Made by a program: the position numbers and the translations under genes. This document shows, one piece after another, positions 1 to 61,403 of a stretch of DNA of 61,403 bases. The notes below the pieces were generated by a model. It made no database searches, was not told the origin of the DNA, and saw only the letters and a list, made by a program, of their open reading frames with translations. The stretch covers positions 1 to 61,403 of the forward strand of contig JADFDI010000014.1 of the NCBI GenBank assembly GCA_018262985.1. Reading direction: 5' to 3'. Source of the stretch: Spirochaetota bacterium. GTDB lineage: Bacteria; Spirochaetota; Spirochaetia; Treponematales; UBA12059. Position 1 is the stretch's first letter, and the number at the start of each line of letters is the position of its first letter.

Positions 1-84
1 GGGTAGTTGTGGTGACACCAGCATCGGAGACCCACGATGGCCTTGTCTACCATCGCCGCTTTTACACCACTACGGGGGACACTA

Positions 85-370
85 CCGATTGTCGGTCGCG
101 CTCCGCGCGACCTCCTCATCCTGGCGCCGGCCCCGCTCGAAGCGCAGAGCGCTTCGTTCTCTGGAGGAACGGATTGTGGTGGTCGCTTGCGCGACCGGTC
201 GATCCGCGCGCATTCGCGCGCTCGGAACGCTAGGCGTTCCGTTCTCTAGCGGAGTGGATCGTCATGGTCGCTCTCGCGACCGGTCGATCCGCGACGGCGC
301 TCGGAACGCTACGCGTTCCGATCTCTTAGGGAAGGGATTGACGTGGTCGCTTCCGCGACCAGTCGATCCG
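85..370. repeat. Degenerate tandem array of an ~80-85 bp unit with two stem-loops
   Basis: Three to four diverged copies of a unit can be aligned by eye. Each holds a GGTCGC/GCGACC-type hairpin (94-112, 181-196, 266-281, 345-360), and most also hold a GGAACGC/GCGTTCC-type hairpin (138-156, 224-240, 303-319). Hairpin centres recur every 79-85 bases. Arms stay complementary while loops vary (for example TCC, TTGC, TCTC, TTCC), so structure seems to be conserved over sequence. No credible protein is encoded here. The array may continue to the left of the window. Function is unknown. Confidence 0.7.
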
Positions 371-371
371 T

Positions 372-390
372 TTCGAATCCCTCAGCGCCC
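372..390 (+). repeat. Inverted 19-bp copy of the tRNA-Val 3' end
   Basis: These 19 bases are identical to the last part of tRNA-Val (T-loop to acceptor stem), but they lie on the opposite strand, 36 bases beyond the tRNA end. The pair 372-390 and 427-445 is a perfect inverted repeat enclosing the tRNA terminator. It could be a leftover att-like duplication, a degraded second tRNA, or part of the adjoining array. Confidence 0.75.
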
Positions 391-396
391 CGATTG

Positions 397-418
397 AAAA
401 GGCCGCCTTGCGGCGGCC
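397..418 (-). terminator. Rho-independent terminator of tRNA-Val
   Basis: On the minus strand a perfect 7-bp GGCCGCC/GGCGGCC stem (401-407 with 412-418) with a four-base loop is followed by TTTT. It lies 8 bases after the tRNA-Val 3' end. Confidence 0.85.
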
Positions 419-425
419 TCGTTCG

Positions 426-499
426 TGGGCGCTGAGGGATTCGAACCCCCGACCTACTGGGTGTAAACCAGCCGCTCTAACCAGCTGAGCCAAGCGCCC
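426..499 (-). tRNA. tRNA-Val (anticodon UAC)
   Basis: The minus strand folds as a full cloverleaf. The 7-bp acceptor GGGCGCT pairs with AGCGCCC, the D-stem is GCTC/GAGC, the anticodon stem is GCTGG/CCAGT around the loop TTTACAC (anticodon TAC), and the T-arm carries TTCGAAT. The discriminator is A and no CCA is encoded. It is a single-gene unit with its own promoter and terminator. Confidence 0.95.
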
Positions 500-509
500 C
501 GGGAAACGG

Positions 510-539
510 AGGCTACCACGAAGGGCGGGGCCGCATCAA
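510..539 (-). promoter_or_regulatory. Promoter of tRNA-Val
   Basis: Minus strand: TTGATG (534-539), 18-base spacer, TAGCCT (510-515). The predicted start of transcription is a few bases before the tRNA 5' end at 499. Confidence 0.6.
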
Positions 540-614
540 GCTCGGGGCCGTTCGCGCTGCCGCCGGCGGGGCCGCAGGGCGCGCGCCCGGCATCCCGCGG
601 CGCGTGGCATTCCG

Positions 615-644
615 TTGCGGGTTTCGCGGGAGCGGGTTTATACT
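615..644 (+). promoter_or_regulatory. Promoter of the PfkB-type kinase (leaderless type)
   Basis: TTGCGG (615-620), 18-base spacer, TATACT (639-644). The ATG at 653 begins 8 bases after the -10 box and there is no Shine-Dalgarno sequence, so the message should start at or next to the start codon. Confidence 0.6.
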
Positions 645-652
645 TCTTTCAT

Positions 653-1615
653 ATGCGCTTCGTCGGAATCGGCAACGCCCTGCTCGACCTGGCCGCGGCG
701 GTGGAGGAAGGCTTCCCGCCGCGCTGCGGCTTCCACACGGGCATGTCGAGCCACGTGTCGACCGAGCGGGCGGAGGAAGTGGCCAAGGCGCTCGGACGGA
801 CCTGCGCGTCCGCGGGCGGCGGGGCGGCCAACGCGGCGCGCGTAGCGGCGGCGCTCGGCGCGGAGGCTTCCTTCGTGGGGATGGTCGGCGGCGACGCCCG
901 GGGCCGGCACTACCGCGACGACCTCGACGGCGCCGGCGTGAAGGTCCTCCTCGGCGACAGCCCGCACCCGACGGGCCTATTCCTCGCCCTCGTGGAGCCC
1001 GGTTCGCGCCGGACGGTCGTGGTGGCGCCGGGAGCCGCCGTGGACCTGGGGGAGGGCGACGTCCCGGAAGCGGCCTTCGCGAACGGCGGCATCCTCTATC
1101 TCGAAGGTTTCCTGGCGGCGCGGCGGGACTTCCTCTCGTTCCTGGCCGCCCGCGGGGCCGAGGCCGGCATGACGGTGGTGCTCGACGTGGGCAGCTACGC
1201 GCTGGCCCGGCGGGAATCGGAGTTCTTCCTGGCGCTGCTCGAGGGACCGGTCGACCTGGCCTTCATGAACGAGGACGAGTTCCACGCCCTGACCGGCACC
1301 GGGGTGCGCGAAGGGCTGCCGCTCCTGGCCGCGGACGGCCTCGAGGTGGTCGTGAAGCGCGCCGAGCGCGGGGCCATCTGGGCGGGCGCGGGCGACCTGA
1401 TCGAGAGCCCCGTGCGCGCCATCGAGGCCGTCGACGAGACGGGCGCCGGCGACGCCTTCGCGGCGGGCTTCCTCTGCGCGCGCGACCTCGGGCTGGCGCC
1501 CGAGCGGGCGCTGCGCGCGGCGAACCGCGTGGCGGGCGAGGTGGTGCGCGAGCTCGGCTGCTCGCCGGACCCGGAGCGCTTGAGGCGCGCCTTCGACTCG
1601 GTCGCCTGGTCCTGA
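653..1615 (+). CDS. PfkB/ribokinase-family sugar or nucleoside kinase
   Basis: This 320-residue cytoplasmic kinase is predicted to phosphorylate a sugar or nucleoside with ATP. The carboxy-terminal PfkB signature DETGAGDAF spans residues 261-269, with D267 as the expected catalytic base and GAGD forming the anion hole. A glycine-rich segment, GGGAANAARVA, near residue 59 matches the amino-terminal signature of the family. It resembles the adenosine kinase/ribokinase branch, but substrate cannot be read from the sequence. The start was placed at 653 because a -10 box lies 8 bases upstream and no ribosome binding site precedes any candidate. It stands alone, divergent from tRNA-Val. Confidence 0.85.
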   Translation: MRFVGIGNALLDLAAAVEEGFPPRCGFHTGMSSHVSTERAEEVAKALGRTCASAGGGAANAARVAAALGAEASFVGMVGGDARGRHYRDDLDGAGVKVLLGDSPHPTGLFLALVEPGSRRTVVVAPGAAVDLGEGDVPEAAFANGGILYLEGFLAARRDFLSFLAARGAEAGMTVVLDVGSYALARRESEFFLALLEGPVDLAFMNEDEFHALTGTGVREGLPLLAADGLEVVVKRAERGAIWAGAGDLIESPVRAIEAVDETGAGDAFAAGFLCARDLGLAPERALRAANRVAGEVVRELGCSPDPERLRRAFDSVAWS

Positions 1616-1746
1616 ACGCCGCGCCGCCCGGCGGCGCCGCCCGCCTGGCGCGGAGGAAGGGGCGCGGGGGAGGAGGCGGAGCCTCCGCTCCCGCTCGATT
1701 CCCCCGTACGATTCGCGGGCCCGGAGCTCCGAAAGGGGGCGAAACC

Positions 1747-1775
1747 TTGCCCGGAGCCCTCGTTTCCCTTATTTT
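1747..1775 (+). promoter_or_regulatory. Promoter of lon
   Basis: TTGCCC (1747-1752), 17-base spacer, TATTTT (1770-1775). It is followed by a small GGGT-CGAA-ACCC hairpin (1778-1789) and a purine-rich ribosome site before the ATG at 1807. I see no CIRCE-type heat-shock operator. Confidence 0.5.
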
Positions 1776-1806
1776 TAGGGTCGAAACCCGATAAAAGGAA
1801 CGAGGA

Positions 1807-4155
1807 ATGAGCGAGAACGAGATAATCCCCATCGACCAGCTCCTGCCGGCCAAGGTGCCCGTGGTGCCGCTGCTCGGCAAGCCGATCTTCCCGGGCATCT
1901 TCACGCCGATCATGCTCGGCGGGGCGGACGACATCCGCACGGTCGACGAGGCCATGCAGGCCGACGGCATCATCGGCTTCATATTGATCAAGACCGAGTT
2001 CGAGAAGGCGACCGCGGCGGACCTGCACTCCGTGGGGACGGTGGCGAAGATCGTCAAGCGCATCAACCTGCCGGACGGCTCGGTGAACATCTTCATCTCC
2101 ACGATGAAGCGCTTCCGCGTCAAGAAATTCCTCGCGAAGGACCCGCCCATCATGGCGGCGGTCGAGTACCTCGAGGACGAGCGCGAGGCCTCGGACGAGA
2201 TCAAGGCGCTGACCCGCGCGCTGATCGGCGAGATGAAGCAGGTCTCGGAGAACAACCCGCTGTTCTCCGAGGAGATGCGCCTCAACATGATCAACATCGA
2301 CCACCCGGGCAAGATCGCGGACTTCATCGCGAGCATCCTGAACGTCGACCGCAAGGAGCAGCAGAAGATCCTCGAGACCCTCGACGTGCGCGAGCGCATG
2401 GAGAAGGTGCTCGTGTTCATCAAGCGCGAGCAGGAGCTCCTCAAGATCCAGAAGCGCATCCAGGGCGAGATCAACGAGAAGATCGAGAAGAGCCAGCGGG
2501 ACTACTTCCTCCGCGAGGAGCTCAAGGCGATCAAGGCCGAGCTCGGCATGCCGACCGACGCGAAGAGCGGCGAGCACCAGAAGTTCAAGGAGAGGATCGA
2601 GGCCTTCGGCTTCGCGGGCGAGGTCAAGGAGCAGGTGGAGCAGGAGCTCGAGAAGTTCGCGCTGATGGATCCGAATTCGAGCGAGTTCATCGTGACGCGC
2701 AACTGGCTCGACCTGGTGTGCTCGCTGCCGTGGAAGGAGCCGCTTTCGGCGGGCTTCGACATCGCGAAAGCCCAGGAGACGCTCGAGGCCGACCATTACG
2801 GCCTCAAGGACGTGAAGGAGCGGATCCTCGAATACCTGGCGGTGCGGAAGCTCAAGCAGGACTCGAAGGGCTCCATCCTCTGCCTCGTGGGCCCGCCCGG
2901 GGTGGGCAAGACGAGCGTGGGGAAGTCGATCGCGCGCGCGCTCGGCAAGGAGTTCTTCCGCTTCTCGGTGGGCGGCATGCGCGACGAGGCGGAGATCAAG
3001 GGCCACCGCCGCACCTACGTCGGCGCCATGGCGGGCAAGATCCTCCAGGGCCTCAAGATCGCCAAGAAGCGCGATCCGGTGTTCATGATCGACGAGATCG
3101 ACAAGATGGGCTCGAGCTACCAGGGCGACCCTTCGAGCGCGCTGCTCGAGGCGCTCGACCCGGAGCAGAACCACGCGTTCCGCGACCACTACCTCGACCT
3201 GCCCTTCGACATCTCGAACGTCTTCTTCATCGTGACGGCGAACACGCTCGACACGATACCCGCTCCCTTGCGCGACCGCATGGAGATCATCCAGCTGCCG
3301 GGCTACGTGGACACCGAGAAGCTCGAGATCGCGAAGCGCTACCTGGTGCCGAAGAGCCTCGAGAAGCACGGCCTCAAGAAGAGCCAGGTGAAGTTCACGC
3401 GCGACGCCCTGGTGCACGTCGCGGAGAGCTACGCGCGCGAGGCGGGGGTGCGCAACCTCGAGAAGCTGATCGACAAGGTGAACCGGAAGATAGCCAAGGC
3501 GGTGGTGGTCGACGGCAAGGCGAAGGAGGTGTTCCGCGTCGACAAGCCGGGCCTCGAGAAGTACCTGGGGAAGCCTTTCTTCGACGCGGACGAGGTGAAG
3601 CGCGCGGACGCGCCGGGCCTGGCCGTCGGGCTCGCGTGGACGAGCATGGGCGGCGACACCCTCATCATCGAGGCGGTGGCGAACCCGGGCAAGGAGGGCT
3701 TCAAGCTGACCGGCCAGATGGGCGACGTGATGAAGGAGAGCGCGAACATCGCCTACACCTACGTCCGGAAGCTCGCGGCCGAGCGCTACGGCGTGAGCGC
3801 CAAATGGTTCGAGGAGCGGCAGGTCCACCTGCACATCCCCGAGGGCGCGACGCCGAAGGACGGGCCGAGCGCGGGCATCACCATGGCCATCGCGCTCCTT
3901 TCGCTCGTGCTCGGGCGGAAGATCAAGGACCGCGTGGCCATGACCGGCGAGCTGTCGCTGTCGGGCCAGGTGCTGCCGATCGGCGGCCTCAAGGAGAAGA
4001 CGGTGGCCGCCAAGCGCAACAAGGTGCGCGAGATCGTCATACCGAAGCGGAACGCGAAGGACCTGGACGAGATCCCCGAGCACGTGAAGAAGGGCATCGT
4101 CTTCCACCCCGTGGAGCGCTTCGAGGAAGTCCTCGCCATAGCGCTGCCTGAATAG
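1807..4155 (+). CDS. lon: ATP-dependent Lon protease
   Basis: Lon is an ATP-driven serine protease that degrades misfolded and regulatory proteins in the cytoplasm. The 782 residues show the usual order: an amino-terminal LON substrate-binding domain (about 15-210), an AAA+ domain with Walker A GPPGVGKT at 362-369 and Walker B around D429-E430, and the protease domain. The catalytic serine is S688 in DGPSAG, and the lysine partner is K731 in GGLKEK, 43 residues later as in E. coli Lon. Length and motifs are normal. A GGAACGAGG ribosome site directly precedes the ATG. It is monocistronic, and its end is followed 15 bases later by a repeat element. Confidence 0.97.
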   Translation: MSENEIIPIDQLLPAKVPVVPLLGKPIFPGIFTPIMLGGADDIRTVDEAMQADGIIGFILIKTEFEKATAADLHSVGTVAKIVKRINLPDGSVNIFISTMKRFRVKKFLAKDPPIMAAVEYLEDEREASDEIKALTRALIGEMKQVSENNPLFSEEMRLNMINIDHPGKIADFIASILNVDRKEQQKILETLDVRERMEKVLVFIKREQELLKIQKRIQGEINEKIEKSQRDYFLREELKAIKAELGMPTDAKSGEHQKFKERIEAFGFAGEVKEQVEQELEKFALMDPNSSEFIVTRNWLDLVCSLPWKEPLSAGFDIAKAQETLEADHYGLKDVKERILEYLAVRKLKQDSKGSILCLVGPPGVGKTSVGKSIARALGKEFFRFSVGGMRDEAEIKGHRRTYVGAMAGKILQGLKIAKKRDPVFMIDEIDKMGSSYQGDPSSALLEALDPEQNHAFRDHYLDLPFDISNVFFIVTANTLDTIPAPLRDRMEIIQLPGYVDTEKLEIAKRYLVPKSLEKHGLKKSQVKFTRDALVHVAESYAREAGVRNLEKLIDKVNRKIAKAVVVDGKAKEVFRVDKPGLEKYLGKPFFDADEVKRADAPGLAVGLAWTSMGGDTLIIEAVANPGKEGFKLTGQMGDVMKESANIAYTYVRKLAAERYGVSAKWFEERQVHLHIPEGATPKDGPSAGITMAIALLSLVLGRKIKDRVAMTGELSLSGQVLPIGGLKEKTVAAKRNKVREIVIPKRNAKDLDEIPEHVKKGIVFHPVERFEEVLAIALPE

Positions 4156-4169
4156 CCCTGAAAGACTTG

Positions 4170-4369
4170 AACCGCGGAGACGCAGTGACGCCGGGAGGGG
4201 TCTCACGAAAAGGCACAAAGGCACAAAGGTAAAGCGCGGAGAAACGTAGCCAGCTTTCCCTTCGGCCGTATCCTTTGTGCCTTTGTGTCTCCGTGTGCGA
4301 AGGTCTCCTTAAGGGAAGTGTCTCCGTGTGCGAAGGGTCTCCGTGCCTTAAGAGTCTCCGTGTGCGAAG
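4170..4369. repeat. Intergenic repeat: hairpin arms plus 17-bp tandem copies
   Basis: Just after the lon stop lies a purine-rich GGAGACGCAG-type segment. A 16-bp perfect inverted repeat follows (4214-4229 with 4272-4287, built from the heptamer AAAGGCAC). Then come tandem 17-base units beginning TCTCCGTGTGCGAAG at 4321 and 4355, with a variant at 4338 and another copy at 4288. No gene is seen. It resembles, more loosely, the GACGCCGAG-type elements at 32658, 39720 and 44721. Confidence 0.65.
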
Positions 4370-4380
4370 TTCCTCCGGCG

Positions 4381-5889
4381 CTAGCGGGGCTTCCAGCGAT
4401 TGCTTTCGAGGCGGAGGCCGTAGGCGCGTTCCATGAGGCGCTTCTGGCCGGCGGCGAGGAGTCCGGCGGTGTCCGCGATGCCGGAGGGGAGGGGCGACGA
4501 CGGCTCGGCGCCGCTCGACATGAGGGTCTCGAGGAGCAGCTTGGCCGCGATGAAGCGTTCGTACTTGTCCACGGCGAAGCCGACGAAGCCGTCCATGAGG
4601 GCCGCAACTTCCCAGGTGACCTGCTCGGCCTGGCTGTAGCGCCCGGCGTCCTTGTCCTGGTCGGTAAGACGCACGGGGAGCTCGCGCGCGAGCTCGTCGA
4701 GGCGCGGCACGAGGGCCTCGAGGTCGAAGAGGCCGGTGGCGCAGTTGAAGAGGATGCGCGAACCGGACCGCTCGAGCTCCAGCACCCGGTCGAAGGAAAT
4801 GGCCGGACCGATGTCGGCGATGGTGCGACCGCCCGAGGCGATCTCGACGAGGATGCCGCCCTTGACGTCGACGGGCGTGCGCCAGGCGAACTCGAAGGCG
4901 GCCGGGGCGTCGGAGAGGGCGAAGGCGGCGAGCTCGGCGGGGTCGGGCACGTAGCCCAGGTTGTCCACGTTGCCGAGCCAGGCCCACTTGTAGCCGTCCG
5001 CGAGGAGGCCGCGGTAGACCTCCGCGAGCACGTGGAAGCTCTGGCCGTGGCCGCCGGGCAGGGCGAGCGCCGAGTCGGCCTTGCCCCAGGCGCGGTCGAA
5101 GACGCGGCGGGGCTTCCCTTCGGACGAATGGGTGAACGCCGCGATGAGGGGCTGCACGCCCGTGCGGACGGCCGCGGGGTCGACGCCTTCGGCGCGGGCG
5201 AGGTCCGCCATCCAGGGGTGCTCGCGCCACGAACGGTAGTGTGCGGCGAGCGCGGCGTCGGTGCCGACGCTCGACATCTGGAAGAGGGGCAGGACGGGCC
5301 GAGCGGGAGCGCCCAAGCGGGCGCGGCGTTCGGCGGCGAGGAGGAGGGCGGCGCGGGCTTTCAGCGTGAGGAAGCTTGCGCCCGGATGCCCGTCCGGATC
5401 GAGCCAGGCGGGCGAGGCGCCTTTCGGGACGCCCTCGCAGAGCGGCGCGAGGCGCTCGAAGGGGCCGCGGAAGGCCTCGAGCACGCCGGGGCCGAGGGCG
5501 GCGTTGCGCTTGGAGTCCGCGTAGCTCGTGGCCGAGCCGCCGTTGAGGACGCCGTAGGCGCAGCGGTCGAGGAGGCGGAGGCCGAGCGCGCGGAGGGCCG
5601 CGCGGTCGAAGGCGAGGGCGCCGCCCGGAACCTCGGCGGCGCCTGAATCCCGGAGCGCGACGCCGAGCGCGTCGAGGCGTTCGCGGGCCGTGGCGGCCGG
5701 CAGTACGACGCGGAGAGCGGGACCCGCGTCGAGGACGGAGATTCCGTCCACGGGCGGCACGCCGACCGCCTCGACGGGCTTGAGCGAATCGTAGCGGCCT
5801 GAGTTGATGTCGTCGAGGATGCGGAGGGTCAAGGGGACGTCGATGCCCTTCGCCTCCATGTCGGCGCGCAACGCGGCGTTCGGTTCCAT
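4381..5889 (-). CDS. UDPGP-family uridylyltransferase (UDP-sugar pyrophosphorylase)
   Basis: This 502-residue enzyme looks like a eukaryote-type UDPGP family member. Such enzymes join UTP with glucose-1-phosphate or GlcNAc-1-phosphate to give the UDP-sugar and pyrophosphate. The nucleotide-binding glycine loop reads LNGGSATS at 115-122, and GNVDNLGY later in the chain matches the family's sugar-site segment; a VKGG motif follows. The start follows a GGGAGGA ribosome site. It lies 46 bases downstream of glucokinase on the same strand, so the pair is probably one operon feeding glucose towards UDP-sugars, together with the phosphoglucomutase at 10616. Exact sugar specificity is uncertain. Confidence 0.8.
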   Translation of the reverse strand: MEPNAALRADMEAKGIDVPLTLRILDDINSGRYDSLKPVEAVGVPPVDGISVLDAGPALRVVLPAATARERLDALGVALRDSGAAEVPGGALAFDRAALRALGLRLLDRCAYGVLNGGSATSYADSKRNAALGPGVLEAFRGPFERLAPLCEGVPKGASPAWLDPDGHPGASFLTLKARAALLLAAERRARLGAPARPVLPLFQMSSVGTDAALAAHYRSWREHPWMADLARAEGVDPAAVRTGVQPLIAAFTHSSEGKPRRVFDRAWGKADSALALPGGHGQSFHVLAEVYRGLLADGYKWAWLGNVDNLGYVPDPAELAAFALSDAPAAFEFAWRTPVDVKGGILVEIASGGRTIADIGPAISFDRVLELERSGSRILFNCATGLFDLEALVPRLDELARELPVRLTDQDKDAGRYSQAEQVTWEVAALMDGFVGFAVDKYERFIAAKLLLETLMSSGAEPSSPLPSGIADTAGLLAAGQKRLMERAYGLRLESNRWKPR

Positions 5890-5935
5890 GCGTCGTCCTC
5901 CCGTCCGGCGCCCCGGGTTTCCGCGGGCGCTTCCT

Positions 5936-6985
5936 TCAGGATAGCACGACCGCGGCGTTCGCGGCGCCGTAGAGCGAGACGTCGTAGTCGCGGGCTATCC
6001 AGACGGGCGTCTCGGCGAGGATGGCACGGATGTGCTCGCGGTAGCTCCCCTCGAAGGCGGCGCGGAAGCGGTCGCCCTCGAGGAAGAAGCGCTCGTTCTT
6101 GGCCGCGATGCCGCCCGCGAGGTACACGCCGCCGCCCGGAAGGAAGGTGGCCGCGTGGTCGGCGGCGACGCGGGCGTAGAGCTCCACGAAGAGCTCCATG
6201 GCGCGGACCGCGTCGGGGTCGGAGCCCTCGTGGGCGGCCTTCGAGACGAGGGCGGGGCGCTCGGCGGCCGGCGCGGCGAGGATGGCGGACGAGGCCGCGC
6301 GGCCGGCGCGCGTCGAAAGGAACTCGTGGAGGTTCGCGATGCCCATGCCGGAGACGCCCGCCTCGGCGCCCGGCACGAAACCGAAGCGCTTTTCGAGCCA
6401 GGCGGAGAACTCGCGAGTGTCGCGGTCCCAGGCGGGCAGGGTCACGTGGCCGCCCTCGCTCGGGAAGGCCTGGGTGCGCTCGCCGACGCGGACCACGAAG
6501 CCGAGGCCGAGTCCGGTGCCGGCGCCGATGACGAGGCGCACCCCGTCGGGGCTCGGCGCGGGGAAGGAGCCGTCCGAGCGCGCGATGGGGAGGAGCTGCG
6601 TCCGGTCGGCCGGGTCGAGGAGCAGCACGCCGTAGGAGACCGCCGTGAAGTCGTTGATGACGCGCGCGGGAATCGAGAACTCGCGCTCGATGGCGCTCGA
6701 GTCGATGCTCCAGGCGGCGTTGGTGAGCTCGATGCGGCCCGCCTTGACCGGCCCGGCGCCCGACACGCAGCAGAGGTCGGGCGGGAACGAGGGCGCTGCC
6801 TCGCGGGCGCTTTCGAGGAAGCGGCGCAGGCAGGCGGGCAGCGAAGGCTCTTCCTTCGTGCCGTAGCGGCGGTCGTGGAGCTTTTCGAAGGTGGCGCCCT
6901 TCTTGCCGATGAGGGCGAAATTGGCGTTGGTGCCGCCGATGTCGCCGGCCAGGATGACGGTGTCGTACGCGGTTCTGGATTCCAT
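5936..6985 (-). CDS. glk: Glucokinase
   Basis: Glucokinase phosphorylates glucose to glucose-6-phosphate using ATP. The 349-residue protein opens with the phosphate-binding loop DIGGTN at residues 15-20. It has the INDF sugar-binding and catalytic aspartate segment, GAGTGLG, and an EGGHV zinc-like motif seen in the Glk/ROK superfamily. The frame stays open upstream, but the ATG at 6985 is preferred because a TTGCCA-N17-TACTAT promoter ends 7 bases before it, which would leave a longer start untranscribed. It heads a likely operon with the UDPGP-type gene downstream. Confidence 0.9.
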   Translation of the reverse strand: MESRTAYDTVILAGDIGGTNANFALIGKKGATFEKLHDRRYGTKEEPSLPACLRRFLESAREAAPSFPPDLCCVSGAGPVKAGRIELTNAAWSIDSSAIEREFSIPARVINDFTAVSYGVLLLDPADRTQLLPIARSDGSFPAPSPDGVRLVIGAGTGLGLGFVVRVGERTQAFPSEGGHVTLPAWDRDTREFSAWLEKRFGFVPGAEAGVSGMGIANLHEFLSTRAGRAASSAILAAPAAERPALVSKAAHEGSDPDAVRAMELFVELYARVAADHAATFLPGGGVYLAGGIAAKNERFFLEGDRFRAAFEGSYREHIRAILAETPVWIARDYDVSLYGAANAAVVLS

Positions 6986-6992
6986 GCGGGGG

Positions 6993-7021
6993 ATAGTACC
7001 GGCGGGGACGAAGGGTGGCAA
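6993..7021 (-). promoter_or_regulatory. Promoter of glk (leaderless type)
   Basis: Minus strand: TTGCCA (7016-7021), exactly 17 bases, TACTAT (6993-6998), then 7 bases to the ATG. No Shine-Dalgarno sequence can fit between the predicted +1 and the start codon. Confidence 0.7.
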
Positions 7022-7100
7022 GGATGGAGAATCTGGGAGAAGAAGAAACCGCAGATGAGGTCGCCTGCGCGAAGCGCGGGCACTGAATCCTTCCGCTCCG

Positions 7101-7140
7101 AAAGCGACGCGAAGCGGCGCAGGCGCAGAGACACAGAGAA
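7101..7140. repeat. Possible degenerate member of the GGCGC/GAGAC repeat family
   Basis: A short segment built from GCGACGC, GGCGCAGGCGC and AGAGACACAGAGA lies in the 222-base gap between the porin-like gene and glk. It recalls the purine-rich part of the element after lon. The resemblance is loose and there is no clear opposite arm. Confidence 0.3.
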
Positions 7141-7192
7141 AGAAGGAGGAAGAGGCACGAAACCAAGAAGAATAGGGTAGGGGGAGTGGAAG

Positions 7193-7223
7193 AAAAAGGC
7201 CGGCCGTCGCTTGGCGGCCGGCC
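7193..7223 (-). terminator. Rho-independent terminator of the outer-membrane protein gene
   Basis: Minus strand: a 9-bp perfect stem GGCCGGCCG/CGGCCGGCC (7198-7206 with 7215-7223), 8-base loop, then TTTTT. It lies 20 bases after the stop codon. Confidence 0.92.
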
Positions 7224-7243
7224 GGTTTCGGATCGGGCTGGGA

Positions 7244-8275
7244 CTAGAGCTGGAGGCGGGCGCTGATCGAGGCGCCGAGGGCCTTGGTGGCGGGCACGTA
7301 CATGAGCTGGGCGTCCACGACCACGAGGATGTTGAGCGAAACGCCGGCGTAGACGCGCACGACGGGCGCGTTGGCGTCGGCGGTGTAGAGGAAGCCGCTC
7401 GCGCTGATGTCGGGGACGGGCTGCCCGGCGTCGGTCAGGGCCGCCTTGATGTCATCGAAATCCGTATCGGCATCCCCATCGTAGTCACCGGTACCGGCGC
7501 CGAGCGCGCCGTCGGCGATGCCCATGGAAGACGCGAGCCCGCCCGTGACGGTCGACTTGCCGAAGGACACGCCGGCGCCGGCGTAGGGGGTCAGGATGAG
7601 GAGGAAGTTCTTCGAGACCTGGGCGTTGAGGTCGAAGCTGGTGGACTCCCAGCCGAGCTCGAGCATCGGGTCGGTCGCGGTGATGGTCCAGCTGTAGGTG
7701 GAATACTCGTAATCGAGAGTGGTGCCCGAACCCACCGCCTTGGCGATGGAGCCGGTCTGGTAGCTGCCCGAGGCGCCGATGGAGAGCTCGGGGATGAGGA
7801 CGCCTTCCTTGAGGACGCGGGCCCTGAGCACGGCGCCGAGGTTCTTGTACTCGGCGGCGACGCCGTAGGCGCCTTCGAGGGCGGTGGCCATCTCGGGGGT
7901 GACGACGCCGCCCTTGACGCCGATGTCGACGGGCAGGAAGGGGAGTCCGAGCTTTGCGGTGACGCCGAGCGCGGGCACCGGGACTCCGAGCGCCTCGAGT
8001 TCGGCGGGCACGGCCTGGCCGATCGCGTCGAAGAGCGCCGCGGTGCCGTCCTTGCCGGCGAAGGTGGTGCCGAGGAAGATGCCGGCGCCGAAATGCGGGA
8101 AGCCGCCGATGTAGGCGTCCGACCAGGTGGTGCCGATGGTCGAATTCATGGACAGGGTGGCCGCCATGTCGTCGGCGAAGCCCGAGAACGCGGTCTGGAA
8201 GCCGTCGAGGGTCTGGGCGAAAACGCCGCCCGCGGCGAGGGCGAGGATGAGCGATAACGCGATAAAACGCTTCAT
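7244..8275 (-). CDS. Predicted outer-membrane beta-barrel protein with a calcium-loop-like insert
   Basis: This 343-residue exported protein has a classic signal peptide (KR, then a hydrophobic stretch, cleavage likely after A20). Alternating hydrophobic strands rich in glycine and aromatics run through the chain, and it ends with a strand SARLQL, all typical of spirochaetal beta-barrel proteins. Near residue 260 a segment DYDGDADTDFDD matches the spaced acidic pattern of EF-hand or dockerin calcium loops and would sit in a loop between strands. It has a strong promoter, a GGAGGT ribosome site and its own terminator, so it is an independent and probably abundant protein. I cannot assign a transported substrate. 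Confidence 0.75.
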   Translation of the reverse strand: MKRFIALSLILALAAGGVFAQTLDGFQTAFSGFADDMAATLSMNSTIGTTWSDAYIGGFPHFGAGIFLGTTFAGKDGTAALFDAIGQAVPAELEALGVPVPALGVTAKLGLPFLPVDIGVKGGVVTPEMATALEGAYGVAAEYKNLGAVLRARVLKEGVLIPELSIGASGSYQTGSIAKAVGSGTTLDYEYSTYSWTITATDPMLELGWESTSFDLNAQVSKNFLLILTPYAGAGVSFGKSTVTGGLASSMGIADGALGAGTGDYDGDADTDFDDIKAALTDAGQPVPDISASGFLYTADANAPVVRVYAGVSLNILVVVDAQLMYVPATKALGASISARLQL

Positions 8276-8303
8276 TGGTTACCTCCGTTGAATGCAGACC
8301 TAT

Positions 8304-8332
8304 AGTGTAGCGCGCGCGATGTGAATGTCCAA
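8304..8332 (-). promoter_or_regulatory. Promoter of the outer-membrane protein gene
   Basis: Minus strand: TTGGAC (8327-8332), 17-base spacer, TACACT (8304-8309). Unlike many genes here it leaves a leader of about 20 bases with a strong AACGGAGGT ribosome site. Confidence 0.7.
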
Positions 8333-8427
8333 GGCGATACGCCCGCGGGGCGGCGGCGTCGGGCGGGAGCGGGCGGACCCGCCGCCTCCGGTCGACGCGA
8401 AGCTCGCCGTGGGCTCCGGCGCCTGTT

Positions 8428-8453
8428 CCGCGGGGCCGCGCGCGGCCCCGCGG
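8428..8453. repeat. Perfect 26-bp palindrome downstream of the rhodanese gene
   Basis: Positions 8428-8440 and 8441-8453 are exact reverse complements, giving a 13-bp stem with no spacer, made only of G and C. It lies 24 bases after the rhodanese stop on the minus strand. No T-run follows, so it may terminate poorly but could protect the 3' end. Confidence 0.6.
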
Positions 8454-8477
8454 TCCCTTTCGCTTCCCCGCCCGTTT

Positions 8478-8969
8478 TTACTTCTCGAGGGGGCCGGGCC
8501 AGCGCGAGAGGCCGCCGAAGTCGACCACGCGGCTCCAGCCGAGGCTCGCGAGGGTGGCCTTGGCCTGCGCGGAGCGGTTGCCGGAGCGGCAATAGACGAT
8601 GACGAGGCCGTCCTTGGGGAAGGCGGGCGGCTTGTCGCGGATGGCGTCGTAGGGCAGGAGCAGGGCGCCGTCGATGTGGCCCGCGGCGAACTCCTCCGCG
8701 GTGCGCACGTCGAGGAGGAGGAACTCGCCTTTCCACGAGTCGAGGGCGGTCGCGGCGCCTCCGGAGGCCAGCAGGGCGGCGAGCTCCTTCGGATCGCGGT
8801 AGCGCTCGTCGGCGGCGGCGGTCGAGGAACCGAGGGCGGCCGGGGCGGGAAGGGGCGCTCCGGCCGGCGCGGGATCGGCGCCGGCTTCCGGGGCGCAGGC
8901 TGCGAGGAAGAGGACGGCGGCGAAGGCGAAGGCCGGGGCGGAGAGGGCGGAACTGAGGGTTCGGCTCAT
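8478..8969 (-). CDS. Rhodanese-domain lipoprotein
   Basis: This 163-residue protein carries a lipoprotein signal: a hydrophobic stretch ending in LAAC with C25 as the lipidated cysteine. An Ala/Pro-rich linker (about 26-52) leads to a single rhodanese domain (about 60-160). The active-site loop is CRSGNR with catalytic C127, as in sulfurtransferases of the GlpE/PspE type. It should be anchored on the periplasmic face, where single-domain rhodaneses handle sulfane sulfur or redox stress. The physiological substrate is unknown. It appears monocistronic. Confidence 0.85.
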   Translation of the reverse strand: MSRTLSSALSAPAFAFAAVLFLAACAPEAGADPAPAGAPLPAPAALGSSTAAADERYRDPKELAALLASGGAATALDSWKGEFLLLDVRTAEEFAAGHIDGALLLPYDAIRDKPPAFPKDGLVIVYCRSGNRSAQAKATLASLGWSRVVDFGGLSRWPGPLEK

Positions 8970-8987
8970 GGGGGCTTCCTTGCGTGG

Positions 8988-9005
8988 GAGCGCCTCGAGG
9001 CGCTC
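8988..9005. repeat. 18-bp palindrome in the rhodanese gene leader
   Basis: GAGCGCCTC and its exact complement form an uninterrupted palindrome 19 bases before the rhodanese start, downstream of an AT-rich TATATA segment likely to be the promoter. It could be a leader hairpin or a repressor operator. Confidence 0.45.
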
Positions 9006-9077
9006 GGATTGTCATATATAGAAGATAATCAGGCGAGACGGGGAAGGCCAGCGCGCCGCGGCAGGGTAGGGCGCGGG

Positions 9078-10052
9078 TCAGGCGCGGGCGGCGACGAGGG
9101 CGCGGAGCTCGTAGCAGTCGAGGCTCTCGCCCGAGGCCGCGTCGAAGATCTCGAGGTGGAGGTGCTTGCCGTGGCCGCTCTTCCGGGCGTTGAGGCCCGT
9201 GTTGCCGCCGCGGCCGAGAGGCTCTCCGGGTTCGAGCGCCTGGCCTGGACGGACCGTGACGTCGTGCAGGTGGAAATAGGAGTAAAAGCGGCCTTCGTCC
9301 GGCGAGTAGACGATGACGCCGTTGCCCGCCCGCGGCGAGAGGCCGCCCGAGACGTACGAGGCTTCCGTGGAGCCGCCGGTCCAGCGGGTCTCGGCCGCGA
9401 CCACGATGCCGTAGGACATGGAGCGCACGGTCGGACCGATCTCCTCCGCGCCCTTGCGCTTGACTACGGGATAGAAGATGTCGATGGCGTCCTGGTGGTT
9501 GTAGCGGAGCGAGCGGACGGTGGGCAGCGAGCGCTCGGCGGGGATCATGGGCGAGCGCGGCTCGAGGCCGGCGCGGGCCGAAGGCGGCAGGCGGAGCCAG
9601 GCCGCGTCGAGCAGGGCCCGCCAGCGCGCCGAATCGTCGTCGATGCGGGGGAAGCGCGCGGCCATCGAGGCGTAGTAGGAACCGAAGGCGTCGCGGTCGT
9701 GGCCCATGAGGGCGAGCTCGCGGCGCGAGTCCGGGTCCGTGGTGAGCGCGATGAAGAAGTCGGCCGGCGGCAGGACGGAGCGGAGCACCGTTTCGAGGCT
9801 CCTGCCGTCGGCGCGGCGCTCGTCGAGGAAGGCTTCGGCCACGAGGCGCGCGGAGTCGGGGGCGGCGGCGGCCAGGGCGCCCGCGAGGGATTCGGCGTTC
9901 GGGAAGGCCGCCTGAGCCGGGGCTTCGGCGGCGACGGCGGTGCTCCAGGCGGCGGAGGCCGCTCCCGGACCGGGGGCCGCGGCCACCGAAAAGGCGAGGA
10001 GGAGGAGCGAGACCGCGGTCCACGCGGCCAGGATGAGCGAAGGTCGTTTCAT
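9078..10052 (-). CDS. M23-family (LytM-type) peptidase, exported
   Basis: This 324-residue protein starts with a signal or anchor sequence (KRPSLIL and a hydrophobic run to about residue 26) and ends in a LytM/M23 domain, a zinc peptidase fold that cuts peptidoglycan cross-links in the periplasm. The second metal motif is clear: GKHLHLE near the carboxy terminus, preceded by YFHLHD and a GNTGL turn. The first motif appears as HQDAIDIF, with histidine and aspartate five residues apart instead of the usual four. It overlaps the upstream exonuclease gene by four bases (ATGA), so the two are translationally coupled. Confidence 0.82.
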   Translation of the reverse strand: MKRPSLILAAWTAVSLLLLAFSVAAAPGPGAASAAWSTAVAAEAPAQAAFPNAESLAGALAAAAPDSARLVAEAFLDERRADGRSLETVLRSVLPPADFFIALTTDPDSRRELALMGHDRDAFGSYYASMAARFPRIDDDSARWRALLDAAWLRLPPSARAGLEPRSPMIPAERSLPTVRSLRYNHQDAIDIFYPVVKRKGAEEIGPTVRSMSYGIVVAAETRWTGGSTEASYVSGGLSPRAGNGVIVYSPDEGRFYSYFHLHDVTVRPGQALEPGEPLGRGGNTGLNARKSGHGKHLHLEIFDAASGESLDCYELRALVAARA

Positions 10053-10603
10053 GCGCGCTCCGTTCCCGCCACGATGAGCGGCACGAGCTTGGCGCAGACC
10101 CGCGCGTCGTCGAGGGCGCGGTGCGCCGAGCCCGGGTCGATGCGGAAATCGCTGGCCAGGTTCTGGAGCGAGTAGGAGCGCCGGCGCGGCAGGGCGAGGC
10201 GCGCGAGGGCGCAGGTGTCGGCCGTGGGGTTCGCGGGGACCCTGAGGCCGAGCCTCGCGAGGCCTGCCCTGAGGAAGCCGAGGTCGAAGGGGGCGTTGTG
10301 CGCCACCAGCACCGCGCCGCCCGCGAAGGCGAGGAAACGCGGCAGCGCCGATTCGAGGTCGGGCTGTCCGCGCACCATGGCGTCGGAGATGCCGTTGACC
10401 CTGGAAGCCTGCCACGGAATCGGGCGGCCGGGGTCGACGAGGGTCTGGAAGGCCTCGCCCTCGCCCTCGGGCCCGAAGCGCAGGGCGCCGATCTCCACGA
10501 TGCGGTCGTTCCGGCCGTCGAGCCCCGTCGTCTCGAAGTCGAAGGCGACGAAGGTCGCGCGGGGCCAGAGCTCCCGCAGCGCGGCGAGGTCGAGGTTCTT
10601 CAC
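10049..10603 (-). CDS. DnaQ-type 3'-5' exonuclease (DEDDh family)
   Basis: This 184-residue protein consists of one exonuclease domain. Exo I is DFETTG with D22 and E24, Exo II lies in HNAPFDLGF, and Exo III is HRALDDA, giving the DEDDh set of metal ligands. It could act as the proofreading subunit of DNA polymerase III or as a separate DNA or RNA trimming nuclease; the short size fits a stand-alone epsilon-like enzyme. It starts 13 bases downstream of phosphoglucomutase after a GGGAAGGG ribosome site and overlaps the M23 gene at its end, so these three genes probably form an operon. Confidence 0.85.
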   Translation of the reverse strand: MKNLDLAALRELWPRATFVAFDFETTGLDGRNDRIVEIGALRFGPEGEGEAFQTLVDPGRPIPWQASRVNGISDAMVRGQPDLESALPRFLAFAGGAVLVAHNAPFDLGFLRAGLARLGLRVPANPTADTCALARLALPRRRSYSLQNLASDFRIDPGSAHRALDDARVCAKLVPLIVAGTERA

Positions 10604-10615
10604 GGTCCCTTCCCG

Positions 10616-12376
10616 TCAGCGCGCCGCGTCGACCGCGGCCTTGAGCCCGGCGACGATGCGCCCGACCTTGTCCGCGCTCGCGGCCTTGGCAGCCTCCAGG
10701 TTCCCGCCCTCGAGCGCGGTGCGCGAGAGCACGTAGAACTTGATCTTGGGCTCGGTGCCGCTCGGGCGCACGGTGACCACGGTGCCGTCGGCGAGGGTCC
10801 ACTGGAGCACGTCGCTGGAGGGGAGGCCGCTCGGCGCTTTCGCGCCGGCGGGCAGCTCGCGCTCGTAGCCTTCGAGGAGGTCGCGGACCTTGGCGACCGC
10901 GATGCCGCCGAAGGCCGCGGGCGGGCTGGCGCGGTAGCCTTCCATGATGCGCCGCATGACGTCCATGCCGGACGGACCCTCGAAGTACTTGTTGAGACCC
11001 TTCTCCTCGTGGTAGCCGAACTCGCGGTACAGGTCGTCGAGGCGGTCGAGCAGGGTCTTGCCCTTCGAGCGCCAGTAGAGCGTCATCTCGGCGGTCATGG
11101 CGGCGGCGGAGATGCCGTCCTTGTCGCGCACCTCGTTCTCCACGAGGTAGCCGTAGCTCTCCTCCGTGCCGTAAACGAACTCGTAGCCTTTGCCGTCCGA
11201 CTCGAAGCGGCGCATGAGGTCCGCGATCCATTTGAAGCCGGTCAGGCATTCGAAGCACGCGGCGCCGTACTTGTCCGCGATCAGGGTCTGGAGCCGCGTG
11301 GTGACCACCGAGCGGATGGTGGCCGGCTTGGCGGGCAGGCGACCGAGCTCCTTCATCGAAAGGAGGATGTAGTCGGCGAGCAACGATCCGAGCTGGTTGC
11401 CCGTTACGAGGGCGAAGCCGCCCTTTCCGTCGGGCACCGCGATGCCGAGGCGGTCGGCGTCGGGATCGGTGGCCATGACGACGTCGGCCTTCTCCTTCGC
11501 GCCGAGCTCGAGGGCCAGCTTGAGGGCGGGCGCCTCCTCGGGGTTCGGGTAGGCGACCGTGGGGAAGTTCCCGTCGGGCTCCCGCTGTTCGGGCACGGTG
11601 ACCACGTTGAGGCCGAGCTCGCCCATGACGCGCTCGAAGTGGAAGGCGCCGGTGCCGTGGAGCGGGGTGTAGACCACCTTGACCTCGCCGGCCAGGCGCT
11701 TGATCAGCTCGGGGCGGAAGAGCTTGGACTTGACCATGGCGACGTAGGCGTCGTCCATGTCCTTGTCGAGGACGACGAGGAGGCCCTTGGCGAGCGCCTC
11801 GGCCCTGTCCATGGTGCGGATGGCCGGGTTCGCGTCGACGCGCGCGATGATGCCCTCGTCGTGCGGGGCGATGATCTGCGCGCCATCGTTCCAGTAGGCC
11901 TTGTAGCCGTTGTAGGCCGGCGGGTTGTGGCTGGCCGTCACGACGATGCCCGTGTCGGCGCCGAGCTTGCGCACGGCGAACGAGAGCTGGGGCGTGGGGC
12001 GGAGCGAGGGGAAGACGAAGGCCTTGACGCCGTTGGCCGCGAGCACGAGGGCGGCGGCCTCCGCGAACTCGGGGCTGTAATGGCGCGAGTCGTGGGCGAT
12101 GACGGCGGAGAGCTCCTTGCCGGGGACGGCGGACTTGAGGTAGTCGGCGAGCCCCTGGGTGGCGCGGCGCACGACGAGGAGGTTCATGCGGTTCGAGCCG
12201 CCGCCGATGACGCCGCGGAGGCCCCCCGTGCCGAACTCGAGGTCGCGGTAGAAGCGGTCCTCCAGCTCCTTCGCGTCGTCGGAGGCGAGCAGGGCTTCCA
12301 CCTCGGCGCGGAATTTCGGGTCGGTCTCGGCTTCGATATAGGCGCGGGCGCGCTCGCGGAGGGTTCGGGTATCCAT
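10616..12376 (-). CDS. Phosphoglucomutase/phosphomannomutase
   Basis: The enzyme interconverts hexose-6-phosphate and hexose-1-phosphate through a phosphoserine. Its 586 residues contain the active-site TASHNPP motif with S149, the metal loop DPDADR, and the phosphate-binding GTEPKIKFY near the carboxy terminus. The length and the FGTGGLRG opening fit the long PGM2-like bacterial class. The ATG at 12376 is chosen over an upstream in-frame ATG because GAAGGAG lies just before it. With glucokinase and the UDPGP enzyme nearby it completes glucose to UDP-glucose. A TAGTAT box at 12457-12462 may be its -10. Confidence 0.93.
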   Translation of the reverse strand: MDTRTLRERARAYIEAETDPKFRAEVEALLASDDAKELEDRFYRDLEFGTGGLRGVIGGGSNRMNLLVVRRATQGLADYLKSAVPGKELSAVIAHDSRHYSPEFAEAAALVLAANGVKAFVFPSLRPTPQLSFAVRKLGADTGIVVTASHNPPAYNGYKAYWNDGAQIIAPHDEGIIARVDANPAIRTMDRAEALAKGLLVVLDKDMDDAYVAMVKSKLFRPELIKRLAGEVKVVYTPLHGTGAFHFERVMGELGLNVVTVPEQREPDGNFPTVAYPNPEEAPALKLALELGAKEKADVVMATDPDADRLGIAVPDGKGGFALVTGNQLGSLLADYILLSMKELGRLPAKPATIRSVVTTRLQTLIADKYGAACFECLTGFKWIADLMRRFESDGKGYEFVYGTEESYGYLVENEVRDKDGISAAAMTAEMTLYWRSKGKTLLDRLDDLYREFGYHEEKGLNKYFEGPSGMDVMRRIMEGYRASPPAAFGGIAVAKVRDLLEGYERELPAGAKAPSGLPSSDVLQWTLADGTVVTVRPSGTEPKIKFYVLSRTALEGGNLEAAKAASADKVGRIVAGLKAAVDAAR

Positions 12377-12479
12377 GGAAACTCCTTCGTGTCGTATTTC
12401 GGGGACGGCGCGCGCTCCGACCGGCGCCGGGGCGGCTTGCCGCGCATCCATCCAAGATACTACGAAGGAAGCGGCTTCC

Positions 12480-13151
12480 TCAATGCCGGGCGGGCGGAAC
12501 GAGGGAGGCGAAGGCGGCCGGCAGCCCGTCGGGGCGCTCGATGACGAGGGCGGCGCCGGCCGACTCGAGCTCGAGGCGGCCCCGGAAGCCCCAGGCGCAA
12601 CCGATGCCGGGGAGGCGCGCGTTGCGCGCGGTCAGCATGTCCACGTCGGTGTCGCCCGCGAAGCAGGCGGCCTCCGGGGCGGATCCGAGGCGCTCCAGCA
12701 GGGCGAGGAGGCGGGACGGGTCGGGCTTGCGCGGCAGGCCGGGAAGGTCGCCGACCACGTCCGCGAAGGGCGTGAGGGGAAAGAGGCGCGAGACGGCCGC
12801 GCGCGCGACCGCCTCGGGCTTGTTGGTGAAGACGGCCAGCGCCACGCCCTCGGCCGCGAGGGCCTCCAGCGCCGCGGTCACGCCTTCGTAGGGGAGGGAA
12901 ACGCCGACGGGGTCGGCCTCGTAGGCGGCCTCCATGGCGCGGCGGAGCCCGTCGACCAGGTCCGGCGGGGAATCGGGCGGGCAGGCGGAGCGCGCCAGCT
13001 CGCCGACGCCCCGCCCGACGAAGAAGCGGTAGGAGTCCGCCGCGTGGGCGGGAAGGCCGCGCGCGGAGAGGGCTCCGTTCATCTTCTCCGCGATGTCGCC
13101 GAGGGTGTCGACCAGGGTGCCGTCCAGGTCGAGGACGAGGGCGCGCTTCAT
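12480..13151 (-). CDS. gph: HAD-superfamily phosphoglycolate phosphatase-like hydrolase
   Basis: This 223-residue cytoplasmic phosphatase has all four HAD motifs: DLDGTLVDT near the amino terminus (the first aspartate is the nucleophile), FTNKPE, a lysine in RKPDP, and GDTDVD. The four-helix cap between motifs I and II places it with Gph/PGP-type phosphatases, which often clear 2-phosphoglycolate formed during DNA repair. HAD substrate ranges are broad, so the specific substrate is an inference. It starts 8 bases after the small coiled-coil gene on the same strand and probably shares its transcript. Confidence 0.85.
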   Translation of the reverse strand: MKRALVLDLDGTLVDTLGDIAEKMNGALSARGLPAHAADSYRFFVGRGVGELARSACPPDSPPDLVDGLRRAMEAAYEADPVGVSLPYEGVTAALEALAAEGVALAVFTNKPEAVARAAVSRLFPLTPFADVVGDLPGLPRKPDPSRLLALLERLGSAPEAACFAGDTDVDMLTARNARLPGIGCAWGFRGRLELESAGAALVIERPDGLPAAFASLVPPARH

Positions 13152-13159
13152 GTTCCGCG

Positions 13160-13504
13160 CTAGTCTTTCGCGCTCAGGTCCTCGTCCTTGCCGCCGTGCG
13201 CGCGGAATTTGGCCTCCCGCTCGTCGATGCGGCCGTCGAGCTCGGCGAGCCTGTCGAGCAGGTCCCTGGTCTCGCTGTCGCTGGCGGACAGGACGGGCTC
13301 CTTGCGCTCCGCGAGCACCTCGTAGGCGCGGGCGCCGAGCTTGGTCGTCAGCTTGCCGGCCTCGGCGCGCAGCTGGAGTATCTCCACCTTGAGCACGCCC
13401 ATCTCGCCCCACTGCTGGGCCTTGTCGCCCGCCTTGGAGAGGAAGTCGCGGCTGGCGTCGAGACCCTGGTCCACGAACTGCTTGAGCTTCTCGGAAAAGG
13501 TCAC
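13160..13504 (-). CDS. Small coiled-coil protein of unknown function
   Basis: This 114-residue acidic protein is nearly all helical. Heptad-like leucine, isoleucine and valine spacing in the middle and a charged second half (LLDRLAELDGRIDEREAKF) suggest a coiled coil. There is no signal peptide or membrane segment. I do not recognise a family. The GTG at 13504 is chosen because AAGGAGG lies 7 bases upstream, while the open frame further upstream has neither ribosome site nor plausible composition. It precedes the HAD phosphatase, and the nrdR promoter faces away from it. Confidence 0.65.
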   Translation of the reverse strand: MTFSEKLKQFVDQGLDASRDFLSKAGDKAQQWGEMGVLKVEILQLRAEAGKLTTKLGARAYEVLAERKEPVLSASDSETRDLLDRLAELDGRIDEREAKFRAHGGKDEDLSAKD

Positions 13505-13667
13505 TCTGTTCCTCCTTGCATGATGCGGCCCGGCCCGCGCCGGCCTGAGGGCTCCGCGGACCGCCCGAGACCATGATAACGCCGCCCGGACGCCAAGTCC
13601 AAACCGATCGCCTGGGAGTCGCGGCGTACCGCGACGCAAGTTTCTTCGGGAATCCGCTCGCCTTCGC

Positions 13668-13702
13668 TTGACAGGGCTCCGGAGGGGTACTATATCGTGT
13701 AT
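13668..13702 (+). promoter_or_regulatory. nrdR-nrdD operon promoter with overlapping NrdR-like box
   Basis: TTGACA (13668-13673), exactly 17 bases, TATATC (13691-13696). A 16-base segment at 13687-13702 centred on the -10, with core ACTATAT and GTGT, resembles the NrdR-box consensus ACAC-WATAT-WGTGT at most positions. NrdR bound here would block the promoter and regulate its own operon. The remaining 309-base gap (13505-13813) holds no gene that I can see. Confidence 0.65.
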
Positions 13703-13813
13703 CCATCGAACAAAAGCCTACCACCGATGGTATGGTCCGCATAGCAAGAAGGATACCAACTCGACCATGGACGCCACGCTTCGCCAGGAAAAAAACGCCG
13801 AAGGAAGGATCCG

Positions 13814-14284
13814 GTGAGGTGCCCGCACTGCGGCTCCCTGGACGACCGCGTCCTCGACTCCCGCACCCTCGCCAACGGCGAGAGCACCCGGCGCCGCCGC
13901 GAGTGCCTTTCCTGCGGCTTCCGCTTCACCAGCTACGAGCGCATCGAGGAGCGGCCCCTCATGGTCGTCAAGCGCGACGGGCGCCGCGAGCCCTTCGAGC
14001 GGGCCAAGCTGGCCCGCGGCATCGAGCGCGCCCTCGAGAAGCGGCCCGTCTCGCGCGACACCATCGAGAACATCATCAACGAGATCGAGGACCAGGCGGC
14101 CATGGCGGGCCGGGGTTCGGACGAGGTCGTGAGCCAGGCGCTCGGCGAGATGATCCTGGCGCGGCTCTACGAGCTGGACAAGGTGGCCTGCGTCCGCTTC
14201 GCCTCGGTGTACCGCAAGTTCGAGACCCTGGACGAGTTTCTCAGAGAGATCGAGCGGCTGGCCGGAGCGCCCGGGCCGTCATAG
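13814..14284 (+). CDS. nrdR: Transcriptional repressor NrdR
   Basis: NrdR senses nucleotides and represses ribonucleotide reductase genes. The 156 residues show the full design: a zinc ribbon with C3, C6, C31 and C34, then an ATP-cone from about residue 49 that starts VVKRDGRREPF and resembles the cone at the NrdD amino terminus. The GTG start follows an AAGGAAGG ribosome site. It lies 60 bases before nrdD, and a matching operator-like box sits in its own promoter, so autoregulation and control of nrdD are both expected. Confidence 0.96.
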   Translation: MRCPHCGSLDDRVLDSRTLANGESTRRRRECLSCGFRFTSYERIEERPLMVVKRDGRREPFERAKLARGIERALEKRPVSRDTIENIINEIEDQAAMAGRGSDEVVSQALGEMILARLYELDKVACVRFASVYRKFETLDEFLREIERLAGAPGPS

Positions 14285-14344
14285 GGAGTCCGTTCCGCGC
14301 GCCCGGGATCGCGGCGCCGCGGAGGATCGGGAGGGGAGCGTAGT

Positions 14345-16441
14345 ATGGAAGGCGAGCAGTTCTTCCCGGAGTGGCGGAGCCTCCTCGGGAAAGCGGGCGG
14401 CGGGGAAAGCGGCCCCGTCGTCCGGCAGGTCGTCAAGCGGTCGGGACGCGTCGAGCCCTGGGACTCGTCCAAGATCGTCATGGCGATCGAAGCGGCCTTC
14501 CGGGCGACCACGGGCCTCGACGGAGGCGGGAAGGCGGAGACCATAGCCGCCGACGTCGAGGCCCGCCTGGGCCTGCTCATGGCCGGGCGCCACCGGAACT
14601 CGATTCCCGCCATCGAGGAGATCCAGGACCTGGTGGAGACCGCCCTCATCGAGGCGAAGGAGGTGGCGGTCGCCAAGGCCTACATCCTCTACCGCGCGCG
14701 CCACGAGGCCATGCGCGACACGAAGCGCCTCATGCTCGACATCGACGCCACCATGGACGGCTACCTGGGCCGGGGCGACTGGCGGGTCAAGGAGAACGCC
14801 AACGTCAACTACTCGCTCGGCGGCCTCATCCTCCACAATTCCGGCTCGATCACGGCGAACTACTGGCTCAAGAACGTCTACCCAGAGGAGATCGCCGAGG
14901 CGCACCGGAACGCCGAGTTCCATATCCACGACCTGTCCATGTTCTCCGGCTACTGCGCCGGCTGGTCGCTCCGCGCCCTCATCGCCGAGGGGCTCGGGGG
15001 CGTGCCGGACAAGATCTCGTCGAAGCCGGCGAAGCACCTCTCGACCCTGGCGCAGCAGCTCGTGAACTTCCTCGGGGCCCTCCAGAACGAGTGGGCGGGC
15101 GCCCAGGCCCTCTCGAGCTTCGACACCTACCTGGCGCCCTTCGTCCGTGCCGACCGCCTCTCGGAGGCCGAGGTCAGGCAGGGCGTCCAGAGCTTCCTCT
15201 TCGGCGTCAACACGCCGAGCCGCTGGGGCTGCCAGGCGCCCTTCTCGAACGTGACGCTCGACTGGACCTGCCCCCCCGACCTCCGCGACAGGCCGGCGGT
15301 GGTGGGCGGGGAGGAACAAGGCTTCACCTACGGCGAGTGCCAGGCCGAGATGGACCTGGTGAACAAGGTCTTCCTCGAGCTCATGCTGGAAGGCGACGCC
15401 GAGGGCCGCGGCTTCCAGTACCCGATTCCCACCTACAACGTCACCGAGGACTTCGACTGGGACTGCCCCAACGCGCGGCTCCTCTTCGAGATGGCCGCCA
15501 AGTACGGCACGCCGTACTTCCAGAACTTCCTCAACTCCGACCTCGACCCGAACGACGTGCGCTCCATGTGCTGCCGCCTCCGGCTCGACAAGCGCGAGCT
15601 CAGGAAGCGCGGCGGCGGACTCTTCGGCTCCGACGAGCTGACCGGCTCCATCGGCGTCGTCACGCTCAACCTGCCCCGGCTCGGGTACCTGGCGAAGGAC
15701 GAGGCCGATTTCATGAAGCGGCTCTACCGCCTCATGGACCTGGCGGCGACGAGCCTCACGATGAAGCGCAAGGTCTGCGCCCGCCTCCTCGAGGCAGGGC
15801 TCTTCCCCTACACGAGGCGCTGGCTGCCCTCCTTCGACAACCACTTCTCCACGATCGGAATATGCGGCATGCACGAGGCCTGCCTCAACCTGTTCGGCAA
15901 GGGCATCGACGAGGCGGAGGGAAGGGCCTTCGCCCTCCGCGTGCTCGAGCGCATGAGGCAGCGCCTCCAGGACCTGCAGGTCGAGACCGGCGAGCTGTTC
16001 AACCTCGAGGCCACCCCGGCCGAGTCCACGTCCTACCGCCTCGCGCGGCACGACCGGGAGCGCTGGCCGGACATAATCACGTCGGGCCGCGACGCGCCCT
16101 ACTACACCAACTCGACGCAGCTGCCGGCCGACGCCGACATCGACCTCTTCGACGCGCTCGATCACCAGGAGGACCTTCAGGCCGCCTACACGGGGGGCAC
16201 GGTCTTCCACGTGTTCCTGTCCGAGGCCGTGGAGGACTGGCGCGCCGCGCGCGAGCTCGTGAAGTCGGTGGCCTCGAACTACCGCGTGCCGTACTTCACC
16301 CTTTCGCCGACCTTCTCGGTCTGCCCCGTGCACGGCTACCTGTCGGGCGCGCACGAGGCCTGCCCGAAGTGCCGCGACGAGAAGCGCCGCGCCCTCGCGG
16401 AGGAACTGGAAAGGGCCAAGGCCGAGCTGGCCGCGCTGTAG
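14345..16441 (+). CDS. nrdD: Class III (anaerobic) ribonucleotide reductase, catalytic chain lacking the glycyl-radical domain
   Basis: NrdD reduces ribonucleoside triphosphates to deoxy forms without oxygen. The 698 residues hold an amino-terminal ATP-cone (VVKRSGRVEPW), the (alpha/beta) barrel with SGYCAGWSLR (C204), RWGCQAPFSN (C296) and MCCRL, and a zinc motif CPVHGY...CPKC. In usual NrdD the RVxGYY glycyl-radical motif follows the zinc site within about 20 residues. Here the chain instead ends in a charged helix of about 22 residues. The missing motif is found in the next gene. Two stop codons and a frame change separate them, so this is not a single base error. The neighbours nrdR and nrdG confirm the pathway. 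Confidence 0.93.
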   Translation: MEGEQFFPEWRSLLGKAGGGESGPVVRQVVKRSGRVEPWDSSKIVMAIEAAFRATTGLDGGGKAETIAADVEARLGLLMAGRHRNSIPAIEEIQDLVETALIEAKEVAVAKAYILYRARHEAMRDTKRLMLDIDATMDGYLGRGDWRVKENANVNYSLGGLILHNSGSITANYWLKNVYPEEIAEAHRNAEFHIHDLSMFSGYCAGWSLRALIAEGLGGVPDKISSKPAKHLSTLAQQLVNFLGALQNEWAGAQALSSFDTYLAPFVRADRLSEAEVRQGVQSFLFGVNTPSRWGCQAPFSNVTLDWTCPPDLRDRPAVVGGEEQGFTYGECQAEMDLVNKVFLELMLEGDAEGRGFQYPIPTYNVTEDFDWDCPNARLLFEMAAKYGTPYFQNFLNSDLDPNDVRSMCCRLRLDKRELRKRGGGLFGSDELTGSIGVVTLNLPRLGYLAKDEADFMKRLYRLMDLAATSLTMKRKVCARLLEAGLFPYTRRWLPSFDNHFSTIGICGMHEACLNLFGKGIDEAEGRAFALRVLERMRQRLQDLQVETGELFNLEATPAESTSYRLARHDRERWPDIITSGRDAPYYTNSTQLPADADIDLFDALDHQEDLQAAYTGGTVFHVFLSEAVEDWRAARELVKSVASNYRVPYFTLSPTFSVCPVHGYLSGAHEACPKCRDEKRRALAEELERAKAELAAL

Positions 16442-16502
16442 GTGAAGGCAAACGACGCCCGGGGCGACGGCGTCGATCGAACGGGCTGATGGGGGGGGAG
16501 CG

Positions 16503-17153
16503 ATGGGACGGGGGGAGTTGGAGGAGCGGATCAGGGGGCTCGAGGCGGAGCTTCGGGCGGTCGAGGGGACGCGCACCGAGGTGTACGCGCGCATCGTGGG
16601 CTACTACCGCTCGGTGCGGAACTGGAACGCGGGCAAGCGGGAGGAATTCTCGCGGAGGCGGCCCTGGTCCGTCGGGAAGGAAGCGCCCGGCGTCCGGAGG
16701 GTCGACGCCGGCGATTTCGAGGCCGCCGCGGACGCTGCCGCGGAGCCCGGCGCGACGTACGCGGCGGCGGGCCCCGCCTGCTCGGCGCCGTCGGCCCGGC
16801 CGCGCGGAGCAGGCGGGAAACCGCTCCGCGCCGCGCCCGCGCTCAAGGACCTGGTCGGTCCCTCGTCCCGGCGCGAAGCGCCGGTCCCGCGCGGCGAAGG
16901 CGAGGTGGCGGAATACACGGTCTACGTGCGCGCGTCCTGCCCGGGCTGCCCGCCCGTGAAGGCCTTCCTCGCCGCCTCGGGCCTGCCGGGGCGCATGGTC
17001 GACGTCGACGCCGACGAGGGGCTCCGCGAGGCGCTGGCCGCGGGCGTCATGTCGACCCCGACCGCCATACTCGCGGACGGCGAGGGGCGGGAGCTTGCCC
17101 GCGCGCGCTCGGTGCAGGAGCTCCGCTCGACCCTGATGCCCGTGCTGGCCTGA
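16503..17153 (+). CDS. Detached NrdD glycyl-radical domain fused to a glutaredoxin-like domain
   Basis: This 216-residue protein has three parts. Residues 3-24 form a charged, leucine-spaced helix. Residues 26-54 match the NrdD glycyl-radical tail: TEVYARIVGYYRSV, then NWNAGKREEF, with G33 as the radical glycine. After an Ala/Pro linker (about 60-135), residues 137-216 form a glutaredoxin/thioredoxin-like fold with redox pair C146-P-G-C149 and a cis-proline segment STPT at 184-187. I infer that it pairs with NrdD through the facing helices, carries the glycyl radical installed by NrdG, and supplies electrons through its own redoxin. It lies 61 bases after nrdD and 41 before nrdG. Confidence 0.85.
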   Translation: MGRGELEERIRGLEAELRAVEGTRTEVYARIVGYYRSVRNWNAGKREEFSRRRPWSVGKEAPGVRRVDAGDFEAAADAAAEPGATYAAAGPACSAPSARPRGAGGKPLRAAPALKDLVGPSSRREAPVPRGEGEVAEYTVYVRASCPGCPPVKAFLAASGLPGRMVDVDADEGLREALAAGVMSTPTAILADGEGRELARARSVQELRSTLMPVLA

Positions 17154-17194
17154 CGGGGCGGCGAGGTGGGCGCGGCCGGCGCCGGGGCGCGAGC

Positions 17195-17887
17195 GTGATC
17201 TCGCGGCTCGGCCTCCAGCGGAGCAGCCTGACGGACTTCCCGGGCGTCCTCGCCTGCGTCCTCTTCACGGTCGGCTGCGACTTCCGCTGCCCCTGGTGCC
17301 ACAACCCCGAGCTGGTGGAGCCCGGGGCCGGCGACCCGGGCCTCGTCCCCGTCGGCGAGGCGCTCGGCTTCCTCGACGAACGGAAGCGCGTCCTCTCCGG
17401 GGCGGTGCTCTCGGGCGGGGAGCCCTGCCTGCACCCCGACCTGCCGCGCCTCGCGGACGCGGTCCGGAGGCGCGGCCTCAAGGTCAAGCTCGACACGAAC
17501 GGCTCATTCCCAGACGCGCTCGCGGAAGTCCGGGCCGACTACGTGGCCATCGACGTGAAGGCCCGCGCCGCCGACTACCCGCGCCTCGCGCCCCTCGTGC
17601 CGGACGCGGCGGCGCGGGTGGCCCGCTCGCTGGCCTGGCTCCGGTCCTCCGGCGCGCCCTTCGAGGTCCGGGTCACGGCGGCGCCCGGTTTCGTGGATCC
17701 GGACACGGCCGCGTCCTTGGCCGACTTCCTCGAGGCGGGCGACGAGGTGGTCCTGCAGCGCTTCCGCCCGCTCCGCACCCTGGACCCCGCGTGGCGCTCG
17801 GTGGAGCCCCACGGCGACGCGGCCCTGGCGGAGATCCTCGCGGCGCTCAAGGCGCGCTCGCCGAAGGCCCGGCACCGGGGCGGCTGA
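17195..17887 (+). CDS. nrdG: Anaerobic ribonucleotide reductase activating enzyme (radical SAM)
   Basis: NrdG uses an iron-sulfur cluster and S-adenosylmethionine to create the glycyl radical on the reductase. The 230-residue chain has the radical-SAM motif CDFRCPWC with C28, C32 and C35, preceded by SLTDFPG, which is typical of this activase subgroup. The SAM-binding SGGEPCLHPDL segment follows. The start is GTG at 17195. In this operon its target glycine is expected to be G33 of the preceding small protein, not NrdD itself. Confidence 0.93.
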   Translation: MISRLGLQRSSLTDFPGVLACVLFTVGCDFRCPWCHNPELVEPGAGDPGLVPVGEALGFLDERKRVLSGAVLSGGEPCLHPDLPRLADAVRRRGLKVKLDTNGSFPDALAEVRADYVAIDVKARAADYPRLAPLVPDAAARVARSLAWLRSSGAPFEVRVTAAPGFVDPDTAASLADFLEAGDEVVLQRFRPLRTLDPAWRSVEPHGDAALAEILAALKARSPKARHRGG

Positions 17888-18096
17888 GCGCCCGAGGGCC
17901 GGGACGGCCGAGCGCCGGGGCGCGGGGGATGAGCCGCGGCGCGCCGGGGCGGGACCCGCCGCCCGAAGCGGAGAACGCGACCCGCCGCCTCGGGGCGGGC
18001 GAAGCGGGCCTTAAGGCCCCGGCGCCTGTTTCCCCCGTTTTTCCGGAACCTATGCTCCGCTTGCCGCTTCCGGCGCCCGGGGCTACCATGGCGTCC

Positions 18097-21000
18097 ATGA
18101 GCGACGATCCGCTTTCCGGCCTCCATCCGCTCGCGGCCGCCTGGTTCCGGGATCGGCACGGGACGCCCACCGCGGTGCAGGCCGGGGTCTGGCCCCTGCT
18201 GGCCGCCGGACGGGACGCGCTCGCGGTGGCGCCGACCGGCTCGGGAAAGACCCTCGCGGCCTTCCTGGACGGCATCTCGCGCCTGGCCTCGGGCGAGTAT
18301 CCCGCCGACCGGCTGTCGATCCTGTACCTGTCGCCGCTCAAGGCCCTGGCCGAGGACGTGCGCGTCAACCTGCTGGAGCCCCTGGGCGGCGTCCGCTCGC
18401 GCTTCGACGCGGCGGGGCTCGCGTTTCCGCCGCTCCGCGCCTCGGTGCGAACGGGCGACACGGCGGCCTCCGACCGGCGCCGCGACTTCTCGAAACCGCC
18501 CTCCATCCTCGCGACGACCCCCGAGAGCCTCTCCATCCTGCTCAACTCCGTTTCGGGGACCAAATTGCTCGCGGAGGTCCGGCTCGTCATCGTGGACGAG
18601 GTGCACGCCCTGGTCGGCACGAAGCGCGGCGCCTTCCTGGCCGCGGCGCTCGGGCGGCTCGCGTCGCTGGCGGGGGAATTCCGACGGGTGGCGCTCTCGG
18701 CGACCGTGAGCCCCGTCGAGGAGGCCGTTCGCTTCGCGGCGGGCTTCCGGCTGGCGCGGCAGCCCGACGGAACGGCCGCGTACGAGGAGAGGCGCATGGA
18801 AGTGGTCGCACCGCCCTCGGAAAAACGGATCGAGTTCGCGGTGGACTGGCCGGAGAGCCCCGTGCGCGTATCCTTGCCGGGCGCGGCGGGCGGGGGCGCG
18901 GCGGACGGCGCCGACCGCTCGGCGGGGGGCACCCGGCTCGCGGCGGTCGCGGACGAGGTGATAGCGCGGACGAAGCGGAACCGCTCGACCCTGGTCTTCG
19001 TCGACTCGAGGCGGCGGGCGGAGTCGCTCGCGCGCATGGTCAACGACCGCGGGGGCGAGGGTCTCGCGTGGGCGCACCACGGCTCGCTCGCCAAGGAGGC
19101 GCGCCGGGCGGTGGAGCGGCGCCTCAAGGAAGGCCGGCTCGCCTGCGTGGTGGCCACGGCGAGCCTCGAGCTCGGCATCGACATCGGCTCGGTGGACGAG
19201 GTGGTGCTCGCGGGGACCCCGCCCGGAGCGGCGCAGACCCTCCAGCGCGTCGGGCGCTCGGGCCACGCCGTGGGCGCGGCGAGCCGGGGCCTGCTCTTGC
19301 CTCTGCACCCGATGGACCTGCTCAGGGCGGCGGCGCTGAGCGCGCTCGTCGCCCGGCGGGCCGTGGAGGCGGTCAGCGCGCTCGAGAACCCGCTCGACAT
19401 CCTGGCCCAGGTCCTGCTCGGCCTCTGCCTGCGGGAGGAGCGGAAGCTGGACGCGCTCTACGACGAGGTCCGTACGATGAGCCCCTTCGCGCGCCTTCCG
19501 CGCGCCGACTTCGACGCGGTGGTCGACATGCTCTCCGGGAAGTACGCGGGCGCGCGCTACGGCGAGCTCAAGGCCCGGCTCCTCGTCGACCCGGTTTCGC
19601 GGAGCGCGCGCGCGAAGGAGGGCACCGCCACCCTGCTCTTCGCCTCGGGCGGGGCCATCGCCGACCGGGGCGCCTACGTCCTCAGGGAGGCGGACGGCGG
19701 GGCGCGGCTCGGGGAGCTGGACGAGGAGTACGTCTGGGAGCGCCGCGTCGGCGACACCCTGAGCTTCGGTTCGCGGTCCTGGCGCATCGTCGCCATCGGG
19801 CACGAGGCGGTCGAGGTGCGCCCGCTCGAGCGGGCAGCGGATTTCGCGCCCTTCTGGAAGGCCGACGCGCGCTTCCGCTCGCCGCTCCTGGCCGAAGCGA
19901 CCCTGGACTTCCTCGAGGCCTGGGGTAGCCGCGCGGGAACGCCGGAGTTCGACGCGGAGCTGGCGCGGCGGGGCTTCAGCGAGCGCGCGGCGCGGGTGCT
20001 CGGGGGCTTCCTCAAGGCGCAGGCTGCCGCCCTGCCGCTGCCGGGCCCGGTGCTCGCGCCCTTCGAGCTCTTCGACGACCCTTCCGGACGCGCCGAGACG
20101 CGGAGCGTCGTCATCCACCACTGCCGCGGCGGGGCCTTTTCGGAGACCCTGGCCATGGCGCTCGGCGCGGAGCTCGAGGAGAGGCTCGGGATACGCGTCT
20201 CGCCGGTCGCCGACGAGGACGCCCTCCTCGCGGCGCTGCCGCGGGAGGAGGGCGGCCCGGAGCCGGCGGGGACGGTCCTGGAGGCCCTGCGGGCGCTCGG
20301 AAGGCCGGGCGCCTTCGAACGGGCGCTCGCGCGCAGGCTGGAAGGCTCGCCCCTCTTCGGCGCCGCCTTCCGCGAGGACTCCGAGCGCGCCCTGCTGCTG
20401 CCGCGCCCGGGTTTCGGCAAGCGGCGGCCGCTCTGGGTGGCGCGGCTCAGGGCCAAGCGCCTGTTCGACGCGGTGTCGGCCTTCCCGGACTTCCCCATGG
20501 CCGCCCAGGCCCGGCGCGACTGCCTCGAGCTGTCGCTCGACGTGGAGGGCGCCAGGGATTTCGCCGTCGACGTCGCGGAGGGACGGATCGCGACGCCCTT
20601 CGCGCGGACCCGGTGGCCGAGCCCCTTCGCCCGCGAGGCGGGCTGGCGCGAGACGAACCGCCTGCTCTACCAGGACGACGGCATGGATCCGCGGCGAACG
20701 GGCGCGGGGGCCGCGCAGGCGGCCATCGAGGAGGCCGTCGCGGGATCGGGCCGAAGGCCGGCCCTAGAGCCGGAGCTCGTCGCCCGCTTCCGCGCGCGCG
20801 CCCGGCGCGAGAGCGCGGAGCTCGCGCCTTCGGACCCGCTCGAACTCGCGGATTGGCTCGCCGAGCGCGTCGCGATGCCCCTCGACGAGTGGGAGCGCCT
20901 GCTGGCGGTTCTCGACCCGGCGGTCGCCTCCGCCTTCGGCGCGGAGGAACGCTACGTCGCCCGTGTCGTGAGGAAGCGCTTCTCCGGCGCCTCCGTCGAT

Positions 21001-22656
21001 GCGCTGGTCGCGGCGGAGCGGCTCGAAGCCCTCGAGGCGGCGCTCGCGCCGGGCGGCGATCCTGAGCCTCTCCTGGCCGAGTGGCTGCGCGCGGGAGGGC
21101 CCGAGGCGCTCGACCGCGTCGGCGCCGTGTTCGGGCTCGACGCGGGGCGCCTCGAGGTGCTCGCGGATCGCTTCGTCGCCGGAGGCGCCTTCGTCCGCGT
21201 CGCGCTGCCCCGCGCCGCCTTCGGCGGGGAGGCGGCGGGGGGCCGGACGGCGGCGGGCGCCGGGACGGGGTTCGAAGGCGGGCCGGGCGGCGGCGAAGCG
21301 GGCGCGACCCTCGACTGCCTCGCGTACGCGGAGCACTACGGCATCCTGCTCAGGCTGAAGCGAAAGGCCGCGCGGCCGGCCTTCTCGGGCCGACCGCTCT
21401 CCTGGCTGCCGGCCTTCGTCGCGGAGCTGCAGGGCGTGGCGCCGTGCGGCGCCGGGCGGTCCGGCGCGAAGGGGCCGCCTCCGGACGCCGTCGAGGAGCT
21501 CCTCGCCGCGCTCGCGCCGCTTTCGGGCCTGCCGCTTCCGGCCGCGGAGTGGGAGGCTTCGGTGCTGCCGTCCCGGCTTCCCGATTATCGGCCCGGCGCG
21601 CTCGACGCCGCCATCGCGGCGGGACGACTCGCCTGGTACGGAGCGGGAAAAGGTTTCGTCGCTTTCGTCGAGCCCGAGCTGCTCGAAGCCTGCGTCGAGC
21701 AGGACGGCTCGCCGCGCCTCGCCAGCGGCCTGCCGCGCAGGCTCGCGGAGCTGGCCGCCGCGAGCGGCCTGGAACGCGCGGACCTGCTCGAAGCCCTTTG
21801 GGACGAAGCCTGGCGCGGACTCGCGTCGACGGATTCCTTCGCGGCCGTGCGGAAGGGCGTCGCGTCCGGCTGGGCTCCCGAGGCCGCGCGCGGCGGGGAC
21901 GGGCGGGCGTCGCCCGGGGCGCCGGAAGCGGGCAATCCCATCGGCCGCGCCCGCCGTCTGCCGGCCGCGCTCCGCCGCGGACCCGGCGCCCGCGGCGACG
22001 AAGGCGCCTGGTTTTCGCTAGTCCCCGAGGACGCGGCGGACCCCGAACCCGACACCCTCGACGAGGCGGAGCTCGACGCCGAGCGCGTCCGGATCGTGGC
22101 GGCGCGCCGGGGCCTCCTCTGCCGCGAGACCTTCGAACGCGAGGCGCCCCGCTTCGGCTGGGCGCGGCTCTCGCGGGCCCTGCGCCGGCTCGAGCTATCG
22201 GGCGAGCTGGTCGCCGGGCGCTTCTTCGAGGGAGGCGCGGGACCCCAGTTCATGCGGACGGCCGACTTCGAGCGGCTCCGTTCCTGGGAACCGGGATCCG
22301 CCGCGTTCGCGCTCGACGCGCGCGACCCGGCGAGCCCGGCGTCCAGCTCCTTCGAGGGCTTGTGGCCGGAGCTGCCGCCGCGCGTGGCGGGGGCGACGTT
22401 CGCGTTCCGGGGCGAAAGGCTCCTCTGGGCGGCGCGGCGCGGCGGCCGCGAGCTCTCGCTCTTCGTCCCCGTCGACGCGCCGGGCCTCTCCGAGTCGCTC
22501 GAAGCCCTGGCCCGCCCCCGGCGCCGCGCCGTGTCCCCCGAGCGCTCGGTGGTCGTGGAGAGCGTCGACGGCGCGCCGGCCGCCTCGAGCCCGGCCGCGG
22601 AACTGCTCGTCGCCCTCGGCTTCGAGCCGGACCGAGGCGCCCTCAGGCTCTGGTAG
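18097..22656 (+). CDS. lhr: Lhr-type large helicase-related protein
   Basis: This is a long superfamily-2 DNA helicase of about 1519 residues, close to the length of E. coli Lhr, thought to unwind DNA during repair. Walker A is APTGSGKT at 45-52, motif II is DEVH at 167-170, and motif VI is QRVGRSGH. An Lhr-core winged-helix region follows, and the carboxy half lacks sharp motifs, as in long-form Lhr. A Gly/Ala/Asp-rich insert near residue 266 is probably a loop. The frame is open far upstream, where it only shadows nrdG. ATG 18097 is preferred, and ATG 18088 is nearly as good. It converges on the EF-G-like gene. Confidence 0.9.
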   Translation: MSDDPLSGLHPLAAAWFRDRHGTPTAVQAGVWPLLAAGRDALAVAPTGSGKTLAAFLDGISRLASGEYPADRLSILYLSPLKALAEDVRVNLLEPLGGVRSRFDAAGLAFPPLRASVRTGDTAASDRRRDFSKPPSILATTPESLSILLNSVSGTKLLAEVRLVIVDEVHALVGTKRGAFLAAALGRLASLAGEFRRVALSATVSPVEEAVRFAAGFRLARQPDGTAAYEERRMEVVAPPSEKRIEFAVDWPESPVRVSLPGAAGGGAADGADRSAGGTRLAAVADEVIARTKRNRSTLVFVDSRRRAESLARMVNDRGGEGLAWAHHGSLAKEARRAVERRLKEGRLACVVATASLELGIDIGSVDEVVLAGTPPGAAQTLQRVGRSGHAVGAASRGLLLPLHPMDLLRAAALSALVARRAVEAVSALENPLDILAQVLLGLCLREERKLDALYDEVRTMSPFARLPRADFDAVVDMLSGKYAGARYGELKARLLVDPVSRSARAKEGTATLLFASGGAIADRGAYVLREADGGARLGELDEEYVWERRVGDTLSFGSRSWRIVAIGHEAVEVRPLERAADFAPFWKADARFRSPLLAEATLDFLEAWGSRAGTPEFDAELARRGFSERAARVLGGFLKAQAAALPLPGPVLAPFELFDDPSGRAETRSVVIHHCRGGAFSETLAMALGAELEERLGIRVSPVADEDALLAALPREEGGPEPAGTVLEALRALGRPGAFERALARRLEGSPLFGAAFREDSERALLLPRPGFGKRRPLWVARLRAKRLFDAVSAFPDFPMAAQARRDCLELSLDVEGARDFAVDVAEGRIATPFARTRWPSPFAREAGWRETNRLLYQDDGMDPRRTGAGAAQAAIEEAVAGSGRRPALEPELVARFRARARRESAELAPSDPLELADWLAERVAMPLDEWERLLAVLDPAVASAFGAEERYVARVVRKRFSGASVDALVAAERLEALEAALAPGGDPEPLLAEWLRAGGPEALDRVGAVFGLDAGRLEVLADRFVAGGAFVRVALPRAAFGGEAAGGRTAAGAGTGFEGGPGGGEAGATLDCLAYAEHYGILLRLKRKAARPAFSGRPLSWLPAFVAELQGVAPCGAGRSGAKGPPPDAVEELLAALAPLSGLPLPAAEWEASVLPSRLPDYRPGALDAAIAAGRLAWYGAGKGFVAFVEPELLEACVEQDGSPRLASGLPRRLAELAAASGLERADLLEALWDEAWRGLASTDSFAAVRKGVASGWAPEAARGGDGRASPGAPEAGNPIGRARRLPAALRRGPGARGDEGAWFSLVPEDAADPEPDTLDEAELDAERVRIVAARRGLLCRETFEREAPRFGWARLSRALRRLELSGELVAGRFFEGGAGPQFMRTADFERLRSWEPGSAAFALDARDPASPASSSFEGLWPELPPRVAGATFAFRGERLLWAARRGGRELSLFVPVDAPGLSESLEALARPRRRAVSPERSVVVESVDGAPAASSPAAELLVALGFEPDRGALRLW

Positions 22657-22675
22657 GGCGCCTTCCCGAGGAACG

Positions 22676-22713
22676 AAAAAGCCCCTCCCGCGGAATCGCG
22701 CCGCGGAAGGGGC
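22676..22713 (-). terminator. Rho-independent terminator of the EF-G-like gene
   Basis: Minus strand: a stem of about 13 bp pairing GCCCCT and CCGCGG arms (22681-22713, one mismatch, 7-base loop), then TTTTT. It lies between convergent lhr and the EF-G-like gene and may serve both directions weakly. Confidence 0.88.
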
Positions 22714-22740
22714 CTGCCTCCTCGAAAGGAAGGGAGGGAC

Positions 22741-24837
22741 TTACTCCTCTTCCTCCGTCGTCGTCCTGAACGCCGCCGCCGCCTTGATCACGTCCTCGGC
22801 GATCTTGCCGCTTATCGGGGCGTAGTGGTCGAATTCCACCTCGAAGCCGCCCGTGCCGCTCGTCATGGCCCGGAGGTCGATCGAGTAGCGCAGGAGCTCC
22901 GCCTGCGGCACCTGGGCGTCGATCTCGACGATGCCGCCGCCGATGGGCTGCTGGCCGGAGATGCGGCCGCGCCGGCCGGAGAGGTCGGACATGACGTCGC
23001 CCAGGTACTTCTCCTCGACGAAGACCGAAAGGTTCATGATCGGCTCGAGCAGGGTGGCGCCCGCCTCGCGCATGGCCTCGCGGAAGGCCATGCGGCTCGC
23101 GATCTTGAAGGCCATTTCCGAGGAGTCGACCGGGTGCTCCTTGCCGTCCATGAGGCTCGACTTGACGTCGACCACGGGGTAGCCCGCCACGACGCCGGCC
23201 TCCATGGCCTGGTGGATGCCCTTCTCGATGCCGGGGATGAAGCCCTTCGAAACGGCGCCGCCGAACACCTTGTTCTCGAAGCCGTAGCCCGCGCCGCGCT
23301 CTAGCGGGTCGATCTCGAGGACGACGCGCGCGTACTGGCCGTGGCCGCCGGTCTGCTTCTTGTGCGAGTACTCGGCGCGGGCGTGCTTCGCGATGGTCTC
23401 GCGGTAGGCGACGCGCGGCACCCGGGTCTCGACGGCGATCTTCGCCGAGTTCTTGATCTTGTCCAGCACCATGTTGATCTGGAGCTCGCCCATGCCGGAG
23501 ATGACCGTCTCGTGGGTCTCCGCGTTGAAGCGCACGGTGAAGGTCAGGTCCTCCTCGGCCGCCTTGTGCAGCAGCTCGCCGAGCTTGTCCTCTTCCTTCT
23601 TGTTGACCGCGGAGATGGCCAGCGCGTGCACCGGCTGCGGCAGGCGCAGGTACTTGAAGGGAAGCGGCTCGGCCTCGAGCGAGAGGGTGTCGTTGGTGTG
23701 GAGGGCGGCGACCTTGGTGGTCATGCCGATGTCGCCGGCGCAGAGCTCCTGGACTTCCTCGAGCTTCTTGCCCGTGGCGGTGAAGAGCTTGCCGACCTTC
23801 TCCTTCTTGTTCTCGCGGACGTCGAGCAGCTCCATGTCGGCCTTCAGCGTGCCGCCGAAGATCTTGAGCCAGGAGATGCGGCCGGAGAACTGGTCGATCT
23901 GCGTCTTGATGACGAGCGCGGTCGGCTGTCCCGAGGCGTCGTAGGGGTGCTTGCGCTCGGTGCCGTCGGCCAGGACCACGACCTCGGGAACGGACCAGGA
24001 CGGATCGGGCGCGATCTCGGCGACGAAGTCGAGCAGGGCGGCGACGCCCGAGCCCTTCAGGGCGGAGCCGGAGAAGATCGGGACGATGCGGTTCGCGGCG
24101 AAGGCTTCGCGGAGGCCCTTCACGGTCTCCTCCGGGCCGAGCTCGCCCCGCTCGAGGTACTTCTCCATGAGCTCGTCGTCGCCCTCGGCGGCGGCCTCCT
24201 GAAGGCGGGCGCGGGCGGCGGCGAGGGCGTCGGCGTATTCGGCGGGCACCGCGGCCGCGGCTTCCTTCTGGTCGTGCGAGGCGGGAAGGGGCCAGGCCTT
24301 GCCGGCGAGCACGTCGATGACGCCCTTGTAGTCCGGGCCTTCGCCCATGGGGATCGTCACCGGCACGGCGTCGATCTTGAATTTCTCCTTGAGGTCGGCG
24401 ACGGTCCCGTCGAGCGAGGCGCGCTCGACGTCCATCTTGTTGGCGAAGACCGCGCGCGGGCGGTTGCGGCCTTCCAGGTTGCGCCAGGTCTTGATCGTCT
24501 CTATCTGCACGCCGACGTGGGCGTCGACCAGGACCAGGGCGGACTCGCAGGCGCGGAGGGCCAGGATCACGTCCCCGACGAAGTCGGAGGAACCGGGGGT
24601 GTCGATGAAATTGAGCTTGCGGCCGGCGCGCTCGACGTGGCCGAGGGCGGCGTGCACGGAGATCCTGCGCTCGACTTCCTCGTCGGAGTAGTCGCTGACG
24701 GTTTTGCCCGACTCGAGGGTCTCGGGTTTGGCGATCGCGCCGCCTGAGAAAAGGAGATGCTCGAACAAGGTTGTCTTGCCGGTTCCCCCGTGGCCCGCGA
24801 TAGCCACGTTCCGGATCAGGTCGGTCGAGAAGGCCAT
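22741..24837 (-). CDS. fusA: Elongation factor G-like GTPase
   Basis: EF-G family GTPases move tRNA and mRNA through the ribosome or split ribosomes after termination. The 698 residues contain G1 AGHGGTGKTT (14-23), G3 DTPGSSDF and G4 NKMD, followed by domains II-V ending in an acidic EEEE tail. Its solitary position, without rpsL, rpsG or tuf, suggests the second EF-G paralogue (FusA2/EF-G-like) seen in many spirochaetes, not the main translocase. ATG 24837 follows AAGGAG; an in-frame extension upstream overlaps the leader and is rejected. It is transcribed from a TTGACA promoter with a long structured leader. Confidence 0.88.
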   Translation of the reverse strand: MAFSTDLIRNVAIAGHGGTGKTTLFEHLLFSGGAIAKPETLESGKTVSDYSDEEVERRISVHAALGHVERAGRKLNFIDTPGSSDFVGDVILALRACESALVLVDAHVGVQIETIKTWRNLEGRNRPRAVFANKMDVERASLDGTVADLKEKFKIDAVPVTIPMGEGPDYKGVIDVLAGKAWPLPASHDQKEAAAAVPAEYADALAAARARLQEAAAEGDDELMEKYLERGELGPEETVKGLREAFAANRIVPIFSGSALKGSGVAALLDFVAEIAPDPSWSVPEVVVLADGTERKHPYDASGQPTALVIKTQIDQFSGRISWLKIFGGTLKADMELLDVRENKKEKVGKLFTATGKKLEEVQELCAGDIGMTTKVAALHTNDTLSLEAEPLPFKYLRLPQPVHALAISAVNKKEEDKLGELLHKAAEEDLTFTVRFNAETHETVISGMGELQINMVLDKIKNSAKIAVETRVPRVAYRETIAKHARAEYSHKKQTGGHGQYARVVLEIDPLERGAGYGFENKVFGGAVSKGFIPGIEKGIHQAMEAGVVAGYPVVDVKSSLMDGKEHPVDSSEMAFKIASRMAFREAMREAGATLLEPIMNLSVFVEEKYLGDVMSDLSGRRGRISGQQPIGGGIVEIDAQVPQAELLRYSIDLRAMTSGTGGFEVEFDHYAPISGKIAEDVIKAAAAFRTTTEEEE

Positions 24838-24945
24838 ATGCGCTCCTTTGCGATGGAAACGAATGGGTCCGTCTTCCGGATTTCGACCCGGCCGGCGGAC
24901 CCGCCCGCGAAGAATTGCGCCTTGCGGAAAGGCGCGGCTGCGCGT

Positions 24946-24980
24946 GGGCGCCGGGAGGCGAGCTCCTCCCCATGGCGCCC
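24946..24980 (-). other. Stem-loop in the EF-G-like gene leader
   Basis: Two stacked stems, GGGCGCC/GGCGCCC (7 bp) and GGGAGG/CCTCCC (6 bp), are separated by a three-base bulge and close a six-base loop. It lies about 110 bases before the start codon, within a leader of about 150 bases. The rest of the gap up to the promoter shows no gene. Confidence 0.45.
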
Positions 24981-24991
24981 GGGCGCCAAAG

Positions 24992-25020
24992 ATGATGGCC
25001 CGCGGCAATGGCGTTGTCAA
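24992..25020 (-). promoter_or_regulatory. Promoter of the EF-G-like gene
   Basis: Minus strand: perfect TTGACA (25015-25020), 17-base spacer, weak CATCAT (24992-24997). It is back to back with the tRNA promoter, whose own TTGACA starts 21 bases away. Confidence 0.55.
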
Positions 25021-25040
25021 GGAAAAAGCCCCGGCCGTCC

Positions 25041-25070
25041 TTGACACGGCGAGCGGCGCCCGGCTACATA
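25041..25070 (+). promoter_or_regulatory. Promoter of the tRNA-Pro/tRNA-Arg operon
   Basis: TTGACA (25041-25046), 18-base spacer, TACATA (25065-25070), about 33 bases before tRNA-Pro. Confidence 0.7.
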
Positions 25071-25102
25071 GACCGTTGACGGCGCGGGACGCCGTCGCGA
25101 CG

Positions 25103-25175
25103 CGGGACGTAGCCTAGAGGCCAAGGCGTCAGCTTTGGGAGCTGAAGATCGCGGGTTCGACTCCCGCCGTCCCGA
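25103..25175 (+). tRNA. tRNA-Pro (anticodon UGG)
   Basis: The acceptor CGGGACG pairs with CGTCCCG, the anticodon stem TCAGC/GCTGA encloses loop TTTGGGA (anticodon TGG), and the T-arm carries GGTTCGACTCC. The discriminator is A and no CCA is encoded. It is the first gene of a two-tRNA unit. Confidence 0.95.
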
Positions 25176-25192
25176 GACAATCCATGGATGCC

Positions 25193-25266
25193 GGGATCAT
25201 AGCTCAACTGGATAGAGCAACGGCCTTCTAAGCCGTAGGTCGGGCGTTCGAGTCGCCCTGGTCCCA
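25193..25266 (+). tRNA. tRNA-Arg (anticodon UCU)
   Basis: The acceptor GGGATCA pairs with TGGTCCC (one G-T pair), the D-stem is GCTC/GAGC, and the anticodon stem ACGGC/GCCGT encloses loop CTTCTAA (anticodon TCT). The discriminator is A without encoded CCA. It lies 17 bases after tRNA-Pro. Confidence 0.95.
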
Positions 25267-25275
25267 TGAATGGCG

Positions 25276-25310
25276 AAAGGCCGGAGCCCCTCGGGGTTCC
25301 GGCCTTTTTT
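25276..25310 (+). terminator. Rho-independent terminator of the tRNA operon
   Basis: A 15-bp stem (25276-25290 with 25293-25307, one G-T pair) with a very short TC loop runs into TTTTTT, 9 bases after tRNA-Arg. Confidence 0.93.
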
Positions 25311-25353
25311 CGCGTACGGCGCCGAGGAGCGGAGCGCTCCCGCGCGTACGCCC

Positions 25354-26028
25354 TCAGCTCGACGCGTCGAGCGGCTCGACGCCGCGTTCGGCCCGCGCGC
25401 CTTCGAGGGCTCCGCGAACGCCGAGGTAGCCCGCGCCGCCGCCCGTCGCCGCGAGGGCGATGAAGGCGGGCAACTCGAGGCCCGCCACGAACAGGTAGAG
25501 GACCGAGGCCGCGGCGAAGCTGGCCGCCAGGACGAGGGCCAGGAAGCCGACGAGTTCCCACCCGTAGCGCGAGGGCGCTTCGCGGAGCGCCCAGACGAGC
25601 CCGAGCGAGAGGGCGAAGCGGAGCGCGGGCTCGGCGAGGTCGACGAGCAACGCGGGGCGGCCGAAGGCCGAGAAGGCCTCGATGGCGCCGAAGATGCCGA
25701 ACCAGCCGGCCAGGTAGGCGAGGAGGTCGCGGTATTCGCGGCTGGAGCGTTCGACGGCGTCCCAGGGCGCGAAGGCGCGCCGGGCGAGCACGGCCAGGCC
25801 GAAGGGAAGGAGCACGCCCTCGACCCAGAGCCTGAACACGGCGAGGAAGGAGCCGTAGGCGCGGGGAACTAGCGGGGCGGCGAGGCGGGTCAGCGCGTAA
25901 CCGGCCAATCCCATGGCCATTCCGCGGAGGAAATTGCGGATGAAGTGGGCTCCGCGACCTTCGGGGAAAACCCAGGCCTGCAGGACCAGGAACGCGAGTG
26001 GGGCGAACAAGAGCTGGTAGGCTCGCAT
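25354..26028 (-). CDS. Integral membrane protein of unknown function
   Basis: I do not recognise a family. The 224-residue protein has about six hydrophobic segments (roughly 5-20, 35-52, 62-82, 104-122, 134-148 and 160-192) separated by short charged loops, and an acidic soluble tail. No catalytic motif stands out. The ATG at 26028 is preceded by a TAGCTT-like -10 box 8 bases upstream, with TTGCGC 18 bases further, so it may be translated from a leaderless message. It is separated from the next gene upstream by about 50 bases. Confidence 0.65.
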   Translation of the reverse strand: MRAYQLLFAPLAFLVLQAWVFPEGRGAHFIRNFLRGMAMGLAGYALTRLAAPLVPRAYGSFLAVFRLWVEGVLLPFGLAVLARRAFAPWDAVERSSREYRDLLAYLAGWFGIFGAIEAFSAFGRPALLVDLAEPALRFALSLGLVWALREAPSRYGWELVGFLALVLAASFAAASVLYLFVAGLELPAFIALAATGGGAGYLGVRGALEGARAERGVEPLDASS

Positions 26029-26078
26029 GCTTCGAAGCTAGCACGCGGAACGGACCTCGCGCAAGCCGAGCCGCTTCC

Positions 26079-26516
26079 TCAGCCCAGGCCGAGCAGCTCG
26101 AGGTGCTCCTCCGCCCAGGAGGCGAAATTGCCCGAAGACGCGGCGAGCGCGCGAAGGTCGAAGGAGGCCTCCGGCGCGGTCGGCTCGGCGGCCGCCGCCA
26201 GGGCGGCGTAGCTCCTGGACAGCGCGCTTTCTTCATTTAAGATGAGCGAAAGCAGGGCGTTCGCGGCATCGAGGGCGGGTTTCGGCGCGGCCGCCTTGAA
26301 CGGCCAGTCGTCGGGCAACTCGACCCCGTCCTCGCCGGAGGCGCCGGCGAGCGTCGCGAGCTTCGCGCCGTGCGCGCCTTTCCGGTCGATCACCGACTCG
26401 GCCAGGCGACGTTCCGCGGGGCCGGCCACCGAGGGAACGAGGGCGCGGTAGCGCTCGAGGGCCGCGGCCTCGAGGCGGCGGAGTTCCTCGAGGGCGGTAG
26501 CCAGGCTTGCTTGCAT
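26079..26516 (-). CDS. Helical protein of unknown function
   Basis: This 145-residue soluble protein is predicted to be mostly alpha-helical: long Ala/Leu/Glu-rich stretches (about 2-45 and 80-145) are joined by a Pro/Gly-rich middle (PDDWPFKAAAPKP). The layout recalls four-helix bundles, but the metal-binding glutamate and histidine pattern of ferritin-like proteins is not evident, so no function is assigned. The start is well supported by TTGCGC-N17-TAGACT ending 6 bases before the ATG, a leaderless arrangement. It lies upstream of the membrane protein and divergent from infC. Confidence 0.6.
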   Translation of the reverse strand: MQASLATALEELRRLEAAALERYRALVPSVAGPAERRLAESVIDRKGAHGAKLATLAGASGEDGVELPDDWPFKAAAPKPALDAANALLSLILNEESALSRSYAALAAAAEPTAPEASFDLRALAASSGNFASWAEEHLELLGLG

Positions 26517-26522
26517 CGTTCC

Positions 26523-26551
26523 AGTCTAGGACGTCCTTCCGCCGCGCGCAA
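26523..26551 (-). promoter_or_regulatory. Leaderless-type promoter of the helical protein gene
   Basis: Minus strand: TTGCGC (26546-26551), exactly 17 bases, TAGACT (26523-26528), 6 bases, ATG. Confidence 0.65.
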
Positions 26552-26608
26552 GACGGACGGATGGCCGCCGCCGCCCACCCGCCGCGGGCCATCCTTTGCC
26601 GGCGACCC

Positions 26609-26637
26609 TTTGACTCAAAACCCCGAGTGTGCTAAGG
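26609..26637 (+). promoter_or_regulatory. Promoter of infC-rpmI-rplT
   Basis: TTGACT (26609-26614), 17-base spacer, TAAGGT (26632-26637). The predicted leader of about 37 bases contains GGGAGG at 26671-26676, close to the TTG start. Confidence 0.7.
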
Positions 26638-26680
26638 TGGCTGGCAAATTCGGGATTCATGACCGAGACGGGGAGGCCGA

Positions 26681-27364
26681 TTGGCAGACAACAAGAATTT
26701 GCGGATCAACGAGCAGATCCGCGTGCGCGAAGTGCGGCTCATCGACGACAAGGGCAATCAGAGCGGCATCGTGCCGACCATGGAAGCCCTCCGCATGGCC
26801 AGGGAGCAGGGCCTCGACCTCGTCGAAGTGGCTCCGCAGTCCGTGCCTCCCGTCTGCAAGATCCTGGACTACGGCAAGTACAAGTTCGAGAACGAGAAGA
26901 AGATCAAGGAAAGCCGGAAGAACCAGAAGATCGTGAAGATCAAGGAAGTCCGGATGCAACCCAAGATCGACGACCACGACCTCGACTTCAAGTCGAAGCA
27001 CGTGCGCCAGTTCCTCGAGGAGGGGAACAAGGTCAAGGTGACCATCCGATTCCGGGGCCGCGAGCTCGCGCATACCGAGATCGGCGAGGAGGTGCTGAAG
27101 AGCGTCCTCTCGCGCATCGAGGGCTCCTTCGCCATGGAGAAGATGCCTTCCATGGAAGGCCGCTTCATGTCGATGATCCTGAACCCGAAGAACCCGCCGA
27201 AGAAGCCCCCCGTCGCGAAGAGCGAGGCTTCGAGGCCTGTCCAGCCCGCCGTCGGCGCTCCCGCCGCGGCGCCGGAGGCGGAAGCCGCCGACCGGAAGCC
27301 CGCGGAAGCGGGCAAGGCGCCGCCCGAGGCGGCCGCCGCTAAGAAGCCGGAAGCGGACGCGTGA
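26681..27364 (+). CDS. infC: Translation initiation factor IF-3
   Basis: IF-3 binds the 30S subunit, checks the start codon and keeps ribosomes apart. The 227-residue protein begins [15 protein letters not shown] and has the usual two domains joined by a lysine-rich helix; the IF-3 core ends near residue 170. About 55 extra residues follow, rich in Ala, Pro, Lys and Glu, probably a disordered tail. Translation starts at TTG (26681) only 4 bases after GGGAGG. Rare starts are known in infC of other bacteria, where IF-3 represses its own translation, so the same feedback is plausible here. It heads the infC-rpmI-rplT operon. Confidence 0.96.
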
Positions 27365-27392
27365 TCCGATTTCGATAGAAGGACGGTACGAT

Positions 27393-27593
27393 ATGCCCAA
27401 GATGAAGACCAAGAAGGCCGCCGCCAAGCGCTTCACGCTCACGGCCTCCGGCAAGGTCAAGTACAAGAAGATGAACCTCCGCCACATCCTGACCAAGAAG
27501 AGCCAGAAGCGTAAGCGGAAGCTCCGGAAGGCCGGTTTCCTCGCGGACGGTCCCATCCACCAGATCAAGAAGAAACTGCTTCCCAACGGCTAG
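27393..27593 (+). CDS. rpmI: 50S ribosomal protein L35
   Basis: This 66-residue basic protein begins [14 protein letters not shown] and contains the H-LTKKS-KRKR-LR pattern typical of bacterial L35. It is a small late-assembly protein of the large subunit. It sits 28 bases after infC in the conserved infC-rpmI-rplT order. Length is normal. Confidence 0.97.
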
Positions 27594-27689
27594 GCGGAAC
27601 GGGCGCTCCGCGCGGAAGCCCCGTCCGCGCGCGATCCCGACCGAGGACTCCAGGAAGCCGCCGACCGTATACGCCAAGGAGAATAGACT

Positions 27690-28055
27690 ATGCCGAGAGC
27701 AGTCGCCGGAACCAAGCGCAAAGACCATAGGAAGAAGATCCTCAAGCTCGCCAAGGGCTATTGGGGACGCCGCAGCACCAACCACAAGGTGGCCAAGGAC
27801 GCCGTCGCGAAGGCGCTCTGGTACGCCTACCGCGACCGCCGCGACAAGAAGGGCGATTTCCGCAGCCTCTGGATCACGCGCATCAGCGCCGCCGTCCGGG
27901 CCGAGGACTTGAGCTACAGCCGTTTCATCCAGGGCCTCAACAAGGCGGGCATCACGCTCGACCGCAAGGTCCTGTCGGACATGGCCATGCGCGATCCCGC
28001 CGCGTTCTCCGCGGTCGTCGCCAAGGCCAAGGCCGCCGTCGCGGCTAGCGCCTGA
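27690..28055 (+). CDS. rplT: 50S ribosomal protein L20
   Basis: This 121-residue basic protein begins [19 protein letters not shown] and contains GYWGRRS and the [16 protein letters not shown] segment of L20, which binds 23S rRNA early in assembly. AAGGAG lies 8 bases before the ATG. The 96-base spacer after rpmI is longer than the other gaps in this operon and has GC-rich inverted stretches; L20 controls its own operon in other bacteria by binding such RNA, but no specific mimic can be proved here. Confidence 0.97.
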
Positions 28056-28065
28056 CGCCGTCTCC

Positions 28066-28509
28066 ATGCTGAGCCTCGAACAGGTTCGCGCGCTCGAGGA
28101 GCGCGTCGAGCGCGCCATCGCCGCCATCGACCGGCTGTCCGGCGAGAACGCCGCCCTGCGCGGCGAACTCGAGGCCTCACGGTCGCGCGAGGGCGAGCTC
28201 GAACGTACCATCGAGGAATTCCGCCGCGACCAGGAGCGGATCGAGGCGGGCATCGTCTCCGCGCTGCGCAAGCTCGACGTCCTCGAGGACGCCGCGTTGC
28301 GCACGCGCGAGGCGGTTCCCGCCGGGACCGTCAACGCGGGCGCCGCCGCCCCGGCCGCGCCCGCGACCCTTTCCTCCGAGGCCGAGGCGCAGTCCGCCGA
28401 GGCCGTGCCCGCGGACGCCCGCGGCGTCGTGCTCGACGCCGCCCCTGACGCCGCGGCGGACCCGGCCGTCGACGTCGTGGCCTCGAGCGCCGAGCTCGAC
28501 ATCTTCTAG
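28066..28509 (+). CDS. Coiled-coil protein, ZapB-like
   Basis: This 147-residue protein has an amino-terminal coiled coil (about 2-75: LEERVERAIAAIDRLSGENAALRGELE) and an Ala/Pro/Asp-rich, probably disordered second half ending AELDIF. The coiled coil and its place directly before a ZapA-like gene suggest a partner in FtsZ-ring organisation, similar to ZapB in form though not clearly by descent. It starts 10 bases after rplT. Confidence 0.6.
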   Translation: MLSLEQVRALEERVERAIAAIDRLSGENAALRGELEASRSREGELERTIEEFRRDQERIEAGIVSALRKLDVLEDAALRTREAVPAGTVNAGAAAPAAPATLSSEAEAQSAEAVPADARGVVLDAAPDAAADPAVDVVASSAELDIF

Positions 28510-28524
28510 GCCGGTCCCGCCGCC

Positions 28525-28875
28525 GTGCCCGTGCGGACCTTGCGGATCGAGGTACTGGGCTCCTCCTTCACCATACAGACGGACGAAACCCCCGAATACC
28601 TCCGCGAGGTCGTGGCGCGCTTCACGCGCAAGACCGACGAGGTGCGCGCCGCGAGCCGGGTTCAGGACCCGCTCAAGGTGGCCGTCCTGGCCGGCCTCTA
28701 CCTCGTGGACGAGCTCGAGCGCGCGAAGGCCGGGGCCAAGCCGGATCCGGGCTCCGGCTCCGCCCGCGAGACGGCGGAGGCCATCGAAGCCGAGGCGGAC
28801 CGCCTCGCGCTGCGCCTGCTCCAGCGGCTCGACGAAGGTCTCGCCCGCGTCGAGGGCGGGGCGGGCCGCCCTTGA
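28525..28875 (+). CDS. zapA: Cell division protein ZapA-like
   Basis: This 116-residue protein opens with a short beta region (TLRIEVLGSSFTIQTDETPEYLREV) like the ZapA fold and continues as a long helix (KVAVLAGLYLVDELERAK, then an acidic helix). ZapA dimers crosslink FtsZ filaments at mid-cell. The start is GTG at 28525, with a second GTG two codons later as an alternative; the ribosome site is weak. It follows the ZapB-like gene by 15 bases, and its stop codon overlaps the rpoZ promoter. Confidence 0.75.
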   Translation: MPVRTLRIEVLGSSFTIQTDETPEYLREVVARFTRKTDEVRAASRVQDPLKVAVLAGLYLVDELERAKAGAKPDPGSGSARETAEAIEAEADRLALRLLQRLDEGLARVEGGAGRP

Positions 28876-28900
28876 TGCTCGCCGCCTGATCCGCTATAAT
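28872..28900 (+). promoter_or_regulatory. Promoter of rpoZ-miaA
   Basis: TTGATG (28872-28877), 17-base spacer, perfect TATAAT (28895-28900). The -35 box contains the zapA stop codon TGA (28873-28875). Confidence 0.8.
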
Positions 28901-28944
28901 TCCTGACCAGCCCCGTCGCCACCGCGACGCATCGGAGCGTATCG

Positions 28945-29133
28945 ATGTCCATGCCCCTCGACCAGCTTCTCGAGTACTCCGACAACGCCTACGAGTTCAC
29001 CGTCGCCGTCACGCGACGCGCGTACCAGCTCGCCGTGCTCCGAACGCCCGAGGTGGAGAAGAACAACGGCAAGGTGGTGAGCCTCTCCATGCGCCAGATC
29101 TTCACCAAGGCCGTCGAGTATCGCTTCGAATAA
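28945..29133 (+). CDS. rpoZ: RNA polymerase omega subunit
   Basis: The omega subunit helps fold and assemble RNA polymerase. This 62-residue version is short. It has PLDQLLEYSDNAYEFTVAVT followed by RRAYQL, the conserved helical core, and a KVVSLSMRQIFTKAVE segment. Short omega proteins of this form are usual in spirochaetes as far as I recall. It has a strong promoter, and its 3' end overlaps the probable start of miaA. Confidence 0.82.
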   Translation: MSMPLDQLLEYSDNAYEFTVAVTRRAYQLAVLRTPEVEKNNGKVVSLSMRQIFTKAVEYRFE

Positions 29134-30073
29134 GGTACTCGTCCTGTACGGCCCCACGGGGTCGGGCAAGACGGCGCTCATCGAACGGACCTTCCTCGAA
29201 CGACCGGAGCCGGGCCTGCGCCCGGCTTTCGTCGTGTCGGCGGATTCGATGCAGGTCTACCGCGGCATGGACCTGGGCACCGCGAAGCCGACGCTTGCTT
29301 CGCGCGAGCGTCTGCCGCACGCCCTCGTGGACGTCCGCGACCCTTCCGAGGGGTTTTCGGTCGGCGAATTCGTGCGACTGGCCGACGAAGCCTGCGAGTC
29401 GGCCCTCGACGCCGGCCGCTTGCCGGTGGTCTCCGGCGGCACGGGCTTCTACATCCGCAATTTCGTCCTCGGCCTCTCCGCCGCGCCCGAGTCCGATCCG
29501 GCCGTCCGCGAGGCCGTTTCGAGGCAGCTCGCCGAGGAGGGGCCCGCGGCCCTGCGCGCGGAGCTGGAAGCGGGCGACCCCGTATCGGCTGCGCGCATCG
29601 CGGGGGCGGACCATTACCGGCTCTCGCGCGCGGTCGAGGTGCTCAGATCCACGGGCCGGCCGCTTTCCTCCTTCGAACGCCCCGCGGCGCCGCGCGCGCG
29701 CTGGGACTTCGTCCTCGTCGAACTGACCGTGCCGAGGGGAGAGCTGTACGCGCGCATCGACGAGCGGGCCGAAGCCATGTTCGCCGCGGGGCTTCCCGCG
29801 GAGCTGGAAGCCCTGGTCCGGGCGGGTTACGGCCCCGGCGACCCGGGACTCAAGGCCATCGGCTACCGCGAGTTCCTCGAGAATCCGCCGCTTCCGGAGG
29901 AGAACGAAGCCGCGCGCCTGGCGCGGGTGCTCGAGCTCGTGAAGCGGAATTCGCGCCGCTACGCCAAGCGCCAGCTCACCTTCTTCTCCGGGCTGCCCGG
30001 AGCGATCCGCCTCCCGTCCGGCGACGAAGAGGGATTCCGCGCCTTGCTCCGCGAGCGCTTCGCGGACGCCTGA
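29120..30073 (+). CDS. miaA: tRNA dimethylallyltransferase MiaA (non-standard start)
   Basis: MiaA adds a dimethylallyl group to A37 of tRNAs reading UNN codons. The P-loop GPTGSGKT is encoded at 29150-29173 in this frame, followed by SADSMQVYRGMDLGT, SGGTGFYI and KRNSRRYAKRQLTFF, so the gene is intact. However, no ATG, GTG or TTG lies between the in-frame stop at 29078 and a GTG at 29234, which is beyond the P-loop. The first beta strand (KVLVLYG) starts at 29132. I place the start at ATC 29120, giving about 317 residues, a normal length; CTG 29144 is an alternative but truncates the strand. Coupling to rpoZ translation is likely. Confidence 0.85.
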   Translation: MASNKVLVLYGPTGSGKTALIERTFLERPEPGLRPAFVVSADSMQVYRGMDLGTAKPTLASRERLPHALVDVRDPSEGFSVGEFVRLADEACESALDAGRLPVVSGGTGFYIRNFVLGLSAAPESDPAVREAVSRQLAEEGPAALRAELEAGDPVSAARIAGADHYRLSRAVEVLRSTGRPLSSFERPAAPRARWDFVLVELTVPRGELYARIDERAEAMFAAGLPAELEALVRAGYGPGDPGLKAIGYREFLENPPLPEENEAARLARVLELVKRNSRRYAKRQLTFFSGLPGAIRLPSGDEEGFRALLRERFADA

Positions 30074-30125
30074 CTTTCCCGCCCGCGACCGCGCGGGAGA
30101 CCTTCCCGTCGATCCGCCGCTTCGG

Positions 30126-30131
30126 TATAAT
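30126..30131 (+). promoter_or_regulatory. -10 box of the small export-type protein gene (leaderless type)
   Basis: A perfect TATAAT lies 9 bases before the ATG at 30141. The -35 region is weak (TTCCCG at 30103-30108, spacer 17). Confidence 0.6.
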
Positions 30132-30140
30132 CAGGCTCCG

Positions 30141-30620
30141 ATGAACCTCCACGACATCCTCTTCACCGCCCTGCTCTCGTTGACGCCGATTTCCGAACTG
30201 CGCGGCGCCATACCCTTCGCGGTCGCCCGCGGCGCCACCGTCTTCGAGGCCTTCGCCCTCGCGGTGCCCGTCAACGCGCTCGCGGGCCCGCTCGCCTTCG
30301 TCTTCCTGGCGAGCTTCCACAAGCTGTTCTACAGGTGGGGCGCCTACGCCCGCTTCTTCGACCGCTTCGTCGAGAGGGCGCGCGCGAAAGTCCATCCGGC
30401 GGTCGAGAAGTACGGCTACTGGGGCCTCCTCGTCTTCGTCGCCATTCCCTTCCCGCTGACCGGCGCCTGGACCGGCGTGCTCGGCGCCTGGATGCTCGGC
30501 ATGTCGAAGCGGAAGGCCATGCTGATGGTCGCGCTCGGCGTGCTCGTCGCGGGCGTAGTCGTCTCGCTCGTCGTCCACTTCGGCGTCGGGGCCCTCGATT
30601 TCCTCCTGAAGCGCGTCTAG
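30141..30620 (+). CDS. Small multidrug-export-like membrane protein (COG2426 type)
   Basis: This 159-residue inner-membrane protein has about four hydrophobic helices. It begins with LTPISELRGAIPFAV, the hallmark of the Sm_multidrug_ex/COG2426 family, and contains FVAIPFPLTGAWTG in the middle. Despite the family name, transport of drugs is not established for most members. TATAAT 9 bases upstream and no Shine-Dalgarno support a leaderless start. It is 21 bases before the helicase gene, so the two are probably cotranscribed. Confidence 0.82.
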   Translation: MNLHDILFTALLSLTPISELRGAIPFAVARGATVFEAFALAVPVNALAGPLAFVFLASFHKLFYRWGAYARFFDRFVERARAKVHPAVEKYGYWGLLVFVAIPFPLTGAWTGVLGAWMLGMSKRKAMLMVALGVLVAGVVVSLVVHFGVGALDFLLKRV

Positions 30621-30641
30621 CGGAGCCGGATTCCCCGGAAC

Positions 30642-32657
30642 ATGCACATCGACTTCGAAGCGGAGCTCAACCCGGAGCAGTACGAGGCCGTCACCGCGAT
30701 GGACGGCCCGGTCCTCATCATCGCCGGCGCGGGTTCGGGGAAGACGCGCGTCATCACCTACCGCATGGCCTACATGCTCGAGAAGGGCGTGCCGCAGTCG
30801 GCCATCCTCGCGCTCACCTTCACCAACAAGGCCGCCCGCGAGATGGCCGAGCGCGTCAAGTCGCTCACGAAGCGCAAGCTCCAGAACCTGACCGTCTCGA
30901 CCTTCCACGCCTTCGGCGTCAAGATCCTCCGCAAGGAGATCGAGCGCCTCGGCTGGCGCGAGAACTTCTCCATATATGACGAGTCCGACCGCAACCAGCT
31001 GATCAAGGACTGCGCGCGCGAGCTCGGCTTCAAGCTCGAGACCTTCGACGTGCAGGCCGCGGGCAAGGTCTTCTCCGACGTCAAGACGCGCCGCGTCGCG
31101 TGGACGGGCGAGGACGCCTACGAGAAGGTCTACCGGGAATACGAGGCCTCGCTCAAGGCCTTCAATTCGGTCGACTTCGACGACCTCATCGTCAAGCCCA
31201 TCGAGATCTTCGAGCGCTTCCCCGAGGCGCGCGCGGCCTGGCGCGAGCACTACCGCTACGTGATGATCGACGAGTTCCAGGACACCTCGCACATCCAGTA
31301 CGAGCTGATGCGCCACCTCTCGGACGACAACGTCTGCGCGGTCGGCGACGACGACCAGTCGATCTATTCCTGGCGCGGCGCCAACTACGAGAACATCGTC
31401 CGCTTCGAGAAGGACTGGCCGCGCGTGCGCGAGATCAAGCTCGAGCGCAACTACCGCTCCACCGGCACCATCCTCGAGGCGGCCAACGCGGTCATCGCCA
31501 ACAACTCCAACCGCAAGGAGAAGGCGCTCTGGTCGCCGACCGGCATCGAGGGCGCGCCCATCCAGCTCTTCCGTCCCGAGGACGAGGTGGCGGAGGGCGA
31601 GTTCATCGCGCGTTCCATCAAGGAGCAGAAGCTCAAGGAGCGCCTCGCCTATTCCGACTTCGGGGTGCTGATCCGCACCAACGCGCTGACGCGCTGGGTG
31701 GAGGAGGGGCTGCTCGCGGAGAACGTGCCCTACAAGGTCACGGGCGGCACGAGCTTCTTCCAGCGGAAGGAGATCAAGGACGTCATCTCCTACCTGCGCG
31801 TCATCGCGAATCCCGAGGACGACGTCAATTTCATCCGCATCGTCAACGTGCCGCGGCGCGGCATCGGGCGCCGTACGCTCGAGCGCCTCGGGGAGCTGGC
31901 CAAGGAGCGCGGGCTCTCGCTCCACAAGACGGCCGAGCTCGTGCGCGCGAACCCTTCGATGGAATTGCCGGAAAAGGCGCGCGGCGACCTGGAGGACTTC
32001 CTCGAGCTGGTCGAGAGCTTCCGCGCCGAGATGCTCGGCCGCCGCAACCTGGCGGCGAAGGTGCGCGCCCTGCTCGAGGCCATCGACTACCGCGCCTGGC
32101 TCGTGACCGACAACCTGCACAACGAGAAGGCCGCCAAGTGGAAGCTGCTCAACGTCGAGAGCCTGGTGAACGGCATCGACGTGTGGGAGAAGGACCCGGA
32201 CAACCACGACCCGACGCTGTTCTCGTGGCTCAACCGCATCTCGCTCATCACGCGCGACGACATGGACGACGAGGAGGACTCGGGCAAGGTCAACCTGATG
32301 ACCGTGCACGCGGCCAAGGGCCTCGAGTTCGAGATCGTGTTCATCGCGGGCTGCGAGGACGGCATCATGCCGCACGCGCGCAGCCTCGAGGAGGGCGAGG
32401 GCAACCTCGAGGAGGAGCGGCGCCTCTTCTACGTGGCCGTCACGCGCGCGCGGCGCCGGCTGCACATTTCGGCGGCCATGCGGCGCCGGCGCAACTCGAT
32501 GCCGGTGGACTGCGTGCCCTCGCCCTTCCTCGCGGAAATCCCCGAGAAGCTCGTCGCCTGGTACGAAGGCGAGGGCGAGCTCGCCCCCGACGACGCCGAG
32601 GACTTTTTCGCGAAGATGAACGCCATGTTCCCGGGGAAGGCCGCGGACGAAGATTGA
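30642..32657 (+). CDS. uvrD: UvrD/PcrA/Rep-type ATP-dependent DNA helicase
   Basis: This superfamily-1A 3'-5' helicase of 671 residues acts in nucleotide-excision or mismatch repair and clears stalled forks. Walker A is AGAGSGKT at 28-35. Further motifs follow in order: ALTFTNKAAREM, TFHAFG, DEFQDTS (motif II), DDDQSIYSWRGA, LERNYRST, VNLMTVHAAKGLEFE and VAVTRARR. Length fits Rep/PcrA. The carboxy-terminal Tudor-like tail of PcrA is not evident, so Rep-like activity is possible. A repeat element begins right after its stop codon. Confidence 0.93.
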   Translation: MHIDFEAELNPEQYEAVTAMDGPVLIIAGAGSGKTRVITYRMAYMLEKGVPQSAILALTFTNKAAREMAERVKSLTKRKLQNLTVSTFHAFGVKILRKEIERLGWRENFSIYDESDRNQLIKDCARELGFKLETFDVQAAGKVFSDVKTRRVAWTGEDAYEKVYREYEASLKAFNSVDFDDLIVKPIEIFERFPEARAAWREHYRYVMIDEFQDTSHIQYELMRHLSDDNVCAVGDDDQSIYSWRGANYENIVRFEKDWPRVREIKLERNYRSTGTILEAANAVIANNSNRKEKALWSPTGIEGAPIQLFRPEDEVAEGEFIARSIKEQKLKERLAYSDFGVLIRTNALTRWVEEGLLAENVPYKVTGGTSFFQRKEIKDVISYLRVIANPEDDVNFIRIVNVPRRGIGRRTLERLGELAKERGLSLHKTAELVRANPSMELPEKARGDLEDFLELVESFRAEMLGRRNLAAKVRALLEAIDYRAWLVTDNLHNEKAAKWKLLNVESLVNGIDVWEKDPDNHDPTLFSWLNRISLITRDDMDDEEDSGKVNLMTVHAAKGLEFEIVFIAGCEDGIMPHARSLEEGEGNLEEERRLFYVAVTRARRRLHISAAMRRRRNSMPVDCVPSPFLAEIPEKLVAWYEGEGELAPDDAEDFFAKMNAMFPGKAADED

Positions 32658-32781
32658 ACGCCGAGGCGCCGAGACGCCGGGCGGATCGGCGGACGCGAAA
32701 TCGGAACCGGCGCGTCGAAGCCGCCGTCCGAGGTTCGCGACCTTTCCGCGGTTTCCTCGGCGTCCGCTGCGTCTCGGCGCC
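32658..32781. repeat. Inverted-repeat element after the helicase gene
   Basis: The left arm starts one base after the uvrD stop and is built from ACGCCGAGG/CGCCGAGACGCC. The right arm (32755-32781) carries the complements, including a 13-bp exact pair (32665-32677 with 32769-32781) and a 9-bp pair (32658-32666 with 32755-32763). The right arm abuts the stop codon of the convergent methyltransferase gene, so the element fills the whole gap and may fold as a bidirectional terminator-like hairpin. Confidence 0.7.
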
Positions 32782-33726
32782 TTATTCGCCCGGTGCTCCT
32801 CCTCGGTCCCGGATCAGCAGCCAGGTGAGCTCGTGCTTGTTGTGCCACAGGTGCAGCACGCGCGAGCCGGGGATGGCGGCGAAGCGGTCGGCGGTCGCCT
32901 TGTCGAACTCGGCGCCCTGCATCTTTATGGTGCAGACGAAGTTCCGCCCGAGGCCCGAGTCGAGCCAGCGCGCGACCCATTCGTAGAGCCGCGGCGGGTA
33001 GCAGATTACGTCGGAGCAGACCCAGTCCACGGGACCGATTTCCTCGGGCTTCATGGCCAGCGCGTCGCCGATCCGGTGCTCGACGCCGCCCATGGCGGCG
33101 ACGCGCGGGTCGAGCTCCGCGCGGTCGACCGACAGCACCGAGGCGCCGAGCCCCGCGAGCGCCCAGGTCCAGCCGCCGGGCGCGCTTCCCGCGTCGAGGC
33201 AGCGTTCGCCCGCTTTCGGAAGCCGTCCGGCGAACACGAGGGCTTCCCAGATCTTCCGGTAGGCGCGGCTCGGCGGCCCCTCCCTGTCCTCCACGAATTC
33301 GAACTCGCCGTTGGGGAAGGGGCTCGAACAGTCGGCGCTGCCGAGGAGCAGGTGCTCGTCGACGAGCTGGAAGGCGCCGATCGGGGCCTTCGGCAGCTCG
33401 AAGGGAAAGGCCTTGGGTTTCGTCGGCACGTGCGGCAGCTTCTCGGCGATCAGGGCCGTGCGGCGGTGGAGCCTGGACGGGAGCGGCGCCCAGTTGCGCT
33501 GCAGGCCCTTGAGCGCGCGCGCCGCGTCGCCGATGGAGTCGAACTCGACCAGGAAGGGCGCGCGCCAGACGTTGCGCGTCCAATAGGCCTTCCGCTCCGG
33601 TCCCGGCGCCAGCACGAGCTCGCCGTCGATCCGCTCCACCTCGCCGAGCTCGTCGAGCAGGTGGCCGAGGAAGCCGGGCGCCGCGTGGTAGGCCCGGGCG
33701 TCGAGGAAGCGGGGTTCGGCGCTCAC
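32782..33726 (-). CDS. RlmM-like rRNA 2'-O-ribose methyltransferase
   Basis: This 314-residue methyltransferase pairs an amino-terminal THUMP-like RNA-binding region with an RrmJ-type SAM domain. The SAM site reads DAGSAPGGWTWAL, followed by LSVDRAELDP, SDVICYPP and a late TIKMQG lysine, matching the K-D-K-E layout of 2'-O-methyltransferases. RlmM modifies C2498 of 23S rRNA in E. coli; the same target is an inference. The start is GTG at 33726, overlapping the preceding stop by four bases, so it is translationally coupled to the TPR protein. Confidence 0.82.
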   Translation of the reverse strand: MSAEPRFLDARAYHAAPGFLGHLLDELGEVERIDGELVLAPGPERKAYWTRNVWRAPFLVEFDSIGDAARALKGLQRNWAPLPSRLHRRTALIAEKLPHVPTKPKAFPFELPKAPIGAFQLVDEHLLLGSADCSSPFPNGEFEFVEDREGPPSRAYRKIWEALVFAGRLPKAGERCLDAGSAPGGWTWALAGLGASVLSVDRAELDPRVAAMGGVEHRIGDALAMKPEEIGPVDWVCSDVICYPPRLYEWVARWLDSGLGRNFVCTIKMQGAEFDKATADRFAAIPGSRVLHLWHNKHELTWLLIRDRGGAPGE

Positions 33727-36620
33727 AGGAATTTGTACCGCTTGGCGGCTTCGAGGATGCCGCGGTTCCAGGGGTCGCGCTCCAGGAAGGACGCCTTGAC
33801 CGCGGGATCGTCGATGCGGCCGGCCCGTTCCTGGAGGTACTTGAAGCTGCGCGAGAGCATCGAGTGCTTGTCGAGGGGCGCGTCCGCCCGATCCTCGAGG
33901 AGCAGGTAGCAATAGTAGAAGTAGCGGATGAACTCGGGGCTCTCGTCCGAAATGCGCGACTCGCGAGTCATGGCGTGGATCTCGAGCGCGGGTCGCGGGT
34001 CGTCCGAGGCCAGGCCGCGCGCGAAGAGGGCGAAGGCGCGGAGGAAGTCCTGGTCGGCGCTGCGCCCGTCGCCGAAGCCGACGCCCCGGCGCTCGAGCAG
34101 GCGGTAGCCCGAATCCCACGCGATGGCGTCCGCGCCGTCGTAGGGGGCGTTGCCGGGAGCCGCGATGCCGTCCGCGATTTCCGAGGCCTGCCGATGGCGG
34201 CCTTCGAGCAGTTCGAGCTCCGCGAGGAACCAGAGGGCTTCCCAGTCTCCCGGATGCCGACCGAGGACCTCGCGGGCTTCCGGTCCCCGGCCGGCCCACG
34301 CGAGTGCGCGGCCGGTCCAGATTTCCGCGCGCGCGACGCAGCCTTCCATCGAGTAGCGCGCGCCGAGGAAGGCGGAGCGCCTGTAGCGGAGGGCCGCGGC
34401 TTCGTAACGGCCGAGCGAGAAGTTGGCCCGACCCGATGCGAACTCGAGCCAGGCTTCGTGATCCTTGCGGAACAGCGCGCGGGCGTGGGCCAGCCCCGCG
34501 TCCGCGGCCCGCAGGGCCCGCCACGCGTCGCCGGCTGTGAAATGCGCGGCGACCGCGCCTTCGAGGGCGGCCATGATCTCGAAGTCGTCGTTCGAGCTTC
34601 CCGCCAGCTCGAGGGCGTTCCGGAGGTAATCGAGGGCTTCCACCGAGCGGCCCTGCCCGAGCGAGGCGAGACCGAGCGCGCGGTGCGCCCGGGATTCGGC
34701 CTTGGGCCCGCAAGCGCCGCGCGCCGCGATGAGGGCGCCCTTGGCCTTGAGGGCGGCCTCCTTCGGGTTGCGGAGCGCGTTCTGGTGCTCGGCTTCCATG
34801 AGCTCGAGCGCGCCCTCTCCGATGCCCCCGCGGCCGAGGTCGCGGTAGGCCGAGAGGGCGGCCTGGGCCGCTTCCCGATCGCCGAGCGCCTGGGCCGCGG
34901 CGAAGGCGCCGAGCAACTCCGCGTTCGACATGCCCGCGCGCGCCGCCGCCGCGCGCGCCGGCCGGTCGCGCTGGGCCTCGCCGTATGCGCACTCGAGGGC
35001 GAGGGCGCGACGCCCCGTGCCGGAGACCGCGGCGGGGTCGAGGGAATCCAGCGCGGCCAGGAAGCCGAGGTCGGAGGCGAGCCGTCCCTTCGCGTTGAGC
35101 CTCGCCAGCCTCGCGGCGAGCAGGAGGCGGATGCGGGAAGTCGGAGCATCCCCCTCGGCCTTGGCCTCCCGGGCCGCCAGCGCCGCCCGTTCTATGTCCG
35201 TCGCGCCGAGGTCGCCCGCGATGCCGCCGTCCGAGTCGAGGTACCCGCGTTCGAAGAGGATGCCGCGAACGAGATTCCGCGCCTCGGCCAGCAGTCCGGC
35301 GCCCTCGAGGAATTCGTCGACCTCGAGCGGGTCGAGGATTCCCTCCGCGAGCGCGCAGGCGTAGAGCACCAGCGCCGCCTCGAGGGGCAGGAGCGAAAGG
35401 AGGGCCAGCGCGGCGCGTTCCGCGCGCGGCGACACGGCGGCCGGATGGTCCCGGACCGCGAGGGCCGCCCGGTGCCCGAGCGAGCGCAGGTCGCCGCGGG
35501 CCGCGCGGGCCAGGGCCTCGGCCTCGGCGAAGCCCGCGGCCTTGAGCTTGAGCGCCATATCGGCCTCGGACTCGGGCGGCAGATCCACGATGGTCGCGAG
35601 CTCGCGCGGCCAAGCCTCGGGCAATCCGTCGGTCACGGTGCAAATGACCAGGGCGCGTCCCTTCGCGGCGAGCCCGGAGAGGGCGCCGGCCGCCTCCGGC
35701 GCGCACCGGTCGGCGTCGCGGCAGACGACGATCCGCGGCAGCCCCGACGAGGCGAGGGCGTCGGCCATGCCTTCGAGGGAAGCGCGGATCGAGGCGGCGA
35801 GCCCGGTGGCGAGCGTCTCCGAGAGCGCCGTCCTGAAGGGCGAGGCGAGCGCGACCGCGCCGGAGGCCTTGAGCGTTTCCAGCTCGGCGCGCTCCTCCTC
35901 CGATACGCCCTCGAGGACCGCGCCGGGGGCGGGCAGGGCCGCGAGCTTCGTCAGGGGCGCGAAAGGCTTGCCGGTTCCCCTGCCCCTGAATGAAGGGAAG
36001 GCGCCGGGATCGTGGCCGAGGGAAGCCAGGGCGGCGTCGAGGGCGGCGCCGCGGCCCGAGCCGGCGGGACCCCTGAAGGCGAGAACGCGCGCGCCGGATT
36101 CCAGGGCGGATCGAAGCGCTTCCGTCGCGACGCGGACGGCCGTCGGGCGTGAAAGGAGTTCCGCCGCGGCGGGGCCTTCGGGCCGTCCACGGTACGCGGG
36201 ACCGGATACCGCGACGGGTTCCTCCCCGGGTTCGGTGGCGAGGTGCGCGGCCAATGGGACGAGGCCCTGGGCCGTGACCCGGATCCCGCGGCCGTCCTCG
36301 CAGCCCGACCAGACTCGCTTCAGGTCGCGGATGCCTCGCTCCTCGTCGTCGGAGCGGTGCACGAGCACCAGGTAGTCGATGACGCCGGCTTCGGGATCCT
36401 CGAGCGCGTCCCGGATTCGGAAGGCGGTCTCGGCCGCCTGGATGCGCCAGAAGAGCCCGTCCTCGTCGAAGACCGCGACGAAAGGTTCCTCCCGGGGCAG
36501 GACGCGGCCCGCGAAGGCGGCCGCCGCCGCGCGGAGGCGGGATTGCAGCAGGGTCGCGCGCCTCGGGTCGACGCGCTTGAGCTGCTGCCAGAAGTCGATT
36601 TTCGCGTAGACTAGGATCAT
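33723..36620 (-). CDS. Large TPR protein with a degenerate P-loop ATPase-like region
   Basis: This 965-residue cytoplasmic protein is not assigned a function. The first ~120 residues (MILVYAKIDFWQQL...) look like a worn nucleotide-cyclase or GGDEF-type fold. Residues 184-191 read GPAGSGRG, a Walker A with arginine (R190) where lysine is expected, followed by a Walker-B-like IVVCRDADR, as in STAND/AAA signalling ATPases. The remaining part is rich in repeating Ala/Leu helices with TPR-like signatures (YRDLGRGG, RAHRALGLASLGQG, ARAEIWTGRALAWAG). ATG 36620 is preferred to 36698 because the 26 codons between are AT-rich and unlike the gene. Confidence 0.6.
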   Translation of the reverse strand: MILVYAKIDFWQQLKRVDPRRATLLQSRLRAAAAAFAGRVLPREEPFVAVFDEDGLFWRIQAAETAFRIRDALEDPEAGVIDYLVLVHRSDDEERGIRDLKRVWSGCEDGRGIRVTAQGLVPLAAHLATEPGEEPVAVSGPAYRGRPEGPAAAELLSRPTAVRVATEALRSALESGARVLAFRGPAGSGRGAALDAALASLGHDPGAFPSFRGRGTGKPFAPLTKLAALPAPGAVLEGVSEEERAELETLKASGAVALASPFRTALSETLATGLAASIRASLEGMADALASSGLPRIVVCRDADRCAPEAAGALSGLAAKGRALVICTVTDGLPEAWPRELATIVDLPPESEADMALKLKAAGFAEAEALARAARGDLRSLGHRAALAVRDHPAAVSPRAERAALALLSLLPLEAALVLYACALAEGILDPLEVDEFLEGAGLLAEARNLVRGILFERGYLDSDGGIAGDLGATDIERAALAAREAKAEGDAPTSRIRLLLAARLARLNAKGRLASDLGFLAALDSLDPAAVSGTGRRALALECAYGEAQRDRPARAAAARAGMSNAELLGAFAAAQALGDREAAQAALSAYRDLGRGGIGEGALELMEAEHQNALRNPKEAALKAKGALIAARGACGPKAESRAHRALGLASLGQGRSVEALDYLRNALELAGSSNDDFEIMAALEGAVAAHFTAGDAWRALRAADAGLAHARALFRKDHEAWLEFASGRANFSLGRYEAAALRYRRSAFLGARYSMEGCVARAEIWTGRALAWAGRGPEAREVLGRHPGDWEALWFLAELELLEGRHRQASEIADGIAAPGNAPYDGADAIAWDSGYRLLERRGVGFGDGRSADQDFLRAFALFARGLASDDPRPALEIHAMTRESRISDESPEFIRYFYYCYLLLEDRADAPLDKHSMLSRSFKYLQERAGRIDDPAVKASFLERDPWNRGILEAAKRYKFL

Positions 36621-36736
36621 GGTACGACCGGAGGCGCTCAGGATGACGGGACGGCGATCCCGCCTCGCTTCAATATCGATAAGTTCCGATGAAAACATGA
36701 ATTCCGCGCGATCCGGGCGGCCTTCCGGGAAATTCC

Positions 36737-36765
36737 TTGACGCGCATTTTTGCCGATGCTATCCT
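36737..36765 (+). promoter_or_regulatory. Promoter of the partner-switching operon
   Basis: TTGACG (36737-36742), 17-base spacer, TATCCT (36760-36765). Transcription should begin near 36772, which rules out the upstream in-frame ATG at 36750 and supports the start at 36840. Confidence 0.7.
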
Positions 36766-36839
36766 TTGCGGCGTTACCCGGGGCAGGCGGTCGAGACGAC
36801 GCGCGCGCATCCCTCACCATGCGTTCCGAAGGGTTGGGA

Positions 36840-38780
36840 ATGACGATTCAGGACATCGCGAACCTCGTCGAGACCCCGCTGGCCGCCACGCTGTTCCTCC
36901 ACGCGGCGGTCTTCGCCATGTTCCTCTACCTCCGCGGCCGCGACACCGAGGGTTTTTCCGGCGGCTTCATGGTGGCCATCGGCGTCTCCGCCCTCCGCGA
37001 GGTCCTCTTCGCCCTGCTTCCCGACCCCTCCCTGCTGTTCGTCTCCGACCTCGTCCTGTACTCCCTCACTCTCCTGGTCTTCCTCGCACCCTACGGATCC
37101 TGGCTGACCGTCATCCTGATCCTCGCGCTAAACCTGCTCTTCGCCGGCTTCCGGATAGCGGACACCCTGCTCGGGCTCCTGCCCGCCGCGCCGGCCTGGG
37201 CCTGGCGCGGCTTCCTCCTTCTCGACGCGGTGGTCCTGGTGGCCTTCGCGGCCATCAAGTCGAAGGACCGCGACACGGTCGGGCGACAGGCCGTCCAGTC
37301 CTCGTGGCCCTGGGCTTCGGGAATCCTGCTGTTCTACGCCATCCTCTCCATGGTCCTCGACCCCGTAGGACCGTGGTTCCGCAACCTCGTCTCGCCCGTC
37401 CTGCTCGGCGCCTGGGGTTCCTTCGCCTTCGGGGCCACCGCGATCTTCGAACGGCAGATCGTGCAGGCCCTCGACTACTACGAGGAATCCATCGACTCCC
37501 TCTACAACGTGTTCATGAGCACGGCGTCTGAGCTCAAGGAGAGCTTCTCGATGGAGCGCATCCTCGACGCCATGTCGAGGACCATCACCGCGGAGACCGG
37601 CGCCGACGGCGGCATGATCTTCCTGGTGGACGAGTTCGACGACGTCATCGTCGCCCGCGCCTACTCCGGGCTCTTCCCTCCGCCCTTCCCCCTGCCCGAC
37701 AACCTGCCGCGCAAGAGCCACCGCGTCGAATCGTACATGAAGCACGTCCAGTTCAAGCTGGGCGAGACCCTCTTCGGCGAGATCGCGCGAACGGCCAAGC
37801 AGGTTTTCATACCCGCGGCGTCGCAGGACGACCGGATCGCCCGGAACGGCGACGAGGACTTCCTCCGACTCGCGAGCCTCATCGCCCTGCCCTTGCAGGT
37901 CGAGGACCGGGTGATCGGCGTGTTGGCGCTCAGCCGCTCGGAGCGTCCCTTCACCGAACGCGACTTCGACCGCGCCAAGCTGCTGGCCAATTTCGGAACC
38001 CTGTCCATCACGAACTTCTTCGCGTTCATGGAGGCGCGGGAGAAGGGCGAGATCGAGCGCGCGGCCGACATCGCCGCCGAGATCCAGCGGGCCATCGTGC
38101 CGCGCAAGCTGCCCGAGTTCGCGGGCGCCTCCTTCGGCGCCTTCACCATCCCGGCCAAGGGCGTCTCCGGCGACTACTACGACGTCATCCAGACGCGGAG
38201 CGACAAGGTGGTCATCGCGGTCGGCGACGTCGCGGGCAAGGGCGTGGCGGCCGGCCTCGTCATGGTGATGATCCGCTCCATCCTCCACCTGGTGACCAAC
38301 ACCGACCGCGACATCTCGACGGTGCTGACCTGGGTCAACCGCGGCATCACCGGCAAGATCGACATGGACCACTACGCGACGGTCAGCCTGGCCTCGGTCG
38401 ACTTCTCGACCGGCGAGGTGGATTACGCGAACGCGGGCCACCAGCCCATGCTGGTCTACCGCAAGGCTTCCGACGCCATCGAGACCCTCGAGATCAAGAG
38501 CGTGCCTCTCGGCGTGGAGCGCGTCACCGACTACCCGCAGCGGAGGGCCTCGCTCGACGACGGCGACATCGTCGTGCTCTACACCGACGGCCTCGTCGAG
38601 GCCATGAACGCCCAGGGCAAGCAGTACGGCCGCAAGAACCTCGGTTCGATAGTCATGCGCAACCACGAGCTCCCCGCCAGGGAGATCGCGAACCGGATAC
38701 AGCAGGACCTCGCGAATTTCGTCGGGGCCGCGCGCCAGCATGACGACCAGACCGTGCTCGTGATGAAGATGAAGCGATAG
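36840..38780 (+). CDS. Membrane SpoIIE/RsbU-type serine phosphatase with GAF domain
   Basis: This 646-residue sensor phosphatase should dephosphorylate the STAS protein encoded next. About seven hydrophobic segments occupy residues 10-210. A short linker leads to a GAF domain (about 230-395, with ILDAMSRTITAETGADGGMIF), and a PP2C-like SpoIIE domain follows (about 410-646) with SGDYYDV, GDVAGKGVAAGLVM, YANAGHQP and LYTDGLVEA metal-site motifs. The ATG at 36840 has GAAGGG seven bases upstream and lies downstream of the predicted +1. It is the first gene of a three-gene operon with a clear terminator. Confidence 0.88.
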   Translation: MTIQDIANLVETPLAATLFLHAAVFAMFLYLRGRDTEGFSGGFMVAIGVSALREVLFALLPDPSLLFVSDLVLYSLTLLVFLAPYGSWLTVILILALNLLFAGFRIADTLLGLLPAAPAWAWRGFLLLDAVVLVAFAAIKSKDRDTVGRQAVQSSWPWASGILLFYAILSMVLDPVGPWFRNLVSPVLLGAWGSFAFGATAIFERQIVQALDYYEESIDSLYNVFMSTASELKESFSMERILDAMSRTITAETGADGGMIFLVDEFDDVIVARAYSGLFPPPFPLPDNLPRKSHRVESYMKHVQFKLGETLFGEIARTAKQVFIPAASQDDRIARNGDEDFLRLASLIALPLQVEDRVIGVLALSRSERPFTERDFDRAKLLANFGTLSITNFFAFMEAREKGEIERAADIAAEIQRAIVPRKLPEFAGASFGAFTIPAKGVSGDYYDVIQTRSDKVVIAVGDVAGKGVAAGLVMVMIRSILHLVTNTDRDISTVLTWVNRGITGKIDMDHYATVSLASVDFSTGEVDYANAGHQPMLVYRKASDAIETLEIKSVPLGVERVTDYPQRRASLDDGDIVVLYTDGLVEAMNAQGKQYGRKNLGSIVMRNHELPAREIANRIQQDLANFVGAARQHDDQTVLVMKMKR

Positions 38781-38797
38781 GGGAGGAGCGTGGGCCC

Positions 38798-39136
38798 ATG
38801 GAACTGAAGATCCGGAAGAACGGCGAGAACTATATCATCGACGTCAACGGGGAGATGGACCTCTACAACTCCTACAAGCTCAAGGAGCTGGTCATGAAGA
38901 TGCTCGAGAAGAAGGTCGAGCGCTTCATCATCAACCTCGAGAACGTGGACTACATCGACTCGAGCGGCATCGGCGCCCTCATCTACATCTGCTCGACCAT
39001 CAAGAAGATGAGCATGAAGCTGATCATCACCAACATCCACGGATCGGTGAAGAAGGTCATCGAGCTCACCAAGCTGATGGGCTACTTCCCGATCACCAAC
39101 AGCATCGAGGAAGCCATCCAGCAGATGGACGAGTGA
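38798..39136 (+). CDS. STAS-domain anti-sigma factor antagonist (RsbV/SpoIIAA-like)
   Basis: This 112-residue single STAS domain has the phosphorylation loop YIDSSGIGAL, with S55 or S56 as the expected phosphoserine. In partner switching the unphosphorylated form binds the RsbW-like kinase and frees its target. It sits 17 bases after the phosphatase gene with GGGGAGG before the start. Its AT content and lysine use are higher than its neighbours', as expected for a lysine-rich small protein. Confidence 0.93.
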   Translation: MELKIRKNGENYIIDVNGEMDLYNSYKLKELVMKMLEKKVERFIINLENVDYIDSSGIGALIYICSTIKKMSMKLIITNIHGSVKKVIELTKLMGYFPITNSIEEAIQQMDE

Positions 39137-39143
39137 GGCCGCC

Positions 39144-39704
39144 GTGGAAAACACCTACCTCTCCGAGCTCAAGGAAATCAAGGTCGACGAGGGCAGCCCG
39201 CTCTTCGACAAGACCAACATGTTCTACAAGGAATTCCCCTCGGACTTCCGCCAGATCCGCTACTTCACCCTGCTGATCGTCCAGACCGCCCCGCTCGAGA
39301 TCAAGGAGATCAACCTGCTCGAGCAGCAGATCTCGGAGATCATCAAGAACGCGGTCAAGCACGGCAACAAGTGCGATCCGGAGCGCAAGGTGCGCGTCTG
39401 GTACTCGTTCAGCCCGCAGCACGCGCACCTCGTGGTCCAGGACGAGGGCGACGGCTTCAAGGACCTCGAGAAGTGGAACGACTTCAACCGCAAGCGCCTC
39501 GAGCTCCTCTCCCGCCACGACTTCGAGAACCTGCAGGACTACGTCTCGTACCGGACCCTGCTGTCCGACGACAACGACGGCGGCAACGCGCTATTCGCGG
39601 CGCTCGAGTACTGGAACGGCGGCTTCGTGTTCAACACCAAGCGCAACGCCGTCGCCATGCTCAAGAAATACCCCCAGAAGCGCCAGGGCATCTCGGTGGA
39701 GTAA
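39144..39704 (+). CDS. RsbW-like HATPase serine kinase/anti-sigma factor
   Basis: This 186-residue GHKL-type ATPase has an N-box EIIKNAVKHGNK and a G1-box QDEGDGF, as in SpoIIAB/RsbW kinases that phosphorylate STAS proteins. About 70 residues after the G1 box (WNDFNRKRLELL to NDGGNALF) are longer than in Bacillus RsbW and include a second glycine motif near the end. It starts at GTG 39144, 7 bases after the STAS gene. No sigma factor gene follows, so the partner output must be encoded elsewhere or be something other than a sigma factor. Confidence 0.85.
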   Translation: MENTYLSELKEIKVDEGSPLFDKTNMFYKEFPSDFRQIRYFTLLIVQTAPLEIKEINLLEQQISEIIKNAVKHGNKCDPERKVRVWYSFSPQHAHLVVQDEGDGFKDLEKWNDFNRKRLELLSRHDFENLQDYVSYRTLLSDDNDGGNALFAALEYWNGGFVFNTKRNAVAMLKKYPQKRQGISVE

Positions 39705-39719
39705 CCGCGTCGGGAAGAA

Positions 39720-39744
39720 ACGCCTAGGCGCCGAGGCGCCGAGC
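39720..39744. repeat. Short copy of the GCGCCGAG repeat
   Basis: Two adjoining copies of GGCGCCGA (CTAGGCGCCGAGGCGCCGAG) begin 16 bases after the RsbW-like stop codon. This is the same word as in the elements at 32658 and 44721. There is no opposite arm here; a separate terminator follows at 39757. Confidence 0.6.
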
Positions 39745-39756
39745 GCGTGATGGATG

Positions 39757-39795
39757 ACCGGGCGACCTGCCCTGCCGCGGGTCGCCCGGTTTTTT
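39757..39795 (+). terminator. Rho-independent terminator of the partner-switching operon
   Basis: A perfect 11-bp stem ACCGGGCGACC/GGTCGCCCGGT (39757-39767 with 39780-39790), 12-base loop, then six T. Confidence 0.93.
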
Positions 39796-39860
39796 CTGTC
39801 CGATCGGCCGCCGGGCTATGCCATTCCGCTCGGCGGCTCGGCGTGGTTTCCTTGGCCGGG

Positions 39861-41105
39861 TCAGCGCAGGGGCGGGGGGAGGCCTTCGACTAGGTCGGCG
39901 TCGTCGTCGGTGAAGGGCCGGCCGTAGAGCAGCTCGAAGAGGAAGCGGAAATCCTCAGGCCCCATGTCGATGAACTCGAGGCCGTAGAAATCGTCGCCGC
40001 GCTCGCGGATGCGCCGCTTGACCGCCGCGCCGGTGCGCAGGGTGCGGCGATCCGTGGAGAGCTCCACCTGGACATACGAGTCCTCGGCCAGCGCGCGCGC
40101 GAGGATGGGATCCCGGCTGACGAAAAGCACGCCGCCCGCGGAAAGGTCGACCACCTCCGCCTTGTAGCCGCCCGAGCGCTTAGGGGCGCCGCGGAAGTAG
40201 CCGGAGTTGTTGAGCGACCAGGCGAGCACGCGGGTGAACTGAATCCAGGTGTCGAGCACTCCGAGGTCGAAGGGCGCCCGGCCGGCCTGCCTGTTCACGA
40301 GCCGCACCGAACCGATCACGTACTCCTGGAAGACGATGGGCGCGAGGATCTCCGATAGGACGCCGGTGTTGCGCTTCTGGCGCTCGAAGCGGGTCAGCTC
40401 CTCCTCGACGAAGTCGGGCTCGGCGCCTTCCTTCGCGAAGAAGTCGCGGAAATCGTCGCGGACGAGGATGCGCGGCCTCGGGAAGGGATCGATCTCGGGA
40501 ACCCCGGAATAGGGCGTCGGAAGGAAGAAGGCCCGGCCGGTCCGTATCGCGACCCGCTCCTCCACCGTGGCGGGCTCGCGGTCCTTGTACATGACGATGG
40601 CGCGTTCGCTCGCGATCTCGGACGCGCGGCGCTCGAAGTCCTTCACGAGCCCGCGCAGGTCGGCCGGATCGAAGTCCTTCGAGAGCACGGGCTCGGACAC
40701 GGGATCGAAGGCGAGGGTGGTGGGGAAGTCGAGGGCGTAGCGTTCGCCGCCGAAGCTCAAGGCCGCCTTGAGCCCGGGCGGGGCGGACGCGCGGGCGAAG
40801 CGGCGGCTCAGGTTCTTCCAGACCTCCTCCGGAACCGCGAGCGTGAAGGCTCCCGGCCTGGAGGCGGCGACCGTCGAACGGAAGGCTACGGTCTGGCCCC
40901 GCGCCACGAAACGGACCGAGCACTCCTCGCCCTTCCGAAGGGCGCGGCGGGCGGGGTCGGCGACGAAGGAAACGGAGCGCTCGTCGTAGGCGGAAAGCCG
41001 CGCCTCGAATTCGCCGTCCGCCGCGTTGATGGAGATGGGAGCCTTTTCCGACATGGCCGATTCGAGGAGGATGTCCCGCTCGACCAGCTTTACCGCGAAC
41101 GCCAT
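39861..41105 (-). CDS. PilZ-domain protein (spirochaetal two-part type)
   Basis: This 414-residue cytoplasmic protein has a YcgR-like amino-terminal beta domain (about 20-120, RLSAYDERSVSFVADP), a middle region with a GAF-like segment (RAIVMYKDREPATVEER to FQEYVIGSVRLVN), and a carboxy-terminal PilZ domain (about 320-400) with DLSAGGVLFVS and YGLEFIDM. PilZ proteins bind cyclic-di-GMP through an RxxxR plus D/NxSxxG pair. The second motif is present, but the arginine pair is not clean (RGAPKR has four residues between). The ATG at 41105 follows a TAGGAT box by 6 bases, a leaderless layout. Confidence 0.75.
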   Translation of the reverse strand: MAFAVKLVERDILLESAMSEKAPISINAADGEFEARLSAYDERSVSFVADPARRALRKGEECSVRFVARGQTVAFRSTVAASRPGAFTLAVPEEVWKNLSRRFARASAPPGLKAALSFGGERYALDFPTTLAFDPVSEPVLSKDFDPADLRGLVKDFERRASEIASERAIVMYKDREPATVEERVAIRTGRAFFLPTPYSGVPEIDPFPRPRILVRDDFRDFFAKEGAEPDFVEEELTRFERQKRNTGVLSEILAPIVFQEYVIGSVRLVNRQAGRAPFDLGVLDTWIQFTRVLAWSLNNSGYFRGAPKRSGGYKAEVVDLSAGGVLFVSRDPILARALAEDSYVQVELSTDRRTLRTGAAVKRRIRERGDDFYGLEFIDMGPEDFRFLFELLYGRPFTDDDADLVEGLPPPLR

Positions 41106-41128
41106 TCGCCTATCCTAACGCCGGAAGC

Positions 41129-41884
41129 TCAGTCCGGCCAGTCATATCGTTCAGGGTCGAAGGGCTCCGCGCCCGCCGTCCGGGCGAACGAGTCCGGGGC
41201 CAGGTCCGCCTCGAGACCGGCGAGCAGCCAGGCCTCGCCTTCCCGGTAGAACCGCGCGCTGCCCTCGCTGCGCCCGGCGGGTCCGATCAGCGCGAAGGCA
41301 TGGGTCATGGAGCCGTCAGCGCCTTCGACCGCCTCGGCGACGCGGAATCCGAGGCCGTCGGGAAGTGCCCGGATGTCCTCGGCGTGGAGCAGCCTGAAGG
41401 TCCCCTCCCAGGCCGGATCGACGGGGAAGCCCTCGTCGCGCCCCGAGGCGATGGCGAGGAGGAAGGTACGGGCCGCCTGCAGGGCTCCGCGGCGGTCGGC
41501 GGCTGAAGCCAGGGCGCCGATGGCGAAATCCTTGGGCAAGCGGGCGCCGAAGGGGCGCTCGGCGAGCAGCCGGTCGGAGAAGGGCGCGGGGGCCGGCGCC
41601 GGCTTCGCGGCCGCGGGCCTGGGGGCGGCGGCTCCCGCGGGCGCCGCCCGTTCGGGCAGGGCCTGGGGGGCGGGCGGGGCGCCCTCGGGGACGGCGTCGA
41701 GGGGGTCGCTTCCGGACGTCGCGGGCGGCGGCGCGTCGCCGCCCGCCGCGCCCGTGCGGGCTTGGCAGGCCGCGAGGGCGAAGACCAGGCCGCTCGCTAC
41801 GCACGCGGCGCTTATCCGCAAAAAAAGCGCGGCTGACGAACCGCGCGCGTTGCCTGAAGGCGCTTTGAGATTCGGGACGCTCAC
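41129..41884 (-). CDS. Lipoprotein of unknown function
   Basis: This 251-residue lipoprotein has an unusually long amino-terminal region before its hydrophobic signal; the lipobox ends LAAC with C40. An Ala/Pro-rich linker (about 45-100) leads to an alpha/beta carboxy domain resembling DUF4878/NTF2-like folds in outline (AARTFLLAIASGRDEGF, HAFALIGPAGRSEGSARFYREGEAWLLAGL). No catalytic residues are recognised. The start is GTG 41884, 7 bases after a TACTAC -10 box. It shares a bidirectional promoter with the HD-domain gene and runs towards the PilZ gene. Confidence 0.65.
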   Translation of the reverse strand: MSVPNLKAPSGNARGSSAALFLRISAACVASGLVFALAACQARTGAAGGDAPPPATSGSDPLDAVPEGAPPAPQALPERAAPAGAAAPRPAAAKPAPAPAPFSDRLLAERPFGARLPKDFAIGALASAADRRGALQAARTFLLAIASGRDEGFPVDPAWEGTFRLLHAEDIRALPDGLGFRVAEAVEGADGSMTHAFALIGPAGRSEGSARFYREGEAWLLAGLEADLAPDSFARTAGAEPFDPERYDWPD

Positions 41885-41920
41885 GGGTATAGTAGTAGCG
41901 CGTCCTCGCGTCCAGGTCAA
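41865..41920. promoter_or_regulatory. Overlapping bidirectional promoter
   Basis: Plus strand: TTGAGA (41865-41870), 17 bases, TATAGT (41888-41893), serving the HD gene. Minus strand: TTGACC (41915-41920), 17 bases, TACTAC (41892-41897), serving the lipoprotein gene. The two -10 boxes share two bases in the middle of a near-symmetric layout, so only one polymerase could open this site at a time. Confidence 0.7.
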
Positions 41921-41992
41921 ATGGTGGACGGGCCCGCGGAAGCGCCGGACGGACGCGCGCGGCCATCCAGGCCGCCACAGAAGGAGCCGCCC

Positions 41993-43237
41993 GTGCCCGA
42001 ACTTCCCGAGGCGCTCGCCATCGAGCTCTCCGACCCCGTCCGTGACCCGATCTGGCGCCATATCTACCTGCCGCGCGGATTCCGGGCCGTCATCGAGACC
42101 CCCGAGTTCGTCAAGCTGGTCGGGATCCGCCAGCTCGGCCCGGCCTGGCTGGCCTACCCGGGCGCGACTCACACCCGCTACAGCCATTCCCTCGGCGTCC
42201 TCGAGATGGCGCGCCGCCTGCTCTCGAGCCTGGCGGGAAGGGCCGGGCTCGGCTTCCTCACGGACGAGGGCGTCCGATCCTTCCTCGCGGCGGCCCTCTG
42301 CCATGACGTCGGCCACTTTCCCTGGGCGCATTCGCTCAAGGAGTTGCCCCTGGTCGACCACGAGGTCCTGACCGGCCGGGCCCTTCGCGAGGGAGCGTTG
42401 CGGGAGGCGGTCGGGGCCGCGGGCGCCGACCCCGACCGGGCCGCGGCCATAGTCGACGCGGAGCTCGCCGGCGCGGACCGCGAGACCCGGTTCTACCGGG
42501 GACTCCTCTCCGGGGTGCTCGACCCGGACAAGCTCGACTACCTGAACCGCGACGCCTATTTCTGCGGCGTGCCCTACGGCCTCCAGGACACCGACTTCGC
42601 GCTCTCGCGCCTCGCCCTGGCGCCGGGCGACAGGCTCGCGGTCGACGCGCGCGGCGTCATGTCGGTCGAGGCCGTCCTCTTTTCGAAGTACCTCATGTAC
42701 CGGGCCGTCTACTGGCACCGCGCGGTCCGTTCGGCGACGGCCATGGTCAAGAAGGCCGTCGCCGGCGCCCTCGCTTCTGGAAGGTTGGTCGCCGATAAGC
42801 TCTACGGTCTCGACGATTCCGGCTTCGTCAGGCTCGCGCTGGCCCTGGGGGGAGCGGAGGCCGCCTTGGTCGAGCGGGTGGTGGAGGGCAGGCCCTACCG
42901 CGCCGTCTTCGACGAACCCTTCGACTCCCTTTCCCCCGCCGCCCCGGTCCTGCTCGACCTGGCCAGGCGCGCCGCGTTCGAGGAAGCCCTCGCGCGGCGG
43001 CTTTCCGGCGCGACGCGGCGCGTGCGACCCGAGGACGTCGTCGTCGACGTGCCCGAACCCGTCTCCTTCGAGACCGACCTTCCCGTGGTCGGCGACAGCC
43101 GCGAAGCGGGCAGCGTCTTCGGACCGGACGCCTCGAAGTCCTTCTCGCGCTCGCTCCGGCGCGTCCGGGTCCTCGTGCGCGACGGGTCGGAAGACGACGA
43201 GGCCGCCGCGCGGGCCGCGCTCGAAGCGCTTCCGTGA
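41993..43237 (+). CDS. HD-domain phosphohydrolase (dGTPase/SAMHD1-like)
   Basis: This 414-residue protein shows the HD signature in full: an upstream HTRYSHSLGV with the first histidine, CHDVGHFPWAHS giving the His-Asp pair, and DPDKLDYLNRDAYF as the last aspartate segment. This pattern marks SAMHD1/YdhJ-like enzymes that remove triphosphate from dNTPs or act on related nucleotides. Substrate is not proved. GTG 41993 is chosen because AAGGAG lies at 41981-41986; an earlier ATG has no ribosome site. It overlaps the next gene by four bases (GTGA). Confidence 0.86.
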   Translation: MPELPEALAIELSDPVRDPIWRHIYLPRGFRAVIETPEFVKLVGIRQLGPAWLAYPGATHTRYSHSLGVLEMARRLLSSLAGRAGLGFLTDEGVRSFLAAALCHDVGHFPWAHSLKELPLVDHEVLTGRALREGALREAVGAAGADPDRAAAIVDAELAGADRETRFYRGLLSGVLDPDKLDYLNRDAYFCGVPYGLQDTDFALSRLALAPGDRLAVDARGVMSVEAVLFSKYLMYRAVYWHRAVRSATAMVKKAVAGALASGRLVADKLYGLDDSGFVRLALALGGAEAALVERVVEGRPYRAVFDEPFDSLSPAAPVLLDLARRAAFEEALARRLSGATRRVRPEDVVVDVPEPVSFETDLPVVGDSREAGSVFGPDASKSFSRSLRRVRVLVRDGSEDDEAAARAALEALP

Positions 43238-44034
43238 GCGCCTTCGAGCCGAACGCCGTCCTCCGCGCGGCCCTCGACGGGAGGCTCGAGCCCTGGCTCC
43301 TCAGGTTGCTCGGAGGGCTCGGGGCCGCGGTCGGGCGTTTCGGCCTGGTGCGGGACGGCGACTCCATCCTGGTCGGCGTGTCGGGCGGCAAGGATTCGCT
43401 CGTACTAGCCCTGCTGCTCGAGCTGCGGAGGCGGCGCGTCAGGGACCGCTACCGCCTCGGGGCGGCCATGGCGCTGTGGGACGAGTTCCCCTTCCCGGAC
43501 GGCTACGTCGAGACCCTCGAGGACTTCTTCCGCCTTATCGAAGTGCCGTTCTCCGTAGTCCGCGGCTCGATGTACGGCGAACGGGGCCGCGAAGGCTTCT
43601 CGTGCTACCGTTGCTCGCGGGAGCGAAGGCGGCTGGTCTTCGGCGAGGCGCTGCGCCGGGGCTTTCCCGTGGTCGCTTTCGGCCACCACCTCGACGACTT
43701 CGCCCAGACCGCGCTCTCCAACCTCGCGGAGCGCGGGGCGCTCGAGACCATGCGCCCGCGCCGCTCCTGGCTAGACGGCAGTGTCGAGGTCGTCCGACCG
43801 CTCATGCTGGTGCGGGAGTCGTCCGTCCGCACCGCCGCCGCGCGCCTCGCCCTGCCCGTCGGGAGCGCGGGCTGTCCGTTCAAGGCGGACAACCGGCGCC
43901 TGGAACTGGCCCCGATCGTTGCGAACCTGGCGAAAATGCATAGACTTGCGAGGGAGAAGATCGTGGAGGCGGCCCTTTCGGTTCCTGAGTCGGGCGGGCG
44001 TGCCGGGGAGAGCGCATGGAAATCCGCAACCTGA
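43234..44034 (+). CDS. TtcA-like PP-loop ATPase (tRNA 2-thiolation type)
   Basis: This 266-residue ATP-pyrophosphatase has the PP-loop SGGKDS at 50-55, a CYRCSRERR double-cysteine motif, GHHLDDFAQT and a later AGCPFK cysteine. These match TtcA, which thiolates C32 of tRNA with a bound iron-sulfur cluster. The segment between the PP-loop and the cysteine pair carries RGSMYGERG. TilS is less likely, since it lacks the cysteine pair. It is translationally coupled to the HD gene, and its 3' end overlaps comFB by 19 bases. Confidence 0.82.
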   Translation: MSAFEPNAVLRAALDGRLEPWLLRLLGGLGAAVGRFGLVRDGDSILVGVSGGKDSLVLALLLELRRRRVRDRYRLGAAMALWDEFPFPDGYVETLEDFFRLIEVPFSVVRGSMYGERGREGFSCYRCSRERRRLVFGEALRRGFPVVAFGHHLDDFAQTALSNLAERGALETMRPRRSWLDGSVEVVRPLMLVRESSVRTAAARLALPVGSAGCPFKADNRRLELAPIVANLAKMHRLAREKIVEAALSVPESGGRAGESAWKSAT

Positions 44035-44711
44035 TGGAAGACGTGGTCCGCCAGGCGGTCGACGAACTCTTCGACGCCGAGGAAAAGAAGCGCGCCCTCG
44101 GCTTCTGCACCTGCTACCAGTGCCGCCTCGACGTCGCCTGCTACGCGCTGAACCGGACGAGGCCCGAGTACGTCATCTCCTCGCGGGGCGTGGCCCACCG
44201 CGACTCGGTGTACGTCGACAAGCTCCAGAAGCAGGCCGACGTCATGACCCTCGTGCGCGAAGGCTGGGAGCGCATCAACGCCTCCAAGCGCCCGCACTTC
44301 GAGCACGCCGCGGGCTCCGGCGCGCCGGCTCCAATCGCCGGGCCGGCGTGGAATTTCCCCGCCATCATCGGCCGCCTCTTCAACGGCTCCAATTTCGAGC
44401 CGCTGGCCGAGGTGCCGATAAGGCTGGACGGCGAGGACGGCCCCGTCCGCATGGTCGACCCGAACTGGCAGAACCCCTGCCGCATCGTGGGGGGCACCTC
44501 GGGAACCTTCATCTTCTACCCGGCCCCGAGCAAGGCCGAAGGCGCCGGCGCGCGGAAGACGTTCCGCTTCTCCCTGGAAGCCTCGATCGAGGGCTTCGAA
44601 CCGCTCGCGCACCATTTCGACCTCGAGCTGGTGTCCGACTCGAGCGCCGTGGAGGCCTTGAGCATGCAGCGCGTCCACAAGATCCCCGACCTGTACCTCT
44701 TCCCCAAATAA
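44016..44711 (+). CDS. ComFB-family protein
   Basis: The first ~80 residues carry the ComFB signature: NLMEDVVRQAVDELF, then FCTCYQCRLDVACYALN with C31, C33, C36 and C42 as likely zinc ligands, and RPEYVISSRG. ComFB was named from Bacillus competence; members of the family have more recently been reported to bind cyclic-di-GMP. The 231-residue length is more than double the basic domain; the extra half has repeated beta-strand-like stretches and no recognised motif. Start at ATG 44016 lies within the previous gene. A repeat element follows the stop. Confidence 0.82.
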   Translation: MEIRNLMEDVVRQAVDELFDAEEKKRALGFCTCYQCRLDVACYALNRTRPEYVISSRGVAHRDSVYVDKLQKQADVMTLVREGWERINASKRPHFEHAAGSGAPAPIAGPAWNFPAIIGRLFNGSNFEPLAEVPIRLDGEDGPVRMVDPNWQNPCRIVGGTSGTFIFYPAPSKAEGAGARKTFRFSLEASIEGFEPLAHHFDLELVSDSSAVEALSMQRVHKIPDLYLFPK

Positions 44712-44720
44712 GGGAAAACG

Positions 44721-44850
44721 GACGCCGAGGCGCCGATGCGCCGAGGCGCCGATGCGCCGAGCGGGATCGGAGAGGAACGAGGAAGAGCTGAGCAGGGCGG
44801 GCCGCCTTGCATTCCACCCCTTCCGCTTTGCTTCCCGGCGTCTCGGCGTC
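44721..44850. repeat. Inverted-repeat element after the comFB gene
   Basis: The left arm contains 2.4 tandem copies of a 16-base unit, CGCCGAGGCGCCGATG (44723-44738, 44739-44754, then partial). The right arm GGCGTCTCGGCGTC (44837-44850) is complementary to 44721-44734 with one mismatch. It starts 10 bases after the comFB stop and fills the gap to the small convergent gene. Confidence 0.7.
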
Positions 44851-44873
44851 GCGTTCCCTTGATCCGACCTACC

Positions 44874-45113
44874 CTACAGGTATTCGGCTAGCTCGAAGGC
44901 GGGGACCAGCTCCACTTTATGGAAGCTGTCGAGCGAACCCCGCTCCTCCTTCCTGCGGATGCCGACCACCCGGTACGCGATCATGCGCGCGGTGGGGAGG
45001 GGCAGGGGGAGCGGCCGGCCGTTGAGGTCGACCAGCTGCCCCATGCGCAGGGGACCGGGGATCTCCTGGACCTCGCCCTCGGGAAACACGATCCAGTTCG
45101 TCTCGATCGTCAT
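44874..45113 (-). CDS. Small protein of unknown function
   Basis: This 79-residue soluble protein has no recognised family. It begins with an acidic, beta-prone stretch (ETNWIVFPEGEVQEIPGPL), has a proline-rich turn (RPLPLPLPTARM), and ends with a strand-helix pattern (AYRVVGIRRKEE to AFELAEYL). It looks like a compact beta-rich domain. The start is supported by TCGACG-N18-TAGACT ending 6 bases before the ATG. It is convergent with comFB and divergent from mraZ. Confidence 0.6.
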   Translation of the reverse strand: MTIETNWIVFPEGEVQEIPGPLRMGQLVDLNGRPLPLPLPTARMIAYRVVGIRRKEERGSLDSFHKVELVPAFELAEYL

Positions 45114-45119
45114 GGCCGC

Positions 45120-45149
45120 AGTCTAGCCGCGCCCCCGCGGACCCGTCGA
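45120..45149 (-). promoter_or_regulatory. Leaderless-type promoter of the 79-residue protein gene
   Basis: Minus strand: TCGACG (45144-45149), 18-base spacer, TAGACT (45120-45125), 6 bases, ATG. The -10 sequence and distance are the same as at 26523. Confidence 0.55.
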
Positions 45150-45219
45150 TACCTATACGCGCTTGTAGCGGTTCCCGGAAAATTTCGAATTCTGTCCCCC
45201 TTTTGCTTCTCCGGTTTCG

Positions 45220-45294
45220 TTGACAAAGTGGGGCGCGGGGGTAGTATATGAGTCGTTCGTGGGAGAAAGTGGGAAATTATAGGAACAGGTGGAA
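45220..45294 (+). promoter_or_regulatory. mraZ/dcw promoter with four MraZ-type boxes
   Basis: TTGACA (45220-45225), 16 bases, TAGTAT (45242-45247). Downstream, boxes TGGGA (45260), TGGGA (45270), TAGGA (45280) and TGGAA (45290) repeat at an exact 10-base period, the pattern of MraZ binding sites known from other bacteria. The last box touches the mraZ start codon, so MraZ could block elongation and initiation. Confidence 0.75.
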
Positions 45295-45737
45295 TGGAAC
45301 CGTTGACGGGTGAGTTCAGGAACACGCTCGACGAGAAGGGCCGGCTTTCGGTCCCCGCGAAGCTGCGCGGGGAGCTGGAGGTCGGCACCTTCACGCTCAC
45401 CCAGGGCGTCGACAAGTGCCTGTGGCTCTTCCCGCCCGCCGAATGGAAGAACCTGTCCGAGAAGCTCATGTCCGAGACCAGCCTCTTCCACGCCCGCGCC
45501 CGCCTGATCCAGCGCCGCATCCTCGCGCCCTCGCAGGAAGTGGAGCTCGACAAGGCCGGGCGCATCGCCATTCCGCAATCGCTCCGCGAGTACGCGGGGC
45601 TTAGCAAGGACTGCGTGATCCTCGGGATCAGCAAGTACGTCGAGATCTGGGACGCCGAGGCGTACCGCCGGTACCTGGCGGAGCACGAGTCGGAGTTCCT
45701 CGAGGCCGCCGAGGAACTCGGCGAGCTCACCCTCTAG
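45294..45737 (+). CDS. mraZ: Transcriptional regulator MraZ
   Basis: MraZ is a ring-forming DNA-binding protein that represses the division and cell-wall cluster. The 147-residue chain has two SpoVT/AbrB-like repeats, starting EFRNTLDEKGRLSVPAKLR and EVELDKAGRIAIPQSLREY, each with the DxxGR motif. It is the first gene of the cluster, directly behind four repeated boxes that it probably binds. Length is normal. Confidence 0.97.
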   Translation: MEPLTGEFRNTLDEKGRLSVPAKLRGELEVGTFTLTQGVDKCLWLFPPAEWKNLSEKLMSETSLFHARARLIQRRILAPSQEVELDKAGRIAIPQSLREYAGLSKDCVILGISKYVEIWDAEAYRRYLAEHESEFLEAAEELGELTL

Positions 45738-45746
45738 GAGGCGGGC

Positions 45747-46784
45747 ATGGAAGCGACCCACGTTCCCGTCCTCCTCGAAGAATGCCTCGAGCTGCTCGCG
45801 CCGCCGCGGCCCGACTCCCTCATGGTCGACCTGAACCTCGGCGAGGGCGGGCACGCGGAGGCCTTCCTCGAGCGCTTCCCTTCATTGCGCTACATCGGCG
45901 TCGACGCCGACGCCTCCATACAGGAGCGGGCCCGCGGGCGGCTGACGCGCTTCTCCGACCGGATCCGCTTCCTCCGCGCGTTCTCCGACGACGCGCTCAT
46001 CCAGCTCAAGGAAGAAGGCGTCCGGCCGGACGTGGCCTTCTTCGACCTCGGCGTTTCCATGTTCCACTTCCGGGACGCGAGGCGGGGATTCAGCTTCATG
46101 GAGGACGAGTTCCTCGACATGCGGCTGGACCCGTCGACTGGGAGGTCCGCCTCCGTCCTGCTCGCGGAAGCGACCGAGGACGAGCTCGCCGGGCTCCTCG
46201 CCGGGTACGGCGAGGAGCCCTACGCCCGGCGCGTGGCGGCGGCCCTGGTCAAGGCGCGCGGCGAAAAGCCGATCGACTCGAGCGCGCGCCTGGCCGAGCT
46301 CGTGCGCGCCGCGGTGCCGCCCGCCGCGCGGCGCGGCCGGATCCACCCCGCCACGAGGACCTTCCAGGCCCTGCGCGTCGCCGTCAACGACGAGCTCGGC
46401 CGCGCAGGTCGCGCCTTCGCCCTGGCCGCGGAGATCCTCGCGCCGGGCGGGACGCTCGGCATCATCACCTTCCACTCGCTCGAGGACGGCCTCGCCAAGC
46501 GCTTCCTCCGCGAGGCGGCCTCCGGCGGCGCGGACGCGAAGGCCCTCGACGGGCGCGCGCGCTACCTGCTCAGGAAGGGGAGGCGCGCGGCCGACGACGA
46601 GGCCTCGTTCGATGCCCTGTCGGTTCCGCGCGATGGGGCGGCGGGCGCGGGAAGGCTCGAACCCCTCGGGCGCAAGCCCGTCGAGCCCTCCGCGGCCGAG
46701 ATCGCGCGCAACCCCGCCTCGCGCAGCGCGAAGCTCAGGGTCGCCCGCAAGCCCGCGGCTCCTTCGGACGGAGGCGCGGCATGA
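45747..46784 (+). CDS. rsmH: 16S rRNA (cytosine-1402-N4) methyltransferase RsmH
   Basis: RsmH (MraW) methylates C1402 in the decoding centre of 16S rRNA. The 345 residues contain HVPVLLEE at the start, the SAM loop DLNLGEGGHAE, DLGVSMFHFRDARRGFSF, and the family-specific HPATRTFQALRVAVNDEL and ITFHSLEDGLAKRF. It follows mraZ with a TAGGAGG ribosome site and overlaps ftsL by four bases (ATGA). Confidence 0.97.
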   Translation: MEATHVPVLLEECLELLAPPRPDSLMVDLNLGEGGHAEAFLERFPSLRYIGVDADASIQERARGRLTRFSDRIRFLRAFSDDALIQLKEEGVRPDVAFFDLGVSMFHFRDARRGFSFMEDEFLDMRLDPSTGRSASVLLAEATEDELAGLLAGYGEEPYARRVAAALVKARGEKPIDSSARLAELVRAAVPPAARRGRIHPATRTFQALRVAVNDELGRAGRAFALAAEILAPGGTLGIITFHSLEDGLAKRFLREAASGGADAKALDGRARYLLRKGRRAADDEASFDALSVPRDGAAGAGRLEPLGRKPVEPSAAEIARNPASRSAKLRVARKPAAPSDGGAA

Positions 46785-47068
46785 GGCGCGCCCTCGTCGT
46801 CGTCGCCATCGTACTCGTCCCGCTCGCGCTGATCCTCGCGGTGGCGCAGGCGCGGGCCTTCGACGTCCTCCGCAGGGAAGCCCTGGCCCTCGAGGAGCGC
46901 CAGAAGGAGCTGATCGAGGAGAACCGCAAGCTGGTGGCCGCCCTGGCGGCCCTTTCGTCGCGCGAGCGCGTCGGGGAAGCCGCGTCCGGGGACGAGGAAC
47001 TCGTGCCCTTCTCGCCGGAAACGACCGTCGAGATCGTCGTCACGACCGAGGGGGAACTCGATGGCTAG
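46781..47068 (+). CDS. ftsL: FtsL-like divisome protein
   Basis: This 95-residue bitopic protein has one membrane helix (about 4-25, ALVVVAIVLVPLALILAVA) and then a coiled coil (about 28-60, leucine-spaced, EERQKELIEENRKLVAAL) facing the periplasm. Sequence conservation in FtsL is poor, so the call rests on topology and on its position between rsmH and murF. FtsL partners FtsQ/DivIB in the divisome. It overlaps rsmH by 4 and murF by 8 bases. Confidence 0.8.
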   Translation: MRRALVVVAIVLVPLALILAVAQARAFDVLRREALALEERQKELIEENRKLVAALAALSSRERVGEAASGDEELVPFSPETTVEIVVTTEGELDG

Positions 47069-48503
47069 CGACGACCTGCCCCTCGAAGCCTCCTGGCTCG
47101 CGGCGGCCGCGGGCGGCCGTCTTTCGGGCGAAACGTCCGCGCGCGCGGGCCGTTGCGAAACCGACTCGCGGAACGCCGGGCCCGGCGCCGTCTTCGTCGC
47201 GCTCAAGGGCGAACGGGTCGACGGCCACGACTACATCGAGGCCGCGCTCCGCTCGGGAACGCCGCTCGTCATCGCGGGCGAGGCGGAGTGGAAGGAGCGC
47301 GCCTCGAGGCTCGAGGGCGCTCTCGCGGCCGCCGGCGCCGCCGCCGTCCTGGTTGCCGAGCCGCTCGCGGCCCTGCAAAAGGCCGGCGCCGCCTGGCGCG
47401 CGCTCTTCCCGGACCTCGAGCGCGTCGGCGTCACGGGCTCGAGCGGCAAGACCACCACCAAGGAATGCCTGGCTTCCATCATGTCGCGCTTCCGGCGCAC
47501 GGTCTGGAATCCCGGCAACCTCAACTCCGAGATCGGCCTGCCCGCCTCCATGTTCCTGCTGCGCGAAAGCCACGAGGTCGGCGTCTTCGAAATGGGAATC
47601 AACCACCCCGGGGAGATGGACGTGCTGGCGGGCGTCTGGGCTCCGCGCGTCGTCGCGGTGACGAACATCGGGACCGCCCATATCGGAATTCTCGGCTCGC
47701 GCCAGCGCATCGCCGAGGAAAAAAAGCGCGCCTTCTCGAAATTCGGCGCCGACGGCCTAGCCCTGGTCTGGGAGGACGACGATTTCCGCGACGTTCTCGC
47801 GAAGGACGTCGCGGGAACGGTCGCCTTCTTCGGGCCGCGTTCCTCGCGGGGCCTGGATACCGCCGTCGACCTCGGACTCGAGGGCTGGCGCATCGTCTGG
47901 CGCGGCTCCGAAGCCCGCTTCCCGCTGCCCGGCCGCCACAACCTTCTGGACGCCATCGCCGCCGCGGAAACCGCCGAGCGGCTCGGCGCCTCGCCCGACG
48001 ACATATCGGGCGGGCTTTCGTCCGTGAAACCCCTTTTCGGGCGCACCGAGATAGTCCGCGGCTCGAGCACCGTGCTCGTGGACTGCTACAACGCGAACCC
48101 GGATTCCGTCGTCAAGGCCATGGAGCTCTGCGACGGCGTCGAATGGAAGGGCCGCCGCGTCTACGTGTTCGGCTCCATGCTCGAGCTGGGCGAGGGCAGC
48201 GCCGAAGCCCACCGCGCCGTCGGCCGCGCCGCCGCCCGCTCGAAGGCGGACGCCATCCTCGTCTTCGGCGAGGAGGCGCGGCCGGCCTTCGAGGCGGCTT
48301 CCGGAGCCGGCTTTCCCGGCGCCCTCGAATTCGCCGAAAGCTTCGACGAGCTCGCGGCGGCCGCGCGCCGCCTGTCCCGCGAGGGCGACCTCGTGCTGCT
48401 CAAGGCCTCGCGGGGCATGTCCCTCGAGCGCCTCGTACCCGTCATAGCCCCCGGCTCGCCGACTCAGGCGGGACGCGGCCAGGAGGACCGGCATGTTCCT
48501 TGA
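47061..48503 (+). CDS. murF: UDP-MurNAc-tripeptide:D-Ala-D-Ala ligase MurF
   Basis: MurF adds D-Ala-D-Ala to the peptidoglycan precursor with ATP in the cytoplasm. The 480 residues include an amino-terminal DSRNAGPGAVFVALKG domain, the ATP loop GSSGKTTT (K130), the NxNNxxG-like WNPGNLNSEIGLP, MGINHPGEM, and the carboxy-terminal DCYNANPDS segment. It starts with an 8-base overlap with ftsL (ATGGCTAG). murE and ftsI, which usually sit just upstream, are absent from this cluster. Confidence 0.95.
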   Translation: MASDDLPLEASWLAAAAGGRLSGETSARAGRCETDSRNAGPGAVFVALKGERVDGHDYIEAALRSGTPLVIAGEAEWKERASRLEGALAAAGAAAVLVAEPLAALQKAGAAWRALFPDLERVGVTGSSGKTTTKECLASIMSRFRRTVWNPGNLNSEIGLPASMFLLRESHEVGVFEMGINHPGEMDVLAGVWAPRVVAVTNIGTAHIGILGSRQRIAEEKKRAFSKFGADGLALVWEDDDFRDVLAKDVAGTVAFFGPRSSRGLDTAVDLGLEGWRIVWRGSEARFPLPGRHNLLDAIAAAETAERLGASPDDISGGLSSVKPLFGRTEIVRGSSTVLVDCYNANPDSVVKAMELCDGVEWKGRRVYVFGSMLELGEGSAEAHRAVGRAAARSKADAILVFGEEARPAFEAASGAGFPGALEFAESFDELAAAARRLSREGDLVLLKASRGMSLERLVPVIAPGSPTQAGRGQEDRHVP

Positions 48504-49575
48504 ATGGATCTATCCGCTCGTCGAATTCTTCACGCCGCTCAACGTCTTCCGCTACCTGACCTTCCGGTCGGCGTACGCGGCGGTGACGGCCCTCCTCATC
48601 GCCTTCATGGCGGCGCCCGCCATAATCGAAAAGCTGGCCGTGCTCAAGTTCGGCCAGTCGGTGCGGCAGGACGGCCCGGAGACGCACCTGGCGAAGACCG
48701 GGACGCCCACGATGGGCGGCGTCTTCATCCTCGTCTCGTCCGCGGTCTCGGTGCTGCTCTGGACCGATCTCCACAACGTCTACGTCTGGATCACCCTCGG
48801 CTCGCTGCTCGGTTTCGGGGCCATCGGCTTCCTGGACGATTGGCTCAAGATCAAGTACCGCAACTCCGACGGGGTCTCGGCCAGGGCCAAATTCCTCATG
48901 CAGACCCTGGTTTCGCTCGCCGTCGTGCTGGCCCTCTACTTCCTCGGCGAGGAGGGGCAGACCGAGCTCTACGTCCCCTTCTTCAAGAATCCCGTCCTGG
49001 ACCTGGGCTGGGGATGGATACCGCTCGCCACGATCTTCCTCGTGTGGTGGTCGAACGCGGTCAACCTGACCGACGGTCTCGACGGACTCGCCTCCGGCCT
49101 CGTCATCATGGCGCTGATCGCCTTCACCATCCTGACCTACCTCTCGGGCCGCGCGGACTGGTCCGGATACCTGGGCATCCCCTTCGTGCGCGGCACGGGC
49201 GAGCTGTCGGTGTTCACCCTGGCCCTCATCGGCGCGACGGTCGGCTTCCTCTGGTTCAACGCCCACCCCGCCGAGGTGTTCATGGGCGACGTCGGCTCGC
49301 TCGCGCTCGGCGGCGTGATCGGCACGCTGGCGCTCAGCGTGAAGAAGGAAGTCCTCCTCTTCATCGTGGGCGGGGTCTTCATGCTCGAAGCCCTGTCGGT
49401 GGTCATCCAGGTGGTCTGGTTCAGGCTCTCCGGCGGCAAGCGGGTGTTCCGGATGGCGCCCCTGCACCACCACTTCGAGCTCAAGGGATGGAAGGAAACG
49501 AAGGTCGTGGTCCGCTTTTGGATCCTCGGCGCGCTTTTCGCCATCGTCGCCCTGTCCACCCTGAAGATCCAGTAG
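48493..49575 (+). CDS. mraY: Phospho-MurNAc-pentapeptide translocase MraY
   Basis: MraY moves phospho-MurNAc-pentapeptide onto undecaprenyl phosphate, making lipid I in the inner membrane. The 360-residue protein has about ten hydrophobic segments and the family motifs RQDGPETHLAKTGTPTMGG near the amino terminus, DDWLK, NAVNLTDGLDGLA, FNAHPAEVFMGDVGSLALG and MAPLHHHFE. It overlaps murF by 11 bases and is followed 10 bases later by ftsW. Confidence 0.97.
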   Translation: MFLEWIYPLVEFFTPLNVFRYLTFRSAYAAVTALLIAFMAAPAIIEKLAVLKFGQSVRQDGPETHLAKTGTPTMGGVFILVSSAVSVLLWTDLHNVYVWITLGSLLGFGAIGFLDDWLKIKYRNSDGVSARAKFLMQTLVSLAVVLALYFLGEEGQTELYVPFFKNPVLDLGWGWIPLATIFLVWWSNAVNLTDGLDGLASGLVIMALIAFTILTYLSGRADWSGYLGIPFVRGTGELSVFTLALIGATVGFLWFNAHPAEVFMGDVGSLALGGVIGTLALSVKKEVLLFIVGGVFMLEALSVVIQVVWFRLSGGKRVFRMAPLHHHFELKGWKETKVVVRFWILGALFAIVALSTLKIQ

Positions 49576-49585
49576 GAAGCGGGAA

Positions 49586-50767
49586 GTGGCCTTCGACGTC
49601 GAACGCGCGCCGCGCCCCGCCCGGGGCGACGCCCAGATCCTGGCGGCCCTCTTCCTGCTCGCGGGGACCGGGATCGCCGCGCTCTACTCGGCCTCGTACG
49701 GCTACGCCCAGGCGCTCGGCAAGGCGCCCGAGCACTTCGTGACGCGGCAGGCGGCCTTCGCCCTGGCGGGGCTGCTCGTGTTCCTGGTCTCCGCCGGCCT
49801 GCCGCTTCCGAAGCTCCGTTCCGCGAGCGCCGTCATCACCATCGCCGGCATCGCGCTCCTCGTCCTGCCCTTCGTGCCCGGCATCGGCGTGCACCGGAAC
49901 GGAGCCTCGCGCTGGTTCCAGGTGGCGGGGCAGACCTTCCAGCCCTCCGAGGCGTGGAAGCTAGCGTCCATCCTGTACCTGGCGCACATCTTCGACAAGA
50001 AGGCCGAGCGCATGGGCGACGCGATCAACGCCGCGCTGCCGCCGCTCCTCCTCGTGGCGCTCGGAACCGGCCTCGTGTACGCCCAGAACGACTTCTCCAC
50101 CTCCGTGCTGATCGGCGTCTCCGCCCTGGCCGTGTTCTGGGCCGCCGGCACGCCGCTCAGCTTCTTCGCCGCCATGGCCAGCCTCGCCGCGCCGCTCGCC
50201 GCCCTCTCGGTGCTCACGAGCGACTTCCGCCTGAAGCGCATCCTTTCCTTCGTGTTCCCGACCCACCAGAGCGAGAGCATCGGCTACCAGGTGGCCGCCT
50301 CGACGCGGGCGATAGCCTCTGGCGGCTTCCTCGGCAAGGGCATCGGCCTCGGCACGCTCAAGGCCTCGAGCGTGCCGGAAATCCACTCGGACTTCATCGT
50401 GGCGGCGATCGGCGAGGAGGCCGGCTTCCTCGGCGTGCTCGCCCTCGCCGCGCTCTGGGCCTGGTTCGCGTGGCGCGGCTTCCGCGTGGCCTTTCGGTCC
50501 GAGGGACGCTACGAGTCGCTGCTGGCCTTCGGCCTGTCGGTATCGCTCGCGCTCCAGGCCCTCGTGAACGTCGCGGTGGCCTCCGGCTCGGTGCCCGCGA
50601 CGGGCATTCCGCTGCCGTTCTTCTCCGCGGGCGGTTCCTCGCTCCTCTCGAGCGCCTGCGCCGCGGGCCTCCTCTACAACCTTTCGCGCGGCGTCGCGAC
50701 GGCGCCCGCGGACGCCGCCGCGGCCGAACCTTCGTACGCCCTCGGCGCGGAGGCCTTCCGTGGCTGA
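49586..50767 (+). CDS. ftsW: FtsW/RodA-type SEDS protein
   Basis: SEDS proteins polymerise peptidoglycan glycan strands with a partner penicillin-binding protein; the location in the division cluster suggests FtsW. The 393-residue protein has about ten membrane helices and the signatures GASRWFQVAGQTFQPSE, YAQNDFSTS, SIGYQVAASTRAIASGGFLGKG and the SEDS-specific PATGIPLPFFSAGGSS. It starts at GTG 49586 after GGAAGCGGG. Its 8-base overlap with ftsQ (GTGGCTGA) couples their translation. No partner PBP gene is in the window. Confidence 0.93.
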   Translation: MAFDVERAPRPARGDAQILAALFLLAGTGIAALYSASYGYAQALGKAPEHFVTRQAAFALAGLLVFLVSAGLPLPKLRSASAVITIAGIALLVLPFVPGIGVHRNGASRWFQVAGQTFQPSEAWKLASILYLAHIFDKKAERMGDAINAALPPLLLVALGTGLVYAQNDFSTSVLIGVSALAVFWAAGTPLSFFAAMASLAAPLAALSVLTSDFRLKRILSFVFPTHQSESIGYQVAASTRAIASGGFLGKGIGLGTLKASSVPEIHSDFIVAAIGEEAGFLGVLALAALWAWFAWRGFRVAFRSEGRYESLLAFGLSVSLALQALVNVAVASGSVPATGIPLPFFSAGGSSLLSSACAAGLLYNLSRGVATAPADAAAAEPSYALGAEAFRG

Positions 50768-51695
50768 GAGCGCGCTGGGCACCTCCTGGGCCGCGAGGGA
50801 TTGGGCCGCCGACGCTCCCGCCGTCGCGAAGCGCCGCGACCCGCCTCCCTACCGAGCCATCGGCCGCGGCGAACCGGTCGCGAAGCGGGCCGGAGGGCGC
50901 CCGCCCCGCTTCGGCGGCGCATCCGCGGACGGGGCCGAGCGGGGACTCCAGACCTTCCTCGCCATGCTGATCGTGGCGCTGGTGGCCGTATCGGCGGCGG
51001 GCTTGCTCATGGCTCCGGCCATGCGGGCCAGGACGGTCGAGGTCCAGGGCGCCCCCGCCTCGCTCGCCGCCGAACTGGCGGCGCTCGCCGGGCTCGAAGG
51101 GGAGCCCTGGCTCTTTTCGGTGGATCTAGGGGCCGTCGAGGCCGCGGTCGCGGCGCACCCGCGCGTGCGCACCGTCCGGGCCGAGCGGCGGCTGCCCTCG
51201 GCGGTCGCGCTCTCCGTGGAGCTCCGCTCCGGCGTGGCGCTGGCCCTGGGCGAGCTCGAAGGCCGCACGCGCGCCTTCCTCGTCGACGCCGAGGGCGTCG
51301 TCTTCGGGGAGGCCGACGGACGGGAAGCCGCCACGCTGCCGATCGTGTCGGGCCTTCGCTTCGAGGATTTCCGCTACGGCGTCCGCCTGCCGGCCGAGAC
51401 CCTGCCGGTGCTCGAGGCCCTCGAGGCGCTCGAGAAGGATTCGCCGGAGCTGCTCGCCGCGCTCTCGGAGCTCCGCCTGGTCAGGCGGGCTTCCGGCGCC
51501 TTCGAGCTCCTCGTCTACACCATGGATTATTCGACGCCCGCGAGAACGGGCGCCGCCTTGAGCGGGGACCTCCTCCGCTCCATCCTGCTCGTGCTCGACG
51601 TCATCGAGGCCCGCGGCGACGCGGACCCGGAGGGCGAGCTCGATTTCCGCACGGGTACGGTGGTCTACCGGACCAAGGGGGGACTCTCTGGCTGA
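50760..51695 (+). CDS. ftsQ: FtsQ/DivIB-type divisome protein
   Basis: This 311-residue bitopic protein has a basic cytoplasmic tail of about 65 residues, a single membrane helix (about 66-84, LQTFLAMLIVALVAVSAAGLL), a POTRA-like domain (about 90-160, with VEVQGAP and VRTVRAERRLPSAVALSVE), and a beta domain. FtsQ/DivIB recruits FtsL and its partners at the septum. Divergent sequence is normal for the family; order between ftsW and ftsA supports the call. It starts at GTG 50760. Confidence 0.87.
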   Translation: MAESALGTSWAARDWAADAPAVAKRRDPPPYRAIGRGEPVAKRAGGRPPRFGGASADGAERGLQTFLAMLIVALVAVSAAGLLMAPAMRARTVEVQGAPASLAAELAALAGLEGEPWLFSVDLGAVEAAVAAHPRVRTVRAERRLPSAVALSVELRSGVALALGELEGRTRAFLVDAEGVVFGEADGREAATLPIVSGLRFEDFRYGVRLPAETLPVLEALEALEKDSPELLAALSELRLVRRASGAFELLVYTMDYSTPARTGAALSGDLLRSILLVLDVIEARGDADPEGELDFRTGTVVYRTKGGLSG

Positions 51696-52923
51696 GAACC
51701 TGATCGTCGGCCTCGATGTCGGTACCGCGAAAACCTGCGCGGTCATCGGGGAATTCAATGAAAACGGGGTGCTCGAGATCACCGGCGTCGGCGCCGCTCC
51801 CTCCACGGGACTCAGGCGAGGCGTCGTGGTGAACATCGAGGCCACCCTGAAGTCGGTCGCCCAGGCAGTCGAGGCCGCCGAGCTCATGTCGGGCCGCGAG
51901 GTGCGCGAGCTGCGCGTCGGCGTCTCCGGCGCCAACATCGAGGGCATCAACTCGCGCGGCGTGGTGGCGGTCACGGGCAAGGGCCGCGAGATCGGGCGCG
52001 AGGACGTCGCGCGCGTCATCGAGGCGGCGCGGGCCGTGGCGGTGCCCATGGACCGCGAGATCCTGCACGTCATCCCGCAGAGCTACATCGTGGACGACCA
52101 GAAGGGCATCCGCGATCCGCTCGACATGATCGGAGTGCGCCTCGAGGCCGAGGTGCACATCATCACCGGCTCGGTGACCACGGCGCAGAACCTCGTGCGC
52201 TGCGTGAACCGCGCGGGCTTCAAGGTGGACGGCCTCGTGCTGCAGAGCCTCGCGGCCTCGCGCGCGGTGCTGACCTCCGACGAGCGCGAGCTCGGCTGCC
52301 TGGTGATCGACCTCGGGGCCGGCACCACCGACATACTGGTCTGGGACGACGGGGCGCCCTACTATACGGCGGTGGTGCCGGTCGGGCAGGCCCAGGTGAC
52401 GAACGACCTGTCGATCATGCTGAGCGTTCCGATGGACGCCGCCGAGCGGCTCAAGCTCGAGTCGGGATCCTGCTGGATACGCCAGGTCGAGATGGACGAG
52501 ACCGTGATCATCCCGGGGCTCGGCGGCAGACCGCCGCAGGAAGTGCCGCGAGCCCGCGTGGCCGCGGTCATCCAGCCGCGCATGGAGGAGATCCTCCGCC
52601 TGGCCCGCCGCAAGGTCGAGGAGCGCGGCTTCTGGAATCGCGTGAAGGGCGGCGTCGTGCTCGTCGGCGGCGGCGCGCTCATGCCGGGCGCCTGTGAGCT
52701 CGCGCAGGACCTGCTCGGCCTCTCCGCGCGCGTCGGTTTCCCCGTGGGCTCCGGCGGCCTCGTGGACGAATTCCGGAGTCCCGCCTACGCGACGGCCGTG
52801 GGCCTCGTCCTGCTCGGCGCGGAGGCGGTGCCGGCGGAGGCGCGCGAGGGGCGCGAGCCGGAACGGGAGCGCCGCTCGCCGCTCTCGCGCCTGGCGGAAT
52901 GGGTGCGCAGGGAATTCTTCTAG
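51688..52923 (+). CDS. ftsA: Cell division protein FtsA (CTG start)
   Basis: FtsA is an actin-like protein that anchors FtsZ to the membrane. The first phosphate loop GLDVGTAKTCAVIGE is encoded at 51709-51753, upstream of the first in-frame GTG (51769), so the start must lie earlier. CTG 51688 is the best choice: it follows AAGGGGGGA and makes the same 8-base overlap (CTGGCTGA) as GTGGCTGA at ftsQ. The 411-residue product then has a normal length. Other motifs: VIDLGAGTTDI, VVLVGGGALMPG, and a carboxy-terminal amphipathic helix LSRLAEWVRREFF for membrane binding. Confidence 0.94.
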   Translation: MAENLIVGLDVGTAKTCAVIGEFNENGVLEITGVGAAPSTGLRRGVVVNIEATLKSVAQAVEAAELMSGREVRELRVGVSGANIEGINSRGVVAVTGKGREIGREDVARVIEAARAVAVPMDREILHVIPQSYIVDDQKGIRDPLDMIGVRLEAEVHIITGSVTTAQNLVRCVNRAGFKVDGLVLQSLAASRAVLTSDERELGCLVIDLGAGTTDILVWDDGAPYYTAVVPVGQAQVTNDLSIMLSVPMDAAERLKLESGSCWIRQVEMDETVIIPGLGGRPPQEVPRARVAAVIQPRMEEILRLARRKVEERGFWNRVKGGVVLVGGGALMPGACELAQDLLGLSARVGFPVGSGGLVDEFRSPAYATAVGLVLLGAEAVPAEAREGREPERERRSPLSRLAEWVRREFF

Positions 52924-52958
52924 TTCTCGAAGGCGTTTGAAGGAAAAAGGGGGGGGGC

Positions 52959-54137
52959 ATGAATATCGAAGTGGTGGAAGAGATGGGCACGAGCCCGACG
53001 GTCATAAAGGTCATCGGCGCGGGCGGCGGCGGGTCGAACGCGGTCAACCGCATGATCGCGGCGGGGGTGCAGAACGTCGACTTCATCGTCGCGAACACTG
53101 ACCTGCAGGCCCTCGAGCGTTCGGACGCTCCGGTCCGGCTCGGCCTGGGCCAGAAGGTGACCCACGGCCTCGGCGCGGGCGGCAAGCCCGAGATCGGCGA
53201 GAAGGCCGCGCTCGAGGACCGCGACGCCATCGCCGCCGCCCTCAAGGGCGCCGACATGGTGTTCGTCACGGCCGGCATGGGCGGCGGCACCGGCACCGGC
53301 TCGGCCCCCGTCATCGCCGCGGTGGCGCGCGAGCTCGGCGCGCTGACCGTCGGCGTGGTCACCCGTCCCTTCGACTTCGAGGGCCGCGTCAAGGCGCGCC
53401 TCGCGGACGAGGGCATCCGCAAGCTGCGCGACGCGGTGGACACCCTCATCGTCATCCCCAACCAGCACCTGCTCAAGATCGTCGAGCGGCGCACCCCGAT
53501 CCGCGAGGCCTTCCGCCTGGCGGACGACGTGCTGCGCCAGGGCGTCCAGGGCATCTCCGACCTGATCACCGTGCCCGGCGAGATCAACATCGACTTCGCC
53601 GACGTGCGCACCGTGATGGAAGGCCGCGGCGACGCCATCATGGGCATCGGCTCGGGCACGGGCGACAACCGCGCGGTCGAGGCCGCCGAGAAGGCCATCT
53701 CGAACCCGCTGCTCGAGGACGCCCGCATCGAGGGCGCGCGCAACATCCTGGTCAACGTCTCCGGCGGCGAGGACCTCTCGCTGACCGAGTTCCAGGAGAT
53801 CGTGCAGATCATCACCGAGAGCTGCGACCCCGAGGCGCTCATCATCCCCGGCATCGTCCACGACGATTCGCTCGAGGACGAGGTGCTGGTGACGGTGATC
53901 GCGACCGGCTTCGAGCGCGCCGCGCCGAGGGAGGAGGCCGCCGCCGCAGCGCCGGTCCGCGAGACCCAGCGCAAGGGGCTCGAGGACTTCCTCTCGACGG
54001 AGGAGTGGCGCCGCATCGCGGATCCCGTGCCGAGCGCCAAGCAGTACCTGCTCGGCAGGAACGAGGTCGCCGACGAGCTCGACATCCCGGCGGTGCTCCG
54101 CGACCGCCGCTTCGTCCAGGAAAGGACCGAGGCCTAG
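52959..54137 (+). CDS. ftsZ: Cell division protein FtsZ
   Basis: FtsZ is the tubulin-like GTPase that forms the division ring. The 392 residues contain [14 protein letters not shown], the tubulin signature [10 protein letters not shown] (near 109-118), the synergy-loop region ending [16 protein letters not shown], and a carboxy-terminal peptide [13 protein letters not shown] that binds FtsA. A run of nine G's lies just before the ATG (52950-52958) and serves as the ribosome site; a polymorphic tract there could change expression. It lies 35 bases after ftsA. Confidence 0.98.
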
Positions 54138-54142
54138 GATCG

Positions 54143-55021
54143 ATGGACGACGTCCTCGAGCGCTACGGCGCCTGGCTCCTGACCGGCAAGCGCCGCTCGC
54201 CGCTGACCCACGAAGCCTACCTCCGCGAGGCCCGCTCGCTCGAGCGCTGGCTCGGGGAACGGGGAGCCGACCTGGTCGGCGCGTCCCAGCGCGACGTGCT
54301 CGAGTACCTCGTCTCGCGCCGGGGCTCGGGACTTTCGGCCACGACCATGGCGCGGATAGTCTCGGGGCTGCGCGGGCTGTTCCGCTTCCTCAGGCTCTCG
54401 GGGCTCCGCGAGGACGATCCGGCGGCCCTGGTCGAGACGCCCCGCAAGGAGAAGACCTTGCCGGACGTGCTCGCCCTGGAGGACGTCGACCGCTTCCTGG
54501 ACGCCATCGACGATCCGGGTCCCCGGGGACTCCGCGACCGGGCCCTCTTCGAGCTGATCTATTCCTGCGGGCTCCGCATCTCCGAGGCGGCGGGGCTCAC
54601 CTTCGACGGGCTCTTCCTGTCGGAGCGCGCCATCCGCGTGCTCGGCAAGCGCCGCAAGGAACGCATCATCCCCTTCGGCGAGGAAGCCGCCGCGCGCCTC
54701 GCGGAGTACCTGGAGAAAGGCCGGCCGGCGCTGGCCAAGGGGAAGCACTCGAACCGCGTCTTCCTCAACCAGGCGGGCAAGGGCATTTCCCGCAAGGGCG
54801 TCTGGAAGCGCTTCGCGCGTTTCCGCGACGCCTCGGGCATCGACGCGAAGGTGCACTCGCTCCGGCACTCGTTCGCCACCCACCTGCTCGAAGGGGGCGC
54901 GGACCTCCGGACGGTGCAGGAGCTGCTCGGGCACTCGGACATCGCGACGACGCAGATCTACACGCACGTGGAATCGGGCAGCCTCGGCGAGGCGCACCGT
55001 GAGTACTTCCCCCGGCGCTGA
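54143..55021 (+). CDS. xerD: XerC/XerD-type tyrosine recombinase (first copy)
   Basis: Xer recombinases resolve chromosome dimers at dif sites during division. This 292-residue protein has a SAM-like amino-terminal core-binding domain and a catalytic domain with R145, K169, H238, R241, H264 and the nucleophile Y273 (TTQIYTHV), spaced like E. coli XerD. It starts 5 bases after the ftsZ stop. A second Xer gene lies at 59207; which is C and which is D is uncertain. Confidence 0.88.
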   Translation: MDDVLERYGAWLLTGKRRSPLTHEAYLREARSLERWLGERGADLVGASQRDVLEYLVSRRGSGLSATTMARIVSGLRGLFRFLRLSGLREDDPAALVETPRKEKTLPDVLALEDVDRFLDAIDDPGPRGLRDRALFELIYSCGLRISEAAGLTFDGLFLSERAIRVLGKRRKERIIPFGEEAAARLAEYLEKGRPALAKGKHSNRVFLNQAGKGISRKGVWKRFARFRDASGIDAKVHSLRHSFATHLLEGGADLRTVQELLGHSDIATTQIYTHVESGSLGEAHREYFPRR

Positions 55022-55092
55022 GGCGGGGAGGAGCGGGCGCGCGCGCAAGCGCGGCGACGTTCCGGTACGATAGGAAGGGAAGGAGGAAGGCA

Positions 55093-55914
55093 ATGAGGGA
55101 TGCAGGACACGCTCGCCCGACCCGCGCCCGCGGCGGTCACCCGATTCCGGCGCGATCCTCCGCGAGGCCGTTCGCCGGACCCGCGGCCGCGACGCCGCTC
55201 GCGCTCCTCCTCGTCCTAGTCCTCGTTCTTTCGTCCTGCGAAGGCGGCATCGGGAGCTACTTCACCTACGAGGGCCGCATGGACCGCGCGAGCCCGCCCG
55301 ACACCGTCGAGGAACTCAAGGCCGCCATAGCCGAATACGGCGCCGAGGTCGACGAGGTGGTGGAAAAACGCCGGCTGGTCGGCGTCTACCAGCGCATGCT
55401 CGCCAACCGCTACCTCCAGGAAGGCCTCTACGGCCCGTCCTACGAGGCCGCTCTCGAAGGGCTGGAATCCTTTCCCCAGGACGTCCACCTCCACTACGCC
55501 CTGGCCGTTTCCGCCTCGTGGCTGGCCGAGGTCGCCGCCCTCGAGCAGGGCGAGGCCTCGGCGCGGCGCATGGAGCTGCTCGCCGTGTCCGAGCGCGCCT
55601 GGCGCCGCATGCTCGAGCTCGAGCCGCGTTCGACCCGCGCCCTCTACGGGCTCGCGGTGCTGCTCGACTTCGAGCTCGGCCGTCCCGACGAGGCGCTGCC
55701 CCTGGTCGACCAGCTGCTTTCCATCGAGACGAAGAACATCGACGCGCTCTTCCTGCGGGCGCGGCTCCGCTACCAGGTCGGGGACGTCGAAGGCGCCGCC
55801 AACGACTACGAGCAGATCGTCAGGTCGAGCGCCCGCGAGGACCGGAAGGCCCAGGCCGCCGAGAACCTCCGGGCCATCGAGGAGTCCCTCTATGGGACCG
55901 ACGGAAGACCGTAG
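55093..55914 (+). CDS. TPR-containing lipoprotein
   Basis: This 273-residue protein has a long basic amino-terminal region, a hydrophobic core LALLLVLVLVLSSC ending in the lipidated cysteine (about residue 49), and helical repeats of TPR type from about residue 95 (YLQEGLYGPSYEAALEGLESFP, RALYGLAVLLDFELGRPDEAL, ALFLRARLRYQVGDVEGAANDY). It is expected at the periplasmic membrane face, where TPR lipoproteins act as scaffolds. Function is unknown, but its position between xer and dprA is, as I recall, kept in treponemes. AAGGAGGAAGG precedes the ATG. Confidence 0.75.
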   Translation: MRDAGHARPTRARGGHPIPARSSARPFAGPAAATPLALLLVLVLVLSSCEGGIGSYFTYEGRMDRASPPDTVEELKAAIAEYGAEVDEVVEKRRLVGVYQRMLANRYLQEGLYGPSYEAALEGLESFPQDVHLHYALAVSASWLAEVAALEQGEASARRMELLAVSERAWRRMLELEPRSTRALYGLAVLLDFELGRPDEALPLVDQLLSIETKNIDALFLRARLRYQVGDVEGAANDYEQIVRSSAREDRKAQAAENLRAIEESLYGTDGRP

Positions 55915-56824
55915 GCTGCTCCGCCTCGCCCTCGAACGGCTGCCCGGGCTCCGGGCGGCCGACCGGACCCTGCTCGACGCGGTCCTTGACGGCCCGCGCG
56001 CGCTTTCGGTACTTTCGCGGAACTCCATCGAGGAGATCCTCGGGCGCCGCCTCGGCGAACGCCTCGGGCCGGTGGGGGCGGCGCTCTCGGCCGCGGAGCG
56101 GGACCGCGCCTTCATGGAGTCGCGCGGCATCCGCGCCATCGCGCTGGCCGACGGCGATTATCCTCCGGTCCTCCGCGAGACCGCGCGGCCGCCCTCGATG
56201 CTCTATGTCCGGGGCAGCCTGCCGGATCCCTGGCTGCCCGCCCTCGCCATCGTGGGCACGCGCTATCCCTGCGGAGCCGGACTCGAGGCCGCCTACGCGC
56301 TCGGCGCGGAGGCGGCGGCCCTGGGCATGCCCGTGGTCTCGGGTCTGGCGCGGGGCGTCGACGCCGCGGCGCACCGCGGGGCGGCGGAGGCTCCGGGGCG
56401 CACCTGGGCGGTGCTGGGCTCCGGCGCCGATTCTCCGTATCCGCCGAGGAACCGCGAGCTCGCCGCGCGCATCCTGGAGCGTGGCGGCGGACTGGTTTCG
56501 GAATACCCCCCGGGCACCGAGCCCCGGCCCTTCCGTTTCCCCGAGCGGAACCGCATCATCGCGGGACTCTGCCGCGCGGTGGTGGTGGTCGAGGCCCCGC
56601 GCGGCTCGGGCGCCCTGATAACCGCCCAGTTCGCCCTCGACGAGGGAAGGGACGTGGCGGTGGCTCGCGTCCGCGGCGGCCCCCTGGGCGCCGGCTGCCA
56701 GGCCCTCGCGGCGGACGGGGCCCGGGAACTCGCCTCGGCGCTCGAGCTCGCGCTCGAATGGAACGATACCGACACGATCGAGGCGACGGAGCCCAGGCTC
56801 GCGTACGCCGGGAAGGAACCCTGA
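55892..56824 (+). CDS. dprA: DNA-processing protein DprA (Smf)
   Basis: DprA loads RecA on incoming single-stranded DNA during transformation. The 310 residues hold an amino-terminal helical region and the Rossmann-like domain with YPPVLRETARPPSMLYVRG, AIVGTRYPC, VVSGLARGVDAAAHRGA, FPERNRIIAGL and SGALITAQFALDEGRDV. It overlaps the lipoprotein gene by 23 bases and topA by one (TGATG). With comFB it is a second competence-related name here, but both families also exist in non-competent bacteria. Confidence 0.95.
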   Translation: MGPTEDRRLLRLALERLPGLRAADRTLLDAVLDGPRALSVLSRNSIEEILGRRLGERLGPVGAALSAAERDRAFMESRGIRAIALADGDYPPVLRETARPPSMLYVRGSLPDPWLPALAIVGTRYPCGAGLEAAYALGAEAAALGMPVVSGLARGVDAAAHRGAAEAPGRTWAVLGSGADSPYPPRNRELAARILERGGGLVSEYPPGTEPRPFRFPERNRIIAGLCRAVVVVEAPRGSGALITAQFALDEGRDVAVARVRGGPLGAGCQALAADGARELASALELALEWNDTDTIEATEPRLAYAGKEP

Positions 56825-59214
56825 TGGCTGCAGCGAAGAAGGAAGCGGGCGCGGCGGGCGCGGCGGACGCGGACGCGATGGCGGATACCGTGGCGGCGGC
56901 GGGGAGCGAGGCTCCGGCGAAAGCGAAGGCGAAGCCGAAGGCCGCGAAGCCGAAAACGGCGAAGCCGAAGGCCGCGAAGCCGAAAGCCGCGGCGGGAAAA
57001 ACCGCGAAACCGAAGGCCGCGAAGCCGAAGGCCGCGGGGGCCGCGAAAGGGCCCGGCACCCTCGTCATCGTCGAGTCGCCCGCGAAGGCCAAGACCATCG
57101 AGAAGTACCTGGGCTCGCACTACCAGGTGCTGGCCTCGATGGGCCACCTCATCGACCTGCCGAAGTCCCGCACCGGAGTCGACACCGAGCACGACTTCGA
57201 GCCGGAGTACCTGACCATACGCGGCAAGGCCAAGCTCCTCAAGGAGCTCCAGAAGGCGGCGAAGAAGGCGGGCAAGGTCCTGCTCGCGAGCGACCCCGAC
57301 CGCGAGGGCGAGGCCATCTCGTGGCACCTGCGCAAGGCGCTGCTCGACAAGGAGCCCGGCCTCGACATCCACCGCATCGAGTTCAACGAGATCACGCCGC
57401 AGGCCATCCGCGACGCGGTCAAGCATCCCCGCGACATCGAGGAGCAGAAGGTCGACGCCCAGAAGGCGCGCCGCGTCCTCGACCGGCTCGTGGGCTACAA
57501 CCTCTCGCCCCTGCTCTGGAAGAAGGTCAAGAACGGCCTCTCCGCCGGCCGCGTGCAGTCGGTCGCCCTGCGCCTGATCTGCGAGCGCGAGAAGGAGGTC
57601 GAGTCCTTCCTTCCCGAGGAGTACTGGACCGTCGAGGCGGATTTCCGCCGCGGGCGCTCCACCTTCCGCGGCGAGCTCGTGCAGTGGGCCGGCGGCAAGC
57701 CCGAGTTCCGCTCGGGCTCCGAGAGCGCGGCGGCGGTGGCGGCGCTCGAGGGCACGGAGGCGACGGTCCGCGACGTCCGCCAGAGCGAGCGGACGGTCCG
57801 GCCGAAGCCGCCGTTCACCACCTCGAAGCTGCAGCAGGCGGCGGCCAACCGGCTCGGGTTCACCAGCAAGAAGACCATGCAGGTGGCCCAGCAGCTCTAC
57901 GAGGGCGTCAACGTCGGATCGACCCGCATCGGCCTCATCACCTACATGCGCACGGACTCCACCCGCATCAGCTCGACCGCGCTCGAGGAAGTGCGGAAGC
58001 TCATCGGCGCGCGCTGGCCGGCGGAGCTCCCGCCCGAAGCCCTCGTCTGGACGGCCGACGGCAAGGCCCAGGACGCCCACGAGGCCATCCGGCCCACCAT
58101 GATCGAGTACGACCCGGAGAAGCTCAAGGACCATCTGACCAAGGACCAGCTCAAGCTCTACTCCATCATCTGGGAGCGCTTCGTCTCGAGCCAGATGACG
58201 AACGCGAAGCTCCGCACCACGACGATGGAGCTCGGCGTCGCCGCGCGCGACGGCTCCGAGGGCCTCTTCCGCGTCAACGCCTCGAAGATGGTGGAGAAGG
58301 GCTTCTACAAGGCCATCAAGCTGCTCGGCTCGCGCGAGGAGAAGGAGACCCTGCTGCCCGACATTCCCGTCGGCGAGACGGTGAAGGTCGAGAAGATCCA
58401 CAGCGAGCAGCACTTCACCCAGGGCCCGGCCCGCTTCACCGACGCGTCCATCATCAAGGCGCTCGAGGAGCAGGGCATCGGGCGCCCCTCCACCTACGCG
58501 CCCATCATCTCGGTGCTGCTCGAGCGCTACTACGTCACCCGCGAGAACCGCCAGTTGGCGCCGACCACGCTCGGCCGCATGATCAACGAGATCCTCGTGG
58601 AGTACTTCCCCGCGGTCATCGACGCGGGCTTCACGGCGCTCATGGAGACCCGGCTCGACGGCGTCGAGGAGGGCAGCCAGGAGTGGGTGCACGTCCTCCG
58701 CGATTTCTGGGGCCCCTTCAAGAAGCGGGTCGACGAGGTCATGGAGACCCTGGAGAGCTTCCGCGGCCGGCTCGACGAGCCGACCGAGCTCGTGTGCGAG
58801 AAATGCGGCAGCCCGATGGTCAAGAAGCTCGGCCGCTTCGGCTTCTTCCTGGCCTGCTCGGGATTCCCGGCCTGCCGGAACACGCGCTCCATCCCGCTCG
58901 CGAAATGCCCGCGCCCGGACTGCTCCGGCGAGATCGTCGCGCGCCGGAAGCTCAAGGGCCGCGGCCGCGAGTTCTACGGCTGCTCGAACTACCCCGAGTG
59001 CGACTTCATCACCTATTACAAGCCCACCTCGTCGGACTGCCCGAAATGCGGCTGGTTCCTCGTGGAGAAGTACGACAAGAAGCGCGGCGCCTGGAAGGCG
59101 TGCATCAACCCCGCCTGCGACTACCTCCATTCGCAGGACGAGGAGGGAGAGGGCGAGCACGAGCACGCGCGCTCCCACGCTCGCGGCGCGCCCGGGGACG
59201 AGTCCGATGACTGA
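56824..59214 (+). CDS. topA: DNA topoisomerase I with lysine-rich amino-terminal tail
   Basis: Topoisomerase I relaxes negatively supercoiled DNA by cutting one strand. From residue 79 the sequence is a normal type IA enzyme: [18 protein letters not shown], the [19 protein letters not shown], and active-site Y374 in [10 protein letters not shown]. Three zinc ribbons (CEKCG, CPRPDC, CPKCG starts) end the protein. Before the core, residues 32-76 are almost only Ala, Lys and Pro in KPKAA-type repeats, like a histone H1 tail. Such tails are usually carboxy-terminal in topoisomerases of other bacteria. The ATG overlaps the dprA stop by one base. Confidence 0.97.
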
Positions 59215-60193
59215 GCACGCGGCGGCCTTCCTGGCGTACATCGGGGCGGTCCGCTCGCTGTCCGTGCGGACGGTGGAAGCCTACGGCGAGGATCTTTCGC
59301 GCTGGGAGGCCTTCCTCGCGGCCCGGGGCGTCGAGCCCGTGGCGGCGGCGGAGGCCGACGTGCGCGAGTTCGCCGCGACCCTGGTGCGGGCGGGGCTGGC
59401 CGACTCCTCGATCAACCGCGCGCTCTCGACGCTCCGCGGCTTCGGCCGCTACCTGGTGCGCTTCGGCCTCGCGGAAAAGAATCCGGCTTCCGACGTCGAG
59501 GGCTTCGCCGCGAAGCGGAGCCTGCCTTCCTTCCTCTTCGAGGCGGAGGCGAAGGCCCTGGTCGAGGCACCCGGGAACCCGGCGCCGCGCGAAGGCGTCC
59601 GCGTCGCGGCAGGCGCGGGGCCGAAGCCTGCGCTCTCCGCCTTCATCGCCGCGCGCGACGCCGCCCTGCTCGAGACGCTCTACTCGAGCGGCGCCCGCGT
59701 ATCAGAGCTCGCGCTCATGAGGCTGCGCGAGCTCCGCCTGGACCCGGGCACCGTCAGGGTCATGGGCAAGGGCGCGAAGGAGCGGGTCGTGTTCCTGAAC
59801 GAAGCCGCGAAGCGCGCGATCCGCGCCTACCTGCCCTACCGCGCCGCGCGCGCCGGGGCGGCGTCCGACCACGGCTTCCTCTTCGTCAACGCGCGGGGAC
59901 GGCCGATCACGACGCGGGGCATAGCCCTGATCGTGGCGGCCCGCGCCCGCGCGGCCGGCATCCGCAAGCGGGTCAGCCCGCATACGCTCCGGCACAGCTT
60001 CGCCACCGCGCTCGTGGCGGGCGGCGCGGACCTCCGCACGGTCCAGGAGCTGCTCGGACACGCGAACATCTCGACCACGCAGATCTACACGCACGTGGAC
60101 CTCGAGCGCCTGCGCTCGGTCTACGCGCGCGCGCACCCGCACGGCGAAGGCGGCCGGCGGCACGGCGCGGACGGCCCGGGAGGCGCGAAATGA
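59207..60193 (+). CDS. xerC: XerC/XerD-type tyrosine recombinase (second copy)
   Basis: This 328-residue recombinase has catalytic R164, K188, H259, R262, H285 and Y294 (TTQIYTHV), all in normal order. Compared with the copy at 54143 it has about 20 extra residues between the two domains (about 121-146, Pro/Gly/Ala-rich) and a His/Gly-rich tail. It starts with an 8-base overlap with topA. With the first copy it probably forms the XerCD pair. Confidence 0.88.
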
Positions 60194-60723
60194 GGATACG
60201 CAGCACGACCATCATAGCGGTGCGCCGCGGCGGCAAGGTGGCCATGGCCGGCGACGGCCAGGTGACCATGGGCGAGACGGTCATGAAGGGCAACGCGCGC
60301 AAGGTGCGCCGCCTCCACGACGGCACGGTGCTCGCCGGCTTCGCGGGCGCCACCGCCGACGCCTTCACCCTGCTCGAGCACTTCGAGCAGAAGCTCAAGG
60401 AGCGGGAAGGGGACCTGACCCGCGCCGCCGTCGAGCTCGCCAAGGACTGGCGCACCGACAAGCTGCTCCGCAAGCTCGAGGCCCTGCTCCTCGTGGCCGA
60501 CCGCGAAAAGACCCTGCTCCTCTCCGGCACGGGCGACGTCATCGAGCCCGAGGACGACGCCATCGCCATCGGCTCCGGCGGGCCCTACGCGTACGCGGCC
60601 GCGCTCGCCTACCTGGACGCGTCGGAGCTCGGCGCGGCGGAGATCGCGAAGCGCAGCCTCGAGAAGGCGGGCCGGATCTGCATCTACACGAACGAGCGCG
60701 TGATGGTGGAGGAACTCGAGTGA
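60190..60723 (+). CDS. hslV: ATP-dependent protease subunit HslV
   Basis: HslV is the proteasome-like peptidase of the HslUV protease. The 177-residue chain has [23 protein letters not shown], which aligns with mature E. coli HslV. The catalytic threonine would be T6, so five residues (MRIRS) must be removed, where E. coli removes only methionine. [39 protein letters not shown] and [10 protein letters not shown] are all present. It overlaps xerC by four bases (ATGA) and hslU by four. Confidence 0.97.
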
Positions 60724-61403
60724 ACGGCGCCGAACGCCCCGACGACTTCGATACCCTGACCCCCGCGCGCATCGTCGAGGAGCTCGACCGCTACGTGGTC
60801 GGGCAGGACAAGGCCAAGCGCGCGGTCGCGGTGGCCCTGCGCAACCGCGCGCGCCGCAAGCGGCTCGCGCCGGAGCTGCGCGAGGAAGTGGCCCCGAAGA
60901 ACATCCTCATGATCGGTCCCACGGGCGTCGGCAAGACCGAGATAGCGCGCCGCCTCGCGAAGCTCTGCGCCTCGCCCTTCGTCAAGGTCGAGGCCACCAA
61001 GTACACCGAGGTCGGCTACGTCGGCCGCGACGTCGAGAGCATGATCCGCGACCTCATGGCCGCGGGCCACCAGATGGTCCGCGACGAGCGCCGCTCCGCG
61101 GTGGCCGCCGAAGCCGCGCGCCGCGCGGAGGAGCGCCTGCTCGACCTTTTGCTGCCCGGGCTCAAGGCGGACGAATCGCGCATCACCGTGGTCGACCCCG
61201 GTTCCGGCGATACCCGGGAGAAATTCCGGAGCCTCCTCCGGGCCGGGAAGCTCGACGAGCGCGAGGTCGAGGTGACCGTGAGCGAGCAGGGACCGACCCC
61301 GCTCGGCGTCATCGGCGGGCCCTCGATAGACGAGCTCGAGGGCGCGCTCAAGGGGCTGGCCGGCATGTTCGGCGGCCGCAAGAAGAAGAAGACCGTCCGC
61401 GTC
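60720..61403 (+). CDS. hslU: ATPase subunit HslU (partial, runs off the window)
   Basis: HslU is the AAA+ ring that unfolds substrates for HslV. The visible 228 codons start at GTG 60720 (overlapping the hslV stop), with [24 protein letters not shown], Walker A GPTGVGKT at 66-73, and [18 protein letters not shown]. The family's I-domain insertion begins after about residue 110, and the sequence ends inside it at a lysine-rich stretch. Nothing looks broken; the rest lies beyond the window. Confidence 0.96.

Follow-up and report, generated by a model that had tools for sequence, protein, structure and literature searches.

In two clades of one spirochaete order ftsA very probably starts at a conserved CTG codon that usually overlaps the end of ftsQ

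In Escherichia coli, ftsQ and ftsA were reportedly described as translationally coupled by Mukherjee and Donachie in 1990. The infC gene, which is known for start-codon feedback, starts at AUU in E. coli and is subject to feedback by its product, IF3. Chloroplast genes with non-AUG starts mostly use GUG. Such chloroplast starts are conserved, and the weak start has been viewed as a layer of control kept over long evolution (PMC9845219). As a bacterial start codon, CUG is strongly disfavoured by the initiation machinery. Its output in E. coli is 0.86% of that of AUG, and it makes up 0.024% of bacterial starts (PMC11497404), in keeping with the rarity that an earlier note on the DNA studied here had ascribed to CTG. 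Start-codon reconstructions found 2 of 61,358 ancestral AUG starts to have become CUG (PMC5622118). In Caulobacter crescentus, ribosome profiling assigned CTG starts to 0.7% of mapped coding sequences (PMC4117421), so annotation in general probably misses a share of such starts. We dropped Caulobacter DnaA as a CUG precedent because initiation does not take place at that codon in vivo (PMC8443254).

The window analysed here, a stretch of 61,403 nucleotides, corresponds to contig C5 in a 3.44-Mb spirochaete genome and carries ftsW, ftsQ, ftsA and ftsZ in that order on the + strand. This gene order is that of a dcw cluster, the FtsQ match itself being weak: the 311-aa open reading frame between ftsW and ftsA (50760..51695, + strand, GTG start) matches the NCBIfam FtsQ model with an E-value of 5.6e-5, under the cut-off. 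On the other side of ftsA, ftsZ (52959..54137, + strand; TIGR00065, E 3.1e-129) has an ATG start with its own Shine-Dalgarno (SD) sequence, an arrangement found in all 33 related loci that were readable. The ftsA frame has no stop from the TGA at 51559-51561 until the stop codon at 52921-52923, and it contains no ATG, GTG or TTG within 51562-51768. Judging from this frame, the SD sequence and conservation, ftsA very probably starts at the CTG at 51688..51690 (+ strand), where the codons that follow are GCT GAG AAC CTG ATC GTC GGC CTC GAT GTC GGT ACC (LAENLIVGLDVGT). The resulting gene (51688..52923, + strand) has 411 codons, and its product, with the N-terminus LAENLIVGLDVGTAKT..., matches positions 1-370 of the 371 in TIGR01174 with 452.8 bits (curated cut-off 175.85; E 8.7e-136). 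Numbered from the CTG, residue 5 corresponds to profile position 1, and the alignments with the solved FtsA chains 7q6g, 7q6d and 7q6f begin at residue 3-4. The first canonical in-frame codon, GTG at 51769..51771 (+ strand), lies past the phosphate-binding loop, as the earlier note had claimed; starting there would cost the first 27 residues, the phosphate-1 loop GLDVGTAKT and TIGR01174 positions 1 to about 23, and we rejected it as the true start.

Within the last codons of ftsQ lies the SD stretch AAGGGGGG (51675..51682, + strand), 6 nt from the CTG and with a duplex energy of about -10.8 kcal/mol against the anti-SD. The ftsQ stop codon, TGA at 51693-51695, closes an exact overlap of 8 bases between ftsA start and ftsQ stop, CTGGCTGA (51688..51695, + strand), whose geometry is kept in relatives. 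With an 8-base overlap and an SD inside ftsQ, the junction has the geometry of termination-reinitiation. The earlier note had put the ftsA start at this CTG, within such an overlap, and this structural claim is strongly supported by frame, SD and conservation. It had also likened the junction to three others in the window, ftsW/ftsQ (GTGGCTGA, 50760), ftsL/murF (ATGGCTAG, 47061) and topA/xerC (ATGACTGA, 59207; gene names as in that note), and all three are indeed exactly 8 bases long. The overlaps at 47061, 50760 and 59207 read NTGNNTGA or NTGNNTAG, with ATG, GTG and ATG as their respective starts. This repetition is real but ordinary, as other gene pairs show the same overlap with ATG, GTG or TTG.

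When comparing the ftsA start regions of 174 distinct loci from the window's genome, genomes of the same order and a wider genome collection, we found 102 with CTG and 72 with ATG, GTG or TTG (locus L103, read by eye, is counted as ATG, which there adjoins a CTG called by the script). CTG is limited to two clades of one order, where 102 of 131 distinct loci have it and the other 29 have ATG, GTG or TTG; among the 174 loci it is absent from family f3, Borrelia, Alkalispirochaeta and the other outgroups. The window's clade (groups f1, f2 and f4) has CTG in 46 of 47 loci, with TTG at the identical position in the remaining one, and both of the other species of the window's genus that were examined have CTG. 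In the second clade, f5, CTG is found in 56 of 84 loci, the others having ATG (18), TTG (6) or GTG (4). Loci with CTG include that of Treponema (Spirochaeta) caldaria H1 (G013), a finished isolate genome in a single contig of 3,239,340 bases, and that of G044, presumably T. azotonutricium ZAS-9; G017, which we take to be T. primitia ZAS-2, has TTG. The T. caldaria H1 genome was finished at 310x coverage and annotated with Prodigal (PMC3739177).

A comparison of the junction in related genomes had been proposed in the earlier note, and the loci that lack CTG in the two clades have a standard start in its place: TTG in L127, L068 and L182, GTG in L186 and L162, and ATG in L183 and others. That note had named a conserved ATG elsewhere in the ftsA of relatives as a refuting result; none was found among the 174 loci. 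A sequencing or assembly error that turned G into C at 51688 is excluded for practical purposes, since the same C occurs in more than 100 distinct loci, the finished 310x T. caldaria H1 genome among them. On the FtsA tree, f3 joins f5, and a single gain of CTG followed by loss in f3 costs the same as two gains. Some f3 loci with ATG or TTG have the same SD spacing and 8-base overlap, and since these are common to the clades, a single origin appears to be the simpler reading.

The aligned codon behaves as a start and not as a mere leucine codon. At the junction, each of the 131 loci in the two clades has NTG, and CTC, CTT, CTA and TTA are found at this position in 0 of 131, whereas at conserved internal leucine columns of FtsA the share of CTG among the CTG-start loci is 18-71%. 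GGRGG precedes the CTG in 102 of 102 CTG loci, at 6 nt in 99 and 5 nt in 3, and columns -13 to -7 relative to the CTG are nearly invariant. Two marks of a genuine start with a non-standard codon are present, namely an SD at proper spacing (102/102) and, in relatives, a standard codon at the identical position. Use of a different start, be it an upstream non-ATG codon, ATC 51703, CTG 51700 or, giving a shortened FtsA, GTG 51769, is very improbable: near-cognate in-frame codons do exist, but no candidate is conserved with SD spacing, the ATG, GTG and TTG of relatives sit at the CTG position, and GTG 51769 loses the nucleotide-binding loop. An upstream in-frame ATG, GTG or TTG is absent in 66 of the 102 CTG loci, and across all 102 just one upstream canonical codon has a strong SD.

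Substitutions were counted by parsimony on an FtsA tree (FastTree, moderate support), and all tests use this same tree. Among the 88 loci with the 8-base overlap, the C, T and G of the start changed 4, 0 and 0 times, as against 15-34 changes at upstream FtsQ third positions outside the SD; in the window's clade the corresponding counts are 1, 0 and 0 against a median of 15 (range 7-20). This contrast between the start bases and the FtsQ third positions is large, despite the single shared tree. The T of the CTG is itself an FtsQ third codon position, where change is silent, yet it changed 0 times. Variable columns follow the ftsQ frame upstream and the ftsA frame from +8, so that codon periodicity switches at the CTG. 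We rejected a programmed frameshift fusing FtsQ to FtsA, in which the SD and the aligned standard starts would be pointless; moreover, the end of FtsQ is periplasmic and FtsA is cytoplasmic. A relaxed initiator tRNA of the M1 type (PMC11497404) was likewise rejected because the normal GGG/CCC anticodon stem is kept, and there is thus no sign of generally relaxed initiation.

In the window's clade every CTG locus (46 of 46) has the 8-base geometry, as do 38 of 56 in f5, where 11 more of the 56 have an overlap of 11 bases; a few CTG starts lie 1-13 nt beyond the ftsQ stop, with no overlap. In raw counts, 95 of 99 CTG loci have an overlap of 8 or 11 bases versus 7 of 28 loci with other starts, an association driven by related loci: with relatedness controlled, only 6 supported independent pairs are available, and the sign test is not significant. 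In the f5 group of L162, L167, L168 and L183-L189, ftsA has GTG or ATG and the ftsQ stop is often displaced (31-32 nt upstream, or in a TAATG junction), which means that in these lineages the start codon changed along with the geometry of the junction.

Selection on the C itself is less clear from these alignments. In ftsQ this C occupies the second position of the last codon but one. Its single change among the 47 loci of the window's clade, compared with 5-14 in neighbouring columns of the FtsQ tail, is within the range of FtsQ second codon positions overall (0-11 changes, median 3). In f5 there were 13 changes among the four start codons ATG, GTG, TTG and CTG, and this repeated replacement implies that CTG is not indispensable there. 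The CTG might then be a true start but a passive relic, held in place by the ftsQ overlap and by a strong SD that compensates for the poor start, with no selection for a low FtsA level, an explanation that we consider rather unlikely. It would account for the frequent loss of CTG in f5 and for an SD that is stronger at CTG (median -11.7 over all loci) than at ATG (-8.0) or GTG (-7.3), a difference that within f5 narrows to -11.7 versus -11.1 for the other starts, and it fits the known SD compensation of weak starts (PMC5622118). Against it, the penultimate FtsQ residue may be S, P, A, L, V, T or R, so that FtsQ tolerates other second bases, while in the window's clade the C has undergone one change against 5-14 for the nearby tail columns. 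In addition, TTG and GTG are found in the same overlap, so an exit is open but rarely used in the window's clade.

We instead favour, with moderate confidence and from comparative sequence evidence, a coupled start of low output as the best overall explanation. In this model, translation of ftsA would begin at CTG 51688 with the initiator fMet-tRNA, and the purine-rich end of ftsQ would act as a near-perfect SD 6 nt 5' of the CTG. A ribosome terminating at the ftsQ TGA, two bases past the CTG, would already stand over both SD and start, and could reinitiate. It is known that 70S ribosomes, on terminating, can reach an SD close by through scanning and start again there (PMC5972666). Because CTG would pair poorly with the initiator tRNA, FtsA would be made in only a fraction of these passages, and with ftsZ having its own SD and ATG, FtsA would be held low and tied to FtsQ synthesis. 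Division in E. coli needs a correct FtsA:FtsZ ratio (PMC5587298), and the CTG plausibly sets a low ratio through coupling to ftsQ, as the earlier note had suggested. That this coupled, low-output function is the reason for the CTG seems to us slightly favoured, and low output may be what selection keeps; so strong an SD argues against pure down-regulation of ftsA. More tentatively, the CTG, the near-perfect SD and the 8-base overlap could together form a selected device, too weak for free ribosomes and served by those terminating on ftsQ, which would have kept FtsA proportional to FtsQ since the ancestor of most of the order, with similar non-standard starts in other low-copy proteins such as FliO.

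In 980 genes over 1.2 Mb of T. caldaria, CTG wins at the level of the control codons overall, with fliO and ftsA as the top two genes. In a survey for further CTG starts in the window's own G+C-rich genome (G000), control codons win equally often. Eight f5 genomes (L297-L300 and L302-L305) have GGGAGGGG, 4 nt and then CTG at a fliO-like gene, and three f1 genomes (L356, L358 and L360) also have a CTG start at this gene, which in other genomes has TTG or ATG; in the f5 and f1 genomes alike the CTG follows GGRGGGG by 4 nt. The order thus appears to have a conserved CTG start in fliO as well as in ftsA. The copy in the window's genome (G000:C21:112479-113090, - strand; loci L306/L349) has no standard start near its SD. 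All three assemblies of the window's genus (L306/L349, L350 and L351) read GGGAGGGG, AATC and ACG at this gene (GGGAGGGGAATC-ACG), and there fliO apparently starts at ACG where relatives have CTG, TTG or ATG. Stable non-standard starts in this order are therefore not confined to ftsA, but the genes that have them look few. In the window, infC (IF3), in the 26690 region, has a TTG start behind GGGGAGG, and the same TTG is found in relatives.

We also considered whether the ftsA CTG could be a regulatory start set by the supply of initiation factors and initiator tRNA, which would link FtsA to the translational state of the cell in the manner of infC, AUU and IF3. The initiation machinery's discrimination against CUG (PMC11497404) and the conserved weak TTG start of infC here are in its favour, but infC has TTG and not AUU, and we regard this possibility as improbable.

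The persistence of a CTG start through much of an order, in a gene essential for division, shows that such starts can be stable. Where gene finders allow only ATG, GTG and TTG, we predict that FtsA is called too short, with loss of the nucleotide-binding loop. The ftsA CTG is also a natural system for studying how the FtsA:FtsZ ratio is set by coupling combined with a weak start. In a literature search covering sources other than subscription journals, we found no report of a CTG/CUG start of ftsA; a rare start and coupling by overlap are of a known kind, and within the same scope we did not find their conserved combination at ftsA described. What is distinctive here is the conservation of CTG in an essential gene. 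As in C. crescentus, CTG serves as a genuine bacterial start codon, but those starts are a list from one genome, whereas here a single essential gene keeps CTG throughout much of an order. E. coli infC is likewise an essential gene whose non-standard start is kept for a reason; its AUU, however, works by feedback through IF3, and FtsA is no initiation factor. The chloroplast genes similarly retain a weak start over long evolution, but in an organelle, and theirs has been proposed to serve high turnover and not a low level. The likeness to ftsQ/ftsA of E. coli includes ftsA following ftsQ, a stop/start overlap and, in the model proposed here, FtsA being less abundant than FtsZ; there, however, ftsA has an ATG with a weak site, whereas the start here is a CTG that has a near-perfect SD and lies in an overlap of 8 bases.
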